A stretch of 64,000 bases of DNA, from positions 4,526,001 to 4,590,000 of the forward strand of contig NZ_AP024660.1 of assembly GCF_019977395.1 (NCBI RefSeq), given 5' to 3'. Made by a program: the position numbers and the translations under genes. Positions 1-64,000 of the stretch are shown here, piece after piece. Origin of the DNA: Arthrobacter sp. NicSoilC5 (lineage in GTDB: Bacteria; Actinomycetota; Actinomycetes; Actinomycetales; Micrococcaceae). Below the pieces are notes generated by a model that was not told the DNA's origin, made no database searches, and was given only the letters and a program-made list of their open reading frames with translations. Every line of letters begins with the position of its first letter. Within the stretch, counting starts at the first letter, position 1.

Positions 1-224
1 CGCAGCTGGCGGCTGGCTTTCGCGGCGCCCGCCGGGTTCAGCCCGCGGCGCAGGTGCTGCCCGGCCTGGGAGGCAGCGTGGAGCGTGTGGTACGTGGCGC
101 GTTCTGCGTCAGTGCCCAGCTCACGGAAGGAGCGGAGCACCTTCAGGCCCACGCCGACGACGACGGTAATGGCCATGGCGATCACCGCAACGGCCGCGGC
201 GGTGAGGAGGGGGGAGTCCGGCAT
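1..224 (-). CDS. Sensor histidine kinase, N-terminal fragment (cut by window edge)
   Basis: Only the first 74 codons are present. The protein opens with MPDSPLLTAAAVAVIAMAIT, a single hydrophobic segment at about residues 6-26. A cytoplasmic stretch follows with the pattern ELGTDAERATYHTLHAAS, which I recognise from LytS-like actinobacterial sensor kinases encoded next to DUF485/actP operons. The catalytic domains lie outside the window. It is divergent from the acetate-uptake operon, so a role in sensing acetate or related carboxylates is plausible but inferred. The ATG at 224 is the first good start; no strong ribosome site is visible. Confidence 0.6.
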   Translation of the reverse strand, partial: MPDSPLLTAAAVAVIAMAITVVVGVGLKVLRSFRELGTDAERATYHTLHAASQAGQHLRRGLNPAGAAKASRQL

Positions 225-324
225 GGTGCCCAGCGTAGCGGCGGGTGCCGCTTGCCGCAGCATCGCAACCGTTGAGCGACAGTGGGCGGTGAAGTGCTGG
301 AACACAGCGGCGCGCGGGCGGCAA

Positions 325-340
325 AGTGATTGGTGTCACA
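325..340. promoter_or_regulatory. Crp/GlxR-like palindrome upstream of DUF485-actP
   Basis: AGTGATTGGTGTCACA fits the Crp-family consensus TGTGA-N6-TCACA with one mismatch at the first base. The GTGA/TCAC cores are perfect. It lies between the divergent kinase gene and the acetate-uptake operon, centred about 106 bp upstream of the DUF485 start. Binding by a Crp/GlxR protein is inferred. Confidence 0.55.
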
Positions 341-438
341 TCTGCGGTGCCCCTGCGTGGTGCTGTCGGCCAGGCCCCCTGTCCAGCAGTCCGGGGCCCT
401 CCGCCCGGTGTGTTCCGGCAACTCAATGAGGAGGAACG

Positions 439-819
439 ATGGGTAATGATGCCCATACTCCGGACGCAGCGGCGTCCGTGGACTTTGAACAAGTCCAGTC
501 GACCGGGCAGTTCCAGGAATTGCGCAAGCGTCACCGCAGCTTTGTCTTCCCCATGGCAGTGGCCTTCCTGCTGTGGTACTTCGCCTATGTGCTGCTCGCC
601 GACTACGCGGTGGGATTCATGTCCACCAAAGTCTGGGGCAACATCAACATCGGCCTGATCCTGGGCCTGCTCCAGTTCGTCTCGACCTTCGCCATCACCG
701 GCTGGTACGTGCACTACTCCAACAAGCGGCTGGACCCCATCGCCACCGAGATCAGGCACGAAATCGAGGGGCACGAATTCGATAAGAACGGAAACCGAGT
801 GGGCGGAGCCAACAAATGA
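439..819 (+). CDS. DUF485 membrane protein (YjcH-like), partner of acetate permease
   Basis: A 126-residue protein with two transmembrane segments (about residues 37-58 and 70-92) and charged ends, the typical size and layout of DUF485/YjcH. In many bacteria this family is encoded directly before the acetate/cation symporter; its molecular role is not settled. A strong GAGGA ribosome site precedes the ATG. The gene overlaps the next one by 4 bp, so translation is probably coupled. Confidence 0.88.
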   Translation: MGNDAHTPDAAASVDFEQVQSTGQFQELRKRHRSFVFPMAVAFLLWYFAYVLLADYAVGFMSTKVWGNINIGLILGLLQFVSTFAITGWYVHYSNKRLDPIATEIRHEIEGHEFDKNGNRVGGANK

Positions 820-2432
820 TCGCAATTCCCGCCGCGGTGGATGTCGCCGCCCTCAAGGACACCACCCTTCTGAACATGGGCATCTTCGGCCTGTTCGTGG
901 CCGTGACCATGGTGATCGTGTTCCGCGCCAGCCGCAACAACAAGACCGCCGCCGACTACTACGCCGCCGGACGCTCCTTCACGGGCTCGCAGAACGGCAC
1001 CGCCATCGCCGGCGACTACCTGTCCGCCGCCTCCTTCCTGGGAATTACCGGGGCCATCGCCATCAACGGCTACGACGGATTCATGTACTCCATCGGCTTC
1101 CTGGTGGCCTGGCTCGTGGCGCTGCTGCTGGTGGCTGAACTGCTGCGCAACACCGGCAAGTTCACCATGGCGGACGTGCTGTCCTTCCGGCTGAAGCAGC
1201 GGCCGGTCCGGATCGCCGCCGCCATCTCCACCCTCGCGGTCTGCTTCTTCTACCTGCTGGCCCAGATGGCTGGGGCGGGAAGCCTGATCTCCCTCCTGCT
1301 GGGCATCAGCGACTGGGGCGGACAGGCCCTGGTGATCATCGTCGTCGGCGCCCTCATGATCATGTACGTCCTGATCGGCGGCATGAAGGGCACCACCTGG
1401 GTCCAGATCATCAAGGCCATGCTGCTGATCGCCGGCGCCGCCGTAATGACCCTCTGGGTCCTGGCCATCTACGGCTTCAACCTCTCGGCCCTGCTGGGCG
1501 GCGCCGTGGAGACCGCCAAGAACCCGGCCGTCCTCAATCCGGGCCTGCAGTACGGCAAGTCGGACACCTCCAAGCTGGACTTCATGTCCCTCGGCCTGGC
1601 GCTGGTGCTGGGCACCGCCGCCCTGCCACACGTGCTGATGCGCTTCTACACGGTCCCGACCGCCAAGGAAGCCCGCAAATCGGTCGTCTGGTCCATCTGG
1701 CTGATCGGTATCTTCTACCTGTTCACCCTGGTGCTGGGCTACGGCGCCGCAGCGCTGGTCGGAGCGGACACGATCAAGGGCGCCCCCGGCGGCGTCAACT
1801 CGGCAGCTCCGCTGCTGGCATTCCACCTGGGCGGGCCACTGCTGCTCGGCTTCATCTCCGCGGTGGCGTTCGCCACCATCCTGGCGGTGGTGGCCGGCCT
1901 CACCATCACGGCCGCAGCATCGTTCGCGCATGACATCTACGCCAATGTCATCGCCAAGGGCAAGGCCGACGCCGCCACAGAAGTCCGGGTTGCCCGGCGA
2001 ACCGTGGTGGTCATCGGCATCCTGGCCATCCTGGGCGGCATCTTCGCCAACGGCCAGAACGTGGCCTTCCTGGTGGCACTGGCCTTCGCCGTCGCCGCAT
2101 CGGCGAACCTGCCCACCATCATCTACTCCCTGTTCTGGCGGAAGTTCACCACGCAGGGCGCGCTGTGGAGCATGTACGGCGGCCTCGCTTCGGCGATCCT
2201 GCTCATCATCTTCTCCCCGGTGGTCTCGGGACTGAAGACCTCCATGATCCCCGGGGCAAACTTCGCCCTCTTCCCGCTCAGCAACCCGGGCATCGTCTCG
2301 ATCCCGCTGGCCTTCTTCCTGGGCTGGCTGGGCACCACCCTGGACAAGAGGCGGGAGGACGTGACGAAGCAGGCCGAGATGGAAGTCCGCTCGCTGACCG
2401 GCATCGGTGCCGAAAAGGCGGTGGACCACTAA
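816..2432 (+). CDS. actP: Cation/acetate symporter ActP
   Basis: A 538-residue sodium:solute symporter family protein with about 13 hydrophobic helices. The region around TAADYYAAGRSFTGSQNG near residues 45-65 is characteristic of ActP-type acetate permeases. It should take up acetate and other short monocarboxylates with a cation across the plasma membrane. Length is normal. The start overlaps the DUF485 stop (ATGA), and a terminator follows the stop. The Crp-like site upstream of the operon would fit carbon-source control. Substrate assignment comes from the family and the DUF485 partner. Confidence 0.9.
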   Translation: MIAIPAAVDVAALKDTTLLNMGIFGLFVAVTMVIVFRASRNNKTAADYYAAGRSFTGSQNGTAIAGDYLSAASFLGITGAIAINGYDGFMYSIGFLVAWLVALLLVAELLRNTGKFTMADVLSFRLKQRPVRIAAAISTLAVCFFYLLAQMAGAGSLISLLLGISDWGGQALVIIVVGALMIMYVLIGGMKGTTWVQIIKAMLLIAGAAVMTLWVLAIYGFNLSALLGGAVETAKNPAVLNPGLQYGKSDTSKLDFMSLGLALVLGTAALPHVLMRFYTVPTAKEARKSVVWSIWLIGIFYLFTLVLGYGAAALVGADTIKGAPGGVNSAAPLLAFHLGGPLLLGFISAVAFATILAVVAGLTITAAASFAHDIYANVIAKGKADAATEVRVARRTVVVIGILAILGGIFANGQNVAFLVALAFAVAASANLPTIIYSLFWRKFTTQGALWSMYGGLASAILLIIFSPVVSGLKTSMIPGANFALFPLSNPGIVSIPLAFFLGWLGTTLDKRREDVTKQAEMEVRSLTGIGAEKAVDH

Positions 2433-2528
2433 AACCGGGAAACTCCACGAACCGGGACACGCCGGAACGGGGAGGGCCTGAAACAGGGACCACACCCACC
2501 AGCGCCGAACCTGTTCCGGCGCAACGTG

Positions 2529-2569
2529 AAGAGCCTCCTGCCGCGGACTGCGGCACGGAGGCTCTTTCG
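2529..2569 (+). terminator. Rho-independent terminator after actP
   Basis: AAGAGCCTC...GAGGCTCTT forms a 9-bp stem, extended inside by TGCCGC/GCGGCA, and the right arm ends in a short T-rich run. It lies between actP and the convergent gene at 2605, so it probably ends the acetate operon. Confidence 0.8.
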
Positions 2570-2604
2570 TTGGGGACGGACCCGGTGGGTTTTCCTGCGG
2601 GCGG

Positions 2605-3225
2605 TCAGCGCTGGTGGTGGCCGCCCGGTGCCAGGTTCCCGTGTTCACCATGCGGCACGGCGTACTGGCCGGCCGTCGAGGCGGCGAGGCCCGGCGTCGT
2701 AATTCCGGCCACCAGCACCGCGCCGGCGAACGCTGCCAGCAACAGCCTCCCCGGGCGCATGCCGGCCCCTGCCGGCTGCCGCGCGCTGTCCTGCTGGCCA
2801 CTGTGCCGCTGGAGCCACCCGAGCGAGGCGATGATCATCAGCGTCAGCAGGAGCGCCGAAAGCTGCGTCAGGCTGAGCCCGGAGGTGGTGGACGTGGGGA
2901 ACGCGATGGCGGCCAGGTGGGCCGCCGCCGCGCCTGCGAGGGCGTACCGCGCCCACCGGTTGCCGGCCAGCCGGTCCTTGGCCAGGAAGGCCACGGCTCC
3001 GGCCAGCAGAGCGGCTCCCCACAGGCCAGCCGCCACACCCGCAAGAAGCCCTGCCGGTCCAGGGGAGCCCGCTGCAAGGAAGCTGGAGGAGATGGCCAGG
3101 TTGACCGAGCCCGCACCGAAGCCGGCGAACCCGGTGACCAGGCGAACCGAAGAGTCCGCCTGGGGCGCCGTGGACTGTACCGTCACCGGGTGGGCCGGCG
3201 GTGCCGTGGGCCGGAGCGAAACCAT
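2605..3225 (-). CDS. Hypothetical membrane protein
   Basis: About 206 residues, with four hydrophobic segments: roughly GLLAGVAAGLWGAALLAGAV, YALAGAAAAHLAAIAFP, LSALLLTLMIIASLGWL and LLLAAFAGAVLVAGITT. It ends in a short His/Gly-rich tail (HGEHGNLAPGGHHQR). I do not recognise a named family. It sits directly downstream of the DUF4383 gene, as often seen for such pairs in Micrococcales. I prefer the ATG at 3225 because AAGG lies 6 bases before it; the ATG at 3240, 1 base after the upstream stop, is the alternative. Confidence 0.65.
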   Translation of the reverse strand: MVSLRPTAPPAHPVTVQSTAPQADSSVRLVTGFAGFGAGSVNLAISSSFLAAGSPGPAGLLAGVAAGLWGAALLAGAVAFLAKDRLAGNRWARYALAGAAAAHLAAIAFPTSTTSGLSLTQLSALLLTLMIIASLGWLQRHSGQQDSARQPAGAGMRPGRLLLAAFAGAVLVAGITTPGLAASTAGQYAVPHGEHGNLAPGGHHQR

Positions 3226-3241
3226 GCCGGACCTTGGCATG

Positions 3242-3646
3242 CTAGGCGCGGGCAGCGGCCGGGGACTTGTCCAGGGACAGGCCCACGCCGAGGAGGAGCA
3301 CGGCGCTGGCGAGGTGGAGGACGTTGTCGGCACCGTTCAGGGCGATGATGTTCAGCGGCGAATTCAGCAGGAACAGCCCCACGATGCCCACCAGGAGGTA
3401 GACGGCGCCGACGGAGGAGTTCACGGTGCGTGCGCTGTCAGTCCCGCGGAGGCCGGCGAAGAGCAGCGCGGCGCCGATGGCCAGGTGGATGACGTTGTGC
3501 AGCGGGTTGACCTCGAAGATGATGAGGTTCGCGCCTTCCGTGGCGACGAAACCGACGCCTGACGTTACGGCGAAGCCCAGGAGGCCGACCAGCAGGTAGA
3601 CGGCTCCGAAAATGGTGGCGACGAGGCGGTTGGGTGAGTTGCGCAT
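3242..3646 (-). CDS. DUF4383 membrane protein
   Basis: A 134-residue protein with four transmembrane helices. The start MRNSPNRLVATIFGAVYLLV, the repeated GAVYLLVG elements and the NPLHNVIHL and GADNVLHLASA motifs are typical of DUF4383. The function of the family is unknown. The ATG at 3646 was chosen because a clear GGAAGGA site precedes it; upstream residues in frame look non-coding. It is cotranscribed with the membrane protein gene that follows it on the minus strand. Confidence 0.85.
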   Translation of the reverse strand: MRNSPNRLVATIFGAVYLLVGLLGFAVTSGVGFVATEGANLIIFEVNPLHNVIHLAIGAALLFAGLRGTDSARTVNSSVGAVYLLVGIVGLFLLNSPLNIIALNGADNVLHLASAVLLLGVGLSLDKSPAAARA

Positions 3647-3792
3647 GGTCCGAATCCTTCCTTCAGGGCGGGTGGGTTGTCCCGCCGGATGTGGGCCCCG
3701 GACGGGGCCCTCGGAAGCGATTCGGATCATTGCCGGGGTCGGATGGGTGAAAAGGTCAGTACCCTTTGCATTTTCCGTCCGGCTGGTCCCGG

Positions 3793-4338
3793 CTAGGCCG
3801 CGGGGCGCAGCTTGATGTTGGTCATCAGCAGCTTGTCGGTGCCCTGGAAGCGGTAGGCCAGGTCAACCTTCTTTCCGGTGCAGCTGATCTGGCCCACCAC
3901 CTCGGCGGACTTCACGCTGTTATCGGTGGCAACCTTGAGGTTGTTGTATGCCGGCTGGCAGGAACTGTCCATTTCCAGGCTCTTAACGCCGGAGATGAAG
4001 GCCTCCTTGGAAAGCTGCTTCTTCAAGTCCGGGTCAAGGTATTCGTCGTAGGCGCCGGACGAATCCCCGGCAATCACCTTCTTGGTGAAATCATCCGCAA
4101 GGCCACGTGCCTGGTTGGTGGCGCTTCCCACCACGTTCACCAGGATCACGATGCCGAGGATCACCAGGAGCAGCACCCCGCCAATGCTGCCAAGGATGAT
4201 CCACAGCTTCCGACGGCTCCGCTGGCGTGGCGGCTCCCCGGGAAGGCCGAACGGCGCGGGCTGCTCCGGCAGCCGGCCAAACTGCTGTGGCGTGAAGCCC
4301 GCCTGGCCCTGCCGGTACGGATCCTGGGGACTGCTCAA
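3793..4338 (-). CDS. Single-pass membrane protein with extracytoplasmic DUF4878-like domain
   Basis: About 181 residues. A Pro/Gln-rich cytoplasmic N-terminus is followed by one helix (about LWIILGSIGGVLLLVILGIV). An outside domain follows with two cysteines (SSCQPAYNN and ISCTGKK) that could pair. The domain resembles small lumazine-binding-like modules of the DUF4878 type, but I hold that loosely. The TTG at 4338 has AAAGG 7 bases upstream and fits better than the ATG at 4419. It appears to be a single-gene unit. Confidence 0.6.
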   Translation of the reverse strand: MSSPQDPYRQGQAGFTPQQFGRLPEQPAPFGLPGEPPRQRSRRKLWIILGSIGGVLLLVILGIVILVNVVGSATNQARGLADDFTKKVIAGDSSGAYDEYLDPDLKKQLSKEAFISGVKSLEMDSSCQPAYNNLKVATDNSVKSAEVVGQISCTGKKVDLAYRFQGTDKLLMTNIKLRPAA

Positions 4339-4479
4339 GGGTGGGCCTTTCGTGGAACAGGCGCTCTGGCGCCGGCGGACTGCCCCGGACCGTCCCGGCC
4401 CGGCAGATGACTGGAACAAGCCTATAACCCAGGCCGCCGCCGTCGTGCCTGAAGTGCCGCACCGGGGGTTCCGCTGCTG

Positions 4480-4953
4480 CTAGCTGCCTTCGGAGCCGCG
4501 GTCCAGCAGGGGCTGCAACCGGAAGGGGATCAGCTCGCCCATTGCCAGGGCCGTGTCTGCCCGCTCCACGCCGTCGCACGCCAGGATCTTGCCGTTGATG
4601 CGGAAAAGGTCCTCGGCGTCCCTGGCCACCACGCGCAGCAGCAGGTCTGCCGACCCCGTCAGCCCGTAACCCTCCAGGACCTCGGGGATGGCGGCGATTT
4701 CCCCGGCAAGCCGCCCGAGTTTCTGCTGCTGGACGTGGACGGAGATGAACGCCATCAGCGGATAGCCCAGTGCCACCGGGTTGAGGCGCCGCTCGAAGGA
4801 CAGGAAGACGTGCTTCTTTTCCAGTTGGGCCATGCGCGCCTGGACGGTATTGCGGGACAGGCCAAGCTTCTGCGCGAGGGCCACCACGGTACGGCGCGGA
4901 TCCTGCGCCAACGCCGACAGCAGGCGGGTGTCAGTGCCATCCAAAGCTCGCAT
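4480..4953 (-). CDS. Lrp/AsnC-family transcriptional regulator, likely BkdR-type
   Basis: A 157-residue protein of normal Lrp length. The N-terminal helix-turn-helix covers about residues 5-50 (VVALAQKLGLSRNTVQARMA). The C-terminal AsnC ligand-binding domain has MAFISVHVQQ and the glycine-rich LEGYGLTGSADLLLRVVARD segment. It is divergent from bkdABC, and Lrp-type regulators beside branched-chain keto acid dehydrogenase operons commonly control them in response to branched-chain amino acids. Control of this operon is inferred. The ATG at 4953 keeps a standard N-terminus; an in-frame GTG at 4971 is possible. Confidence 0.85.
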   Translation of the reverse strand: MRALDGTDTRLLSALAQDPRRTVVALAQKLGLSRNTVQARMAQLEKKHVFLSFERRLNPVALGYPLMAFISVHVQQQKLGRLAGEIAAIPEVLEGYGLTGSADLLLRVVARDAEDLFRINGKILACDGVERADTALAMGELIPFRLQPLLDRGSEGS

Positions 4954-5037
4954 AATGCGCAACGCTAGCACGGTGCCGGGGCGCGGGACAGGGCACTTTG
5001 CTCAGAAACAGCGGTGGTGGTTGTACCCTCTGGGCAT

Positions 5038-5053
5038 TGTGAGTAGGGTCACA
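5038..5053. promoter_or_regulatory. Perfect Crp/GlxR consensus palindrome between lrp and bkdA
   Basis: TGTGAGTAGGGTCACA matches TGTGA-N6-TCACA without mismatch. It lies in the divergent promoter region, centred about 101 bp before the bkdA start and about 92 bp from the lrp start. It suggests cAMP-dependent control of branched-chain keto acid oxidation; binding is inferred. Confidence 0.65.
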
Positions 5054-5146
5054 GTATCTGGGGCAATGACGCCCGGAAGGCCGGTGGCGGCAGGGGCCAA
5101 AAGCCCGCAAACCACGGGTCAACGACGTTCGAAGGTTGCGGCAATC

Positions 5147-6316
5147 GTGTCTACAGACCAAACGGGCCATGACGGCGCTAACACCCCCCAAAGCGCAGGG
5201 AATCCAGGAGAAACCGGGCCGGAATTCCTTCAGCTGATTACCCCGGCCGGTGAACGGATCAGCCACCCAGAGTTCGATTTCTGGGTCCGGGACATCACCG
5301 ATGACCAGTTGTGCTCCCTCTTTGAGGACATGACCGTCATCCGGCGGATTGATGTTGAGGCCACAGCCCTGCAGCGGCAGGGGGAGCTGGCCCTCTGGCC
5401 CCCGCTCCTGGGCCAGGAGGCGGCCCAGATCGGGTCCGGACGGTCACTGCGCGCAGACGACTTTGTGTTCTCCAGCTACCGCGAGAACGGCGTGGCCTAC
5501 TGCCGCGGCGTGGACCTGACGGACCTCCTGCGGGTCTGGCGCGGAAACGCCTCCGGCGGCTGGGACCCGTACAGCATCAACATGGCCACCCCGCAGATCA
5601 TCATTGGCGCCCAGACCCTGCATGCCACCGGCTACGCCATGGGCATCCAGAACGATGGTGCCGATGCCGTGGCCGTCACCTACTTTGGCGACGGTGCCAC
5701 CAGTGAGGGCGACGTGAACGAGGCCATGGTGTTCGCGGCCAGCTTCCAGGTCCCGGTGGTGTTCTTCTGCACCAACAACCACTGGGCCATCTCCGAGCCC
5801 GTGCGCCTGCAGTCCCACATCCAGCTCGCGGACCGCGCCACCGGTTTCGGAATCCCCAGCCTGCGGGTGGACGGCAACGATGTCCTGGCGGTCATGGCCG
5901 CCACCAGGCTGGCCCTTGACCGCGCACGGCGCGGCGGCGGCCCCACCTTCATCGAAGCCGTCAGCTACCGCATGGGGCCGCACACCACCGCCGACGACCC
6001 CACCCGGTACCGGGACGCCAATGAGCTGGAGGACTGGGCCGCCAAGGACCCCATCAGCAGGCTGGCCGGCCTCCTGGAGCGCAAGGGACTGCTGACCGGG
6101 GAGCTGCAGCAGCACGTCAAGGACAAGGCCGACACCGTGGCCGCGCAGATGCGCCGCGGCTGCACCACCATGCCGGAGCCTCAGCCCATGGACATCTTCA
6201 AGCATGTCTACAGCACGCCCAATTCCTGGCTGGAACGCCAGCAGGACCACTATGCACGGTATTTGGCCTCCTTCGGCGATCCCGCAGGTGCCGTTTCAGA
6301 GGAAGGTGCACGCTGA
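5147..6316 (+). CDS. bkdA: Branched-chain 2-oxoacid dehydrogenase E1 alpha subunit
   Basis: About 389 residues. The thiamine diphosphate motif starts at GDGATSEGDVNEA and ends near NNHWAISEP; the E1-alpha loop with SYRMGPHTTADDPTRY follows. With E1 beta it decarboxylates 2-oxo acids and passes the acyl group to the lipoyl E2. The neighbours (isovaleryl-CoA-type degradation genes and an Lrp regulator) favour branched-chain keto acids over pyruvate, though the sequence alone cannot exclude pyruvate dehydrogenase. The GTG at 5147 gives a normal family length; the in-frame ATG at 5066 would add 27 residues. The stop overlaps the next start. Confidence 0.85.
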   Translation: MSTDQTGHDGANTPQSAGNPGETGPEFLQLITPAGERISHPEFDFWVRDITDDQLCSLFEDMTVIRRIDVEATALQRQGELALWPPLLGQEAAQIGSGRSLRADDFVFSSYRENGVAYCRGVDLTDLLRVWRGNASGGWDPYSINMATPQIIIGAQTLHATGYAMGIQNDGADAVAVTYFGDGATSEGDVNEAMVFAASFQVPVVFFCTNNHWAISEPVRLQSHIQLADRATGFGIPSLRVDGNDVLAVMAATRLALDRARRGGGPTFIEAVSYRMGPHTTADDPTRYRDANELEDWAAKDPISRLAGLLERKGLLTGELQQHVKDKADTVAAQMRRGCTTMPEPQPMDIFKHVYSTPNSWLERQQDHYARYLASFGDPAGAVSEEGAR

Positions 6317-7326
6317 TGACCCAGTTGACCTTTGCCCGCGCCATCAACGCCGGGCTCCGGAAGTCGCTGGAAAACGACTCCAAGGTGGTTCTCCTCGGCG
6401 AGGACATCGGCGCCCTGGGCGGTGTGTTCCGCGTGACGGACGGCCTGCAAAAGGACTTCGGAACCCACCGCGTGGTGGATACCCCGCTGGCGGAGTCCGC
6501 CATCGTGGGAACCGCCGTCGGCCTGGCTTACCGCGGCTACCGGCCCGTCGTGGAAATACAGTTCGACGGGTTCATCTATCCGGCCTTCGACCAGATCGTC
6601 AGCCAGGTTGCCAAGCTGCACTACCGCACCCGTGGGGCCGTCAAAATGCCCATCACCATCAGGGTCCCGTTCGGCGGCGGCATTGGCTCACCGGAGCACC
6701 ATTCCGAATCCCCGGAAGCCTACTTCACCCATACCTCGGGGCTGCGGGTGGTCACCGTGGCCAACCCCCAGGACGCCTATACGGTCATCCAGCAGGCCAT
6801 CGCCTGTGACGATCCCGTTCTGTACTTCGAGCCCAAGCGCCGCTACCACGACAAAGGCGAGGTGGACGAGAACGCAGATCCTGCCTCGGCCCTCCCCATG
6901 GACAAGGCCCGGGTGCTGACCACCGGCAACGACGTCACGCTCGTTGCCTACGGGCCACTGGTCAAGACCGCCCTGGACGCAGCCTCCGCCGCCGCGGACG
7001 AGGGCATCTCCATTGAAGTCATCGACCTGCGCTCGCTGGCCCCCGTGGACTACGAACCGGTGGTGGCCTCGGTGCGCAAGACCGGGCGCCTGGTGGTCAC
7101 GCACGAGGCTGCCCAGTCCGGCGGGCTGGGAGCGGAAGTGGCGGCCAGCATCACCGAACGGTGCTTCTACCACCTCGAGGCCGCTCCGGTCCGGGTGACG
7201 GGGTTCGACATTCCCTACCCCTACTCCAAGCTGGAAATGCACCACCTCCCGGGCCTGGACCGCATCCTGGACGGCGTGGACCGTGCCCTTGGCCGCCCCA
7301 ATTCCCTGAGTGGACTGGAAGGATGA
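6316..7326 (+). CDS. bkdB: Branched-chain 2-oxoacid dehydrogenase E1 beta subunit
   Basis: A 336-residue transketolase-fold subunit. It has the LLGEDIGALGGVFRVTDGL opening, the PLAESAIVG segment, the FGGGIGSPEHHSESPEAYF loop, and the C-terminal transketolase domain with IDLRSLAPVDYE. It pairs with the alpha subunit to form the E1 heterotetramer. Its start overlaps the bkdA stop by one base and its stop overlaps the E2 start (ATGA), so the three subunits are probably translated together. Confidence 0.9.
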   Translation: MTQLTFARAINAGLRKSLENDSKVVLLGEDIGALGGVFRVTDGLQKDFGTHRVVDTPLAESAIVGTAVGLAYRGYRPVVEIQFDGFIYPAFDQIVSQVAKLHYRTRGAVKMPITIRVPFGGGIGSPEHHSESPEAYFTHTSGLRVVTVANPQDAYTVIQQAIACDDPVLYFEPKRRYHDKGEVDENADPASALPMDKARVLTTGNDVTLVAYGPLVKTALDAASAAADEGISIEVIDLRSLAPVDYEPVVASVRKTGRLVVTHEAAQSGGLGAEVAASITERCFYHLEAAPVRVTGFDIPYPYSKLEMHHLPGLDRILDGVDRALGRPNSLSGLEG

Positions 7327-8714
7327 GCGCCACCATGATCAAGGAATTCCGTCTCCCGGACCTGGGGGAGGGACTTACCGAGTCAGAAATCCTCAGCTGG
7401 AAGGTGGACGTTGGCGACACCGTCAGCCTGAACCAGGTCATCGCCGAAGTTGAAACCGCCAAGGCCGTGGTGGAACTGCCGTCACCGTTCGCCGGGGTCA
7501 TCAAGGAACTTCACGAACAGCCCGGTTCCGTAGTGGAGGTGGGCAAGCCGATCGTCTCCTTCGAAGTTCCGGACGACGCCGGGTCCGCACCTTTGGCGCC
7601 GTCGGGCGCCGCGGGCGCGGGGTCCGGGGAGGCTGCGGTGGAAACCCCGAAAAGGGAACCGAACCTTGTGGGGTACGGCGCCGTCGTCGAAGGTTCCGGG
7701 CGCCCCACGCGCCGGGCGCGGAACTTTGCCCCGGTGATTGAGGCGGGGGGAACCATGGCCCCGGAGGCCGGCCTGGTCGCGCCTGCAGCTGTCCAACCAG
7801 CACCTGTGGAGGGCAAGGCCGCCGAACGTCCCCGGTCCACGCCCCCGGTCCGCAAGCTGGCCAAGGACCTTGGCCTGGACCTCGCCCAGGTTCCCGGGAC
7901 CGGTCCCGGTGGCCTGATCACGCGGGAGGACGTGCAGGAGTTTTCCGGGCACGCCGCGGAACCTGCCCTGCAGGCGCAGGGGGCCGCGTCCCCAGGTGGA
8001 GCCAGGTCGGGGGAGCGGGAGACCCGGACCCCTATTAAGGGGGTACGCAAGCACACCGCTGCCGCGATGGTGCAGAGCGCCTTCACCGCGCCGCATGCCA
8101 CCGAATTCCTGACCGTGGATGTCACGCCGAGCCTGGAGCTGCTGGCCAAACTCAAGACCAGCAGGGAATTCGCGGGTATCAAGCTCACCCCATTGACGCT
8201 CGCCGCCAAAGCCCTCCTGATCGCCCTGCGCCGCAACCCGGCACTGAACTCCCGCTGGGACGAAGAAAACCAGGAGATCGTCACCTTCAATTACGTGAAC
8301 CTGGGCATCGCCGCCGCTACGCCGCGCGGACTCACGGTTCCGAACATCAAGGACGCCGAGGCCCTCCCGCTCCCGCAGCTGGCCCAGGCGCTCACGGCGC
8401 TCGCCGAAACCGCGCGGGCGGGCAAGACCACGCCGGCGGACCTCTCCGGCGGCACCATCTCCATTACCAACATCGGCGTCTTCGGCATCGACGCAGGCAC
8501 CCCAATCCTCAATCCGGGGGAGGCGGCGATCCTCGGACTGGGGGCGGTCCGGACCATGCCATGGGAATACCGGGGCGAGGTGGCGCTGCGCCAGGTGCTG
8601 ACGCTGAGCCTGTCCTTCGACCACCGCCTGGTGGACGGGGAGCAAGGCTCCCGGTTCCTGGCGGACGTGGGGGCCATCCTGGCCGAGCCGGGCATGGTGC
8701 TCACCATGGTGTAG
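7323..8714 (+). CDS. bkdC: Dihydrolipoamide acyltransferase E2 component
   Basis: About 463 residues. One lipoyl domain (residues 1-80) has the lipoylated lysine at about K47 in VETAKAVVEL. A linker leads to a peripheral subunit-binding domain (about 172-206, TPPVRKLAKDLGLDLAQVPG). The C-terminal catalytic acyltransferase domain ends with FDHRLVDGEQGSRF, which contains the active-site histidine. It accepts the acyl group from E1 and transfers it to CoA. The E3 (lipoamide dehydrogenase) gene is not in this window. The ATG at 7323 overlaps the bkdB stop and gives the expected N-terminus. Confidence 0.92.
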   Translation: MSATMIKEFRLPDLGEGLTESEILSWKVDVGDTVSLNQVIAEVETAKAVVELPSPFAGVIKELHEQPGSVVEVGKPIVSFEVPDDAGSAPLAPSGAAGAGSGEAAVETPKREPNLVGYGAVVEGSGRPTRRARNFAPVIEAGGTMAPEAGLVAPAAVQPAPVEGKAAERPRSTPPVRKLAKDLGLDLAQVPGTGPGGLITREDVQEFSGHAAEPALQAQGAASPGGARSGERETRTPIKGVRKHTAAAMVQSAFTAPHATEFLTVDVTPSLELLAKLKTSREFAGIKLTPLTLAAKALLIALRRNPALNSRWDEENQEIVTFNYVNLGIAAATPRGLTVPNIKDAEALPLPQLAQALTALAETARAGKTTPADLSGGTISITNIGVFGIDAGTPILNPGEAAILGLGAVRTMPWEYRGEVALRQVLTLSLSFDHRLVDGEQGSRFLADVGAILAEPGMVLTMV

Positions 8715-8736
8715 CGGCTCCTGGCCTGCACATCAC

Positions 8737-8792
8737 CGGCCCCGGCCCGCATAAGCGGTGCTGCCAGGGGCCGGTTGTGCGGGCCGGGGCCG
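8737..8792. terminator. Strong GC hairpin between bkdC and convergent tetR
   Basis: CGGCCCCGGCCCGCA at 8737-8751 pairs perfectly with TGCGGGCCGGGGCCG at 8778-8792, giving a 15-bp stem and 26-base loop. It lies between two convergent genes and lacks a long T tract, so a bidirectional terminator is likely but not certain. Confidence 0.6.
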
Positions 8793-8819
8793 TTCGTGTG
8801 GTGACCGGTGCCGGGCGGG

Positions 8820-9503
8820 TCAGGCCGAGGGTACGGTCAGGGCGGCGAGCGCCATCCGTTCCAGCAAGGGACGCGCGACGCCGGCAGCCATGCGCCTGCC
8901 ATGGCTGCGGACCGAGTGCGGGGTGGAGTTGATCAGGCCGAATGTGGCATGGGCGCGCATCCGCAGCTCAGCGTGGTCGGTCGCGGGATGGACCTTGGCC
9001 AGGACGTCCACCCACACCTCCACGTAGCTGCGCTGCAGTGTGCGTACGGCCAGCTGGTCCTGCTCGGACAGGTTGGTGAAGTCCCGGTCCTGCACCCGGA
9101 TCACGTCCGGTTTGCCGAGGGCGAAATCCACCTGGAACTCCACCAGCTGACGGAGTGCGGCCTGGGGGTCGGCAGTACGCTCCACCACCTGGCGGCCGCC
9201 GTCAAGCAGTTCCTGGCTCACCGTGACCAGCAAGTCAGCCAGGACTGCCTGCTTGCCCGGAAAGTGGCGGTACACCGCAGGTCCGCTGACGCCTGCCGCC
9301 GCGCCCAGGTCCTCCAGCGAGACCCGGTTGAAGCCGTTGGCCGCGAACAGCGAGGCAGCAGCGGACAGCAAAGCCTGCCGCCGGTTCTCCTTGGCCCTCC
9401 CGCGCTGGGTTGTTGGCGTGGGGGGAGTGGCGGCCTGGGCTGTGGTGGCTTGGACTGCAGGGGCTTGGGCGGCAGGGGCCGGCTGCGCTGTATTGCTGGA
9501 CAC
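8820..9503 (-). CDS. TetR-family regulator of the leucine/branched-chain keto acid operon (BkaR-like)
   Basis: About 227 residues. An unusual Ala/Gln/Thr/Pro-rich N-terminal tail (about residues 1-33) precedes the TetR helix-turn-helix (VSLEDLGAAAGVSGPAVYRHF, split across about residues 60-82). The C-terminal ligand-binding domain is helical. It is divergent from the accD1 operon, the same position as Rv2506 (BkaR) in M. tuberculosis, a TetR repressor of branched-chain keto acid metabolism. Repression of the adjacent operon, relieved by an acyl-CoA, is inferred. The GTG at 9503 has GGAGG just upstream. Confidence 0.85.
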   Translation of the reverse strand: MSSNTAQPAPAAQAPAVQATTAQAATPPTPTTQRGRAKENRRQALLSAAASLFAANGFNRVSLEDLGAAAGVSGPAVYRHFPGKQAVLADLLVTVSQELLDGGRQVVERTADPQAALRQLVEFQVDFALGKPDVIRVQDRDFTNLSEQDQLAVRTLQRSYVEVWVDVLAKVHPATDHAELRMRAHATFGLINSTPHSVRSHGRRMAAGVARPLLERMALAALTVPSA

Positions 9504-9544
9504 TTTTCCTCCTTGAGCCAGCCCAGAGTCTAGCAACGCGGCGA

Positions 9545-9560
9545 TGTGTTGGACATCACA
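9545..9560. promoter_or_regulatory. Crp/GlxR-like palindrome in the tetR-accD1 promoter region
   Basis: TGTGTTGGACATCACA differs from TGTGA-N6-TCACA at one position. Its centre is about 97 bp upstream of the accD1 start and about 49 bp from the tetR start. Its placement matches the Crp-like sites before the actP and bkd operons. Confidence 0.45.
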
Positions 9561-9602
9561 GTTAATCGAGACTAACCTGAATTTCAGTTATTAGTCACTA
9601 AC
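9561..9602. promoter_or_regulatory. Putative TetR operators upstream of accD1
   Basis: Two imperfect palindromes share the half site ACTAAC: GTTAATCGAGACTAAC at 9561-9576 and ATTAGTCACTAAC at 9590-9602. The second contains the perfect palindrome TTAGT-C-ACTAA. They lie between the Crp-like site and the accD1 start, where a divergent TetR repressor would act. Recognition by the adjacent TetR is inferred. Confidence 0.5.
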
Positions 9603-9649
9603 CGAGTTGGCCTGGCGGCCGCCCGGACCCACACAAGGACGGAACGTCG

Positions 9650-11257
9650 ATGGAGACCCTGGCCACCCGGCTCGACCCGGCAAGCGAGTCCTTCCGCACC
9701 AACCGGGAAGAGCAGCTCTCGCTCGCCGGGGAGCTGCGGAAGAAGCTGGCGGATGCGGCGCTGGGCGGGCCCCAAAAGTCGCGGGACCGCCACGTGGCCC
9801 GGGGCAAGCTCCTGCCGCGGGACCGGATCGACCAACTGCTGGATGACGGCAGCCCCTTCCTGGAAATTGCGCCCCTTGCGGCCAACGGGATGTACGGTGA
9901 CGACGCACCCGGCGCAGGAGTGATCGCCGGAATCGGCCTGGTGCATGGCCGCCACGTCCTGGTGATCTCCAACGACGCAACCGTCAAGGGCGGAACCTAT
10001 TACCCCATGACGGTGAAGAAGCACCTCCGCGCCCAGGAGATCGCGTTGGAAAACCGGCTGCCCTGCATCTACCTGGTGGACTCGGGAGGCGCCTTCCTGC
10101 CCAAGCAGGACGAGGTGTTCCCGGACAAGGAGCACTTCGGCCGGATCTTCTACAACCAGGCGCGACTCTCGGCGGCCAAGATCCCGCAGCTCGCCGCCGT
10201 CATGGGCTCCTGCACGGCGGGCGGAGCCTACGTCCCCGCGATGAGTGACGAGACCGTCATTGTCCGGAACCAGGGCACCATCTTCCTGGGCGGCCCGCCG
10301 CTGGTAAAGGCAGCCATCGGGGAAATCGTCACCGCCGAGGAACTGGGCGGCGGAGAGGTGCACTCCCGGGTCTCCGGAGTGACGGACCACCTGGCCGAAA
10401 ACGACGAACATGCCCTCCAGATCATCAGGGACATCGTTGCCACGCTGCCGCCTCCCGCCGCGCCGGCCTGGCAGGTGGAACCCGCCGTCGAACCGGCAGC
10501 GGACCCGGAAGGGCTCTACGGCGCCGTGCCCACGGACGTCAACGCACCTTACGACGTCCACGAAGTCATCGCCCGCCTGGTGGACGGCAGTAAATTCCAC
10601 GAGTTCAAAAAGGACTACGGCACCACCCTGGTCACGGGATTCGCCCGGATCGATGGACACCCCGTGGGCATCGTGGCCAACAACGGCGTGCTGTTCAGCG
10701 AGTCCTCCCTCAAGGGCGCGCACTTCATTGAGCTGTGCGACCAGCGCGGCATCCCGCTGCTGTTCCTGCAGAACATCTCCGGCTTCATGGTGGGCCGGGA
10801 CGCCGAGCAGGGCGGCATCGCCAAAAACGGGGCCAAGATGGTGACCGCCGTTGCCACAGCCCGCGTCCCCAAGCTGACAGTGGTCATCGGCGGCTCCTTC
10901 GGCGCCGGCAACTACTCCATGTGCGGCCGTGCCTACTCGCCGCGGTTCCTGTGGATGTGGCCCGCTGCCCGGATCTCGGTCATGGGCGGCAACCAGGCGG
11001 CCGGCGTACTGGCCACCGTGAAGCGGGACCAGTACGAAGCGGCGGGGGAGGAGTGGGCGGCAGAGGACGAGGAAGCCTTCAAAGCGCCCATCCGCCGGCA
11101 GTACGAGGACCAGGGCAGTCCCTACTACTCCACCGCCCGGCTGTGGGACGACGGTGTCATCGACCCCGCCGATACGCGCACCGTCCTGGGCCTGGCGCTT
11201 GACGTCGTCTCCCGCACCCCCTTGCCGGAGACCTCCTTCGGCCTCTTCCGGATGTGA
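9650..11257 (+). CDS. accD1: Acyl-CoA carboxyltransferase beta subunit, likely 3-methylcrotonyl-CoA carboxylase
   Basis: A 535-residue carboxyltransferase, the usual length of the methylcrotonyl-CoA carboxylase beta subunit. N- and C-terminal carboxyltransferase halves are present. The oxyanion-hole stretches are [16 protein letters not shown] near residue 185 and [18 protein letters not shown] near residue 415. It transfers carboxyl from biotin to 3-methylcrotonyl-CoA in leucine breakdown. The pairing with the biotin subunit and the other leucine genes supports this substrate over propionyl-CoA, but the sequence does not prove it. First gene of a seven-gene operon. Confidence 0.88.
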
Positions 11258-11264
11258 GCCAGCA

Positions 11265-13472
11265 ATGACCATGCAGACCAATACCGCCATGCACCAAGGC
11301 ACCACCGGCGCCCAGGCCGGAGAAGCCGGCACCAGGCCCCTCTTCAGCGCCGTCCTGGTGGCCAACCGTGGTGAAATTGCGTGCCGCGTCATCCGCACGC
11401 TGCGGCTCCTGGGAATCCGGTCGGTCGCCGTCTACAGCGATGCCGACGCCGGCGCCCGCCACGTGCGCGAGGCTGACACTGCCGTGCGCATTGGCCCCGC
11501 CGCGGCAACCGAAAGCTACCTCAGCATCGACGCCATCCTGGCGGCGTGCCGGCAGTCAGGCGCTGACGCGGTCCACCCCGGTTACGGCTTCCTGAGCGAA
11601 AATGCGGACTTCGCCCGTGCCCTCGAAAAAGCCGGCATTGCCTTCATCGGTCCCGGCGTGGAAGCCCTGAACGTCATGGGCGACAAGATCCGCGCCAAGA
11701 ACCACGTGGCAGGGTATGGCGTGCCGGTGGTCCCCGGCGTTGCCAGGCCCGGCATGACGGACAGCGAACTGGTGGACGCTGCTGCCGCCGTCGGCTATCC
11801 CCTCCTGATCAAGCCCTCTGCCGGCGGGGGCGGCAAAGGCATGCACGTCGTCGAAAAGCAGGCGGACCTGCCCGCCGCCCTGGCCACCGCACGGCGTGTT
11901 GCCGCAGCCGCTTTCGGGGACGACACCCTGTTCCTGGAGCGACTGGTGACCACACCGCGGCATATCGAGGTGCAGGTGCTGGCGGACGGCCACGGCAACG
12001 TCATCCACCTCGGCGAACGCGAATGTTCCCTGCAGCGGCGGCACCAGAAAGTCATCGAGGAAGCCCCTTCGCCCCTGCTGGAAAGCCTCCCCAACGGCGC
12101 GGACGTCCGTGCGCGGATCGGCGAGGCCGCCTGCAACGCCGCCCGCAGCGTGAACTACACCGGGGCCGGAACCGTGGAGTTCCTGGTCTCGGACAATGCG
12201 CCGGATGAGTTCTTCTTCATGGAGATGAACACCCGGCTGCAGGTGGAGCACCCGGTCACGGAGATGGTCACCGGAATCGACCTGGTGGAATGGCAGGTAC
12301 GGATCGCCTCCGGTGAACCGCTGACCGTCCGGCAGGGTGACGTCAGCCTTTCCGGCCATGCGGTGGAGGCGCGGGTCTACGCCGAGGTGCCGGAGAAGAA
12401 CTTCCTCCCGTCCACCGGGACGGTCCTCCAGCTGGACGAACTGCCGGACGCAACGGACAGCCGCGTCCGGGTGGATTCATCCCTGGTGGAGGGCCTGGAG
12501 CTCTCCGCGAATTACGACCCCATGATCTCGAAGGTGATCGCCTGGGGCACGGACCGCACTGAGGCCCTGGAATCCCTCGACGCGGCGCTGGCCGGCTACA
12601 CGGCGCTGGGCATTGAGACCAACGTCGAGTACCTGCGGCTCCTGGTCAACGATTCCGACGTCCGCGCCGGGCACCTGGACACCGGGCTGATCGAACGGAA
12701 GCAGCCGGCGCTGGAATTCCGGCGCGTCGGCACCCCCGAACTGGTGGCCGCCGCCCTGTACGCCCTCACCCGGGAGGCGCAGGACCACCCCGCGCCGGCC
12801 GGCGGACCGTGGCAGGCCCGCAGCGGGTGGCGCCTTGGTGCGCCCGCGCCGCGCCGGATCAGCCTGGGAACGCCCGACGGCGGTGTGGCAACAGTGCAGG
12901 TCAGCGGAAGCCCCACCGGCACGGACGCTGCCGTGGTTGCTGTCGACGGCGGCGCCCGGCAGGCCGCGGCGCTGAGCCTGGCGGAGGACGGCAGCGCAGT
13001 CCTGACCCTCGGCGGGGAGGCACGGGAGTACCAGGTGGCCGTACCGCCCGGGCAGCCGCTCCAGCTCTTCCTCGGCAACGGCGGCTGGTCCTGCCGGCTG
13101 GAACTCCTGACCCGTGAAGCACGGCTGGAACGGGTACTGGCAGCCGTGCAGCGCCAGGAAGGTGCGGCCGACCCCGAGGTGCGCTCGCCGATGCCGGGAA
13201 CCGTGGTGGCCGTCCCGGTCAGCGACGGGGATGCGGTGGAGGCCGGGGAGGTCCTGGTATCCGTGGAGGCCATGAAGATGGAGCACCACCTGGTGGCCCC
13301 CCTTGCAGGAACGGTCCACCTGACCGCCCGCACCGGTGACCTTGTGAAGGCGGATCAGATCCTGGCCACCATCCACCCGCATCCCACCGGCGCGGAACCC
13401 GCTTCCAAGGACACCGGCACAGACGCAGACACAGACACAGACACAGACACCCAGCAAGGCGAAGGAGCCTGA
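11265..13472 (+). CDS. accA1: Biotin-dependent acyl-CoA carboxylase alpha subunit (methylcrotonyl-CoA carboxylase type)
   Basis: About 735 residues. It begins with a biotin carboxylase domain ([16 protein letters not shown] near residue 30, [11 protein letters not shown] loop, [14 protein letters not shown]). A linker domain follows, then a biotinyl domain with the biotinylated lysine in VEAMKMEHH. An Asp/Thr tail ([14 protein letters not shown]) encoded by a hexamer DNA repeat ends the protein. It carboxylates its own biotin with ATP and bicarbonate for the AccD1 partner. ATG at 11265 (or 11271) lies just after the accD1 stop, with only a weak ribosome site, so coupling is likely. Confidence 0.88.
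13421..13450 (+). repeat. Tandem hexamer repeat (AGACRC, five copies) at the accA1 3' end
   Basis: One AGACGC unit is followed by four AGACAC units in perfect register. They encode alternating Thr and Asp. The repeat keeps the reading frame whatever the copy number, so copy changes would only alter the tail length. Confidence 0.85.
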
Positions 13473-13474
13473 CC

Positions 13475-14638
13475 ATGACCGGTTTTGAACTTACCGAGGA
13501 ATACCAGGACCTCAGCGACACCGTTCGCGACTTCGCGGACAACGTGGTGGCCCCGGTCTCCGCCAAGCACGACGAAGAGCACAGCTTCCCCTATGAAGTG
13601 GTGAAGCAGATGGCGGAGATGGGCCTGTTCGGGCTGCCGTTCCCGGAGGAGTATGGCGGCATGGGCGGGGACTACTTTGCCCTGGCGCTCGCGCTGGAGC
13701 AGCTGGGCCGTGTGGACCAGTCCGTCGCCATCACCCTGGAGGCCGGCGTGTCCCTCGGTGCCATGCCGGTGTACCGGTTCGGCACGGACGCACAGAAACA
13801 GGAATGGCTGCCCATGCTGGCGTCCGGCCAGGCGCTCGCCGGGTTCGGGCTCACCGAACCCGAAGCAGGCTCCGACGCCGGCGGCACCAAGACCCACGCC
13901 CGGCGGGAGGGCGGCCACTGGGTCATCAACGGCAACAAGGAGTTCATCACCAACTCCGGAACCGACATCACCCGGTTGGTCACCGTCACGGCGGTTACCG
14001 GGCAAAAGGAGCGCGAAGACGGGTCCATCCAAAAAGAGATTTCCACCATCCTGGTACCCACCGACACACCCGGCTTCAAGGCCGAAAAGCCCTACAACAA
14101 GGTGGGCTGGAACGCCTCGGACACCCACCCCCTCACCCTGAAGGACGTCCGGGTGCCGGAGGAAAACCTGCTGGGCGCCGAGGGGCGCGGCTACGCCAAC
14201 TTCCTGTCCATCCTGGACGAGGGCCGGATCGCCATCGCCGCACTGGCCACCGGTGCCGCCCAGGGCTGCGTCGACCTGTCCGTCAAATACGCCCGCGAGC
14301 GCCGGGCGTTCGGCCACGAAATCGGCAAGTACCAGGCCATTTCGTTCAAGATCGCCCGGATGGAAGCGCGGGCGCACACGGCCCGCCTGGCCTACTACGA
14401 CGCGGCCGCAAGGATGCTGGCCGGCAAGCCGTTCAAGACCCAGGCGGCCATCGCTAAGATGGTCGCAGGCGAGGCGGCCATGGACAATGCGCGGGATGCC
14501 ACCCAGGTGTTCGGCGGCTATGGCTTCATCAACGAGTTCACCGTGGCACGCCACTACCGCGACTCCAAGATCCTTGAAGTGGGGGAGGGCACCACGGAGG
14601 TCCAGCTGATGCTGATCGCCCGCGAACTGGGACTCTAG
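13475..14638 (+). CDS. Acyl-CoA dehydrogenase, likely isovaleryl-CoA/short branched-chain type (FadE19-like)
   Basis: A 387-residue acyl-CoA dehydrogenase with N-terminal helical, middle beta and C-terminal helical domains. FAD-binding motifs are FGLTEPEAGSDAGG near residue 127 and the QVFGGYGFINE segment. The catalytic glutamate is in LEVGEGTTEVQ near residue 373, the position used by short-chain and short branched-chain enzymes; human isovaleryl-CoA dehydrogenase uses a different site. It should oxidise isovaleryl-CoA to 3-methylcrotonyl-CoA here, passing electrons to ETF. It starts 3 bases after the accA1 stop. Confidence 0.88.
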   Translation: MTGFELTEEYQDLSDTVRDFADNVVAPVSAKHDEEHSFPYEVVKQMAEMGLFGLPFPEEYGGMGGDYFALALALEQLGRVDQSVAITLEAGVSLGAMPVYRFGTDAQKQEWLPMLASGQALAGFGLTEPEAGSDAGGTKTHARREGGHWVINGNKEFITNSGTDITRLVTVTAVTGQKEREDGSIQKEISTILVPTDTPGFKAEKPYNKVGWNASDTHPLTLKDVRVPEENLLGAEGRGYANFLSILDEGRIAIAALATGAAQGCVDLSVKYARERRAFGHEIGKYQAISFKIARMEARAHTARLAYYDAAARMLAGKPFKTQAAIAKMVAGEAAMDNARDATQVFGGYGFINEFTVARHYRDSKILEVGEGTTEVQLMLIARELGL

Positions 14639-14655
14639 CCGGCCCGAAAGGATCA

Positions 14656-15423
14656 ATGATGATTGACAAGGTTGTTGCCAGTGCAGACCAAGCCGTTGCG
14701 GACATCCCCGACGGCGCGTCGCTGGCCGTGGGCGGGTTCGGGCTCTGCGGAATTCCGGTGGCCCTGATCGACGCCCTCCACCGGGCCGGCACCTCGGGGC
14801 TGGAAACCGTCAGCAACAACTGCGGCGTGGATGACTGGGGGCTCGGCATCCTGCTCCGTGACGGCCGCATCCGCCGCACCATCAGCTCCTACGTTGGCGA
14901 GAACAAGGAGTTCGCCCGCCAGTACCTGGCCGGCGAGCTCGAGGTGGTGCTCACCCCGCAGGGCACGCTGGCGGAAAAACTGCGGGCCGGTGGGGCCGGG
15001 ATTCCGGCGTTCTACACCAAGGCAGGGGTCGGCACGCAGGTGTCCGACGGCGGCCTGCCGCAGAAGTACGACGCCAACGGCGGGATCGCGGTTGCTTCCG
15101 CCCCGAAGGAAGTGCGCTCCTTCGGGGGAGTGGACTACGTCCTGGAAGAGTCACTCACACCTGACTTCGGGTTGGTGCACGCGTGGAAGGGCGACCGGCA
15201 CGGCAACCTGGTCTTCCACGCCACCGCCATGAACTTCAACCCGCTGTGCGCCATGGCAGGGCGCATCACCATCGCCGAGGTGGAGGAACTTGTGGAGCCC
15301 GGCGAACTGGACCCCGAACATATCCACACCCCCGGGATTTTCGTCCAGCGGGTGGTCCTGGCCCAGGACGGGGAAAAACGGATCGAAAAGCGGACGGTGG
15401 CACTCAACCAGGCAGGAGCATGA
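14656..15423 (+). CDS. scoA: 3-oxoacid CoA-transferase subunit A
   Basis: A 255-residue class I CoA-transferase alpha subunit. It has the glycine-rich [15 protein letters not shown] near residue 22, the [13 protein letters not shown] segment, and [17 protein letters not shown]. With ScoB it moves CoA from succinyl-CoA to acetoacetate (or a related acid), the last step in using the ketone body produced from leucine. Two adjacent ATG codons at 14656 and 14659 are possible starts; AAAGGA lies 6-9 bases upstream. It overlaps scoB by 4 bp. Confidence 0.9.
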
Positions 15424-16199
15424 CCATGGATCCCAACAGCCCCGAAGCGCCCCGGCCCGAAGCCGTACGCCCGGAATACCGGCGGGCCGGTTCCCGGCAG
15501 TATTCCGGCCCCGGTGACTCCACATCGGCGGAAACCAAAGGCTGGACCCGCAACGAACTCGCGGCACGCGTAGCCAGGGAACTCCGCAACGGCCAGTACG
15601 TGAATTTGGGCATCGGGATGCCCACCCTGATCCCCAACTACATCCCGGCGGGCGTGGAAGTGGTGCTGCACTCCGAGAACGGGATCCTCGGCGTCGGGCC
15701 CTACCCCACAGAGGATGCCATCGATCCCGACCTGATCAACGCCGGCAAGGAGACCGTCACCGTCAACAGGGGAGCGGCGTTCTTCGACTCGGCCACGTCC
15801 TTCGGCATGATCCGCGGCGGCCACGTTGACGTGGCCGTGCTCGGCGCCATGGAGGTGGCCGCCAACGGTGACCTGGCCAACTGGATGATCCCGGGAAAGA
15901 TGGTCAAGGGCATGGGCGGGGCCATGGACCTGGTGTTCGGGGCCAAGCGCGTGATCGTGATGATGGAACACGTCGACCGCAACGGCAACCCCAAGATCGT
16001 CCAGGAATGCTCGCTCCCGCTGACCGGGAAGGGCTGCGTGGACCGGATCATCACGGACCTGGCCGTCATCGACGTCGTCCGGGACGGCAGCGGATCGCGG
16101 CTGGTCCTGAGCGAACTGGCCCCCAACGTCTCCGTGGAGGATGTAGTGGCCGCCACCGGTGCGGACCTGTTTGAGGAAGACCGGGAACTCACCGTATGA
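15420..16199 (+). CDS. scoB: 3-oxoacid CoA-transferase subunit B
   Basis: About 259 residues, with a roughly 40-residue Pro/Arg-rich N-terminal extension before the core at [18 protein letters not shown]. The catalytic glutamate is in [11 protein letters not shown]. The conserved [14 protein letters not shown] follows. It forms the active site with ScoA. Start and stop both overlap neighbours by 4 bp (ATGA). Confidence 0.9.
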
Positions 16200-16762
16200 C
16201 CGGCAGCAACCCCACGGACGGCAACCCCGCGGACCGTAAACCCACGGAAGACGGCGGCCGGCGGGTCATCGAGCAGCGCGGGCTGTACTTCGACGAACTT
16301 GAGGACGGCCTGGTGTATGCGCACCGTCCGGGCCGGACGGTGACGGAGACGGACAACGTCCTCTTCAGCACCCTGACCATGAACACCCAGGCGCTGCACC
16401 TGGACGCCGCCTGGAGCGCCGGCCAGCCCTTTGGGCAGCGGCTCATGAACTCCATGTTCACCCTGGCCACCATGGTGGGCCAGTCCGTCACCCAGCTGAC
16501 CCAGGGGACCATCATCGCCCAGCTGGGCCTGACGGACGTTTCCTTCCCGCACCCGCTGTATCACGGGGACACGCTGTATACGGAGACAGTCGTCACCGGC
16601 AGGAGGCTTTCGGCCTCACGCCCGGGCCAGGGCATCGTTACCATGGAGCACACCGGCCGCAACCAGGACGGCGCCGTGGTGGCACGTGCCACCCGCAGTT
16701 GCCTGATGTGGACCCGGGAGGCACATCAGAACGCGCAGAGCAGCCAAAACGTCGGAGAATAG
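16196..16762 (+). CDS. MaoC-family hydratase, probable 3-methylglutaconyl-CoA (or mesaconyl/itaconyl-CoA) hydratase
   Basis: A 188-residue MaoC-like hot-dog protein. The region [12 protein letters not shown] near residue 63 corresponds to the hydratase signature, but the usual GDxNPxH is replaced by MNTQALH, keeping the histidine. A second conserved stretch is [15 protein letters not shown]. In this operon it is the only hydratase, so it is the best candidate to convert 3-methylglutaconyl-CoA to HMG-CoA. The M. tuberculosis counterpart Rv2499c sits in the same context. The substrate is inferred. Confidence 0.82.
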
Positions 16763-16766
16763 CCTT

Positions 16767-17606
16767 ATGACCTTTGTGATGGGCCCCGCCCTGCTCTTCT
16801 GCCCCGCCGACCGTCCCGAGCGCTACCAAAAGGCCGCCGCCCGCGCGGACGCCGTCATACTGGACCTCGAAGACGCGGTGGCGCCGGCAGACAAGCAGCG
16901 GGCCCGCGGCGCCATCCTGGCCCAGCTGGGCACCACCGGCGTGGAGCCCGAGCTTGAGCCCAGCTGCACCATTGTCAGGGTCAACCCCGTGGGCACCGAG
17001 GACTTCGAAAAAGACCTGCACTGCCTGGCGCACACGCCCTACCGCACCGTGATGCTGGCCAAGGCAGAATCGGCCGACCAGCTCAAGGCGCTGGAGGGAT
17101 ACCAGGTCATTGCGCTGTGCGAAACGGCGGTGGGCGTCCTCAACGCCCCGGCGATCGCCGCGGCGCCGAATGTGGTGGGCCTGATGTGGGGGGCTGAGGA
17201 CCTGCTGGCTTCCCTGGGCGGCACGTCCAGCCGGACGGACGACGGCGGCTACCGGGCAGTGGCCCTGCACGCCCGCTCGTCAGTGCTCCTGGCAGCGCGG
17301 GCGCACGGCAAGGAAGCAGTGGACGCCGTGTACACCACCATCCCGGACCTCGACGGGCTGGCTGCTGAAGCGGCCGACGCCGTGGCCTCCGGCTTCAGCT
17401 CCAAGGCCTGCATCCATCCCAGCCAGGCAGCCGTGGTCCGCAAGGCCTATGCGCCCTCGGACGATGAGGTGGCCGCAGCCACCGCCCTGCTGGACGCTGC
17501 CGCGTCGGCGGGCTCCGGGGTCTTCAAGTACCAGGGCAAAATGATCGACGGCCCCATCCTCAAGCACGCCCAGGAGATCGTCCGGCGCGCTGCCGTGGAG
17601 GCATAA
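16767..17606 (+). CDS. CitE-like HMG-CoA/citramalyl-CoA lyase
   Basis: A 279-residue CitE-family (HpcH/HpaI fold) protein. Visible motifs are FCPADRPERYQKAAARADA, the metal-binding VILDLEDAVAP, VRVNP, the catalytic-site ALCETAVGVLN, and GLMWGAEDLLASLG. The M. tuberculosis homologue Rv2498c is reported to cleave both HMG-CoA and citramalyl-CoA. No TIM-barrel HMGL-type lyase is present, so this protein is the likely HMG-CoA lyase of the pathway, producing acetyl-CoA and acetoacetate. Last gene of the operon; its stop abuts the convergent gene with no spacer. Confidence 0.87.
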   Translation: MTFVMGPALLFCPADRPERYQKAAARADAVILDLEDAVAPADKQRARGAILAQLGTTGVEPELEPSCTIVRVNPVGTEDFEKDLHCLAHTPYRTVMLAKAESADQLKALEGYQVIALCETAVGVLNAPAIAAAPNVVGLMWGAEDLLASLGGTSSRTDDGGYRAVALHARSSVLLAARAHGKEAVDAVYTTIPDLDGLAAEAADAVASGFSSKACIHPSQAAVVRKAYAPSDDEVAAATALLDAAASAGSGVFKYQGKMIDGPILKHAQEIVRRAAVEA

Positions 17607-19121
17607 CTACCGTTGCCATCCCTCCGGCCGCCGGAGGGACGTGGCCGGGATCGGCTCATACAGCAGCGTCCGCACCCAGCGGTTCCCTGTTTCCCGGAAC
17701 TCCTTCCGGCTGGCGAAGCGGTAATGGAAACTGCGCACGCGCACCCAGCGTGGCGCGGCGCCGTCGAACGGGTCCTTCCGCAGCAGCCGCAGCATCTGCC
17801 GGTCCGCCGCCAGCAGCTTGCCCAGGAAGGCGTAGAACCATTCCTCGTGCACGGTCCGCAGCGGCAGGAACCACATCAGCCAGTCCAGCCGCAGGTGGTA
17901 CGGGGCCCACTGCCGCGGAATCCGGCGCACGTCCCCCGGCTTGCCCTTGAAGCCGTACTCGCGCCAGTCCGAACTGTCACCGGGGTCCTCGTCCAGCGTG
18001 CCCTCCACCACGATCTCGATGCGCTGCTTGGTCACCGTGCCAAACGCGCCGTAGGCGTTGACCAGCTGCCACCGGTTGAAGCTGGCGTTCATCAGCTGCC
18101 GGCGGGAGAAGAGGTTCCGCAGCGGCCAGTAGCTCAGCACCAGCAGCAGGACCGACGCCGCCAAGGTCACGGCCAGCCACCACAGCGGGGTTTCCGGCCG
18201 GGCACCCGCGGCGGCATTCCAGTCCGCGGGGATGGCGGGGATCACGGCGTGCGCCACGGGGTCGCTGACCGCCGCGAACGCCAGCACGATCGCCATCCAG
18301 TTCAGCCAGGCGAAGTTGCCGCTGGCCACCAGCCACAGCTGGGTCACCACCACCACTCCCGCCGCGACGCTTGCCACGGGCTGGGGTGCGAACAGCAGGA
18401 ACGGCACCACCAGCTGGGCGATGTGGTTGCCCACCACCTCGATCCGGTGCAGCGGCCTGGGCAGCAGGTGGGCCTGCCGGCTCAACGGCCCGGGCATGGG
18501 CTGGGTTTCGTGGTGGTAGTACAGGGCGGTCAGGTCGCGCCACTCCCTGCCGCCGCGGATCTTGATCATTCCCGCGCCGAACTCCAGCCGGAACACCAGC
18601 CACACGGTCAGGATCAGGATGGTCCGGGGCGGCTCCGTCTGGTTGGAACCCAGGAAGCCCACCGTGAAACCCGCCTCCAGGAGCAGCATTTCCCAGCCGA
18701 ACCCGTAGAAGGTCTGGCCCACGTTCACGATGGACATGTACAGCAGCCACAGGGCCAGGAACGCAAGCAGCGGCACCCAGGGCGGGCCCAGCTGCGGGAT
18801 TCCGGCCACCAGCAGCGCCGACACCACCAGCCCTGCGGCGCAGACTCCGCGCAGCAGCCCGTCCGAGTACCGCCAGCGGAACAGCGTAGGCCGGCGAAAG
18901 CGGGGGAACGCGGACAGGAACCCGGGCACCGGGAGGAGGCCGCGCTCGCCGAGCAGGGCGGGGAACTGGTTCATCGTTGACAGGAACGCAACAAAATACA
19001 GCGCCGCCACACCCCGTTGCAGCACCTGCCGGGCGAACCCGTATTCCGGCGCGTCAAACCACCACAGCCAGTCCACGGATTCCACGTTACGCCCGGTCAC
19101 GCGGGGGTCAAGGTGCACCAT
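17607..19121 (-). CDS. Lipase maturation factor (LMF) family membrane protein
   Basis: About 504 residues. The N-terminal half has six to seven membrane helices, starting at WLWWFDAPEYGFARQVLQRG. The C-terminal half is soluble and carries LMF hallmarks: RWQLVNAYGAFGTVTKQRIE, EYGFKGKPGDVRR, APYHLRLDWLMWFLPL. In vertebrates LMF1 helps fold secreted lipases; the bacterial role is unknown. The ATG at 19121 leaves 65 bp to the divergent dxr start; the ATG at 19196 would overlap dxr. No clear ribosome site is seen. Confidence 0.85.
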   Translation of the reverse strand: MVHLDPRVTGRNVESVDWLWWFDAPEYGFARQVLQRGVAALYFVAFLSTMNQFPALLGERGLLPVPGFLSAFPRFRRPTLFRWRYSDGLLRGVCAAGLVVSALLVAGIPQLGPPWVPLLAFLALWLLYMSIVNVGQTFYGFGWEMLLLEAGFTVGFLGSNQTEPPRTILILTVWLVFRLEFGAGMIKIRGGREWRDLTALYYHHETQPMPGPLSRQAHLLPRPLHRIEVVGNHIAQLVVPFLLFAPQPVASVAAGVVVVTQLWLVASGNFAWLNWMAIVLAFAAVSDPVAHAVIPAIPADWNAAAGARPETPLWWLAVTLAASVLLLVLSYWPLRNLFSRRQLMNASFNRWQLVNAYGAFGTVTKQRIEIVVEGTLDEDPGDSSDWREYGFKGKPGDVRRIPRQWAPYHLRLDWLMWFLPLRTVHEEWFYAFLGKLLAADRQMLRLLRKDPFDGAAPRWVRVRSFHYRFASRKEFRETGNRWVRTLLYEPIPATSLRRPEGWQR

Positions 19122-19186
19122 CGGGCCCGGGCGGAGCAGGGCCAGGGGCGTCAAAGGGGCCCGGACGGGTGCGGGATACTTAACCC

Positions 19187-20371
19187 ATGCAGCCACGCAG
19201 AATCGTCCTCCTCGGATCCACCGGTTCCATCGGCACCCAGGCGATTGACGTCGTCGACGGCGCCCCGCACCTGTTCGAGGTGGTGGCGCTCAGTGCCGGG
19301 GGCGGCAACCTGGAACTCCTGGCGCAGCAGGCGGTCCACACCGGCGCCGCGGCGGTGGGGATTGCCGGCGGAGATCCTGCCCGGCTGGCGGCGCTGATCA
19401 GCGACGCCGCCGCTGCGGCAGGCCGCCAGGGGTACCGGCCGGAGATCGTGGCGGGCCCGGACGCGTCCGCCCGCATCGCCGCGATTGAGGCGGACGTGGT
19501 GCTCAACGGCATCACCGGATCCATCGGCCTGGCACCCACGCTCGCGGCCCTCAAGTCCGGGGCCACCCTTGCCCTTGCCAACAAGGAGTCCCTGATCGTA
19601 GGCGGCAGCCTGGTCAAGGCCGCAGCCCGCGAAGGCCAGATCGTCCCCGTCGATTCGGAGCACTCCGCCATCGCCCAATGCCTGCGCTCCGGCACTGCCG
19701 ATGAGGTGGACAAGCTCATCCTCACAGCTTCAGGAGGACCGTTCCGGGGCAGGAGCCGGGAAGAGCTCCACGCCGTCACCCCCCGGGAAGCCCTGGCCCA
19801 CCCCACCTGGGACATGGGCGTCATGGTCACCACCAACTCGGCCACCCTGGTGAACAAAGGCCTGGAAGTCATCGAGGCCCACCTGCTGTTCGACATTCCC
19901 CTGGACCGGATCGACGTCGTCGTGCACCCCCAGTCCGTGGTCCATTCCATGGTCCAGTTCGTGGACGGCTCCACCATCGCCCAGGCGTCCCCGCCCGACA
20001 TGCGCCTGCCCATTGCCCTGGGGCTCGGCTGGCCGGCGCGCGTGCCCAACGCCGCCGTCCCGTGCGACTGGACCCAGGCCGCCACCTGGACCTTCGAACC
20101 GCTGGACACGGATGCCTTTCCCGCCGTCGGGCTGGCCAAGGACGCCGCCAAGCAGGGGAGCACCTACCCTGCTGTCTTCAATGCGGCCAACGAGGAAGCG
20201 GTCACGGCGTTCCATGCCGGCCGGATCCGTTTCACCGACATCGTCGACACCGTGGACAGTGTGCTCAGCGAACACTCAGGTTCCTCCGGGCTGACGGTGG
20301 AATCCGTGCTGGATGCTGAAAGCTGGGCACGCGCCCGGGCCCACGAACGTTTAGCAGTCAGCAGTCTCTAG
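19187..20371 (+). CDS. dxr: 1-deoxy-D-xylulose-5-phosphate reductoisomerase
   Basis: A 394-residue enzyme of normal length. The NADPH-binding start is [17 protein letters not shown]. Later come [10 protein letters not shown], the metal and substrate motif [14 protein letters not shown], and [11 protein letters not shown]. It makes 2-C-methyl-D-erythritol 4-phosphate in the MEP isoprenoid pathway. The RseP-type protease and ispG follow, the common actinobacterial dxr-rseP-ispG order, here with extra genes inserted. Confidence 0.96.
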
Positions 20372-20388
20372 GAAGCAGCAGCACCTCC

Positions 20389-21720
20389 ATGACCCCTGTC
20401 CTACTTTTCATCCTCGGCGTTGTCTTCGTCGCCCTTGGCATCGCCGTGTCCATTGCGCTCCACGAAGTGGGCCACCTGGTCCCCGCCAAGCTCTTCAAGG
20501 TCCGCGTCACCAAGTACATGATCGGGTTCGGCCCCACACTGTGGTCGCGCCGAAAGGGCGAAACCGAATACGGCGTGAAGGCCGTGCCGCTGGGCGGCTA
20601 CGTCTCCATGATCGGCATGTATCCGCCGAACAAGGAGGACGGCTCGGTCCGGCCTTCGAGCACCGGCATGTTCCAGACGCTGGCCACCGAGGCCCGTTCC
20701 ATGGCCCACGAGGAAGTGGGGCCCGGCGACGAAAACCGGGTCTTCTACCGCCTGCCGGTCTGGAAGAAGGTCATCGTGATGCTGGGCGGCCCGGCCATGA
20801 ACATGATCCTTGGCGTGCTGCTCACCGCCGTTCTGCTGATGGGCTTCGGCGTGGCGACGGCCACCACCACCATTTCCGACGTCTCCAAGTGCCAGGTAGC
20901 CGCAGGGCAGACCGTCGACCCCGATTCCACCGACTGCCAGCCGACGCCCGCCGCCGCGGCCGGCCTGAAGCCCAATGACACCATCACCTCCTTCGACGGC
21001 AAACCTGTCACCAGGTGGGACCAGCTGACGGAATGGATCCGCGCTTCCGCCGGCAAGGAAGTCTCCATTACGGTGCAGCGGGACGGCAACCCGGTATCCA
21101 CCACCGTGACCCCCGTCCTGTCGGCCCGGCCGGTCATGGGAACCGACGGTCGCCAGGCCACCGACGCCGCCGGCAACCTCCAGTACCAGGACGTCGGATT
21201 CCTTGGCATCGGCGCGCAGACGGCGCTGGTGCCCCAGCCGGCGTCGTCCGTCCTGCCCATGGCGGGGGAGAACATCCGCCAGGTGGCCGGTGTTGTCTTC
21301 AACCTGCCTGCCCGCGTGGTGGGCGTGGCCAAGGCTGCGTTCAGCGAAGAGCCGCGCGACCCCAACGGGCCCATCAGCGTGGTTGGCGTGGGCAGGGTTG
21401 CAGGCGAGGTGGCAGCCATGGAGGCCGTGCCGATGCAGTCCCGGGTGGCAACCCTCGTCGGACTGCTGGCCGGCCTGAACTTCGCACTTGCGGTGTTCAA
21501 CCTGGTCCCGCTCCTCCCACTTGACGGCGGCCACGTTGCGGGCGCCCTGTACGAGGGCGTCCGGCGCCGGGTGGCAAAGCTGCGCGGGCGGCCGGATCCC
21601 GGGGCCTTCGACATCGCCAAACTGCTTCCCGTCACGTACGTGGTCGCGGCGCTGTTGATGGGCATGAGCGCGTTGTTGATCTACGCGGACATCGTCAAGC
21701 CGGTCAACCTGTTCGGATAA
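20389..21720 (+). CDS. Site-2 metalloprotease (RseP/Rip1 family)
   Basis: A 443-residue intramembrane zinc protease. The zinc motif HEVGH is in the first helix (about residue 25) and the second zinc ligand region is LVPLLPLDGGH near residue 375. A PDZ domain lies between, about residues 160-240 (AAGLKPNDTITSFDGKPVTRW). Family members cut anti-sigma factors or signal-peptide remnants inside the membrane. It is 17 bases downstream of dxr and probably cotranscribed. Confidence 0.92.
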   Translation: MTPVLLFILGVVFVALGIAVSIALHEVGHLVPAKLFKVRVTKYMIGFGPTLWSRRKGETEYGVKAVPLGGYVSMIGMYPPNKEDGSVRPSSTGMFQTLATEARSMAHEEVGPGDENRVFYRLPVWKKVIVMLGGPAMNMILGVLLTAVLLMGFGVATATTTISDVSKCQVAAGQTVDPDSTDCQPTPAAAAGLKPNDTITSFDGKPVTRWDQLTEWIRASAGKEVSITVQRDGNPVSTTVTPVLSARPVMGTDGRQATDAAGNLQYQDVGFLGIGAQTALVPQPASSVLPMAGENIRQVAGVVFNLPARVVGVAKAAFSEEPRDPNGPISVVGVGRVAGEVAAMEAVPMQSRVATLVGLLAGLNFALAVFNLVPLLPLDGGHVAGALYEGVRRRVAKLRGRPDPGAFDIAKLLPVTYVVAALLMGMSALLIYADIVKPVNLFG

Positions 21721-21762
21721 TCGCCCCATATCGGTTGACTTTCAAAAATCAGCCAAATCTGA

Positions 21763-21797
21763 TTGATTGATCACTCTCAACCGCCTATGGTTGAGAG
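21763..21797 (+). promoter_or_regulatory. Likely leaderless promoter with inverted-repeat operator before the SatD-like gene
   Basis: A -35-like TTGATT (21763-21768) and -10-like TATGGT (21786-21791) are 17 bases apart, placing the transcript start at or next to the ATG at 21798. The perfect inverted repeat CTCTCAACC/GGTTGAGAG (21774-21782 and 21789-21797) covers the -10 and touches the ATG. This would suit autorepression. A second, upstream -35-like TTGACT lies at 21735. Confidence 0.5.
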
Positions 21798-22580
21798 ATG
21801 TTCGTCATGACCATCGACCAGCGCGGAAGTACCGGTGACCAGGACCGTGTACCGGCCCTGCTGGACCAGCTTGCCGGCCTTGAGCTGCCCAACCCGGAAC
21901 AGCCGGTCTTCGAGCGCTCCGTAGGGGATGAAGTCCAGGGAGTGGTCCGGGACGCCTCCGCCGTGGTGGAGATAGCCCTGCACGCGCTCCGCGGCGGCCA
22001 CTGGTACATAGGCATTGGCGTTGGGACCGTGGTCCTGCCGCCCCACGCCAGTCCCCGGGAAGGAACCGGAACGGCCTTTGTTGCCGCGCGGAAGGCTGTT
22101 GAGCTTGCCAAGGGCGCCGGTTCCCAGGTGCCGTTGTCGGTGGTGCCCGGCATCATGGCAGGGGAAGCGGCCAAAGGTGTCGCTGCAGCGGAGGGGGTGC
22201 AGGCTTGTGCCAATGCGGAGGCGGTGCTCCGGCTGCTGGGCCGGCTTGTCCAGGACCGCACGGAAGCGCAGTGGCGGGTGGTGGACGCCCTGCGCCGCCT
22301 GGGCGCGCGGGGCCAGGGCCAGGGCCGGCACGGAAGCCAGAAGCACGTGGCGCTTGAACTCGGAATTTCGGAGCAGTCGGTGAGCCGTACCGTGCTTCGC
22401 TCCGGGTGGCAGGAAGAATGGGCAGCCAGGCCGGCCGCGTCCATGCTCCTTGGTTTTGCCGACTCCCGGGTTGGCCAGGCCGAAAAGGATGTCCCTGCGC
22501 AGCAACAGCAGCAGGCGCCTGCGCAGCGGCAGGGGCCTGGGCAGCGAAAGCCGGCGGACCGGATTGAAGGAGACACGTGA
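21798..22580 (+). CDS. SatD-like protein with C-terminal helix-turn-helix
   Basis: A 260-residue protein. The N-terminal part (MTIDQRGSTGDQ..RVPALLDQL, then RSVGDEVQGVV near residue 45) resembles the SatD fold. About residues 175-200 form a helix-turn-helix (KHVALELGISEQSVSRTVL). The C-terminus is Gln-rich. The biological role of SatD is poorly defined. Upstream, a perfect inverted repeat abuts the ATG, so the protein may repress itself. A second in-frame ATG at 21807 has GAGAG 9 bases before it and is an alternative start. It overlaps the next gene by 4 bp. Confidence 0.65.
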   Translation: MFVMTIDQRGSTGDQDRVPALLDQLAGLELPNPEQPVFERSVGDEVQGVVRDASAVVEIALHALRGGHWYIGIGVGTVVLPPHASPREGTGTAFVAARKAVELAKGAGSQVPLSVVPGIMAGEAAKGVAAAEGVQACANAEAVLRLLGRLVQDRTEAQWRVVDALRRLGARGQGQGRHGSQKHVALELGISEQSVSRTVLRSGWQEEWAARPAASMLLGFADSRVGQAEKDVPAQQQQQAPAQRQGPGQRKPADRIEGDT

Positions 22581-23182
22581 CCGCACTGTGGGTGGCAGTG
22601 GCCTTGCTGGTGGCGGGCTTTGCCGGCTGGCCGGTCACTGCGCTGGTGTTCAAGCTCGCCCGGACCATCGACGACAAGGCAGATGCCGCCAAGGCCGCGG
22701 AGGAAGCCCGGGCGGCGGAAGAGGACCCGTCGGCTGACGTCACCGTCGATGACCCTTCCCCTGCATCCCCGGGGCCGCGCGGAGGCACCGTGCCGGCGGT
22801 GGGCGCAGACCCGGTTCCTGACCCAGACCCGGCTCGTGACGCTGCCGGCGGCGCAGGCAACCAGGCGGTGGACCGTGAGCTGACCGCTACTCCCGGCCGG
22901 CCGGCGTCGAACGGTCCCGCAGCCGAACCCGCCGCACCCAGCCAGCGCATCCTGCGCGGCGGGGCCATCATCGGCGTGCTGGAGCGGCTGGGGGTGTGCC
23001 TTGCCATCCTTACCGGCCAGCCCGTGGCCATCGCCTACATCGTTGCCATCAAGGGCCTGGGTAGGTTCGCGGAGCTGAAGGAGACGCCGGTGGCGGCTGA
23101 GCGTTTCATCATCGGGACCCTCACCTCCATGCTCTGGGCCGCCGGCACCGCGGCCGCGGTCAAAGTCCTCTTCCTGCACTGA
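22577..23182 (+). CDS. Membrane protein with DUF3307-like C-terminus
   Basis: A 201-residue protein. One N-terminal helix is followed by a charged and Pro-rich cytoplasmic stretch of about 90 residues. Two C-terminal hydrophobic segments follow, around LERLGVCLAILTGQPVAIAYIVAIKGLGRFAELK and FIIGTLTSMLWAAG (given in parts). The C-terminal pattern resembles the last part of DUF3307 proteins, which are often encoded beside SatD-like genes. The DUF3307 N-terminal domain is missing. The start overlaps the SatD-like stop, supporting a functional pair. Confidence 0.6.
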   Translation: MTALWVAVALLVAGFAGWPVTALVFKLARTIDDKADAAKAAEEARAAEEDPSADVTVDDPSPASPGPRGGTVPAVGADPVPDPDPARDAAGGAGNQAVDRELTATPGRPASNGPAAEPAAPSQRILRGGAIIGVLERLGVCLAILTGQPVAIAYIVAIKGLGRFAELKETPVAAERFIIGTLTSMLWAAGTAAAVKVLFLH

Positions 23183-23280
23183 CCGCAGCCCCCTGGGTGC
23201 CGTCCGCTCCGCCCCGGCGCATCCTCCCGCATTGGGGGCTTGGGACGGTACCAGGGCGGCCATGGCGATAGGGTAGCGGT

Positions 23281-23574
23281 ATGACAGTTTTTGCCGTTGA
23301 GTACGTTTATGCCGCCAACTCCACCGAAACCCGCAATGAGGTCCGCCCCGCGCACCGGGAGTGGACAGGCGGCCTGGCACAGGACAGCGTCATCGTGGCC
23401 AGCGGCCCCTACGGCGACGGCGCGGGTGCCCTGCTGATCTTCAAGGCGTCAGATGAAGGCGCCCTCAACTCGATCCTCAAGCAGGACCCTTTCGCCGAAG
23501 CCGGTGTGATCGCCGGAACCCGCATCACCGAATGGTCTCCGGTAACCGGCATGCTGGCCGGGATTGCCGCGTAG
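23281..23574 (+). CDS. YciI-family protein
   Basis: A 97-residue ferredoxin-like YciI domain covering the whole protein. The family signature is visible in [11 protein letters not shown] near residue 22 with the conserved histidine, [15 protein letters not shown], and DPFAEAGV. YciI proteins resemble muconolactone isomerases and EthD-type enzymes, but this member's reaction is unknown. It precedes ispG. Confidence 0.85.
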
Positions 23575-23608
23575 CCGCCTTTTTACCCTTTCAACTCAAG
23601 GAGTCCAC

Positions 23609-24775
23609 GTGACCTCGGTCAGCCTGGGAATGCCGTCAGCACCACCGCCCGTCCTTGCCCCCCGCCGCAAGACGCGCCAAATCAAGGTCGGCTCGGTAGG
23701 CGTCGGATCTGATTTCCCCATCAGCGTGCAGTCCATGACCACCACGCCCACCACGGATATCAACGCCACCCTGCAGCAAATCGCCGAGCTCACGGCGTCC
23801 GGCTGCGACATCGTCCGCGTGGCCTGCCCGTCCGCCGACGATGCCGAGGCGCTGCCCATCATCGCCCGGAAATCGCAGATCCCGGTCATCGCGGACATCC
23901 ACTTCCAGCCCAAGTACGTCTTCGCGGCCATCGAGGCCGGCTGTGCGGCAGTGCGCGTGAACCCCGGAAACATCCGCAAGTTCGATGACCAGGTCAAGGA
24001 GATCGCCGCCGCCGCCAAGGACCACGGCACCTCCATCCGCATCGGGGTCAACGCGGGCTCCCTGGAGCCGGGCATCCTCAAGAAGTACGGCAAGGCCACC
24101 CCCGAAGCGCTGGTTGAGTCAGCGGTCTGGGAAGCCTCGCTCTTCGAGGAACACGGCTTCCACGACTTCAAGATCTCCGTAAAGCACAACGACCCCGTGA
24201 TCATGGTGGCCGCCTACGAGATGCTCGCGGAAAAAGGCGACTGGCCCCTGCACCTGGGCGTCACCGAAGCCGGCCCCGCCTTCCAGGGCACCATCAAGTC
24301 CGCCACGGCCTTCGGGGCGCTTCTCTCGCGCGGCATCGGCGACACCATCCGGGTGTCCCTCTCCGCGCCGCCGGTGGAAGAGATCAAGGTGGGCAACCAG
24401 ATCCTCCAGTCGCTGAACCTGCGCCCGCGCAAGCTTGAAATCGTGTCCTGCCCTTCCTGCGGCCGTGCCCAGGTTGACGTGTACACTCTGGCAGAACAGG
24501 TCACCGCCGGGCTGGAAGGGATGGAGATCCCGCTGCGCGTGGCAGTCATGGGTTGCGTCGTCAACGGCCCCGGTGAGGCCCGCGAAGCTGATCTTGGTGT
24601 TGCCTCCGGCAACGGCAAGGGCCAGATCTTCGTGAAGGGCGAGGTCATCAAGACTGTTCCCGAGAGCGCAATTGTTGAGACACTGATCGAAGAGGCTATG
24701 CGTATCGCGGAAGAGATGGGGGAGGCCGATGGCGAAGATGCTATCAAGGGTAGCCCCGTGGTTAGCGTCTCGTAA
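23609..24775 (+). CDS. ispG: 4-hydroxy-3-methylbut-2-en-1-yl diphosphate synthase
   Basis: About 388 residues, the normal bacterial IspG length. The TIM-barrel part starts near [19 protein letters not shown]. The C-terminal iron-sulfur ligands are the cysteines in SCPSCGR and GCVVNGPGE. It converts MEcPP to HMBPP, the penultimate MEP-pathway step. The GTG at 23609 is chosen for the AAGGAG site 7 bases upstream. Its last 47 bp overlap the following acetyltransferase gene. Confidence 0.95.
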
Positions 24776-25628
24776 GGACGCGGCAGACCCCGCGGGGCTT
24801 TCTGTCCGTACCCTCGACGGCCAGGACACCCCCGCGCTGACATCGCTCGCCGGGCAGGACCCGGTAACCAACGTATTCATCCTGGCGCACCTTCGTGCCA
24901 CGGGAACGGCGGCACCCACCAGCGGCGGCGCCGGGGTCATCGGCGTTTTCGACGACGGCATCCTTGCCGGTGCGTGCTGGGCCGGATCCAACCTGGTTCC
25001 GGTCCAGCTCGATCCCGCCCTGGCCCCCCTGGTGGCCGATGCCGCCAACAGCTCCGGGCGCCGGTACGCGTCCGCCTTCGGTCCGGCGGATGCGGTGCTG
25101 GCGCTCCATGCCGAACTGGCGGAGCTCGGCCACCGTGCCCACGAGGTCCGGGCGGACCAGCCACTGATGGTCATTGAGGGACCGCCCCTGGTGCAGCCCG
25201 ATCCCGGCCTGGCCCTGGGGAACCTGGCCGACTTCGACCGCATCCTCCCGGCCTGCGCCGCCATGTTCGAGGAGGAGGTGGGCTACTCGCCGTACCTTGG
25301 CGGCAGGGAGTTCTACAGCCGCCGCGTCGAGGGCCTCATCCGGCAGGGTCATTCCATGGTCCACCTCAATGACGCGGGGGAGGTGGTGTTCAAAGCCGAG
25401 CTGGGGGCCGTCACGGACGATGTCACCCAGGTCCAGGGGGTCTGGATGAATCCGGTCTTCCGCGGCCAGGGGTTGAGTGCCGGCTACATGTCGGCAGTCG
25501 TGGAAAAGGCCCAGCAGATAGCACCCGTGACCAGCCTTTATGTCAACGGCTTCAACATCAGGGCACGATCCACGTACGAACGCGTCGGCTTCCGCCAGGT
25601 GGGCACCTTCGCTACAGTTCTCTTCTAG
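24729..25628 (+). CDS. GNAT-family acetyltransferase with N-terminal DUF4081 domain
   Basis: A 299-residue protein. The N-terminal half (about 20-150, with [16 protein letters not shown]) matches the DUF4081 half-GNAT domain, and the C-terminal GNAT domain carries the acetyl-CoA loop [20 protein letters not shown] near residue 237, then [17 protein letters not shown]. Substrate unknown. The start lies inside ispG in another frame, so translation is probably coupled; this ispG-GNAT order is common in Micrococcales. Confidence 0.85.
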
Positions 25629-25667
25629 CCGGCGGTCGCCGGTTCCAAGCAGAATATTGGGGGAAAA

Positions 25668-26429
25668 GTGAAGACATCGGTGCTGGGAACTTTCGGGGCG
25701 TCAGTCCTTTTGGCCGTAGCAGTTTCTGCGTGTGGGGGACCCGGGCCGCAGGCCGCAGAGTCCTCACCGGCACCGTCCGCGGGCTCCGGCACCACAGCCG
25801 CCGACCCCACCGCCACGGCAACTCCTACGCCAACCTCGACGGCGAAGGCATACACGGCCGAAGAGCTGGCTGCCATAGTGGGCCAGGTGCGGGACGCGGC
25901 CGACCGGAGGCTGACCGTCCTGCCCAGTGCCGATATCAACACCACGCTGGAGCAGACGAAGTCGATGCTTGCCTCCATCGACGTCAAGCCGGAGGAGTGC
26001 AAGGCGCTGGCGGCCGCAAGCACCGTGCCTTCGGTCGACGGAGCAGCCATGGCGGTGGGCATGAGCAATGATGCGTCCACAGGCGCTGTCACTGCCCTGT
26101 CTTTGGTTGCCGGCCTGGACCAAAGCTTCCTCAGCAAGGTTGCCGACCCATCGGAACAGCTGGCGAAATGCTCTTCAATGACCATGACTGCCTCGGGTAT
26201 GGACGTCTCTGTCACCATCACGCCGGTGGACGCCGGCACACAGCCCGGTGCGGTCGCCTACCGCACGGACAGTGCCCTGCCGGACGGCCGTACCCAGTCC
26301 ACCATCACGGCGCAACTGGTCCGCCAGGGCGTGGTGCTCACCTCGGTTGCGTCCGGCGGCGCAAGCGAGGCCGACGCCGTCCGTCGGGCAGGTGCGCTCC
26401 TTGACTCCGCGGCTGCCCTGGTGAAGTAA
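25668..26429 (+). CDS. Secreted lipoprotein of unknown function
   Basis: A 253-residue protein with a lipoprotein signal: hydrophobic LGTFGASVLLAVAV followed by the lipobox VSAC, so Cys22 should be lipidated. A Ser/Thr/Pro/Ala-rich linker (about residues 25-60) leads to a globular domain with two further cysteines (EECKAL, AKCSSM) and two weak internal repeats of the sensor-domain type. It resembles mycobacterial PknH-like extracellular sensor domains only loosely. The GTG start follows GGGGGAAAA. Confidence 0.75.
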   Translation: MKTSVLGTFGASVLLAVAVSACGGPGPQAAESSPAPSAGSGTTAADPTATATPTPTSTAKAYTAEELAAIVGQVRDAADRRLTVLPSADINTTLEQTKSMLASIDVKPEECKALAAASTVPSVDGAAMAVGMSNDASTGAVTALSLVAGLDQSFLSKVADPSEQLAKCSSMTMTASGMDVSVTITPVDAGTQPGAVAYRTDSALPDGRTQSTITAQLVRQGVVLTSVASGGASEADAVRRAGALLDSAAALVK

Positions 26430-26783
26430 CAAGCGGCGGCAAACACGGGGCAAACGGATTCCCAAAATAAAAACACTTGTCAAACGTGTGCACGATCACA
26501 TAAGTTCGATCTAGCTGCGCTGGAAGTGGGGTGGGCGGTCTCACCAGTCCTCACCAGTACTCAGGCGATAACGGCGTTGAGCCACGCCCGGATGCGATGA
26601 CCAGCCCTATTGGGGGGCCAGGGGCTTTGTATTCCCGGGCGTGGCTCTACTGTGTCCGGGGGTGGTCCCTGGTGCTCCCGCCACCGCCAGTAAGTCCCGC
26701 CGGTTGAGTGCCGGTAGATTAGTACCCAGACGAATTTGTCCGGCCCTGCTGACCCAGCACTTCCCCAGAAACGGATACCACCC
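26430..26783. other. Gene-free stretch before proS with repeats and an inverted repeat
   Basis: No convincing coding region. It holds an AT-richer patch (26455-26515), a 10-bp direct repeat (TCACCAGTCC, TCACCAGTAC at 26541-26560), and a perfect 13-bp inverted repeat (26579-26591 with 26635-26647). A weak Crp-like half site (TCACA at 26496-26500) is also seen. The proS promoter must lie in the distal part. Confidence 0.6.
26579..26647. repeat. 13-bp perfect inverted repeat upstream of proS
   Basis: GAGCCACGCCCGG and CCGGGCGTGGCTC are separated by 43 bases that contain a smaller AGCCC/GGGCT stem. As RNA it would form a long stem with an inner hairpin; it could be a terminator for the lipoprotein gene, a small RNA, or a leftover of a mobile repeat. 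Confidence 0.6.
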
Positions 26784-28595
26784 GTGCTCCTACGACTGTC
26801 CCAGCTTTTCCTGCGCACGCTGCGCGAAGACCCCGTCGACGCCGAGGTTGCCAGCCACAAACTCCTGGTCCGCGCCGGCTACATCCGCCGCGCCGCCCCC
26901 GGCATCTACACCTGGCTGCCGCTGGGGCTGAGCGTCCTGCGCAAGGTCGAGGAAATCATCCGCGAGGAAATGACGGCCATCGGCGCCCAGGAAGTCCACT
27001 TCCCGGCCCTGCTGCCCCGGGAACCGTATGAGGCCACCAACCGCTGGACCGAATACGGCGAGGGCCTGTTCCGGCTGCAGGACCGCAAGGGCGCCGACTA
27101 CCTGCTGGCCCCCACGCACGAGGAAATGTTCACGCTCCTGGTCAAGGACCTGTACTCGTCCTACAAGGACCTGCCGCTAAGCCTGTACCAAATCCAGAAC
27201 AAGTACCGCGACGAGGCACGTCCCCGGGCAGGGCTCCTCCGCGGCCGTGAGTTCATCATGAAGGATTCCTACTCCTTCGACGTCGACGACGCCGGCCTGG
27301 ATGCCAGCTACGCAGCGCACCGCGCCGCCTACCTGAAGATCTTCGAGCGCCTCGGACTCGAGGTTGTGCCGGTAGCGGCCACTGCCGGCGCCATGGGCGG
27401 ATCCAGGAGCGAGGAATTCCTGTTCCCCACCGAGATTGGCGAGGACACCTTCGTCCGCTCCGCAGGCGGCTACGCGGCCAACGTGGAGGCTGTCACCACG
27501 GTGGTCCCCGACCCGATCGACTTCACCAATGCTCCGGCAGCGGAAGTCCTGGACACCCCGGACACGCCCACCATCGAGACCCTGGTTGCCGCGTCCAACC
27601 AGATTGCCCCGCGGGCAGAGGCCGACGGCGGCGCCTGGGCTGCCGCCGACACGCTCAAGAACGTGGTCCTCGCCGTCACCCTGCCCACCGGTGAGCGTCA
27701 GCTGGTGGTCATCGGCGTTCCCGGCGACCGCGCAGTGGACCTCAAGCGCGTCGAAGCCAACATCGGCGCCTTCCTGCCCATCGCAGGCGAGATCGGACTC
27801 GAGCAGGCCGGCGAGGAGGACCTGAAGAAGCAGCCGCTGATCGTCAAGGGCTACCTGGGCCCGGGCCTTTCCCCGGACCAGGCCCTCCTCGGCGCCGAGA
27901 GCGCCACAAAGCTCCTCTACCTGGTGGACCCGCGCGTGGTCAGCGGCACCGCCTGGATCACCGGCGCCAACGAGGCCGGCAAGCACGTCTTCGGTTTGGT
28001 CGCGGGCCGCGACTTTACCTGGGACGGCGTGATCGAGTGCACTGAAGTCCGTGCCGGCGATCCTTCGCCGGACGGCTCCGGCCCCCTGGAAACCGCCCGC
28101 GGCATCGAAATGGGCCACATCTTCCAGCTGGGCCGCAAGTACGCCGAAGCCCTGGACCTCAAGGTGCTGGACCAGAACGGCAAGCAGGTAGTGGTCACCA
28201 TGGGTTCCTACGGCGTCGGCGTAACCCGGGCCGTGGCAGCCCTGGCCGAAGCCAACCACGATGACCGCGGCCTGGTCTGGCCCCGCACCGTGGCACCTGC
28301 CGACGTGCATGTGGTGGCCGTGGGCCGCGGCGAGGAGATCTTCCAGGCAGCGGAGAAACTCTCGGCAGACCTTGAAGCGGCAGGCCTGTCGGTCATCTAC
28401 GACGACCGTCCCAAGGTCTCGCCCGGCGTGAAGTTCGGCGACGCGGAACTGGTGGGCGTGCCCACCATCCTCGCCGTGGGCCGCGGGCTGGTGGACGGTG
28501 TGGTGGAAATCAAGGACCGCCGCAGCGGTGAAGCCGAGAACATCGAGGTGGACAAGGCCGTCGACTACGTGGTCAACGCCGTCCGCAACCAGTGA
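26784..28595 (+). CDS. proS: Prolyl-tRNA synthetase (bacterial type with editing insert)
   Basis: About 603 residues. Class II core motifs include motif 2 [21 protein letters not shown] (in parts) and motif 3 [16 protein letters not shown]. The INS editing domain sits between motifs 2 and 3, about residues 225-390. The C-terminal anticodon-binding domain ends the protein. It charges tRNA-Pro. The GTG at 26784 matches the family N-terminus [16 protein letters not shown]; upstream in-frame sequence is not conserved-looking. It overlaps the next gene by 4 bp. Confidence 0.95.
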
Positions 28596-29386
28596 TCTCC
28601 GGCTTCGAATCGATCCAGCTCACCACCATCATCCTGATCGTGGTGGCTGGATTCGCAGCCGGCTGGGTTGACGCGGTGGTGGGCGGCGGGGGCCTTATCC
28701 AGCTTCCCGCACTGCTGCTGGTTCCCGGCATCGCGCCGGTCCAGGCGCTGGCCACCAACAAGATGGGCTCCATCTTCGGGACCGCCACCAGCGCCGCCAC
28801 GTACTACCGGAGGGTGGGGCCGGACCTTCGGACGGCCGTCCCCATGGCCGTCATAGCCCTCGCGGGCAGCTTCGGCGGGGCGAGCCTGGCGGCCACCCTG
28901 CCGGCCGGGGTCTTCAAGCCCATCATCGTGGTGGCGCTGGTCGCCGTCGCGCTTTTCACCGCCCTCAAACCCAGCGTCGGCGAGCTGACGGCACTGCGGC
29001 ACGAAGGCCACCGGCACTATGTGGTGGCCTGCCTCATCGGTGCGGTGATCGGGTTCTATGACGGACTCATCGGCCCCGGGACGGGGTCCTTCCTGGTCAT
29101 TGCCCTGGTGTCCGCCATGGGGTATGCGTTCCTGGAAGCGAGCGCCAAGGCCAAGATCGTGAACATGGCCACGAACGCCGGGGCGCTGCTGTTCTTCCTC
29201 CCGCACGGCTCCATCCTGTGGGGCATCGGCCTGCTGCTCGGGGCAGCGAACATGGCCGGAGGCTACCTGGGCGCCCGGACCGCCGTGCAGCAGGGCAGCA
29301 AGTTTGTCCGGGTGGTCTTCCTGGTGGTTGTCGGGGCCTTGATCATCAAGCTCGGCTACGACGTCTGGCAGGAGAACTTCGCCTGA
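28592..29386 (+). CDS. TauE/SafE-family sulfite/anion exporter-like permease
   Basis: A 264-residue membrane protein with about eight helices and the two-repeat TauE/SafE layout. Typical segments are [21 protein letters not shown] near residue 20, [12 protein letters not shown], and [15 protein letters not shown] near residue 155. Transport of sulfite, sulfonates or other anions is typical of the family; the substrate here is not known. The GTG start overlaps the proS stop (GTGA). Confidence 0.88.
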
Positions 29387-29442
29387 CCCCGGCCCGGAAA
29401 CTGGTTCTCGTGACCCGGGCGTGCCCGGCGTAGCATGCAGGT

Positions 29443-30834
29443 ATGGCACACGGCGACGACGGGTATGCCGCGGCGTTGGCAGCCGCAGCAGGGCACTCGC
29501 AGGCCTGGCTGGCCAGCCTCCGGGACCGCCCTGTAGGCCCCCGCGTGCATGCCTCTGACCTTGCCGGCGTGTTTGGCGGCCCACTGCCCGCAGCAGGCAT
29601 GCCCGCTGCTGAGGTGATCGATTTCCTTGCCACGCAGGCCGAGCCCGGGCTGATGGCCATGCCCTCGGGCCGGTTCTTCGGCTGGGTCATCGGCGGTACC
29701 CTGCCCGCTGCACTGGCCTCAGACTGGCTGGTGAGCGCCTGGGACCAGAACGCGGCCATGCGCTACGCCACCCCCGCCACAGCCGCCATAGAGGACGGCG
29801 CCGGAAAGTGGCTGCTGGACCTGCTGGGGCTGCCCGGCGGGTCCGACGTCGGCTTCGTCACCGGGGCCACCATGGCCAACTTCACTGGGATGGCCGCCGC
29901 CCGCTGGCGGCTCCTGGCCGACGCCGGATGGGACCTGGACCGGGACGGACTGTCCGGGGCGCCGCGGATCCGCTGCTTCGTGGGCCGGGAACGGCACGAC
30001 ACTGTCGACCTTGGCCTCCGCTACCTTGGCCTGGGGAAGCCAATCCAGGTCGACGCCGACGCGCAGGGCCGCCTGCTTCCCGCCGCGCTGGACGCCGCCC
30101 TCGCCGCCGGGTCCGGCCCCGCCCTGGTATGCCTCCAGGCGGGCAACGTGCACTCGGGCGCCTTTGACCCCTTTGCCGAGGCCATCGCCGTCGCACGCAA
30201 ACACGGCGCGTGGGTCCACGTCGATGGCGCCTTTGGCCTGTGGGCCGCCGCTGTGCCGGAACTGCGGCACCTCACCCGGGGGTTTGAAGAGGCGGATTCG
30301 TGGGGCACCGACGCCCACAAGACCCTGAACGTGCCATACGACTGCGGCATCGCCATCGTCCGGGACCCGTCGGCGCTGCGGGCTGCGATGGGCCTGCATG
30401 CCAGCTACCTGGTGCATGACGCCGAAGGCCCGGGCGACCCTTTCGAAAAAGTCCCCGAGCTGTCCCGTCGCGCACGGGGAGTGCCGGTCTGGGCGGCCCT
30501 GAAAAGCCTCGGCCGCGACGGGGTGGCCGCGCACGTGGGCGGCCTGGCCGCGGCAGCAACGGCCATCGCGGAGGGAGTGGCGGCCCTGGACGGGGTGGAG
30601 GTACTCAACGATGTCGGCTACACCCAGGTGTGCCTGGCATTCGGGGATGACGACACCACCCGCGCAGTCACCGCCCGCGTCATCGAGGAGGGGAAGGTGT
30701 GGATGTCCGGTTCGCACTGGCGGGACCGGGACATCCTCCGGGTTTCGGTGAGCAACTGGCACACGGCGGGTGAGGATGTGGCCACGGCAGTGGACGCTGT
30801 CCGGTCAGCCCTTGCCGCGGTGCGGAACTCCTGA
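29443..30834 (+). CDS. PLP-dependent group II decarboxylase/aminotransferase-like enzyme
   Basis: A 463-residue fold-type I PLP enzyme of the aromatic amino acid decarboxylase/DDC superfamily. Visible motifs are GFVTGATMANFTG, the cofactor aspartate region WVHVDGAFGLWA, and the probable Schiff-base lysine in SWGTDAHKTLNVPYDCG. It probably acts on an amino acid; the substrate cannot be deduced. It stands alone, 56 bases after the permease gene. Confidence 0.85.
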   Translation: MAHGDDGYAAALAAAAGHSQAWLASLRDRPVGPRVHASDLAGVFGGPLPAAGMPAAEVIDFLATQAEPGLMAMPSGRFFGWVIGGTLPAALASDWLVSAWDQNAAMRYATPATAAIEDGAGKWLLDLLGLPGGSDVGFVTGATMANFTGMAAARWRLLADAGWDLDRDGLSGAPRIRCFVGRERHDTVDLGLRYLGLGKPIQVDADAQGRLLPAALDAALAAGSGPALVCLQAGNVHSGAFDPFAEAIAVARKHGAWVHVDGAFGLWAAAVPELRHLTRGFEEADSWGTDAHKTLNVPYDCGIAIVRDPSALRAAMGLHASYLVHDAEGPGDPFEKVPELSRRARGVPVWAALKSLGRDGVAAHVGGLAAAATAIAEGVAALDGVEVLNDVGYTQVCLAFGDDDTTRAVTARVIEEGKVWMSGSHWRDRDILRVSVSNWHTAGEDVATAVDAVRSALAAVRNS

Positions 30835-30877
30835 CCATCCAGCACCAATGCCCGCCTTCCGGCAGCAGGGCGGGACC

Positions 30878-31936
30878 CTATCCACCCTGCCCAGGTTCCG
30901 GCAGCGAATGGGGATGCGGCAGGCCCTCCAGGGTGTTTCCGGCGAGGGTGCTGGCTACCCAAAGCGACCGCGCCAGGTCACCCCTATGGCCCTTCCCGGC
31001 GTACCACAGCGCGTTTTCCACCTCCCTGGCGATGCCCCATTCCCTGGCCGCGTCCGGGTCCAGCCCGGCGGCGGTGCTGAAATCGTGGCAGCGGCCGAGG
31101 AGCGCTGGAGCGGGCCGGGCCGCGGGCAGGTCTCCCAGGCGGTTCCAGAGCAGCGGCGCAACCGCGAACTCGGGCTCACCGATCATGGGCTGGGGGTCGA
31201 TCGCCGCATAGCCGGCCGCGGCTGCCTCCGCTGTTCCAGGCCGGGCCAGGATGTTCAGGAAATGCAGGTCCGTGTGGACCAGGAGATCCCGGCCGGACCG
31301 GCGTCCCACCGCGCCGCGTGTCTGGCACACCTCCAGCGCCGCTTCCAACAGCCACCGGGGAAACGGCCGTCCCAGTTGTTCCCAGTCCGCGGGCAGGTCA
31401 TCGCTCCATTGTTCGGCCCGGGCAGCTATGTGGGTGAACTCCTGCCATTCCGGGCGGTGGTCCGGGACAAGTCCCAGCTGACGCACCAATCCGCCCCACA
31501 CCTGCGCTGCCTCATCCAGCGGCAGGTCCGCCAATGACCGGCCGGCGTCGAGCCGTTCCAGGAGCATGGCACAGGATCCGCTGTCCGAGGCCAGCAGGAG
31601 GACGGCACCGCGGCCGCCCCAGAGCGCCAGCGCATGCCGCTCCACCTTGGCCTCATCGTGGGGAAAAGCGATTTTGAGGGCTGCCGGCGAGCCGTCATCC
31701 TGCCGTACCGGCACGACCAGGCCGCCGTGGCCGCTCCAGGGGAAGCAGCCCGGCACCAGGTCAACCTCCAGATGCCACTGTTCCAGACGCTCGGCCAGCA
31801 GGCGCGGAAGACTGCCCAGCCAGGCCCGTCCCGCACTGCTGCGGGCGTAGCGGGAAGCGAGGTCAGGGGGAACGGGAACGGCAGCCGGCACGGCGCCAGA
31901 TGACAAGGGGCCGGGCACCACGGGATCAGACAACAC
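30878..31936 (-). CDS. Aminoglycoside/hydroxyurea phosphotransferase-family kinase
   Basis: About 352 residues. The kinase-like core has an ATP-binding region around VPVRQDDGSPAALKIAFP and the catalytic loop HTDLHFLNILARP, followed by the metal site YAAIDPQPMIGEPEFAVAP. These are hallmarks of the APH(6)/StrB and hydroxyurea kinase family. It might inactivate an aminoglycoside-like compound, but many chromosomal members have no known substrate. The GTG at 31936 overlaps the upstream VIT gene by 11 bases; no ribosome site is evident, so the start is uncertain. Confidence 0.8.
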   Translation of the reverse strand: MLSDPVVPGPLSSGAVPAAVPVPPDLASRYARSSAGRAWLGSLPRLLAERLEQWHLEVDLVPGCFPWSGHGGLVVPVRQDDGSPAALKIAFPHDEAKVERHALALWGGRGAVLLLASDSGSCAMLLERLDAGRSLADLPLDEAAQVWGGLVRQLGLVPDHRPEWQEFTHIAARAEQWSDDLPADWEQLGRPFPRWLLEAALEVCQTRGAVGRRSGRDLLVHTDLHFLNILARPGTAEAAAAGYAAIDPQPMIGEPEFAVAPLLWNRLGDLPAARPAPALLGRCHDFSTAAGLDPDAAREWGIAREVENALWYAGKGHRGDLARSLWVASTLAGNTLEGLPHPHSLPEPGQGG

Positions 31937-32693
31937 CGGAGGCGCCGAGCAGGTTGCCGATGACGAACGTTGCCGCGAGGGCCAGGGCGCCGCCCACCAC
32001 CACGCGGACAGCTGCCCTGGTTTTCGAGCCGCCGCCAATCCAGGCACCGAGTGCACCTGTCAACGCCAGGGCCACCAGCACCGATATGAACGTCAGCGGG
32101 ACCCGGATCCCCGGCGGCGGCAGCAGGATGGCCAGCATGGGCAGGATGGCGCCAATGGTGAAGGCAATGGCCGAGGCGAAAGCCGCGTGCCAGGGGCTGA
32201 CAATGTCCGCTTCGTCGATGTTGAGCTCGGCGGACAGGTGCGCTGCCAGGACATCATGGGCCGTAAGCTCGCTGGCGACCTTGGCCGCCGTCTCCGGGGT
32301 GAGGCCCTTGGCCTGGTAGATGGCGGTCAGCTCAGCCAGTTCCGCTTCCGGGTCCTCCGCCAGCTCGCGGCGCTCCTTCTCGATCAGCGCCCGCTGGCTG
32401 TCGCTTTGGCTGCTGACGGAAACATATTCGCCCAGCGCCATGGACACCGCGCCGCCCACCACCCCGGCTACGCCCGCCGTGAGGATGGGGCCCAGCTCGG
32501 CGGTGGCCCCCGCCACGCCCACGACGATGGCGGCAACGGAGACGATGCCGTCGTTGGCGCCCAGGACACCGGCGCGCAGCCAGTTCAGCCGGTGCGCTGT
32601 ATCGTCGCCGTGCGGCTCAGTCTCCAGGTGGCGGTTCAGGTCCGGGCCGGCTGCATTGGTCCCCGGGGCATCGGCCGGTTCGTCCGCGTTCAT
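31926..32693 (-). CDS. VIT1/CCC1-family membrane protein (iron/manganese transporter-like)
   Basis: About 255 residues. VIT family features are RLNWLRAGVLGANDGIVSVA near residue 40, MALGEYVSVSSQSDSQRA, a charged cytoplasmic region with ERRELAEDPEAELAEL, and three C-terminal helices. Family members move Fe2+ or Mn2+ across membranes. The ATG at 32693 follows GAAGGC; upstream in-frame residues look unrelated. It overlaps the downstream kinase gene on the same strand. Confidence 0.88.
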   Translation of the reverse strand: MNADEPADAPGTNAAGPDLNRHLETEPHGDDTAHRLNWLRAGVLGANDGIVSVAAIVVGVAGATAELGPILTAGVAGVVGGAVSMALGEYVSVSSQSDSQRALIEKERRELAEDPEAELAELTAIYQAKGLTPETAAKVASELTAHDVLAAHLSAELNIDEADIVSPWHAAFASAIAFTIGAILPMLAILLPPPGIRVPLTFISVLVALALTGALGAWIGGGSKTRAAVRVVVGGALALAATFVIGNLLGASGVV

Positions 32694-32791
32694 GCCTTCA
32701 GCAAACCACCCCCGCCCGCCCAATGCCACCCTCCACAAGGCCTTCCTTCGGGACCGGATCCAGGGCGGGACGGCGGTCCGTTCAGCGGGGG

Positions 32792-34000
32792 TCAGGATGC
32801 GGCGGGCGACGGCGCCAGGCCGGTCCCGGCGGGAAGGGCAGGCAGTTGCCCGGTGTCCAGGAGCAGGCCCGGCACAGGCCCGGGGTCTGCTCCCCAGCGC
32901 AGGGCACGGCCTGCGGCGGAGCGAAGGGCTGCCAGGGCCCATGTCCGGTCCTGGCCCTGCGAGACGGCCACAACGTCGCCATACGAGGCCAGCGTTGCCG
33001 CCTCAAGTTTGCCCAGCCCGGCGGCCGGGGCAGCCAGGAAGCCCGGATCGAGGACGTACCCGGGCTGTTGCGGCACGGGGCCGCCGCAGGCCGCCCGGAG
33101 CCGTTCCGCCGCGGCCGCAGCCAGATCCTTGTGCACGCCCAGGAATTCCGACGCCGGACCGGTCTCGGCGGGAGCGAGGCGGGGGAGCGCCGCCTGGTAG
33201 CCGTAAACGGCCCGCTGCTCGGCGGAAACGGCCGCGGCCAGGGCCTGGCGCGTGCCGGGGGCAGTGCCTGGCGCCGCGCTGTCCTTGACGGACGGGGCTG
33301 AGACGGACGGGGCTGAGGCGGGCGGGGCTGAGGCCGGCGTGCCTGAAGGGGCCGGGGACAACATGGCCTGGACTGAAGGCGAGGGGCACGGGGAAGCGGC
33401 TGCTGCTGTCCCGGGCGCCTCGGCGTCGGGTCCTGGGGTTCCCTGCGGTGCGGGGACCCCGGCGGCAGCGGCAAGACGCCCGGCCGCGATGAGCTGCGCG
33501 GTGCCGGCACCCGCGAGAAGCCGTGCCATGCCGCCGTCGGCCGTTTCAGCGTCCCTGAGCCGGATGGTCCCGCTGGTGGCCAGGGCCTGGACCAGCTCCG
33601 CGGTGTTTCGTGGACCGGCGACGGACGCTGGTGATGCACCTGCCTGCGGCGATGCCTGGGGCGGGCCGGCCGCAGGCACGGTCGGGGCACCGGTCACGGA
33701 GGCGGCGCCCGGGGGCATCAACGCCCTGGCCTGAATGGTCAGCAAGGTCACAACAGGGTCCACAGCGGTGGAATCCGCGGCGCCCGCGGAAGCGAGCTGC
33801 ATTCCGGCGGCCCGCAGATCGAGGGCCGCACTGAACGCTGCCGCCCGGGCGCGCTCAGAAAACGGAGGCTCGGCAGGGGCAGGTTTTTCCGCGGGAATCA
33901 GGGCGAAACCGAGGCTCAGGACAACCAGGGCAGCCAGCGCGAAGACGGCAAATCGGATCGGGCGCATGCGGGGGGCGGTGTCCTGGCGGCGGTCTTTCAC
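32792..34000 (-). CDS. Secreted/membrane-anchored protein with DUF4439 ferritin-like domain
   Basis: About 402 residues. An N-terminal hydrophobic anchor (IRFAVFALAALVVLSLGFALI) and Ala/Pro-rich regions precede a C-terminal ferritin-like DUF4439 domain (about residues 265-400). The domain is marked by AVSAEQRAVYGYQAALPRL and FLGVHKDLAAAAAERL. Its biochemical role is unknown. It is divergent from rimP. Possible starts are GTG 34018, GTG 34000 and ATG 33967; none has a strong ribosome site. Confidence 0.78.
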   Translation of the reverse strand: MKDRRQDTAPRMRPIRFAVFALAALVVLSLGFALIPAEKPAPAEPPFSERARAAAFSAALDLRAAGMQLASAGAADSTAVDPVVTLLTIQARALMPPGAASVTGAPTVPAAGPPQASPQAGASPASVAGPRNTAELVQALATSGTIRLRDAETADGGMARLLAGAGTAQLIAAGRLAAAAGVPAPQGTPGPDAEAPGTAAAASPCPSPSVQAMLSPAPSGTPASAPPASAPSVSAPSVKDSAAPGTAPGTRQALAAAVSAEQRAVYGYQAALPRLAPAETGPASEFLGVHKDLAAAAAERLRAACGGPVPQQPGYVLDPGFLAAPAAGLGKLEAATLASYGDVVAVSQGQDRTWALAALRSAAGRALRWGADPGPVPGLLLDTGQLPALPAGTGLAPSPAAS

Positions 34001-34107
34001 AACAGACCATGGTGTCACGCTGAGGGGGCACCCCGGTGCACCACTGGACCGGTAAAATAGCTACGCTAGTAAACACCACATCATCTATAGGGAGGGCGGC
34101 CGGCATC

Positions 34108-34718
34108 GTGAGCAATGCAGAAGCCACGGCTTCACCAGACCATACCGGTACGGGAAGCGGATCCGCGCCGGCCCACAATCCTGAAGCTGCCAGGCTCCGG
34201 GCCCTCCTGGAACCCGCGGTCCAGGCCAACCGCCTGTACCTCGAGGATGTTGCCATCATCCCCGGCTCCCACCGGGTGGTCCACGTTGTGGTGGACCTGC
34301 CGCAGGAGGAGACCGGCGGAGTCAGCCTTGACGTCATCGCGGACATCTCCCGGGTGCTCTCTGACGTGCTGGACAACGACCCCAACGACGACGGGCGGCC
34401 CTACGACCTCGAGGTGTCCTCACCCGGCGTCGGGCGTCCCCTGACCGAACCCCGGCACTGGCACCGCGCCCGCGGCCGGATGGTCAAGGTCAACGTCATC
34501 CAGGGCGAAAACGTCACCGGCCGCATCCACGCCGTGGACGGTGGGGGAGTGACGGTTATCCCCGAGGTGCCCGTCAAGAAGGGCATGAAGCCCCGGCAGG
34601 GTGACCCGGTAAAACTTCCTTTCGACAGGATCCGCAACGGAAAAGTCGAGATCGAATTCAGCCACCTCCCGGAGGACGGTCTGGAACCTGAACACAATGG
34701 ACCTTCCGAGGAGGCCTG

Positions 34719-34719
<1 letters not shown>
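34108..34719 (+). CDS. rimP: Ribosome maturation factor RimP
   Basis: About 203 residues. The N-terminal alpha/beta domain contains the signature [19 protein letters not shown] near residue 108, and the C-terminal SH3-like domain follows. It helps assemble the 30S subunit. It heads the rimP-nusA block. The GTG at 34108 has GGGAGGG upstream, and TAAAAT at 34053 is a plausible -10. The stop overlaps the nusA start. The N-terminal 25 residues are a low-complexity extension. Confidence 0.92.
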
Positions 34720-35699
<980 letters not shown>

Positions 35700-35709
35700 G
35701 GTCCGGGCA

Positions 35710-35738
35710 GGGTGGCTGCTGCACCGCAACAGCCACCC
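35710..35738 (+). terminator. Terminator-like hairpin after nusA
   Basis: GGGTGGCTG (35710-35718) pairs perfectly with CAGCCACCC (35730-35738), followed by GGTTTCGGG. It could separate rimP-nusA from ylxR-infB or reduce read-through. Confidence 0.6.
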
Positions 35739-35766
35739 GGTTTCGGGCAGAACGGCCCGGAGGGGC

Positions 35767-35842
35767 TAGAATAGATAAGACCGCGCCTAACGGCCGGTAG
35801 CCGTGTGCCTTGGGCGTGCTCGTTTCCGTGACTGCGGAAACG
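35767..35842 (+). promoter_or_regulatory. Candidate ylxR-infB promoter and leader hairpin
   Basis: A -10-like TAGAAT at 35767-35772 follows the nusA hairpin; the -35 is weak. Downstream, CGTTTCCG (35821-35828) and CGGAAACG (35835-35842) form a perfect 8-bp stem in the ylxR leader, without a T tract. Confidence 0.45.
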
Positions 35843-35878
35843 GTAAAACCTGCGGCCAGCAGAAAGAACGTCAGGACG

Positions 35879-36226
35879 ATGACCGTGGCAGAAATGCTTT
35901 CCACCGGGAATCAGCCCCAACGTACCTGCATCGGCTGCCGGAAGAAGGGTCCGCGGTCGCAGTTGCTCCGGCTCGTCGCCGAAGGCAGCGGGTCAACCGC
36001 CGTCCTGGTGGATGAACGACGCCGGATGGCTGGCCGGGGTGCATGGCTGCACCCCAGCGCATCGTGCCTGGCTCTGGCGATCAAGCGGCGAGCATTCGGG
36101 CGTGCCCTCCAGGGCGCAACCGGGACCGCAGCCGTCGAACACCGGATCACGTCAGGCCCGAACGTTGACGCCGCCCCGGTGGCTGCAACACCAACCGTCC
36201 AACCTGAAAGCGGGTCAGAAATCTGA
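35879..36226 (+). CDS. ylxR: YlxR-family (DUF448) RNA-binding protein
   Basis: About 115 residues. The family motif [10 protein letters not shown] is near residue 20, followed by [26 protein letters not shown]. YlxR is encoded between nusA and infB in many Gram-positive bacteria; it is a nucleic-acid-associated protein whose exact role is not settled. ATG at 35879 is preferred; other in-frame starts (GTG 35885, ATG 35891) are close. The C-terminal 30 residues are not conserved-looking. Confidence 0.88.
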
Positions 36227-36378
36227 TGGAAACCCGATGAGTTCCCAGCGATGAGTGCGTAACGATGACAACTTTGTTGCGCTCTGCAATGGGCCCCTTC
36301 GCATCAACAGCGGCTGGGGTCCGCAGTAAGAAGTAGACGGTTCGTGCCTGGCTCGGTGCGGACCGAGACAGGAGAAAT

Positions 36379-39297
36379 GTGGCCAAGGTCCGCGTACATG
36401 AGCTCGCCAAAGAGCTCGGTATAACTTCCAAAGATGCAGTGACAAAACTGCAGGAACTGGGCGAATTCGTTCGCTCCGCCTCGTCAACTATCGAGGCCCC
36501 CGTTGTGCGTAAACTGCGCAACGCCTTCCCCGACGCTGCCGCAAAGTCGGCGGCTCCGGCCGCAGCGCCCGCCGCTGCCCCCAAGGCGCCCGCTCCCGCA
36601 GCAGGCAACCGTCCTTCAGCCCCGGCTCCCGGCCCGGCTGCGCCCAAGGCTCCGGCCCCCAAGGCTGAGGCCCCGGCTCCGGCCGCCCCCGCCGAGCCCG
36701 CTGCCAAGGAAGCTGCACCGGCAGCGCCGGCTCCCGCCGCGCCTGCCGCCCCCGCAGCACCGTCTGCGGGTGCTCCTTCCACGGGTGCCAAGCCCGGTGC
36801 ACGCCCGGCCCCCAAGGCCGAGACCCCGGCTCCTTCCGCCCGTCCGGGTGGATCCACACCGGGTGCCTCCGGCCCCCGTCCCGGCGGACCCCGTCCGGGC
36901 AACAACCCCTTCGCCACTTCCCAGGGCATGCCCCGGGGCCGCGGCGGAGACGGTGAGCGCGCCCCGCGCCCCGGCAACAACCCGTTTGCCACCTCGCAGG
37001 GCATGCCCCGTCCCGGCGGCAGCCGCACCGACGGCGACCGTCCCGGTGGCCCGCGCCCCGCAGCAGGTGCAGGCGGACCGCGTCCCGGTGGGCCGCGTCC
37101 CGCAGCCGGTGCCGGTGGGCCCCGCCCCGCCGCAGGTGCAGGCGGACCCCGTCCGGGTGCACCGCGTCCCGGTGGTCCCCGTCCCACGCCCGGCATGATG
37201 CCCAACCGCACTGAGCGTCCCGCACCCGCAGGTGCAGGCCGTCCCGGTGGCGGCCGCGGTCCCGGACGCCCCGGTGGCGCTCCCGGCACCGGTGGTCCCG
37301 GTGGCGGCGGCGGTGCTCCCGCCGGCGGCGGTTTCGGCAAGGGCGGCCGCGGCCGCGGCGGTACCCAGGGTGCCTTCGGCAAGGGCGGCGCAGGCCGTGG
37401 CAAGCAGCGCAAGTCCAAGCGCGCCAAGCGCCAGGAACTTGAGCAGATGAGTGCCCCGTCGCTGGGTGGCGTGAGCGTACCCCGCGGCGACGGCAACACC
37501 GTCATCCGGCTTCGCCGTGGCTCGTCCATCACGGACTTCGCCGACAAGATCGAGGCAAACCCCGCCGCACTGGTCACCGTGCTGTTCCACCTCGGTGAAA
37601 TGGCCACGGCCACCCAGTCGCTGGACGAAGAGACCTTCGCCCTGCTCGGCGAGGAACTGGGCTACAAGCTCCAGGTTGTCTCGCCGGAGGACGAGGAGCG
37701 CGAGCTGCTCTCCGGCTTCGACATCGACTTCGACGCTGAGCTCGAAGCCGAAGGCGACGAAGACCTTGAGGCACGTCCTCCAGTAGTCACCGTCATGGGC
37801 CACGTCGACCACGGTAAGACCCGACTGCTCGATGCCATCCGCAAGTCCGACGTCATGGCCGGCGAACACGGCGGCATCACCCAGCACATCGGTGCCTACC
37901 AGGTCACGCACAACCATGAAGGCACCGACCGCAAGATCACCTTCATCGATACCCCGGGCCACGAGGCGTTCACCGCCATGCGTGCCCGTGGTGCCAAGGT
38001 CACCGACATCGCCATCCTGGTGGTCGCAGCGGATGACGGCGTCATGCCGCAGACCGTTGAGGCCCTCAACCACGCCCAGGCGGCCAATGTGCCGATCGTC
38101 GTGGCCGTGAACAAGATCGACAAGGAAGGCGCCAACCCGGACAAGGTCCGCGGCCAGCTGACCGAGTACGGCCTGGTTCCCGAGGAATACGGTGGCGACA
38201 CCATGTTCGTCGAGGTCTCTGCCCGCCAGAACCTTAACATCGACGAGCTGCTTGAGGCCGTCCTGCTCACCGCGGACGCTGCCCTGGACATGCGCGCCAA
38301 CCCGAACAAGGACGCCCGCGGCATCGCGATCGAAGCCAACCTGGACAAGGGCCGCGGTGCTGTTGCCACCGTCCTGGTCCAGTCCGGTACCCTGCGCGTC
38401 GGCGACACCATCGTGGCAGGCACGGCCCACGGCCGCGTCCGTGCGATGTTCGACGACGACGGCAGCGCCCTGACCGAGGCCGGCCCGTCCCGCCCCGTCC
38501 AGGTGCTGGGTCTGTCCAACGTGCCGCGCGCCGGCGACACCTTCTTCGTGACCGCTGACGAGCGCACCGCCCGCCAGATCGCCGAGAAGCGTGAAGCAGC
38601 CGACCGCAACGCCGCCCTGGCCAAGCGCCGCAAGCGCATCAGCCTGGAAGACTTCGACCAGGCCGTCGCCGAAGGGAAGATCGACACCCTCAACCTCATC
38701 CTCAAGGGTGACGTGTCCGGTGCCGTGGAAGCCCTCGAAGACGCGCTGCTCAAGATCGACGTCGGCGAAGGCGTGCAGCTGCGCGTCATCCACCGCGGTG
38801 TGGGTGCCATCACGCAGAACGACGTCAACCTGGCAACGGTCGACTCCGCCGTCATCATCGGCTTCAACGTCAAGCCCGCCGAGCGGGTTGCCGAACTGGC
38901 AGACCGCGAAGGCGTCGACATGCGCTTCTACTCCGTCATCTACGCAGCAATCGATGACATCGAAGCAGCGCTCAAGGGCATGCTCAAGCCGGAATACGAA
39001 GAATTCCAGCTCGGCACCGCCGAGGTCCGCGAAGTCTTCCGCTCCTCCAAGTTCGGAAACATCGCCGGCTCGATCGTCCGCTCGGGCATCATCCGCCGCA
39101 ACACCAAGGCGCGCGTCAGCCGCGACGGCAAGATCATCGGCGACAACCTCACCATCGAGACGCTCAAGCGCTTCAAGGACGACGCCACCGAGGTCCGCAC
39201 GGACTTCGAATGTGGTATCGGTCTTGGGTCGTACAACGACATCACCGAAGGTGACATCATCGAGACCTTCGAGATGCGCGAGAAGCCGCGCGTCTAG
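36379..39297 (+). CDS. infB: Translation initiation factor IF-2
   Basis: A 972-residue IF-2. A small N-terminal IF2 domain ([21 protein letters not shown]) is followed by a very long Pro/Ala/Gly/Arg-rich region (about 50-345) with repeated [13 protein letters not shown] and [13 protein letters not shown] units. The G domain has GHVDHGKT near residue 475, DTPGHEAF and NKID. Domains II, III and the C2 domain that binds fMet-tRNA follow. The GTG start is preceded by AGGAGAAAT. The linker is characteristic of high-GC actinobacteria. Confidence 0.97.
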
Positions 39298-39335
39298 TCT
39301 GGATCTGCCTGCGGGCGACTCAGCAGTGCAAAGGT

Positions 39336-39457
39336 GCGGGGCCGTTGGATTTTTCCGGCGGCCCCGCCCCTTCGCTGGGTGGCCTACGTCTTACGACGTC
39401 GGCCACCCAGCTCCGGCAGGCCCGATGCCACTCCCTGGCCGCCGGAAAAATCCAACG
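39336..39457. repeat. Nested inverted-repeat element between infB and rbfA
   Basis: A perfect 21-bp outer inverted repeat (39343-39363 with 39437-39457, CGTTGGATTTTTCCGGCGGCC and its complement, given by position) encloses a perfect 11-bp repeat (GCTGGGTGGCC 39374-39384, GGCCACCCAGC 39401-39411). That in turn encloses ACGTC-TTAC-GACGT (39386-39399). A competing 8-bp hairpin, GCGGGGCC (39336-39343) with GGCCCCGC (39360-39367), shares bases with the outer left arm, so both cannot form fully. It could be a regulatory RNA, a terminator or a MITE-like repeat. Confidence 0.8.
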
Positions 39458-39589
39458 CAGGTCCGTCGTGCACTCGCCACAGCGCGGGGCAGCCGGCCCC
39501 AGGTGCGTGGCAGATAACTGAAACGTCCGATCGCGGCCCCCGTGCCGCCGTCGTACGTCCCTAATTTTTTCTTCTTATAGGAGTTGTTC

Positions 39590-40099
39590 ATGGCTGATCC
39601 GGCACGTGCTGCCAAGTTGGCGCAGCGGATTAAGGTTGTTGTTGCTGAGGCTCTGGGCCGGAAGGTCAAGGATCCCCGGCTGGAGGGCATTACTGTTACT
39701 GATGCCCGCGTGACCAATGATCTGCAGCACGCCACTGTTTACTACACCGTCTTTGGCGACCAGGCTGTCCAGGCCGACGCTGCCAAGGGGCTTGAGAAGG
39801 CCAAGGGCGTGCTCCGGCAGGAGGTGGGCCGGAACATCACCGTACGCCTGACCCCCACCCTTGAGTTTGTGGCTGACCAGATTCCGGTGGTCGCGTCCAA
39901 CCTCGAAGAACTGCTCCGCGAGGCCAAGAGGCGCGACGCCGAGGTGGCCGCCCTTGCCGCCAATGCGCGGCACGCAGGCGACGCCGACCCGTACAAGTCG
40001 GACGCGTCCGCCGACGTGGACATCGACGAGGACGACTTCGACGAAGAGGACCTGGACCTCACCGACGACGAGGACCTCGACGAGGACGGCCACAAGTAA
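39590..40099 (+). CDS. rbfA: 30S ribosome-binding factor RbfA
   Basis: About 169 residues. The KH-like RbfA domain covers residues 1-115 (LAQRIKVVVAEALGRKVKDP, DLQHATVYYTVFGD, LTPTLEFVADQ). A very acidic tail (DIDEDDFDEEDLDLTDDED) ends the protein. It matures the 16S rRNA 5' end and aids cold growth in other bacteria. The ATG at 39590 has GGAG 6 bases before it, after a T-rich run. The first 40 codons favour T-ending codons, unlike neighbouring genes. Confidence 0.93.
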   Translation: MADPARAAKLAQRIKVVVAEALGRKVKDPRLEGITVTDARVTNDLQHATVYYTVFGDQAVQADAAKGLEKAKGVLRQEVGRNITVRLTPTLEFVADQIPVVASNLEELLREAKRRDAEVAALAANARHAGDADPYKSDASADVDIDEDDFDEEDLDLTDDEDLDEDGHK

Positions 40100-40109
40100 A
40101 GACGCACAC

Positions 40110-40138
40110 CAGGGCCCGGGAACGTATCCCGGGCCCTG
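40110..40138. terminator. Hairpin between rbfA and the convergent ScyD-like gene
   Basis: CAGGGCCCGGGA and TCCCGGGCCCTG form a perfect 12-bp stem with a 5-base loop (ACGTA). It lies between convergent genes, so it could terminate both; the T tract is weak. Confidence 0.75.
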
Positions 40139-40182
40139 AGGCATTTAATCCCGCCGCGCCCTGCCGGCGGGGGAGGCTGCCG

Positions 40183-41310
40183 CTACCGGAGGTCGGCCTT
40201 GATGACCTTGCCCGCAGGCGGCTGTGACGGGTCACCCAGGGCGTCGATGGTGGCGTAGAGCGTATGGCCGCTGATGTCGACATCGGCGGGCATGTTCACC
40301 GCCAGGAACTGGGAGCGGTCCCCGTCACAGGTGAACTTCAGGATCTCGCCGCCGAACAGCGATGCAACATAGACATCACCGTTGCCTGCTACCGCCAGGC
40401 CCGTGGGGCTGAGGATGTCCTCTGCCCAGAGGTCGGTGTCGCCGTTCCACGGGTTGATCCTGAAAATGGCACCGCGGGCCCCGAGTTCAGGTCCTTCCGG
40501 GCCGCCCGGCAGGGACGTCACATACAGCATCCCGTCAGGTCCGATCCCCACATCCGTGGGAACCGGTTCAAAGGCATACTCATGGCCCACCACGCACGCG
40601 GGCACCTCCACCGTGTTTCCCATCATGTCCGTGGGAATCCGCAGGCCCGCCGGAACCACGGCCGGCCGCGGCGCCAGCACGGCGACAGTGTCGATGTCAC
40701 CGTTCTTCAGGTTCACCTTGAGCACGGCGTTCATGCCTGCATCCGCAACATAGGCAGTGTTGTCGCGCACCGCCAGCGCATATGGATGGGAATCCACGAT
40801 GCCCCTGTAGCTGGGGGGCGGGAACTGCGGCCACGCGGCGAGGCACTGGGCGCTGACGTCGTCGCCGAATCCGTAGTGCTGGTCACCGTCGGGGTTGTGG
40901 CTCCGCTCGTAATCGGCAAAGTCGGCGATGGTCTCAACATCGCCCCGGGCGTCAATGGACTTCAGGTACCCGTGCAGCCCTGCGGGGTCGCCCTGGCCGG
41001 CGCCCACGCTTTCAAGGAAGTACGTCGTGCTGCCGCGGGTGTCGGCCCCGGCCACCTCCCAGCCCTGGGGAGTGTCCGTGGAAAGGTCCTCCGTGGACCC
41101 GTCCCGGTCGATCCGGGTGAGCTTTCCGGCAAAATCCTGGGACACCAGGACGGATTTTCCGGGTCCGGCAGTGACATGCAGCGGCGAGACGAAGCCTCCT
41201 GCAACCACATCGTAATCCGGTGTCTTGGCGGAAGCGGCGGCAGGGCCTGCGGACGCGATGGCAGCGGCCGAGGCCGCCGTACAGGCTAAGAGTGCAAGTC
41301 TTTTGTTCAT
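40183..41310 (-). CDS. Secreted ScyD/ScyE-like beta-propeller protein
   Basis: About 375 residues. A signal peptide (MNKRLALLACTAASAAAIAS, cleavage near AASA) precedes repeated beta-propeller blades such as HVTAGPGKSVLVSQ, YALAVRDNTAYVADAG, VGIGPDGMLYVTSLPGG and GLAVAGNGDVYVASLFGG. The layout matches the ScyD/ScyE family of exported proteins; the function in non-cyanobacteria is unknown. The ATG at 41310 is the only start giving a proper signal peptide. The gene is convergent with rbfA and divergent from the deaminase gene. Confidence 0.8.
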   Translation of the reverse strand: MNKRLALLACTAASAAAIASAGPAAASAKTPDYDVVAGGFVSPLHVTAGPGKSVLVSQDFAGKLTRIDRDGSTEDLSTDTPQGWEVAGADTRGSTTYFLESVGAGQGDPAGLHGYLKSIDARGDVETIADFADYERSHNPDGDQHYGFGDDVSAQCLAAWPQFPPPSYRGIVDSHPYALAVRDNTAYVADAGMNAVLKVNLKNGDIDTVAVLAPRPAVVPAGLRIPTDMMGNTVEVPACVVGHEYAFEPVPTDVGIGPDGMLYVTSLPGGPEGPELGARGAIFRINPWNGDTDLWAEDILSPTGLAVAGNGDVYVASLFGGEILKFTCDGDRSQFLAVNMPADVDISGHTLYATIDALGDPSQPPAGKVIKADLR

Positions 41311-41483
41311 TGGGTACTCCGGGGTGCGGGCCCTTGCGGGCTGGATGTGGAGCCTCCGCGGAGGCAAAATGGATCCCCCGGGCGCAAGCGTAGGCCCGTA
41401 CCGGCTGGTAGTGGTTGGGGGCATCTCCCCTTTTTGGCCCCCTTTCCATCCCCCTCCGGGGCGCCCGTGGCTAGGATCGTGCT

Positions 41484-41987
41484 ATGACCTCCGCGGACCA
41501 AGGCAACAGCCCTTCCATCGACCCTGAGTTGAGCCAATACCTTGGGCAGGCCGTGGACCTGGCCACGCGGAACGTCGGCGAGGGCGGCGGCCCCTTCGGA
41601 GCGGTGGTGGTGACCCCCGACGGGCGCGTCCACGCCGGGGTCAACCGGGTGACCCGGGACAACGATCCCACCGCCCACGCCGAGGTGGTGGCCATCCGGG
41701 CCGCGGCGGCAGCAACGGTGAATTTCGACCTCACCGGCTCAGTCCTCTACGCAAGCTGTGAGCCGTGCCCCATGTGCCTGGCATCGGCCCTGTGGGCCAG
41801 GATCAGCCACGTCTACTTCGCCGCCGACCGGCACGGGGCAGCGGCTGCAGGCTTTGATGACGCGCTCTTCTACGACTACTTCAACGGCGCCGCGCCGGAG
41901 CTGATGCCGGTGACCAGGGGTGACATCCCGACGTCGGACCTCCCCTTCCAGACGTGGCGCGCCTTTGACAGCAGGAAGGAATACTAG
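41484..41987 (+). CDS. Nucleoside deaminase, guanine deaminase-like (CDA fold)
   Basis: A 167-residue cytidine-deaminase-fold enzyme. Zinc ligands are in TAHAEVVAI (His, with the catalytic Glu) and CEPCPMCLA. The length and the segment around GGGPFGAVVV resemble GuaD-type guanine deaminases more than TadA. It may deaminate guanine or a related base; the substrate is inferred. It is followed after 2 bases by the thioredoxin gene. Confidence 0.85.
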   Translation: MTSADQGNSPSIDPELSQYLGQAVDLATRNVGEGGGPFGAVVVTPDGRVHAGVNRVTRDNDPTAHAEVVAIRAAAAATVNFDLTGSVLYASCEPCPMCLASALWARISHVYFAADRHGAAAAGFDDALFYDYFNGAAPELMPVTRGDIPTSDLPFQTWRAFDSRKEY

Positions 41988-41989
41988 CC

Positions 41990-42427
41990 ATGGAACCCAC
42001 ACTCGTCAGCTGCCCCAGCTGCGGGAAGACCAACCGCGTGCCCGCACAGGCTGCCGGCCACCCCCGCTGCGGCAACTGCAAGGCAGACCTGCCGTGGATC
42101 GTGTCCGCGGGCGATGGTGACTTCGCTGCCGTGGCGGAGCAGTCCCCAGTTCCGGTGCTGGTGGATTTTTGGGCGGCCTGGTGCGGACCCTGCCGCATGG
42201 TCAGCCCCGTCCTGGACAAGCTGGCCCGTGAACGGCCGGGGAAGATCAAGCTGGTGAAGGTGGACGTGGACAAGTCGCCCGGCCTGTCGCGGCGGTTCGA
42301 CGTGCAGGCCATCCCCACGCTGATGGTGCTCGTGGACGGCAAGGTCGCGGCCCGCCAGGCAGGCGCCGCGCCGGCAGAGGCGCTGCGGTCCTGGCTGGAC
42401 AAAGCGTTGGCCGGCGCCCGCAGCTGA
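41990..42427 (+). CDS. trxC: Zinc-ribbon thioredoxin (TrxC/thioredoxin-2 type)
   Basis: A 145-residue protein. An N-terminal zinc ribbon (CPSCGK and CGNC, residues 8-30) precedes a thioredoxin domain with active site WCGPC near residue 63 and the cis-proline region IPTLMVLVDG. It reduces protein disulfides; the zinc module is typical of thioredoxin-2. It is probably cotranscribed with the deaminase. Confidence 0.92.
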   Translation: MEPTLVSCPSCGKTNRVPAQAAGHPRCGNCKADLPWIVSAGDGDFAAVAEQSPVPVLVDFWAAWCGPCRMVSPVLDKLARERPGKIKLVKVDVDKSPGLSRRFDVQAIPTLMVLVDGKVAARQAGAAPAEALRSWLDKALAGARS

Positions 42428-42445
42428 TACTGCCTGGCCCGGGTT

Positions 42446-43603
42446 TTAACGGCCGGCGGCAGGAAGCCGGGACAGTCCTTCCAACAGATCCTGCTTCCGG
42501 CCGCACAGCGCGATCCGGACCCACCCCTCGCCGATGGACCCGAAAGCAGTTCCGGGAGCCAGCGCCACCCCGGAGTCGGCCAGGAACCGCCGGACCCAGC
42601 TCCGCACATCGCCGCCGGTCACATGGGACATGTCCGCCCACAGATAGAACGCGCCCTGCGCCGGCAGGTAGCGGATGCCCTTCGCCGCCAGGACCGCGGA
42701 CGCCGCATCCCGGTTGTCCCGATAGTGCTGGTGCGCGTGCCGCACGTAGTCCTGCGGCCCGGTGAGGGCTGCGAGCGCGGCGTACTGCGGGGCGGACGCC
42801 ACGCAGGAGACGATCGACTCCATGACGTTGTCCATCTGCTGCTCCAGCCCCGGCGGGCAGATGAGCGCGCCGATCCGCAGGCCCGTCAGGCCGTAGGTCT
42901 TGGATAGCGTCAACGAGGTGAACACCCGCGCATCCTCCGCCGTGCCGCCGTCGAACCGTGCCGGGCTGACATGCGGGACATCGTAGGTGAATGCCTCGTA
43001 GCACTCGTCCGAGATGACCCAGATGTCATGGCTGCGGGCCAGCTCCACCAGCTCACGGACCAGGTCTTCACTGAGCACGGCGCCCAGCGGGTTGGACGGG
43101 GAGTTGAGTACCAGGACCCGGGTGCGGCTGGTGATCAGGGCTTCCACGTCCGCGACCCGGGGCTGGAAGCCGTGGTCCGGGTGCAGGGGATAGCCGACGG
43201 GAACGGCGTTCAGCAGCCGGCTGGTCATGGCGAAGGTGGGGTAGCCCGGGTTCGGGATCAGGATCTCGTCGCCGGGGGAGAGCAGCAGGCTCATGGCGAA
43301 GTGCAGGCCCTGCTGGGCGCCGGACACCACGTATACCCGCTCCGCGCCGACGTCCACGCCCTGTTCCTCCCGGAACCTGGCGGCGAACGCTTCCCGGAGG
43401 GCCGGGATCCCGGCGTTGGGCGTGTAGTTGGTTTCATCGCGGTCCAGGCAGGCGATGCCGGCGTCCAGGACGTGGCGGGGGAGGGGGAAGCCCGGCTCCC
43501 CGATGCTGAGCACCACGGCGCCGGGAGTGCGCCAGGCGGCCTCGGTAATTTCGCGGATCTGGTTGACGGGCACGTCGCGGACATGCGCGGCAAGCTCAGG
43601 CAT
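42446..43603 (-). CDS. PLP-dependent class I/II aminotransferase
   Basis: About 385 residues. Class I aminotransferase motifs are VVLSIGEPGFPLP, YTPNAGIPALREA, PSNPLGAV, VISDECYEAFTYD and the Schiff-base lysine in TSLTLSKTYGLTGLRIG. It likely moves amino groups between an amino acid and 2-oxoglutarate; the substrate is not evident. The ATG at 43603 has AGGA 8 bases upstream; the ATG at 43612 is an alternative. It is divergent from truB and convergent with trxC. Confidence 0.88.
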   Translation of the reverse strand: MPELAAHVRDVPVNQIREITEAAWRTPGAVVLSIGEPGFPLPRHVLDAGIACLDRDETNYTPNAGIPALREAFAARFREEQGVDVGAERVYVVSGAQQGLHFAMSLLLSPGDEILIPNPGYPTFAMTSRLLNAVPVGYPLHPDHGFQPRVADVEALITSRTRVLVLNSPSNPLGAVLSEDLVRELVELARSHDIWVISDECYEAFTYDVPHVSPARFDGGTAEDARVFTSLTLSKTYGLTGLRIGALICPPGLEQQMDNVMESIVSCVASAPQYAALAALTGPQDYVRHAHQHYRDNRDAASAVLAAKGIRYLPAQGAFYLWADMSHVTGGDVRSWVRRFLADSGVALAPGTAFGSIGEGWVRIALCGRKQDLLEGLSRLPAAGR

Positions 43604-43740
43604 GCCAGCCATCCTAGCCGTCCCCTGCCCCGCCTCCGCCCGCCCCGGTGACGTGGCCGTCGTGGTGGGCTGCCGCCGTCGTCCGCTCCCGGCCGGTACC
43701 CTGCACATGCGCCCCAACCTGCGCCCATATACTGGGAGGC

Positions 43741-44706
43741 GTGCTTTCTGGACTGGTGATAGTGGACAAGCCGCAGGGATGGACCAGCCATGATGTGGTT
43801 GGCCGGATGCGGCGCCTCGCAGGGACCCGGAAAGTGGGGCATGCAGGAACCCTCGATCCCATGGCCACCGGTGTCCTGGTGCTGGGCATCAACAAAGCCA
43901 CCCGGCTGCTGACCTACATCGTGGGCACTTCGAAGACCTACACCGCCACTATCCGCCTGGGCCAGTCCACGGTGACCGACGACGCGGAGGGCGAGGTCAC
44001 GGCCACCACGAGCGCGGCCGGCATCACCGACCAGCAGATTCACGACGGCGTCGCGGAGCTGACGGGCGACATCCAGCAGGTGCCCAGCAGCGTCAGCGCG
44101 ATCAAGGTCAACGGCGAACGCGCCTACGCCCGCGTGCGGTCCGGCGAGGACGTCAAGCTCGCCGCGCGCCCCGTGACCATCCACCGGTTCGACGTGCATG
44201 GCATCCGCAGGGACGCGGCAGCGGACGTGGTGGACCTGGACGTGACGGTGGAATGCTCCTCCGGCACGTACATCCGCGCCCTCGCCCGGGACCTGGGCAA
44301 CGCCCTCGGCGTCGGCGGCCACCTCACCTCGCTCCGCCGGACCCAGGTGGGGCCCTACTCGCTGGACCAGGCGCGGACCCTCGAACAGCTCGCCGATGAG
44401 CTCAATGTCCTGGACATGTCCCTCGCCGCCAGGGCGCTGATGCCCAACCGAGAACTCACCGCCGAAGAAACCGCCGAGATCTCCTTCGGCCGGCGGATCG
44501 CGGCCGGTGCTGCAGCCGGGACGCCCGGCGCCGCCACGGTGGAGCACCCTGCCGCGGCCTTCGCTCCCGACGGCACCCTGGTGGCCCTTCTCGCCGACGC
44601 GGGAAGCTACGCCAAACCGGTCCTGGTCTTCGCCCCCGGCACCGGGCCTGGCGCCGGGGCCGGACCTGGCGACGGTGCGGCAACAACCTCCGCAGCGGAG
44701 GCATAG
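43741..44706 (+). CDS. truB: tRNA pseudouridine-55 synthase TruB
   Basis: About 321 residues. The catalytic aspartate lies in VGHAGTLDPMATGVLVLG near residue 40. Other TruB motifs are GLVIVDKPQGWTSHDVV at the N-terminus and CSSGTYIRALARDLG. It makes pseudouridine 55 in the tRNA T loop. The GTG at 43741 has GGGAGGC directly before it. The C-terminal 25 residues are a Gly/Ala/Pro tail. Confidence 0.93.
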   Translation: MLSGLVIVDKPQGWTSHDVVGRMRRLAGTRKVGHAGTLDPMATGVLVLGINKATRLLTYIVGTSKTYTATIRLGQSTVTDDAEGEVTATTSAAGITDQQIHDGVAELTGDIQQVPSSVSAIKVNGERAYARVRSGEDVKLAARPVTIHRFDVHGIRRDAAADVVDLDVTVECSSGTYIRALARDLGNALGVGGHLTSLRRTQVGPYSLDQARTLEQLADELNVLDMSLAARALMPNRELTAEETAEISFGRRIAAGAAAGTPGAATVEHPAAAFAPDGTLVALLADAGSYAKPVLVFAPGTGPGAGAGPGDGAATTSAAEA

Positions 44707-44708
44707 GC

Positions 44709-45062
44709 GTGGACGCGTACTTTTGGATCATCCTGGTGGTCGGCCTGGTATCCACCCTGCTGTGCCTGGGCGCCGGGATCCTGAAGAAGGCACCCAACGA
44801 CGTCACCATCCTGTCCGTCGTGGCCGTCGAAGTGGCCCTGGTGGTCTACCTGGTGGGGTCGATCGTCCGCGTGATCGCCGGCGAACCGATCGCAGGGGAA
44901 GCCTGGGAGTTCTGGGGCTACATGGCCACCGCGATGCTCCTGCCACCCGCCGCCATCTACTGGTCCATCCTGGAGCGCACGCGGTGGAGCAACTTTGTCC
45001 TGGCCGCTGTCGGCGTCACGGCGCTGGTGATGGCAGCCCGAATGAATCAGATCTGGTACTGA
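44709..45062 (+). CDS. Small conserved membrane protein
   Basis: A 117-residue protein with four predicted helices (DAYFWIILVVGLVSTLLCLG, VTILSVVAVEVALVVYLVG, FWGYMATAMLLPPAAIYW, FVLAAVGVTALVMAARM). I recognise the pattern as a conserved actinobacterial membrane protein found next to truB, without a known role. The GTG start is 2 bases after the truB stop. Confidence 0.7.
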   Translation: MDAYFWIILVVGLVSTLLCLGAGILKKAPNDVTILSVVAVEVALVVYLVGSIVRVIAGEPIAGEAWEFWGYMATAMLLPPAAIYWSILERTRWSNFVLAAVGVTALVMAARMNQIWY

Positions 45063-45063
45063 A

Positions 45064-45531
45064 GTGGAAGAAGCAGCAGAAATGAAAGACCAGCAGGCCC
45101 AGCCCGCCACCGGAGAAACCGTCCGCAACACCCGCAATACCGGGCCCGGGCGCCTCCTGATCGCGGTGTACGGGGTGTTCGCCATCTCGGCCACCGCCCG
45201 CGCCGGCTACCAGATCCTCACCAAGTTTTCCGAGGCACCCCTGGCCTACCTGCTCTCCGCCTTTGCCGCCCTGGTCTACATCCTGGCCACCGTGTCCCTG
45301 GCCAAGGCCGGAACCACATGGTTCAAGGTTTCGGTTGCGGCGGTGCTGGTGGAACTTGCCGGCGTCCTGGTGGTGGGGACCCTGAGCATCCTGGACTCCG
45401 TGCAGTTCCCGCATGAGACCGTCTGGTCGCTGTTTGGCCGCGGCTACGGTTTCATCCCGCTGCTGCTGCCCATCCTGGGACTGGTGTGGCTTTACCGGCG
45501 CCGGCCCTCACAGGCGAAGACTGCGCAGTGA
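45064..45531 (+). CDS. Small membrane protein of unknown function
   Basis: A 155-residue protein with a charged N-terminus (about 25 residues) and four helices beginning at RLLIAVYGVFAISATARAGY. No named family is recognised. The GTG at 45064 nearly touches the upstream stop, suggesting coupling; the ATG at 45082 is an alternative. Neighbouring genes truB and ribF and the close spacing suggest one operon. Confidence 0.7.
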   Translation: MEEAAEMKDQQAQPATGETVRNTRNTGPGRLLIAVYGVFAISATARAGYQILTKFSEAPLAYLLSAFAALVYILATVSLAKAGTTWFKVSVAAVLVELAGVLVVGTLSILDSVQFPHETVWSLFGRGYGFIPLLLPILGLVWLYRRRPSQAKTAQ

Positions 45532-45630
45532 CGGGCAAAGCTGCGCAGTGAATCCGGGTAATCTTGAAGAGTTCCGCGGCCGGAAAGGTCCCGGAACGTT
45601 GATGCTTTCAGGCAGCTTAAGGCGAGGGTG

Positions 45631-46614
45631 ATGGTTTACATCTGGAACGATCCGTCCGATGTCCCGGCGGACTTCGGCCCATCTGTTGTCACTTTCGGCA
45701 ACTTCGACGGCGTTCACCGAGGCCACCAGCAGGTGCTGTCCCAGCTGATCCGGTCGGCCCGCCTCTCCCATGCCAAGGCAGTGGCCGTCACGTTCGACCC
45801 CCACCCCGCGGTGATCCACCGGCCGGAGGCTGCACCGGAGCTCATCATGGGCCTCGATGACAAGCTGGAGGCGCTGGGCGAGCTGGGCCTGGACGCGATC
45901 CTGGTGGTCAAGTACTCCCTGGACCTCGCCAGCCTCACGGCCGAAGAGTTCGTGGAGCAGTACCTGGTGGACTGCCTGCACGCCAGCCACGTGGTCATCG
46001 GCCACGATGCCCGGTTCGGCCGCGGCAACTCCGGCGACCTGGACACCATGAAGGCGCTCGGCGAAAAATTCGGCTTCGATGTCCAGGTGATCAGCGAATT
46101 CGGGGCCGAAGGCTACCCGCTGCATGACGACGACGGCACGGACCGCCGCTGTTCCTCCACCTGGGTGCGCGAAGCGCTGCAGGCCGGAGATGTCACCACC
46201 GCTGCATCGGTCCTGGGGCGGCCGCACCGGATGCGCGGCGAGGTGGTCCACGGCGCCGCCCGCGGCAGGGCACTGGGGTTCCCCACGGCGAACCTTGCCT
46301 CCAACGCCACAGGGCTGATTCCCGCCGACGGCATTTACGCCGGGTGGCTGGTGGACCAGGCAGGCAAGCGCTGGCCCGCGGCCATCTCCGTGGGGTCCAA
46401 CCCCACGTTCGACGGCGTCAGCCGCCAGGTCGAGGCGCACGTCATCGACAGGCCCAAGGAAGCCGTAGAGGACTTCGATCTGTACGGCCAGACAGTGATC
46501 GTTGAATTCGTGGAGCGGCTTCGCGGCATGGTGGCCTACCGTGGCCCTGAGGCACTGGTGGAACAAATGCGGCTGGACGTGGCCCAGGCCCACCAGCTCC
46601 TGGGCGGCCGCTGA
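45631..46614 (+). CDS. ribF: Bifunctional riboflavin kinase/FAD synthetase
   Basis: About 327 residues. The N-terminal FAD synthetase domain has VVTFGNFDGVHRGHQQVL near residue 20 and VTFDPHP. The C-terminal riboflavin kinase domain has GRALGFPTANLAS and ISVGSNPTFDG. It makes FMN and FAD from riboflavin. The ATG at 45631 follows GTG at 45628; either could start. truB-ribF neighbourhood is common in Gram-positive bacteria. Confidence 0.93.
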   Translation: MVYIWNDPSDVPADFGPSVVTFGNFDGVHRGHQQVLSQLIRSARLSHAKAVAVTFDPHPAVIHRPEAAPELIMGLDDKLEALGELGLDAILVVKYSLDLASLTAEEFVEQYLVDCLHASHVVIGHDARFGRGNSGDLDTMKALGEKFGFDVQVISEFGAEGYPLHDDDGTDRRCSSTWVREALQAGDVTTAASVLGRPHRMRGEVVHGAARGRALGFPTANLASNATGLIPADGIYAGWLVDQAGKRWPAAISVGSNPTFDGVSRQVEAHVIDRPKEAVEDFDLYGQTVIVEFVERLRGMVAYRGPEALVEQMRLDVAQAHQLLGGR

Positions 46615-46650
46615 CAGTACGGCCCGGGTGACAACAACGAAAGGCAGGAC

Positions 46651-47505
46651 GTGTCCGTCGAGAAGAACACCCGCAAGCTGGATAAGGGGATTGTCCGCGA
46701 CTTCAGCTCACGGATGAGCTACGCCTCCTACCTGCAGCTCCCCACCCTGCTCAGTGCCCAGCAGCCGGTCAGCCAGCCCGAACACCACGACGAACTGCTG
46801 TTCATCATCCAGCACCAGACCACGGAGCTGTGGCTGAAACTGGTCCTGCATGAACTGCGCAGCGCCGCCGCCTGGCTCCGCGAAGACGACCTCGGTTCGG
46901 CGCTCAAGGGCATCGCCCGGGTCAAGCACATCCAGAAGACCCTCACCGAACAGTGGTCCGTGCTGGCCACCCTGACACCCACCGAGTATTCGCAGTTCCG
47001 GGGCTTCCTGGGCAACTCGTCAGGGTTCCAGTCCGCACAATACCGGGCCGTCGAATTCGTCCTGGGAAACAAGAACCGCAAGATGCTGCCGGTCTTCGAA
47101 TCCGATCCTGAGGCCCACGCAATGCTCGAGGAACTGCTTGCTGCTCCCAGCATCTACGACGAGTTCCTGGCCTACCTCTCCCGGCAGGGCTTCGACGTCC
47201 CACCCGCAGTCCTGGACAGGGACGTGACCCGCGCCCACGAGTTCACCCCGGAGCTGGTACCGCTCTTCAAGCACATCTACGAGAATGCCGCAGACAACTG
47301 GGCGGCCTACGAGGCCTGCGAGGAACTGGTGGACCTGGAGGACAACTTCCAGCTCTGGCGCTTCCGGCACCTGCGCACCGTCCAGCGGACCATCGGCATG
47401 AAGACCGGCACCGGCGGATCCAGCGGTGTGACTTTCCTGCAGAAGGCCCTGGAACTGACATTCTTCCCGGAATTATTCGCCGTCAGGACGGAGATCGGAC
47501 AATGA
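46651..47505 (+). CDS. kynA: Tryptophan 2,3-dioxygenase
   Basis: A 284-residue haem dioxygenase. Typical TDO segments are YASYLQLPTLLSAQQ, DELLFIIQHQTTELWLKL near residue 47, and the haem-ligand histidine region LWRFRHLRTVQRTIGMK near residue 240, then TGGSSGVTFL. It opens the tryptophan indole ring to N-formylkynurenine. The GTG start follows AAAGGCAGGA. It overlaps kynU by 4 bp. Confidence 0.93.
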   Translation: MSVEKNTRKLDKGIVRDFSSRMSYASYLQLPTLLSAQQPVSQPEHHDELLFIIQHQTTELWLKLVLHELRSAAAWLREDDLGSALKGIARVKHIQKTLTEQWSVLATLTPTEYSQFRGFLGNSSGFQSAQYRAVEFVLGNKNRKMLPVFESDPEAHAMLEELLAAPSIYDEFLAYLSRQGFDVPPAVLDRDVTRAHEFTPELVPLFKHIYENAADNWAAYEACEELVDLEDNFQLWRFRHLRTVQRTIGMKTGTGGSSGVTFLQKALELTFFPELFAVRTEIGQ

Positions 47506-48761
47506 GCATCCACCAGGAAAACATCGCCGGCGTGACAGCGGAAACGCTCCGGCAGCGCGCCGGGGAGCTGGACCGCCGGGATGTCCTGGCGCGTTACCGG
47601 GACCACTTCATCGGCACCGACACGCCCCTGTCCTACCTGGACGGCAACTCGCTGGGCCGGCCGCTGAAGCGGACGGCGGACGACGTCGCCGCCTTCATCC
47701 GCGACGACTGGGGCGGCCGGCTGATCCGCGGCTGGGACGAACAGTGGCTCGCCATGCCGCAGGCCATCGGCGACCAGCTGGGCCGTGCCGTCCTGGGTGC
47801 GGCGCCGGGGCAGACCATCATCGCCGATTCCACCACCGTTGTGCTGTACAAACTGATCCGGGCAGCCCTCGCCGCCGTGGCGGACCCGGACCGGAACGAG
47901 CTGGTGCTGGACACCGAGAACTTTCCCACCGACCGCTACCTGGTGGAAGGCATCGCCCTCGAGGAAGGCCTGACCCTCCGCTGGATCGAACCGGACCCCG
48001 CCGCCGGGGTGACCCTTGAGCAGGTGCGCCAGGCCACCGGGCCCCGCACCGCCGTCGTCCTCCTCAGCCAGATCGCCTACCGTTCAGGCCACCTCGCTGA
48101 CCTGCCGGGCATCACCGCCGCAGTGCACGACGCCGGCGCCCTGGTGGTGTGGGACCTGTGCCATTCGGCGGGGTCGGTGGAGATCGACCTGGACGGCGCG
48201 GACGTGGACTTCGCCGCGGGCTGCACCTACAAGTACCTCAACGGAGGCCCCGGCTCCCCGGCGTTCGCCTACGTCAACGCACGGCACCTGCCCTCGCTGA
48301 ACCAGCCGATCTGGGGCTGGATGGGCCGCAAAGACGCTTTCGAAATGGCGGCCGGCTACCAGCCGGCATCCGGCATCCGCGGATTCCTCAGCGGCACTCC
48401 CGCGATCTTCGGCATGATCGCCATGCAGGGGACCCTGGACCTCATCGAAGAGGCCGGCATGGCCGCCATTCGGTCGAAGTCCGAAGACCTTACCGCCTTC
48501 GCCGTTGAGGTCTTCGACGCGTGGCTGGAACCCCTGGGAGCCGAACTGGCCACGCCACGGAATCCGGGGGAGCGGGGCGGGCACATCACCGTGGACCACG
48601 CTGGGTTCACCAAGGCCACCGTCGAGGCCCTGTGGGACGGCGATGTCATCCCCGACTTCCGCTCGCCGCACGGCATCCGGGTGGGCCTGTCACCCCTGAG
48701 CACCAGCTTTGCCGAAGTGCTTCACGGCATGGCCGCCATCCGGGACAGGCTGCAGGGCTGA
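47502..48761 (+). CDS. kynU: Kynureninase
   Basis: A 419-residue PLP enzyme. Visible motifs are YLDGNSLGRPL near residue 44, DTENFPTDRYL, VVWDLCHSAGSVEIDL with the cofactor-binding Asp, and the Schiff-base lysine in AAGCTYKYLNGGPGSPAF. It cleaves kynurenine to anthranilate and alanine. The kynurenine formamidase (kynB) between TDO and this step is not in the window. Its start overlaps kynA. Confidence 0.93.
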   Translation: MSIHQENIAGVTAETLRQRAGELDRRDVLARYRDHFIGTDTPLSYLDGNSLGRPLKRTADDVAAFIRDDWGGRLIRGWDEQWLAMPQAIGDQLGRAVLGAAPGQTIIADSTTVVLYKLIRAALAAVADPDRNELVLDTENFPTDRYLVEGIALEEGLTLRWIEPDPAAGVTLEQVRQATGPRTAVVLLSQIAYRSGHLADLPGITAAVHDAGALVVWDLCHSAGSVEIDLDGADVDFAAGCTYKYLNGGPGSPAFAYVNARHLPSLNQPIWGWMGRKDAFEMAAGYQPASGIRGFLSGTPAIFGMIAMQGTLDLIEEAGMAAIRSKSEDLTAFAVEVFDAWLEPLGAELATPRNPGERGGHITVDHAGFTKATVEALWDGDVIPDFRSPHGIRVGLSPLSTSFAEVLHGMAAIRDRLQG

Positions 48762-48960
48762 GCGCAGCGCGCTCCTGCCGCGCGTGTTTCGACAAGGTTA
48801 GGCCCGGGCCGGTAAACTGGACGATGGATCCGGCTGCAGTCCGTGGCGGCTGGTTCCTGTTGGTGGCGGACCCTTCCGGATTACCGGGGCGGACGAACAC
48901 GGCAGACCCGGCAGTGAGTTACTGACCTGGGCCCTCACGGCACATTCCCAAGGAGTTATT
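48762..48960 (+). promoter_or_regulatory. rpsO promoter and leader
   Basis: A 199-bp spacer with -10-like TAAACT at 48813-48818 and a -35-like TTCGAC near 48788. The leader of roughly 135 bases has several GC arms (for example around GGATCC and GGCGGCTGG). S15 represses its own mRNA in several bacteria, so a control structure here is plausible but not shown. Confidence 0.45.
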
Positions 48961-49230
48961 GTGGCACTTGACGCCGCTGTAAAGCAGTCCATCATCAAGG
49001 AATACGCAACCGCCGAAGGCGACACCGGTTCACCGGAGGTCCAGGTTGCCGTCCTGACCCAGCGGATCAAGGATCTGACTGAGCACATGAAGGAGCACAA
49101 GCACGACTACCACACCCAGCGCGGTCTGCTGGCCATGGTTGGTCGCCGCAAGCGCATGCTGAGCTACCTCAAGAAGACTGACATCGCCCGCTACCGTTCG
49201 CTCATCGAGCGCCTCGGCCTGCGCCGCTAG
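48961..49230 (+). CDS. rpsO: 30S ribosomal protein S15
   Basis: An 89-residue S15 of standard length, with [40 protein letters not shown] and [16 protein letters not shown]. It binds 16S rRNA near the central domain. GTG start with AAGGAG 7 bases upstream. A hairpin follows and then pnp, the classic rpsO-pnp order. Confidence 0.97.
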
Positions 49231-49241
49231 TCTGGCTTTGG

Positions 49242-49276
49242 GGCGGCCCTTTCCATCCGGAACGGGCCGCCTTCTT
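49242..49276 (+). terminator. Terminator-like hairpin between rpsO and pnp
   Basis: GGCGGCCC (49242-49249) pairs with GGGCCGCC (49264-49271), followed by TTCTTC. It probably terminates or processes the rpsO transcript before pnp. Confidence 0.7.
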
Positions 49277-49472
49277 CAAATGAAAAACTAAACAGGAGGA
49301 TCAACCGCATCACGCATTCGCGGTCCTCGGTAGTGATCCCCGGGAACGGCTTCGTTGACTGAAGCCGGCGGCCCGTGGGTCTCGATCGATGACCGGGTGC
49401 AGGGCCAGTAGACAGATGCTGGCCAGGTTGATGCGGCTGGACTTCCGTAAAAAAGAAACGGAGGTGACTCTC

Positions 49473-51731
49473 TTGGAGGGTCCCGAAATCCAGTTCTCGG
49501 AAGCAGTCATTGACAATGGCCGTTTCGGCAAGCGCGTAATCCGCTTCGAAACCGGCCGGCTTGCCAAGCAGGCAGCCGGCGCGGCCATGGTGTACATCGA
49601 CGATGACACCGCGCTGCTGTCCGCAACCACCGCCGGCAAGCACCCGCGTGAAGGCTTCGACTTCTTCCCGCTGACCGTCGACGTCGAAGAGCGCATGTAC
49701 GCTGCCGGCCGTATCCCGGGCTCATTCTTCCGCCGCGAAGGCCGCCCGTCCACCGAAGCCATCCTGGCCTGCCGCCTGATGGACCGCCCGCTGCGCCCCG
49801 CCTTCATCAAGGGCCTGCGCAACGAGGTCCAGATCGTGGTCACCGTCCTGGCCATCAACCCGGACGAGCTCTACGACGTGGTGGCCATCAACGCCTCCTC
49901 CATGTCCACGCAGCTGTCCGGCCTGCCGTTCTCCGGCCCCATCGGCGGCGTCCGCGTTGCCCTGGTGAACGACGAAAACGGCTCCCAGTGGGTTGCTTTC
50001 CCCAAGCACTCCCAGCTCGAGAACTCCGTGTTCAACATGGTGGTTGCCGGCCGCGTTGCCGGTGACGACGTTGCCATCATGATGGTCGAGGCCGAAGCCA
50101 CGGACAACTCCTGGAACCTCATCAAGGAACAGGGCGCCACCGCCCCCACCGAAGAGGTTGTGGCCGAGGGCCTGGAGGCTGCCAAGCCGTTCATCAAGGC
50201 CCTGTGCGACGCCCAGGCTGACCTGGCCGCCCGCGCTGCCAAGCCCACGGTCGAGTTCCCGGTCTTCCTGGACTACGAGGACGACGCCTACGCTGCCGTC
50301 GAGTCCGCTGCCGCCGACAAGCTCGCCGCCGTCTTCCAGATCGCCGACAAGCAGGAACGCGACAACGCTTCCGACGCACTCAAGGACGAGGTCCTCGCCG
50401 GCCTCGCCGGCCAGTTCGAAGGCCGCGAGAAGGAACTGTCCGCAGCGTTCCGCTCGGTCACCAAGCACGTTGTGCGCCAGCGCATCCTCAAGGACCAGGT
50501 CCGCATCGACGGCCGTGGCCTGACGGACATCCGCCAGCTCACCGCCGAGGTCGAGGTCCTGCCCCGCGTCCACGGTTCCGCCATCTTCGAACGCGGCGAG
50601 ACCCAGATCATGGGTGTCACCACGCTGAACATGCTCAAGATGGAACAGCAGATCGACTCGCTGTCGCCGGTCACGCGCAAGCGCTACATGCACAACTACA
50701 ACTTCCCGCCGTACTCCACCGGTGAAACCGGCCGCGTGGGCTCGCCCAAGCGCCGCGAAATCGGCCACGGCGCCCTGGCCGAACGTGCACTCGTGCCCGT
50801 CCTGCCGTCCCGCGAGGAATTCCCCTACGCCATCCGCCAGGTGTCCGAAGCCCTCGGCTCCAACGGTTCGACGTCGATGGGTTCCGTCTGCGCCTCCACC
50901 CTGTCCCTGCTGAACGCCGGTGTGCCCCTTAAGGCCGCCGTCGCCGGCATCGCCATGGGCCTGGTCTCCGACCAGGTGGACGGCCAGACACGCTACGCAG
51001 CCCTGACCGACATCCTCGGTGCCGAAGACGCCTTCGGTGACATGGACTTCAAGGTTGCCGGTACCTCCGAGTTCGTTACGGCCATCCAGCTGGACACCAA
51101 GCTCGACGGCATCCCGGCCTCGGTCCTGGCCGCAGCCCTGAAGCAGGCCCGCGAAGCCCGCCTGCACATCCTCGAGGTCATCAACTCGGCCATCGACACC
51201 CCGGACGAGCTCTCCGAGTTCGCACCGCGCGTCATCGCCGTGAAGATCCCCGTGGACAAGATCGGCGAGGTCATCGGCCCCAAGGGCAAGATGATCAACC
51301 AGATCCAGGAAGACACCGGCGCCGACATCTCCATCGAGGACGACGGCACCGTCTACATTGGCGCCACCAACGGTCCGTCTGCCGACGCAGCACGTTCCGC
51401 CATCAACGCCATCGCGAACCCGCAGGTCCCGGAAATCGGCGAGCGCTACCTGGGTACGGTCGTCAAGACCACCACCTTCGGTGCCTTCGTATCGCTGACC
51501 CCGGGCAAGGACGGCCTCCTGCACATCTCCGAGCTCCGCAAGCTGGCCAACGGCAAGCGCGTGGACAACGTGGAAGACGTGGTCTCCGTCGGTCAGAAGA
51601 TCCAGGTGGAAATCACCAAGATTGACGACCGCGGAAAGCTCTCGCTCGCCCCGGTGGTCGCTGAGGAAGAGGCTCCGGCCGACTCCGAGCGCGCCCACGC
51701 CACGGAGCCTGCCGAAGGCGCTGACGTCTAA
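49473..51731 (+). CDS. pnp: Polyribonucleotide nucleotidyltransferase (PNPase)
   Basis: About 752 residues. Two RNase PH-like domains flank a helical linker. The catalytic second PH domain has [20 protein letters not shown] and the [15 protein letters not shown] segment. KH ([20 protein letters not shown]) and S1 ([17 protein letters not shown]) RNA-binding domains end the protein. It degrades RNA 3' to 5' by phosphorolysis. The TTG at 49473 gives the family N-terminus [11 protein letters not shown] and has GGAGG 8 bases upstream; the GTG at 49464 overlaps that site and is less likely. Confidence 0.95.
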
Positions 51732-51760
51732 CAGCCCGGGCTTCCCGGCACAAGCATGAA

Positions 51761-51797
51761 GCGGCGGGACCGGTGGATGATCCACCGGTCCCGCCGC
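51761..51797 (+). terminator. Rho-independent-type hairpin after pnp
   Basis: A perfect 17-bp stem (51761-51777 with 51781-51797) with loop TGA, followed by TGTTA. It separates pnp from the M16 protease gene. Confidence 0.8.
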
Positions 51798-51843
51798 TGT
51801 TACGATGGCAGCCAGATCCGGCTGCCCGTCCTGAAAGGCATCA

Positions 51844-53187
51844 ATGACTGTTGTACCCCTGCCGCTTGAGCAGAACCACGCCGGCGACACCCTGGTCCAC
51901 GGCTCCGACGGCGGGTCCGAGGTCCGGCGTTCAGTGCTGCCGGGGGGAGTGCGGGTACTGACGGAAGCGATGCCGGGCCAACGGTCAGCCACCATCGGCT
52001 TCTGGGTGGGCGTAGGCTCCCGCGACGAGGCTCCCGGCCAGCACGGATCCACCCACTTCCTTGAACACCTGCTGTTCAAGGGCACCAGGCGCCGCACGGC
52101 CCTGGAGATCGCCTCCGCCTTTGATGAGGTGGGCGGTGAATCGAACGCGGCCACCGCCAAGGAAAGCACCTGCTACTTTGCCCGGGTCCTTGACTCGGAC
52201 CTGCCGATGGCCATCGACGTCATAGCGGACATGATCACCGGCGCCGTGCTGGACCCTGACGAGATGGAGCAGGAACGGGACGTCATCCTCGAGGAAATCG
52301 CCATGGACAGCGATGACCCCACCGATGTTGCCCACGAGCACTTCGTGGCCAAGGTCCTGGGAAGCCACCCGCTTGGCCGTCCCATCGGCGGCACCCCCGC
52401 GGCCATCAAGGCCGTTGCCAGGGACTCGGTGTGGGAGCACTACCGCAGGTACTACAAACCGGAGGAACTGGTCATCACCGCCGCGGGCGGCCTGGACCAC
52501 GACGTCGTCTGCGGCCTTGTGGTGGACGCCCTCCAGGCCGCGGGCTGGTCACTGGAACCGGACGCGGCACCGGTGCAGCGCCGGTCCACCGAACGTGCCC
52601 TGATCACCGGAACCGCCGGCCTGCACGTGGTCAAGCGCGCGGTGGAGCAGGCGAACATCATCATGGGATGCCCCACCATCGTTGCCACCGACGAGCGCCG
52701 CTACGTCATGAGCGTCCTGAATGCGGTGCTGGGCGGCGGCATGTCCTCCAGGCTGTTCCAGGAAGTCCGCGAGAAGCGCGGCCTGGTGTACTCCACCTAC
52801 TCCTTTGCCTCGTCCTACGCCGACGCCGGCTATTTCGGCATGTACGCGGGCTGCACACCATCCAAGGTCCGGCAGGTGCTGGACCTGCTGGCGACCGAGC
52901 TGGACAAGCTCGCCGAACACGGAATCTCCGAGGACGAGCTCCGCAAGGCCGTGGGACAGCTTGGCGGCGGAATCGTCCTGGCCCTGGAGGACACGGGCTC
53001 GCGGATGTCCCGGCTGGGCAGGGCCGAACTGGTGTCCGGTGAATACCAGGACATTGATGAGACGCTGCGCCTTATCAAGGCCGTCACCGTTGAACAGGTC
53101 CAGGAACTGGCTGCCGAACTCGCCGCGGCGCCGCGGACCGTCACGGTGGTTGGCCCGTTCGAGGAGAACGAGACCTTCGGGCTGTAG
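51844..53187 (+). CDS. M16-family zinc metalloprotease (insulinase/processing-peptidase type)
   Basis: A 447-residue protease. The inverted zinc motif HFLEH lies in STHFLEHLLFKGT near residue 75, with the third ligand glutamate further on in the EMEQERDVILEEIAMDSDD region. The second half has the inactive M16 domain. It lies directly after pnp, as in many Gram-positive genomes; the physiological substrate is unknown. Start ATG at 51844. Confidence 0.92.
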   Translation: MTVVPLPLEQNHAGDTLVHGSDGGSEVRRSVLPGGVRVLTEAMPGQRSATIGFWVGVGSRDEAPGQHGSTHFLEHLLFKGTRRRTALEIASAFDEVGGESNAATAKESTCYFARVLDSDLPMAIDVIADMITGAVLDPDEMEQERDVILEEIAMDSDDPTDVAHEHFVAKVLGSHPLGRPIGGTPAAIKAVARDSVWEHYRRYYKPEELVITAAGGLDHDVVCGLVVDALQAAGWSLEPDAAPVQRRSTERALITGTAGLHVVKRAVEQANIIMGCPTIVATDERRYVMSVLNAVLGGGMSSRLFQEVREKRGLVYSTYSFASSYADAGYFGMYAGCTPSKVRQVLDLLATELDKLAEHGISEDELRKAVGQLGGGIVLALEDTGSRMSRLGRAELVSGEYQDIDETLRLIKAVTVEQVQELAAELAAAPRTVTVVGPFEENETFGL

Positions 53188-53284
53188 CCAACCGGCTGCA
53201 TACGGCACAGAGGCTGGCGGCGCCACGCAGAAGAGTCCATCCTGAGGTGCAGGGGGTTCATGTCTGCAGGCGGGGCGATGGGCG

Positions 53285-53791
53285 GTGCACGAAATGGAGC
53301 AAGGGCATCCTGCCCTGTCCGGCCTTCTGGGCCACTGGCGGGGCCAAACCCACGTCGCTGCAGGCCCATGGGGGCCCGAACGCAGTGTCGACGCCGAGGT
53401 GACCTACAGCCGGGTGGCCGCGGGACTGGGCGTCGTGCAGAGCTACCGCCACGTCGAACCGGACGGCAGCCATTTTGAAGGCCACGGCATCTTCACTGTC
53501 GATCCGGTCCACAACGACGTGCTCTGGTATTACGTGGACAGTACTGGCGTGCCGCCCGGTACTGCCGCGCGCTGTACCTGGCGCCACGGCGTCCTCCGCG
53601 TTGATCGTCCCAGCGACGCCGGATGGACCCGCCACTCCCTCCTGCTCCGTGACGGTGTCCTGACCCACGTCACCGAGTTGCGCTCAGTTGCCAGGGACGA
53701 CGACGGCGGTGCAGCAGGTGCGGAAGCCGCTGCGGATGGACGAAGCCCGGCCTACAGGCCGTTTATGCGCTCGGTCTTCCGCCGGGCCTGA
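53285..53791 (+). CDS. DUF1579-like lipocalin-type protein
   Basis: A 168-residue beta-barrel protein. ALSGLLGHWRGQTH near the start, SYRHVEPDGSHFEGHGIF and VLWYYVDSTG match DUF1579-type proteins of the calycin-like class. Ligand unknown; a haem-binding role like nitrobindin is possible but the sequence does not show its motif. GTG at 53285 or ATG at 53294 may start it. Confidence 0.65.
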   Translation: MHEMEQGHPALSGLLGHWRGQTHVAAGPWGPERSVDAEVTYSRVAAGLGVVQSYRHVEPDGSHFEGHGIFTVDPVHNDVLWYYVDSTGVPPGTAARCTWRHGVLRVDRPSDAGWTRHSLLLRDGVLTHVTELRSVARDDDGGAAGAEAAADGRSPAYRPFMRSVFRRA

Positions 53792-53834
53792 GGTGCTTCG
53801 ACTGGCTTGAACTGCTCGCCGGGGCCTTCGCTGC

Positions 53835-53876
53835 GGCTCAAGGCTCAAGGCTCAAGGCTCAAGGCTCAGGGCTCAG
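53835..53876. repeat. Heptamer tandem repeat (GGCTCAA x4, GGCTCAG x2)
   Basis: Six consecutive 7-bp units. The stop codon of the minus-strand gene that ends at 53866 lies inside the repeat, so copy-number change could shift the end of that protein. Confidence 0.9.
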
Positions 53877-54147
53877 CCTCAACGATGCGCGTCCGGGGTG
53901 CTCCAGCGAGGGCAGGGGCGTTGGCAAGGGACCGCCAGACGTTTTCGCGGAGGTTCGACAGCAGCCGCTCTGCCTGGTCCCGGTCAGCGAAGTCCAGCTC
54001 CACCACGACGTAGTGGGGGTCTCCGATCGGCCGGCCGATCCTGTGCGCCAGCACGCCCGAGGCGGCACGGCCCACCGGGTCACGGTCGAAGGCCGACTTC
54101 CAGGTGGGGAAGTCGGTGATGGAGTGTTCGATCTGCAGCGTGTACAT
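53866..54147 (-). CDS. Small ferredoxin-like (ABM/EthD-type) protein
   Basis: A 93-residue alpha/beta protein. [20 protein letters not shown], the central [11 protein letters not shown], and [19 protein letters not shown] are typical of dimeric ferredoxin-fold monooxygenase-like or cyclase-like domains. Reaction unknown. The ATG at 54147 follows AAAAGGGG; the 14 upstream residues in frame lack a ribosome site. Its 3' end lies in a heptamer repeat. Confidence 0.65.
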
Positions 54148-54286
54148 GGGAAACCCCTTTTCCTTTAGCCAGGATGAGATGCATGACACTGCCTAAAGTA
54201 GGCGGGCCGGAATCCTCCGGGTATCCCAGAATTCTGGATGGCACATCCACGCAAACGATGCGGGAGGACCGGCGCATACTGGGGGC

Positions 54287-55431
54287 ATGAAGAGGGCCTG
54301 GGCGATGGACCGAAGCCTGGACCACATCCGGGTTCTCGCCGGGTCGGGACTGGACCACCAGGCCCTAAGGAAGGCCGTGCTGGGGGAGTTGGGCAGGACG
54401 CTGCCCTTCGATGCCTTCGTGTGGCCGCTCTGCGACCCCCGCACCACGGTGGGAATGGCGCCCCGGGCCAGGATTCCCTGCCCCCGGGAGTTACCCGCAC
54501 TCATCCGGCTCAAGTACCTCTCGGAGCCGGCGCGCTGGACGGGGCTCATGGACTCGTCGTCCCCGGCGCTAAGCCTTCAGCATGCAACCCGGGGGGAGCC
54601 CGCGCTAAGCCTGGCATGGAGGGGAGTAATGAAGGGCTGCGGCGTCCGGGACGTGCTGTCAGTCGTCTTTGCCGACAAATACGGATGCTGGGCGTGGCTT
54701 GATCTCTGGCGGACCGGAACCGCAACGGACTTCACCCTGGATGAAGCCAAATACATGGGCAAGGTGGCAGCCGAATTAACCGCGGGCTGCGGCGGTCTGT
54801 TGCCGGGCAGTTCCAGGCAGGCCCCGTGTTCCAGGCAGGCCGCGCACTCGAGGCCGGCCAGGTGTTCCAGTCAGGCACAGGGCAGCGGGACCTGCCCGAA
54901 CAGGCCGTCCTGACGTTGGACGAAGATCTGTCGGTGGCCGGCCAGACCGCCTCGGTTGCCGGATGGCTGCGGCTGCTGCAGCCCGGGCCGTTCCCTCACC
55001 ATCAGGTGCCCGCCGAGGTCCTGAACGTTGCGGCCCAACTGCTCGCCAGGGAAGCGGGAGTCGACGCGCACGACGCGGAATGCCGGGTCCATATCGGCGA
55101 AGGCCGCTGGGCCATGCTGCGGGCCACCCGTATGGACTCGGGGCAGACCGGTGCTGTGAATTCCGGGCAGGACGCAGCCGCGGCGCCCCTGGCCGTAACC
55201 ATCCAGGGCTGCCCACCTTCGGACCGGCTGGACATGTTCGCCAGGTCTTTTGGCCTGACGCCCCGGCAGCGGGAGCTGCTGCTGCTGTCCGCCGCCGGCG
55301 CGGACACGGGAACAATGGCTGAGGCCCAAGGGGTGACCTCCTACACGGTGCAGGACCAGTTCAAGCAGATCTTCCAGGCCTGCGGCGTCCACAGCCGCGC
55401 GTCCATGCTGGCCAAGGCGTTGGGGAGTTAG
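54287..55431 (+). pseudogene. LuxR-type transcriptional regulator, broken by a one-base frameshift
   Basis: Two reading frames join into one protein of about 380 residues. The first (from ATG 54287) encodes the sensor half to ...KVAAELTAG. The second frame continues with LRRSVAGQFQAG and ends with a LuxR-type helix-turn-helix (FGLTPRQRELLLLSAAGADT, then TVQDQFKQIFQACGVHSRAS) to the stop at 55431. A single missing base near 54785, in a GCGGG run, explains the switch. Without a shift the first frame ends at 54913. It may be a real mutation, a sequencing error, or a rare programmed frameshift. The gene is divergent from the small ferredoxin-like gene. Confidence 0.8.
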
Positions 55432-55457
55432 CAAGGCCAGTGCACGGCATGCCCTTC

Positions 55458-57050
55458 CTAGGGCCACGGCTGCATCGTCTTCCAGCAGTCCTTCAACGGG
55501 TCCGGCGGGAGCAAAATTGGGCGCGAATAGAACGCCTCCCACAGGGGGTCGTCGACCGGAATATCCTCCGGCTCATCGAGCGCTTGCTCTATGGGTTCGC
55601 CGTCGTGCAGCTCCACGCCTCCCGTTCCTGCGTAGTAGTTTTCCGGCACGGTCGATGCTGGCGGCGCAACCGGCAGACCCAGCCCTGGCGGCCAGTGTAT
55701 TGGTTCTGCATCCTGATGCTCTGGGTTGTAATGGCGTCCGGTGGGTGAAGTCCAGCCGGGCGGTTCGTGATTGTTGGCCGGCCCGGGTGTCCACCTGCTG
55801 TTGTGTTTGAGCCGGTGGTGCCTTGGGCACAGCTGAGCCAAATTACTTGCTCCGGTAACGCCGCCGTGTTGCCACGCTTGTAGGTGGTCGGTTTCGTTGT
55901 CGGGGGTGCGGTTGGTGCAGCCGGGGAACGTGCACTTGGCGTCGCGCATCCTGATCCAGCGTTTGATGGTTTCGGTGAGCCGGTAGTTTTTGCGGCCTAT
56001 CTCCAGGGGTGCCCCGTCCCTGGGGTCGACGAGGACCCGGTAGAACGAGTCAGCCCCGTCGGCGACAAGTTTGCGGGCCATGGAGGCCGGAATCGGCCTG
56101 AAACCATCGAGCATTGCGGGTTCATCGGTCTGACCGAGCAGGGAGAATACGGGCACCATCACCAGGACGTCTGCCCGCGGGGCGGGGACCTTCCCGACCT
56201 CCGTGGATTTCCCGGTCTGTGTGGTGTTCCCAGTGCCGAGGAGCAGGGAGGCGGCGATGTCGGGGCGGAGTTGGGTGAGGGTGCGGGGTTCGTCTGGGCC
56301 TTGGAGGCCGCGTGCGGTGGCGGTGGTCCGGTTCCAGATGGCAGAGGCGGTATCGCCGGGCAGGTAGAGGGAGATCCAGGCCATGCCGTCCTTGTCGGGG
56401 GAGAATTCCATCCGCCGGTCTGCCACGCCCTTTGCGTGGCGCTTCTCGATCGACTCGGGGTGGTGGCGTTCCCGCCATCCACGCACCTTGGCTCGGAACC
56501 GGGACGGGACAAGCTCACCGGGGGCCGCGCCACGGGCAGGGTGGGGTGCGTCGGGGTCGAAGAAATGCGCGACCAACGCAACAGCACCAGCCCCATCGAG
56601 ACTCTCGGTTTCGTCCGCGACAATCCGGGCGTGCTGCCAGGACATGTCCCCGGCGGACAGGGTGTCGAACACCAGGGGCAGGGAACAAATCCGCCGGGAC
56701 TGCTCCACGAACACCCCTGCCACCGCGGAGCTGAGGGTCAGGACCCCGGCGATCTCCTCCACCGTCGACATCTGCGCGTAGGTGCGGTCCTGGACCGAGG
56801 CATCCGGCGGCGTCATCGCCTCCTGCAGTTCAACGGCCCGCACAGCCTGCCGGGACTTTACCGCGGCGAGCTGCGCTTCCAGCCGGGCCATCAGCTCCAA
56901 GCCCTCGAGGCACAGTTCATACCGCCGCTGCAACACATCCACCTCAGCACCGGAGACCAAGCGGGCATCCTCCAGGAGCAGCACATCAAGGGCAGAAACA
57001 GAGTCGCGAATACTCATCACCCGTCCCGCCACGCCGCTGCTCGTTCCCAT
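55458..57050 (-). CDS. DUF222 protein with C-terminal HNH endonuclease domain
   Basis: About 530 residues. A long N-terminal DUF222 domain (about 40-330) precedes an HNH nuclease domain: RMRDAKCTFPGC, DNETDHLQAWQHGGVT, LCPRHHRLKH. Such proteins are abundant and multi-copy in actinobacteria; their biological role is unclear. The two CxxC-like pairs should bind zinc. Start uncertain: ATG 57050 or ATG 57017. It could act as a nuclease, but the family is seldom tested. Confidence 0.85.
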   Translation of the reverse strand: MGTSSGVAGRVMSIRDSVSALDVLLLEDARLVSGAEVDVLQRRYELCLEGLELMARLEAQLAAVKSRQAVRAVELQEAMTPPDASVQDRTYAQMSTVEEIAGVLTLSSAVAGVFVEQSRRICSLPLVFDTLSAGDMSWQHARIVADETESLDGAGAVALVAHFFDPDAPHPARGAAPGELVPSRFRAKVRGWRERHHPESIEKRHAKGVADRRMEFSPDKDGMAWISLYLPGDTASAIWNRTTATARGLQGPDEPRTLTQLRPDIAASLLLGTGNTTQTGKSTEVGKVPAPRADVLVMVPVFSLLGQTDEPAMLDGFRPIPASMARKLVADGADSFYRVLVDPRDGAPLEIGRKNYRLTETIKRWIRMRDAKCTFPGCTNRTPDNETDHLQAWQHGGVTGASNLAQLCPRHHRLKHNSRWTPGPANNHEPPGWTSPTGRHYNPEHQDAEPIHWPPGLGLPVAPPASTVPENYYAGTGGVELHDGEPIEQALDEPEDIPVDDPLWEAFYSRPILLPPDPLKDCWKTMQPWP

Positions 57051-57125
57051 AGAGACATCATGCAACCGGGGTCTGACAATCAAAGCTTGGGTGGTAGACG
57101 TACCTTGCAGCGGATCTCTTAGCGC

Positions 57126-57392
57126 CTAGCCCCCTGCGAAGGGCGGCAGCACGTCCACGACGTCGTCGGGGCCAAGGACGGTTGCCTGGTCCCGCACGGC
57201 CACCTCATTGAGCAGGAAGCTGCTCCGCGAAAGAAGCCGGGAAAGCGGCGGAGTGCCCGCCGGAGGCTCCGCGCGCTCCACGGCGGCGATGGCTGCCAGC
57301 AGGTCCGCTACCGTGGCGCCCTCGGGCAGCTGGAACTTTTCTTCCTCGAAGCCGGCTGCAGCGCGCGCGGCAGCAAAATAGCGTACAAGCAT
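57126..57392 (-). CDS. moaD: Molybdopterin synthase small subunit MoaD
   Basis: An 88-residue beta-grasp protein ending in the diglycine PPFAGG that becomes the thiocarboxylate. With MoaE it adds sulfur to precursor Z/cPMP. It lies 5 bases after moaA on the minus strand, so both are likely in one transcript. Confidence 0.88.
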   Translation of the reverse strand: MLVRYFAAARAAAGFEEEKFQLPEGATVADLLAAIAAVERAEPPAGTPPLSRLLSRSSFLLNEVAVRDQATVLGPDDVVDVLPPFAGG

Positions 57393-57397
57393 CTGTG

Positions 57398-58525
57398 TCA
57401 GCCCCCGATGGCGCTCATGCTGCGGTCCGGCTGGACGAAGTCCGGAGCGTCAAGTCCCACGTGGTCCATGCCGTGGGCCTTTGGTTTGATCCACATGGCG
57501 TCCTGCCACCGCTGCGCCAGTTCCGCATCGGAGGCGCCCGCGCGCAGCAGGTCCAGCAGGTCGAACTCCTCGCGTGAGAACAGGCAGCTCATGATCTTGC
57601 CCTCGGCAGTAATCCTGGTGCGGCGGCAGTCGGCGCAGAACGGTTCGGTGACGGAGGCAATGATGCCCACTGTTCCCAAAACCGGGCTGTCGGTATCAGC
57701 GGAACCCGCCACCCGCCGTCGTACTTCAAACCGCTCCGCGGGGGCGCCGTCACGCGCCCGGGGATCAGGGGTGAGGTCGTAGTCCCGGGACAGCAGTCCG
57801 CGGATTTCGGCAGCGGTGATCATGTTGCGCCGCGTCCAGCCATGGTCGGCATCGAGCGGCATCTGTTCAATGAACCGCAGTTCGTACCCGCGCTCCAGCG
57901 CCCACGCCAGCAGCTGTGGCGACTCGGCGTCGTTGATGCCCCGCATCAGGACCGCGTTCAGTTTGACCGGGCCAAGGCCGGCAGCCCAGGCAGCGTCGAC
58001 GCCGGCCAGGACCTGGTTGAGGAACGGGCGCCGGGTCAGCTTGGCGAACGTCTCTTCATGCAGCGAGTCCAACGACACGTTGATGCGGGTCAGCCCGGCG
58101 TCCTTGAGCGCCGCCGCCTTCTTTGCCAGGCCGACGCCGTTGGTGGTCATGGAGATCGGCAGGTCCGGGTGGTTGGCCCGCAGGGCCGCGATGATGTCCA
58201 CCAGGTCATGCCGGACCAAAGGCTCACCTCCGGTCAGCCGCAGTTCCCGGACGCCCAGCTGCTGCACGCCAACCTTGACGATCCGCACGATTTCCCCGGC
58301 CGACATCACTGCCTGCTTGGCGAGCCATTCCAGGCCTTCCGCAGGCATGCAGTAGGTGCAGCGGAGGTTGCACTTGTCCGTCAGGGACAGCCTCATGTCC
58401 GTGGCGCGGCGGCCATACCGGTCCGCCAGTCCCGCCGGCGCATCCGCGGGCCGTCGTGCGGGGACGCCGGGCAGCGCCGATGCTGCTTCCTCCCGCGGCT
58501 GCGGCATGCCTAGCTGGACACTCAT
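57398..58525 (-). CDS. moaA: GTP 3',8-cyclase MoaA
   Basis: A 375-residue radical SAM enzyme. The SAM iron-sulfur site is CNLRCTYC near residue 54, and the C-terminal second cluster site begins with CADCRRTRITAEGKIMSC (two of these motifs). It ends in the functional diglycine (SAIGG). It starts molybdenum-cofactor synthesis from GTP. It is divergent from the molybdo-oxidoreductase. Confidence 0.95.
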   Translation of the reverse strand: MSVQLGMPQPREEAASALPGVPARRPADAPAGLADRYGRRATDMRLSLTDKCNLRCTYCMPAEGLEWLAKQAVMSAGEIVRIVKVGVQQLGVRELRLTGGEPLVRHDLVDIIAALRANHPDLPISMTTNGVGLAKKAAALKDAGLTRINVSLDSLHEETFAKLTRRPFLNQVLAGVDAAWAAGLGPVKLNAVLMRGINDAESPQLLAWALERGYELRFIEQMPLDADHGWTRRNMITAAEIRGLLSRDYDLTPDPRARDGAPAERFEVRRRVAGSADTDSPVLGTVGIIASVTEPFCADCRRTRITAEGKIMSCLFSREEFDLLDLLRAGASDAELAQRWQDAMWIKPKAHGMDHVGLDAPDFVQPDRSMSAIGG

Positions 58526-58556
58526 GAATTCAGGCTACGCCACGTTGCGCCGCGCA

Positions 58557-58568
58557 TCACACCTGTGA
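58557..58568. promoter_or_regulatory. 12-bp palindrome between moaA and the molybdo-oxidoreductase
   Basis: TCACACCTGTGA is a perfect TCACA/TGTGA inverted repeat with 2-base spacing in the divergent promoter region. It may be an operator for both units; the arms are inverted relative to a Crp site. Confidence 0.35.
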
Positions 58569-58632
58569 CCGGGAAGCGGAAGCACCTGGCGCATCCGGGG
58601 ACATCATCCACGCGCGGAGCGCCGGCGAACCT

Positions 58633-60315
58633 ATGCTGGAAGTTGTGAGGAGTTCCCGGCAAAAGCACGGAGCGGACGACGACGGCGCCGGCCTTGGGGA
58701 GCGTGCGGAAAGTCCCGTCCGGCACCGGGCAGTCCTGCGCACCGGGGCCCGCTGGGCCGCGGCTGCCGGAATAGGTGCAGCCGCCGGCGGCGTCGCCGTG
58801 GGGGAGCTGGCGGCAGGTCTTGCCAGCCCCTCCCTTTCACCGCTGACCGCTGTGGGCGGGGCTGTCATCGATGCCGTCCCGCCCGGTGTCAAGGACTGGG
58901 CCATCGCCCTCTTCGGCACGGCGGACAAGGCTGCGCTCCTGGCGGCCATGGCGCTGGCCATTGCCGTGCTGGCCGCAGTTGCCGGCGTCCTCGAGCGCCG
59001 ACGGCGGTTCGCCGGTGCCGCCGTGATGGGCATCTTCGGGCTGGCCGGCGTGGCAGCGGTCCTGACACGGTCCCAGGTGACCCCTGCAGCCCTCGTGCTT
59101 CCGCTCCTGGCCGCGGCAGTCGCCGTCGTGCTGTTGCGTTTCCTGGCCCGGCGGCTGCAGGCGTGGGAGGACCTGGAACCTGGAGACGCAGGCCCGGAAG
59201 GCGAAGGCCCCGGCGACACAGGGCCTGCCGGAACCGGCACCGCCGCTTCCCGACGCAGTTTCCTCCAGGCCCTTGCCACCACTGCCGCGGCCACTGCTTT
59301 GGGCGGAGTGCTGGCGGGAATCTGGCGCGGCGCCGCAGCAGCGGTCAGTGAAGCCAGGGCACGCATTTCCCTTCCCCTGCCGGCGTCAGCCGCGCCGCCC
59401 ATTCCCGCCGCCGCAGAGCCGGGCGTCGCCGGCATGCCGCCGCTGGTCACCCCGAACCCGGACTTCTACCGAATCGACACAGCGCTGGCTGTCCCCGCGG
59501 TCAGCCCGGAGACGTGGGTCCTCAAAGTCACCGGACGGGTGGCCCGCGAAGTCCAGCTTTCCTTCGCCGACCTCCTTGCCAAGCCCTTGGTTGAACGCCA
59601 CGTCACCATTGCCTGCGTGTCCAATGAGGTGGGCGGGGACCTGATTGGCAACGCCCGCTGGCTCGGCTGGCCGGTGCGTGAACTGCTGGCCCTGGCCGGT
59701 CCCCAGCCGGGCGGGGATATGGTCCTCTCCCGAAGCGCCGATGGCTGGACCGCCGGAACGCCACTGGATGCCCTCACCGACGGCAGGGACGCCCTGCTTG
59801 TCGTGGGCATGAACGGTGAGCCCCTGCCGCTGGAGCACGGCTTTCCGGTCCGCCTGGTGGTCCCCGGCCTTTACGGCTATGTGTCAGCCACCAAGTGGGT
59901 CACCGAGCTCAAGGTCACCAGGTTCGCCGACGACGCCGGGTACTGGACGCCGCGGGGCTGGTCCGCGCGCGGGCCCATCAAGACGTCGTCGCGCATCGAC
60001 GTGCCCCGCAGTGGGCGCCCGGTCAGCGCAGGAACCGTGGTTTTCGGCGGAGTTGCCTGGGCCCAGCACACCGGCATTGGGAAAGTGGAGCTGCGGGTCA
60101 ACCGGGGACCGTGGCAGGAAGCCGAGCTGGCCCCGGGCATCTCGGTGGACACGTGGTACCAGTGGAAGCTGGCCGTCCACCTCACCCCGGGGCAGTACGA
60201 GGTCCAGGTCCGCGCCACGAACCTGTTGGGTGAACCCCAGGACGAAACGGCGCGGCCCCCGGCGCCGGACGGAGCTACGGGATTCCACACGGTTAGAGTG
60301 GACGTGAAATCCTGA
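58633..60315 (+). CDS. Membrane-anchored molybdopterin-dependent oxidoreductase (sulfite oxidase fold)
   Basis: About 560 residues. Four hydrophobic helices (about 40-60, 97-117, 125-145, 150-172) precede a twin-arginine motif, SRRSFLQ near residues 206-211, then a fifth helix (ALATTAAATALGGVLAG). The catalytic part outside has the molybdenum-ligating cysteine in IACVSNEVGG (about residue 328) and the sulfite-oxidase dimer domain. This architecture matches actinobacterial proteins whose first helices use Sec and whose last helix uses Tat. The electron partner is unknown. Start could also be GTG 58645. Confidence 0.85.
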   Translation: MLEVVRSSRQKHGADDDGAGLGERAESPVRHRAVLRTGARWAAAAGIGAAAGGVAVGELAAGLASPSLSPLTAVGGAVIDAVPPGVKDWAIALFGTADKAALLAAMALAIAVLAAVAGVLERRRRFAGAAVMGIFGLAGVAAVLTRSQVTPAALVLPLLAAAVAVVLLRFLARRLQAWEDLEPGDAGPEGEGPGDTGPAGTGTAASRRSFLQALATTAAATALGGVLAGIWRGAAAAVSEARARISLPLPASAAPPIPAAAEPGVAGMPPLVTPNPDFYRIDTALAVPAVSPETWVLKVTGRVAREVQLSFADLLAKPLVERHVTIACVSNEVGGDLIGNARWLGWPVRELLALAGPQPGGDMVLSRSADGWTAGTPLDALTDGRDALLVVGMNGEPLPLEHGFPVRLVVPGLYGYVSATKWVTELKVTRFADDAGYWTPRGWSARGPIKTSSRIDVPRSGRPVSAGTVVFGGVAWAQHTGIGKVELRVNRGPWQEAELAPGISVDTWYQWKLAVHLTPGQYEVQVRATNLLGEPQDETARPPAPDGATGFHTVRVDVKS

Positions 60316-60338
60316 CGGCCGCGACCAAAGGCGTACCC

Positions 60339-61610
60339 ATGACCAGCCACCCCCACGGCAAGGCCGAGCATGCGCGGAGCGTCGCTGCGCATGCCGCCGC
60401 CGTTGCGGAACTCCTCCAGCCGCTCCGCTCGTCGGAGCGCACGGAAGTCCTGCCGCTCATCCAGGCGCTGGGCCGCGGCCTGGTGGACCATGTCGCCGCT
60501 CCGATCAGCCTTCCTCCGTTCGCCAACTCGCAGATGGACGGGTACGCCGTCCGCTCCGGCGACCTGTCGGGCGCCGGCGCGGACCTGCGCATCGTGCCCC
60601 CGGTTCCAGCCGGGTCCAGCCCGCAGCCGCTGGCGCCCGGAACGGCCGCCCCCATCATGACCGGTGCCATGATCCCGGAGGGGGCTGACGCCGTCGTACC
60701 CATTGAAAAAGCGGTGCCGGACCGCTTCCCGGAGCCTGGCCCGGACGGCACAGTGAAACTGAACGGCACAGCGAACTGGAAAGGCACAGTCAAACTGCCT
60801 GCCACCGCCCCGGGAACGTATGTCCGCCCCGCTGGCAGCGATATTGCTGCGGGGGAGCGGGCCCTGGCTGCCGGTACCTGCCTGGGGCCGGCGCAGTTGG
60901 GGCTGCTCGCCGCGCTGGGCATCCCGAAAGTGACAGTTTCTAAGGCCGCCACCGTCCTGCTTGTCACCACCGGGGACGAGGTGGTGGATCCCGGCCAGGA
61001 CCTTGCGCCGGGCAAGATCTACGACTCCAACGGAACCCTCCTGGAAGCCGCCATGCAGCAGGCCGGGCTGACTGTCCGGCGCACCGCCATTTCCACCGAC
61101 AACCCCGCGGAACTGCTGGCGCTGCTGCGCGCCGGGAGCCGGCGCGCGGACCTGATCGTGACCACGGGCGGCGTCAGCAAGGGCGCTTACGAGGTGGTGC
61201 GCCAGGCGATGGCAGGCCAGCCTGTCGAGTTCCTGCACGTGGCCATGCAGCCCGGTGGTCCCCAGGGAATCGGAACATTCGACGGCGTTCCCTTCCTTGG
61301 GTTCCCGGGCAATCCGGTCAGCTGCCTGGTGTCCTTTGAAATGTTCCTCCGTCCCGCCCTGTCAGCATGCCTCGGGGCGCCGGCACCGAGGCTGCCCCTG
61401 CGTGCCCGCCTGGACCAGCCCCTGGCGTCCCCCGCGCACAAGCACCAGGTCCGGCGTGGAAGCCTGCAGCCGGACGGGTCCGTGAAGCTGGAGGGCGGCG
61501 AGGGCTCGCACCTGATGCACGCGCTCGCCGGTTCCAACGTCCTGGTCCACGTTCCCGCCGGCGTAACGGAGCTCGCCGCCGGCGACGAGGTGGAAGTATG
61601 GATGTTGTGA
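60339..61610 (+). CDS. moeA: Molybdopterin molybdotransferase MoeA
   Basis: A 423-residue MoeA. Segments visible are [58 protein letters not shown] and [18 protein letters not shown]. It inserts molybdate into adenylylated molybdopterin. It starts 23 bases after the oxidoreductase stop and overlaps moaC by 13 bases. Confidence 0.93.
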
Positions 61611-62089
61611 ACGCAGAACAAACCCCCGCACTGACGCACCTGCGCCAGGACGGCAGCGCCCAGATGGTGGATGTTTCCGCCAAGGCAGAAACAACCCGCG
61701 AGGCCACGGCCACCGCCACGGTCCGGACCACCCCGGAGGTGATGCGGCTCCTGGGCACCGGGGGGCTTCCCAAGGGGGACGCGCTGGCCGTCGCCCGCGT
61801 CGCCGGCATCATGGCGGCCAAGAAGACCCCGGACCTGATTCCGCTGTGCCATCCGCTGCCCCTCGCCAAAGTCACGGTCGATTTCGACCTCGGCGAAGAT
61901 GCCGTCTCCATCAGCTCCACTGTCAAGACACGGGGCGTCACGGGAGTGGAAATGGAGGCCCTGACCGCCGCGTCGGTGGCGGCCCTCAGCGTCTACGACA
62001 TGATCAAGGCCGTGGACAAACATGCCGTCCTGACAGACATCAAGGTGCTGGCCAAGAGTGGCGGCAAGAGCGGAGACTGGGCCCTGTGA
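61598..62089 (+). CDS. moaC: Cyclic pyranopterin monophosphate synthase MoaC
   Basis: About 163 residues. MoaC motifs are [44 protein letters not shown] and [19 protein letters not shown]. It acts after MoaA in cofactor synthesis. The ATG at 61598 has GAGG 7 bases upstream; a GTG at 61607 overlapping the moeA stop is an alternative. The stop overlaps the next start. Confidence 0.94.
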
Positions 62090-62616
62090 CCACCCCCCAC
62101 ATCCTGCATCTCCCCGAACCGCACCGGCACGGCGACGTGCAGGGGCGGAAGGCCGGCGTCGTCATCGCCTCCACCCGGGCCGCCGCCGGCATCTACGACG
62201 ACGAGACCGGACCGGTCATCACCGACTGGCTCACTGAACATGGCTTCGACGTCTTCCCGGCCATGGTGGTCCCCGACGGCGATCCCGTGGGCGCCGCCAT
62301 CCGGGCGCTCCTCACCCAGCACCCCGCCGTCGTCATCACCAGCGGCGGCACCGGCCTCAGCCCGGACGACCGGACACCGGACGTCACCCTGCCGCTGCTG
62401 GACCGGGAAATCCCCGGCATCATGGAGGCGATTCGCCGCGCCGGCGCTGCCAAGACCCCGCTGGCTGCCCTCAGCCGGGGATATGCCGGTGCCGCCGGGC
62501 GTACCTTCATCGTGAACCTGCCCGGATCGCCCAAAGGCGTCATGGACGGGCTGACCGTCCTGGACCCGGTGATCGGACATCTTTGTGACCAGCTGGAAGG
62601 CGGACATGGGCACTGA
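62086..62616 (+). CDS. mog: Molybdopterin adenylyltransferase (MogA/MoaB family)
   Basis: About 176 residues. The MPT-binding motif [15 protein letters not shown] is near residue 80, followed by [20 protein letters not shown]. It adenylylates molybdopterin before MoeA acts. The GTG at 62086 overlaps moaC (GTGA). The last bases overlap moaE. Confidence 0.9.
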
Positions 62617-63070
62617 AGCATTCGAAGTAGTGAGCGCGGTCCTGAGCGCGGAGCCCATCTCCGTGGACCAGGCAATCGCCGCAGTGGAAAGCGACACGGC
62701 CGGCGCCGTGGTCAGCTTCAGCGGCGTGGTGCGCAACCACGACGGCGGCAAGGCCGTTGAGCGCCTCAGCTACAGTGCGCACCCCACGGCGCACCAGGTG
62801 ATGGCCGACGTCGTCGCGCGCCTCGTTGCCGAACAGAACGCCGAAGCAGGTGCCGGCACCGGACAGCCCGTCCGGATCTGGGCGGCGCACCGGATCGGGA
62901 TGCTGGAGATCGGGGACCCCGCCCTGGTGTGCGCGGTGTCCGCCGCGCACCGCGGGCAGGCGTTCGCCGTCTGCTCCGATCTGGTGGACCGCATTAAGGA
63001 ACAGGTGCCCATCTGGAAGGAACAGTTCTTCTCGGACGGCACCGTCGAATGGGTCGGCGCAGGCAGCTGA
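62606..63070 (+). CDS. moaE: Molybdopterin synthase large subunit MoaE
   Basis: About 154 residues. MoaE motifs are GAVVSFSGVVRNHDGGK, LSYSAHPTAHQVM, AAHRIGMLEIGD and the C-terminal KEQVPIWKEQFFSDG with the active-site lysines. It acts with MoaD. ATG at 62606 follows GGAAGGCGG. moaD lies in the separate moaA transcript. Confidence 0.92.
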   Translation: MGTEAFEVVSAVLSAEPISVDQAIAAVESDTAGAVVSFSGVVRNHDGGKAVERLSYSAHPTAHQVMADVVARLVAEQNAEAGAGTGQPVRIWAAHRIGMLEIGDPALVCAVSAAHRGQAFAVCSDLVDRIKEQVPIWKEQFFSDGTVEWVGAGS

Positions 63071-63157
63071 CGCTGCTGCCCGGACGGCCCCCGGGTGCGA
63101 GGTAACGCACGCCATCCGGTTCCTGCCCGCACCCGTCCCGCCGGTAGGGTTAATGCC

Positions 63158-63928
63158 ATGACCGAACAACACTCCGTTCCCAAGCTGGTGGCCGTCCTTG
63201 GTGCCAATGGACGCATGGGCGCCGAGGCCGTCAAGGCCATCGACGCCGCGCCCGACATGAAGCTCGTTGCAGCCCTGGGACGGGGTGACTCGCTGGAGCA
63301 GCTGGCAGCCTCAGGTGCCCGGTACGTGGTGGACCTGACGGTTCCCGAAAGCACCGAAGCGAACGTCCGCTTCGCCGTCGAGCACGGCATCCACGCCGTG
63401 GTGGGAACCACCGGCTGGGACACGGGGCGGCTGTCCGCCCTGGAATCCCTGCTGGCAGCGCACCCGGAGACCGGCGTTCTCATCGCCCCCAACTTCGCCC
63501 TGGGCTCGGTGCTGGCCTCTGCCTTCGCCGCGAAGGCGTCCAAATACTTCGAATCGGTGGAGATCATCGAGCTGCACCATCCGGACAAGGTGGACGCCCC
63601 TTCCGGCACCGCAGTCCGCACCGCTGAGCTGATCGCCGCCGAACGCCGGGCAGCGCAGGTGCCGCCCAGCCCGGATGCCACCACCAGTGAACGTGCCGGC
63701 GCCCGCGGCTGTGAGGTGGACGGCGTCCGGGTCCACAGTGTCCGGCTTCGCGGCCTCGTGGCACACCAGGAAGTCCTCCTGGGTGGCCCGGGCGAACAAC
63801 TGACCCTCCGCCACGATTCCTTCGACCGCGCCTCGTTCATGCCCGGCGTGCTCCTGGGCCTGCGCAACGTTGCCGCACACCCGGGGCTGACCTTCGGCCT
63901 GGACGGCTACCTGGACTTGGGGCTCTAA
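63158..63928 (+). CDS. dapB: 4-hydroxy-tetrahydrodipicolinate reductase
   Basis: About 256 residues. The NAD(P)H-binding start is VAVLGANGRMGAEAVKAI; the catalytic region is ELHHPDKVDAPSGTA near residue 140. It reduces HTPA-derived dihydrodipicolinate in lysine and diaminopimelate synthesis. ATG at 63158. Confidence 0.95.
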   Translation: MTEQHSVPKLVAVLGANGRMGAEAVKAIDAAPDMKLVAALGRGDSLEQLAASGARYVVDLTVPESTEANVRFAVEHGIHAVVGTTGWDTGRLSALESLLAAHPETGVLIAPNFALGSVLASAFAAKASKYFESVEIIELHHPDKVDAPSGTAVRTAELIAAERRAAQVPPSPDATTSERAGARGCEVDGVRVHSVRLRGLVAHQEVLLGGPGEQLTLRHDSFDRASFMPGVLLGLRNVAAHPGLTFGLDGYLDLGL

Positions 63929-63931
63929 GCC

Positions 63932-64000
63932 GTGAACGGGCTCCTTGCCGGCTTCCGGAAGAACCGCACCAAGATCTGGGTGGGCGCGGTGACGCTGCTG
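63932..64000 (+). CDS. Membrane protein, N-terminal fragment (cut by window edge)
   Basis: The first 23 codons (GTG start, NGLLAGFRKNRTKIWVGAVT) begin 3 bases after dapB. A charged stretch leads into what looks like a hydrophobic segment. In related genomes a small membrane protein often follows dapB. Too short to identify. Confidence 0.5.
   Translation, partial: MNGLLAGFRKNRTKIWVGAVTLL

Follow-up and report, generated by a model that had tools for sequence, protein, structure and literature searches.

A palindrome between infB and rbfA of Arthrobacter: evidence for a low-copy DNA element overlapping an RNA-like hairpin

The gap between infB and rbfA in Arthrobacter sp. NicSoilC5 contains a long, nested inverted repeat, and a competing hairpin overlaps its left edge. 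A first-pass annotation offered two readings of this arrangement: (i) a riboregulator or thermosensor of the downstream gene rbfA, or (ii) a MITE-like repeat inserted into the operon. Here, the repeat is described in a 64,000 nt window (the whole stretch of DNA analysed) and compared with its counterparts in related genomes.

In the window, the repeat lies on the plus strand between infB (translation initiation factor IF-2; positions 36379–39297, an ORF of 972 aa) and rbfA (ribosome-binding factor A; 39590–40099, an ORF with an ATG start and a TTG at 39584, upstream, that is likewise open); both gene names are carried over from the first-pass annotation. infB is the neighbour of rbfA in relatives too, and rbfA gives a single match per genome in 120 of 121 genus genomes. 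The element is bounded by two 21 nt arms (left, 39343–39363; right, 39437–39457) that are 100% complementary and separated by 73 nt. The core between them consists of an unpaired 5' strand (CCGCCCCTTC; 39364–39373), a variable, covarying inner hairpin (39374–39411), and an unpaired 3' strand (TCCGGCAGGCCCGATGCCACTCCC plus a junction base; 39412–39436) in which a small hairpin, GGC-CCGAT-GCC, can form (39419–39429). The two unpaired strands stand out in the alignment of copies and by their low substitution rate. The inner hairpin pairs 39374–39390 with 39395–39411 (17 nt at 94% complementarity, 11 and 5 bp flanking one mismatch), and so the perfect 21 bp stem enclosing stems of 11 and 5 bp, first read by eye, is borne out.

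RNA folding also recovers the 8 bp stem (39336–39343 with 39360–39367) that was said to compete with, and exclude, the outer stem. In the predicted fold it grows to 14 pairs, including two U-G wobbles (39336–39349 with 39354–39367). This hairpin, local to the 3' end of infB (39336–39367, plus strand), is seen with or without the element; the left arm overlaps the end of its 5' strand, its loop, and its 3' strand. Positions 39320–39480 fold as RNA at -99.2 kcal/mol (shuffled mean -62.9, z = -9.07; none of 200 shuffles equals it). That value belongs to the local fold, and forcing the outer stem gives -98.1, leaving the two folds of the window copy 1.1 kcal/mol apart. As single-stranded DNA (ssDNA), the best fold of either strand of this copy contains the outer stem.

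No Rfam family reaches its gathering score on the element, in agreement with the earlier impression of no recognisable RNA family; five sub-threshold matches in 39250–39650 are chance-like. Between 39200 and 39700, the plus strand holds no intrinsic terminator (a G+C-rich hairpin followed by a T run), and this candidate was rejected; the minus strand gives one weak 5 bp site (39468–39453, 0.4 expected). No sigma-70-like promoter was found on either strand of the same interval. The sole Rfam family above cut-off in the window is Actino-pnp RNA (RF01688; 49319–49397, plus strand, 55 bits).

The element belongs to a family. In its own genome, blast gave two further places besides infB-rbfA, and a covariance model built from the alignment of 33 distinct copies gave four matches, one of them weak; a high-copy repeat was rejected on this count. 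Blast returned matches in all 36 other genomes of the genus and in none of 22 outside it, and in 24 of 197 family genomes (9 of 32 genera). The covariance model, run with stricter filters at the cost of some weak matches, found the element in 59 of 61 genus genomes (0–8 matches per genome) and in 18 of the 197 family genomes (6 of 32 genera). A search of contigs from one genome per species for an exact 22-base core motif gave 116 stretches, all from Micrococcaceae: 72 Arthrobacter, 40 Pseudarthrobacter, three Paenarthrobacter, and one without a genus. Carriage by a mobile replicon was also considered; viral contigs gave no match to one degenerate 21-base pattern, and plasmids and phages none in a blastn search with 121 bases. 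A literature search, with subscription papers mostly beyond its reach, returned no description of the element.

Copies share one layout. CCGCCCCTWC forms the unpaired 5' strand and TYCGGCAGGCCCGATGCCACTCCC, or a sequence near it, the unpaired 3' strand; a variable hairpin stands between the two, and outer arms that are perfect or nearly so enclose the whole. The conservation of the loop motif is biased upward, the motif being demanded by the search pattern. The arms differ from site to site and from species to species; each site has its own arm sequence, and the family as a whole has none in common. No gene lies within the element, which today passes down mainly by inheritance at a few sites, some intergenic and some in frame in coding genes.

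The intergenic sites are infB-rbfA, rho-prfA and grpE-dnaJ; the coding sites, where copies are mostly in frame, are jetB, the gene of an E2 acyltransferase, a cysD-like gene, and an ABC permease gene. Several of these genes are identified by Pfam domains: DUF4194, DUF3375 and AAA_29 (jet genes), 2-oxoacid dehydrogenase acyltransferase with lipoyl and E3-binding domains (E2), a PAPS-reductase domain (cysD-like), BPD_transp_1 (permease), and Rho domains (rho). PADLOC reports JetA, JetB and JetC of Wadjet. The genes that we take to be prfA, grpE, dnaJ and cysD were named from their protein sequences.

Sites and orientations were counted in 156 loci with 163 motif matches, each assigned by the nearest reference gene. 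Since 116 of these loci (L266–L381) were chosen by the exact motif and 40 (L382–L421) were picked by hand from the covariance-model matches in the genus as lying outside infB-rbfA and rho-prfA, the counts are not unbiased frequencies. Five reference sites account for 156 of the 163 matches: infB-rbfA (47, all sense), rho-prfA (28, all sense), grpE-dnaJ (28 sense and 33 antisense), E2 (11, sense), and the cysD-like gene (6 sense and 3 antisense). The remaining seven comprise six within the open frame of the ABC permease and one (L364) on a locus with a grpE-dnaJ match. At grpE-dnaJ, 51 of 56 loci have one match (28 antisense, 23 sense), and five have a head-to-head pair.

The core is present at infB-rbfA in 88 of 108 readable genomes. 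The region upstream of rbfA was read in 110 of 120 genomes with rbfA; the core is absent in 20 of these, and two others are cut off by contig ends. The gap between the genes measures 77–151 bp without the core and has a median of 248 bp with it, and none of the 20 gaps lacking the core holds it in reverse. At rho-prfA, four of 40 distinct spacers are without a core (L212, L217, L228, L233), and in two of these (L228 and L233) arms very like those of filled alleles are closed by a 3–4 nt loop in its place. Several filled rho-prfA alleles contain apparent remnants of tandem copies; in another (L222, from genome G007), a run of N breaks the left part of the copy. A check for target-site duplications found possible empty alleles at jetB and rho-prfA, and these core-less alleles may be deletion products, with no proof of direction.

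The two alternative folds are not kept in balance across relatives. Among 68 of 76 sequences (eight with a short outer stem were dropped), the outer stem is the RNA optimum in 37, and is at least 5 kcal/mol worse in 11.

The stems covary: none of 500 shuffles reached the observed value. How the arms change was read from 34 disjoint nearest pairs of infB-rbfA spacers, with a mean distance of 0.026 in the 3' part of infB. From 107 distinct spacers, 76 fit a strict core pattern, 71 were kept, and 68 entered the pairs; the 31 outside the pattern have no core, contain a second module, meet contig ends, or carry a changed or shortened core (for example L104, L108 and L116). Between sister sequences, the unpaired strands change little (substitution rates of 0.068 for the 5' strand and 0.049 for the 3' strand), while the arms and inner hairpin change at 0.24–0.25 (hairpin, 0.244) and the spacer on both sides at 0.27–0.31.

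In the arm columns, 97 changes are two-sided and keep Watson-Crick pairing, 20 are one-sided, and 11 are two-sided of other kinds; if the two sides changed independently, about 29 two-sided changes would be expected. Of those 97, 90 fall in 16 pairs, at 5–7 of 14 columns each, so in these pairs a whole arm type has been replaced. In the other 18 pairs, 18 one-sided changes outnumber seven two-sided ones, which speaks against strong repair of the arms at fine scale. By type, 77 of the two-sided changes are transversions and 20 are transitions. In PMC8794818, G-U pairs are involved in 78.5% of the two-step compensatory changes of rRNA, and transitions make up 61.0% of the instantaneous ones; the paper also describes a replication template switching mechanism for RNA genes. 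The infB-rbfA paired changes, many at once and mostly transversions, look unlike RNA evolution. The two tests that the first-pass annotation had set, one of position and copy number and one of compensatory change, therefore do not decide between its readings, even though the position is conserved, copies are few, and paired changes occur.

Arm types do not follow the phylogeny. On a tree of the ends of infB and rbfA (at most 297 nt; SH-aLRT of at least 80 on 47 of 98 branches), arm type takes at least 28 changes (shuffled mean 30.7, minimum 27), which is no phylogenetic signal. Presence of the core follows the same tree better, with eight changes (shuffled mean 17, minimum 14) in a data set where one sequence, L015, is mislabelled as having none despite its core. 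The flanking spacer itself differs by 27–31% between sister pairs, and recombination between strains could thus equally replace the arms.

A single transition in a Watson-Crick pair produces either G-U or A-C, and RNA tolerates G-U; selection on RNA pairing should therefore leave an excess of G-U. Mispairs were counted over distinct arm pairs, excluding the junction base beside the core, and the counts describe related sequences rather than independent events. In the outer stem, G-U, A-C, other and Watson-Crick pairs number 4, 16, 11 and 608 at infB-rbfA (43 distinct arm pairs), 3, 1, 0 and 293 at rho-prfA (20), and 3, 8, 1 and 317 at the other sites (22). In the inner hairpin, G-U, A-C and other mispairs number 12, 20 and 27 at infB-rbfA, 7, 2 and 19 at rho-prfA, and 0, 4 and 17 elsewhere. 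rho-prfA leans to G-U on small numbers.

The local hairpin gives the opposite picture. In 65 distinct sequences with the core, it holds 96 G-U, 7 A-C, 71 other and 736 Watson-Crick pairs; in 16 distinct sequences from the set labelled as lacking the core, to which L015 (a core with the second module inside) was wrongly assigned, the numbers are 15, 0, 15 and 194. The same T-G columns recur in most local hairpins, making independent events few. G-U far above A-C is nonetheless the signature of RNA, and the local hairpin resembles a structured part of the sense RNA that is there whether or not the element is. By the same count, the long stem at infB-rbfA does not seem to behave like RNA, and the contrast within the same sequences is clear. 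In fourteen loci where the element is absent (L120, L123, L125–L129, L131, L134–L136, L138, L140, L141), the infB-rbfA gap of 77–78 bp contains a long hairpin with a T-G wobble, an apparent homologue of the local hairpin.

Base changes on both sides of a stem are usually accepted as proving that it functions as RNA. In this case, a simple count of G-U against A-C tells apart two stems in one short stretch, a caution for those who look for bacterial RNAs by covariance. Arms that show no preference for G-U, are replaced on both sides together, and do not follow the phylogeny point to pairing kept at the DNA level. We therefore lean, with slightly more confidence than doubt, towards two overlapping features: one is a hairpin in the RNA of the infB 3' end, the other a low-copy palindromic DNA element of Arthrobacter and close relatives, whose arms DNA events make and keep complementary.

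How might DNA events create the arms and hold them complementary? Most likely, replication would switch templates inside the hairpin, copying one flank inverted onto the other side, and recombination between alleles would probably spread the resulting arm types. The tips of the inner hairpin bear on the frequency of the first step: in the alignment of 33 copies they mostly keep one T-N-C orientation, which argues against frequent template switching, as this might invert the tips. The core, in turn, would be kept because some putative protein recognises it. That the core is strongly conserved, and that it always lies in sense at infB-rbfA and rho-prfA, suggests that something reads it; sense-only copies at these two sites are not what a passive DNA element predicts. 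At infB-rbfA, the mRNA probably carries the element as a passive hairpin rather than as a switch. The locus also offers a natural system for watching long palindromes get replaced.

The coding copies were examined for reading frame. For 24 of 26 matches, the core falls within the open frame of its gene: 10 of 11 in E2 (not L385), 8 of 9 in the cysD-like gene (not one of the two in L386), and 6 of 6 in the permease. Across these unrelated proteins, one peptide frame is kept. Sense copies encode PAPSP..RPDATP..AA or near (in the E2, cysD-like, permease and JetB frames), and antisense copies QGVASGLSEPRAGLIEDQ..GEGAGAA or near (in the cysD-like and JetB frames).

JetB was detected in 60 of 61 genomes, and 30 jetB loci (L236–L265) were read. 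In this Wadjet gene, the element sits at two places depending on the species, near the N-terminus (L236–L238) or in the acidic C-terminal tail (L240, L242, L254, L257, L258, L263). Two further genes have a core with the second module inside (L247, L248), and all 11 copies keep the frame, in sense orientation in L240 and L254 and in antisense in the other nine. Decayed copies are seen in L239 and L241. Tails without the element (L245, L249–L252) contain acidic codons and have no right arm, which suggests, without proof, that the right arm may be an inverse copy of the host flank. This idea is clouded by possible scars in other jetB loci: a left-arm-like stretch without a core (L238, L243, L246), a palindrome without a core (L244), and right-arm-like stretches only (L255, L264).

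Could the whole arrangement instead be a sense-strand riboregulator or RNA thermosensor of rbfA, with the outer stem and the local hairpin switching expression between them? Such a switch would account for the near-equal energies of the two folds in the window copy, the constant sense orientation at infB-rbfA and rho-prfA, the strongly conserved unpaired core with its covarying stems, and the conserved position before rbfA. The proposal is nevertheless not supported and is, in our judgement, improbable: the arms fail the G-U test that the local hairpin passes, the energies of the two folds do not stay balanced across relatives, the site is empty in 20 of 108 readable genomes, copies occur in both orientations at grpE-dnaJ and in frame within genes, and no Rfam family scores above cut-off. 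A near-constant unpaired middle flanked by paired arms that are swapped on both sides is also not what a tuned RNA switch looks like. An RNA from the other strand fares worse still. In a G-rich antisense transcript, the A-C mismatches of the arms would become G-U, and over all sites and both helices A-C does exceed G-U on the C-rich strand (51 to 29). That excess comes from infB-rbfA and the small set of other sites, whereas rho-prfA runs the opposite way in both helices, and the only promoter type scanned, sigma-70-like, is missing from both strands of 39200–39700. Weak and inconsistent across sites, an antisense RNA is very improbable.

Two further rivals remain at the level of DNA. Integron attC sites and the ends of IS200/IS605 elements have variable stems and unpaired bases that are read by an enzyme, and the present element might likewise be a folded ssDNA site of a recombinase or transposase, its stems free to vary. 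Conserved unpaired strands next to freely varying stems kept at the DNA level are the expected pattern; as ssDNA, the window copy forms the long stem on either strand, and two rho-prfA genomes carry a hairpin with very similar arms minus the core. Against this stand the few copies and recurrent sites, the lack of matches in the viral contigs, plasmids and phages searched, and the scarcity of the Y1 transposase family PF01797, which was found in one of the 61 genomes (the element is in 59 of the same 61) by a search that was positive in five of 14 control genomes. An ssDNA site of this kind is unlikely. We give about the same low credence to a bolder version, namely a new kind of element that resides at hairpin tips in DNA. 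A putative actinobacterial recombinase or nuclease would read its invariant unpaired core as folded ssDNA, and the arms would be gained, lost and exchanged whole, such that the clasp is the site's and the core the family's. A classical MITE, that is, the non-autonomous remnant of a DNA transposon with terminal inverted repeats, is quite improbable. The element is small and palindromic and occupies several non-homologous places, some inside genes, and to that extent the MITE-like reading of the first-pass annotation comes close; however, the arms differ by site, and by species at one site, leaving no shared terminal inverted repeats, and a genome has at most eight matches.

Among known systems, the best-supported likeness of the DNA element, which would overlie an older RNA hairpin of infB, is to the Rickettsia palindromic elements (RPE). 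RPE are also short palindromes that lie between genes and, in frame, inside them, and the Arthrobacter coding copies likewise keep one peptide frame across unrelated proteins. The likeness is one of description, and there are differences: the phylum is another, the arms are site-specific, and 0–8 matches per genome contrast with the 44 integrations given for one Rickettsia genome in PMC10969869. The Arthrobacter copies form a palindromic family outside Rickettsia, in frame in genes with one conserved peptide, including the Wadjet gene jetB.

Other comparisons are looser. Bacterial MITEs (RUP, NEMIS, ERIC and others) are, like the element, small, gene-less inverted-repeat DNA in intergenic and coding positions; unlike them, its copies have no common terminal inverted repeats, are few, and recur at the same sites across species. 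REP sequences are palindromic and partly arranged in head-to-head pairs, as at the five grpE-dnaJ loci, but the element is longer and not high-copy, and mobilisation by RAYT as a general agent was rejected given the near-absence of PF01797. With the template-switch hairpins in PMC8794818, it shares stems in which several pairs differ on both sides at once; those hairpins are stems of rRNA and other RNA genes, whereas the Arthrobacter stem is part of a multi-site element in which G-U is not favoured.

A different comparison concerns the unpaired bases. Integron attC sites combine variable stems with constrained unpaired bases and are active as folded ssDNA. The element resembles them in its variable stems and constrained unpaired bases and differs in that its core sequence is nearly invariant.

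The second module mentioned above is palindromic, has its own variable stem, and takes the place of the small hairpin GGC-CCGAT-GCC in 8 of 88 infB-rbfA copies. A second palindromic family, with the core CTCGCAAGCTCG and paired flanking bases (AAYNCTCGCAAGCTCGNNTYGG), was found in 17 of 31 genus genomes (a control pattern gave none). Its places include L023, L032, L062, L076, L081, L091, L100, L147 and 35 others, and it also occurs within the small hairpin of the present element.

Two details of individual copies complete the description. The tips of the inner hairpin (for example in L012, L024 and L026) often carry two GATC sites, as GATC-TNC-GATC or near; other copies have ACGTC or GTCC in place of the GATC pairs. 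Finally, two contigs (G019:C15 and G114:C77; loci L117 and L098) stop inside or near the element, as if assembly breaks at the palindrome.
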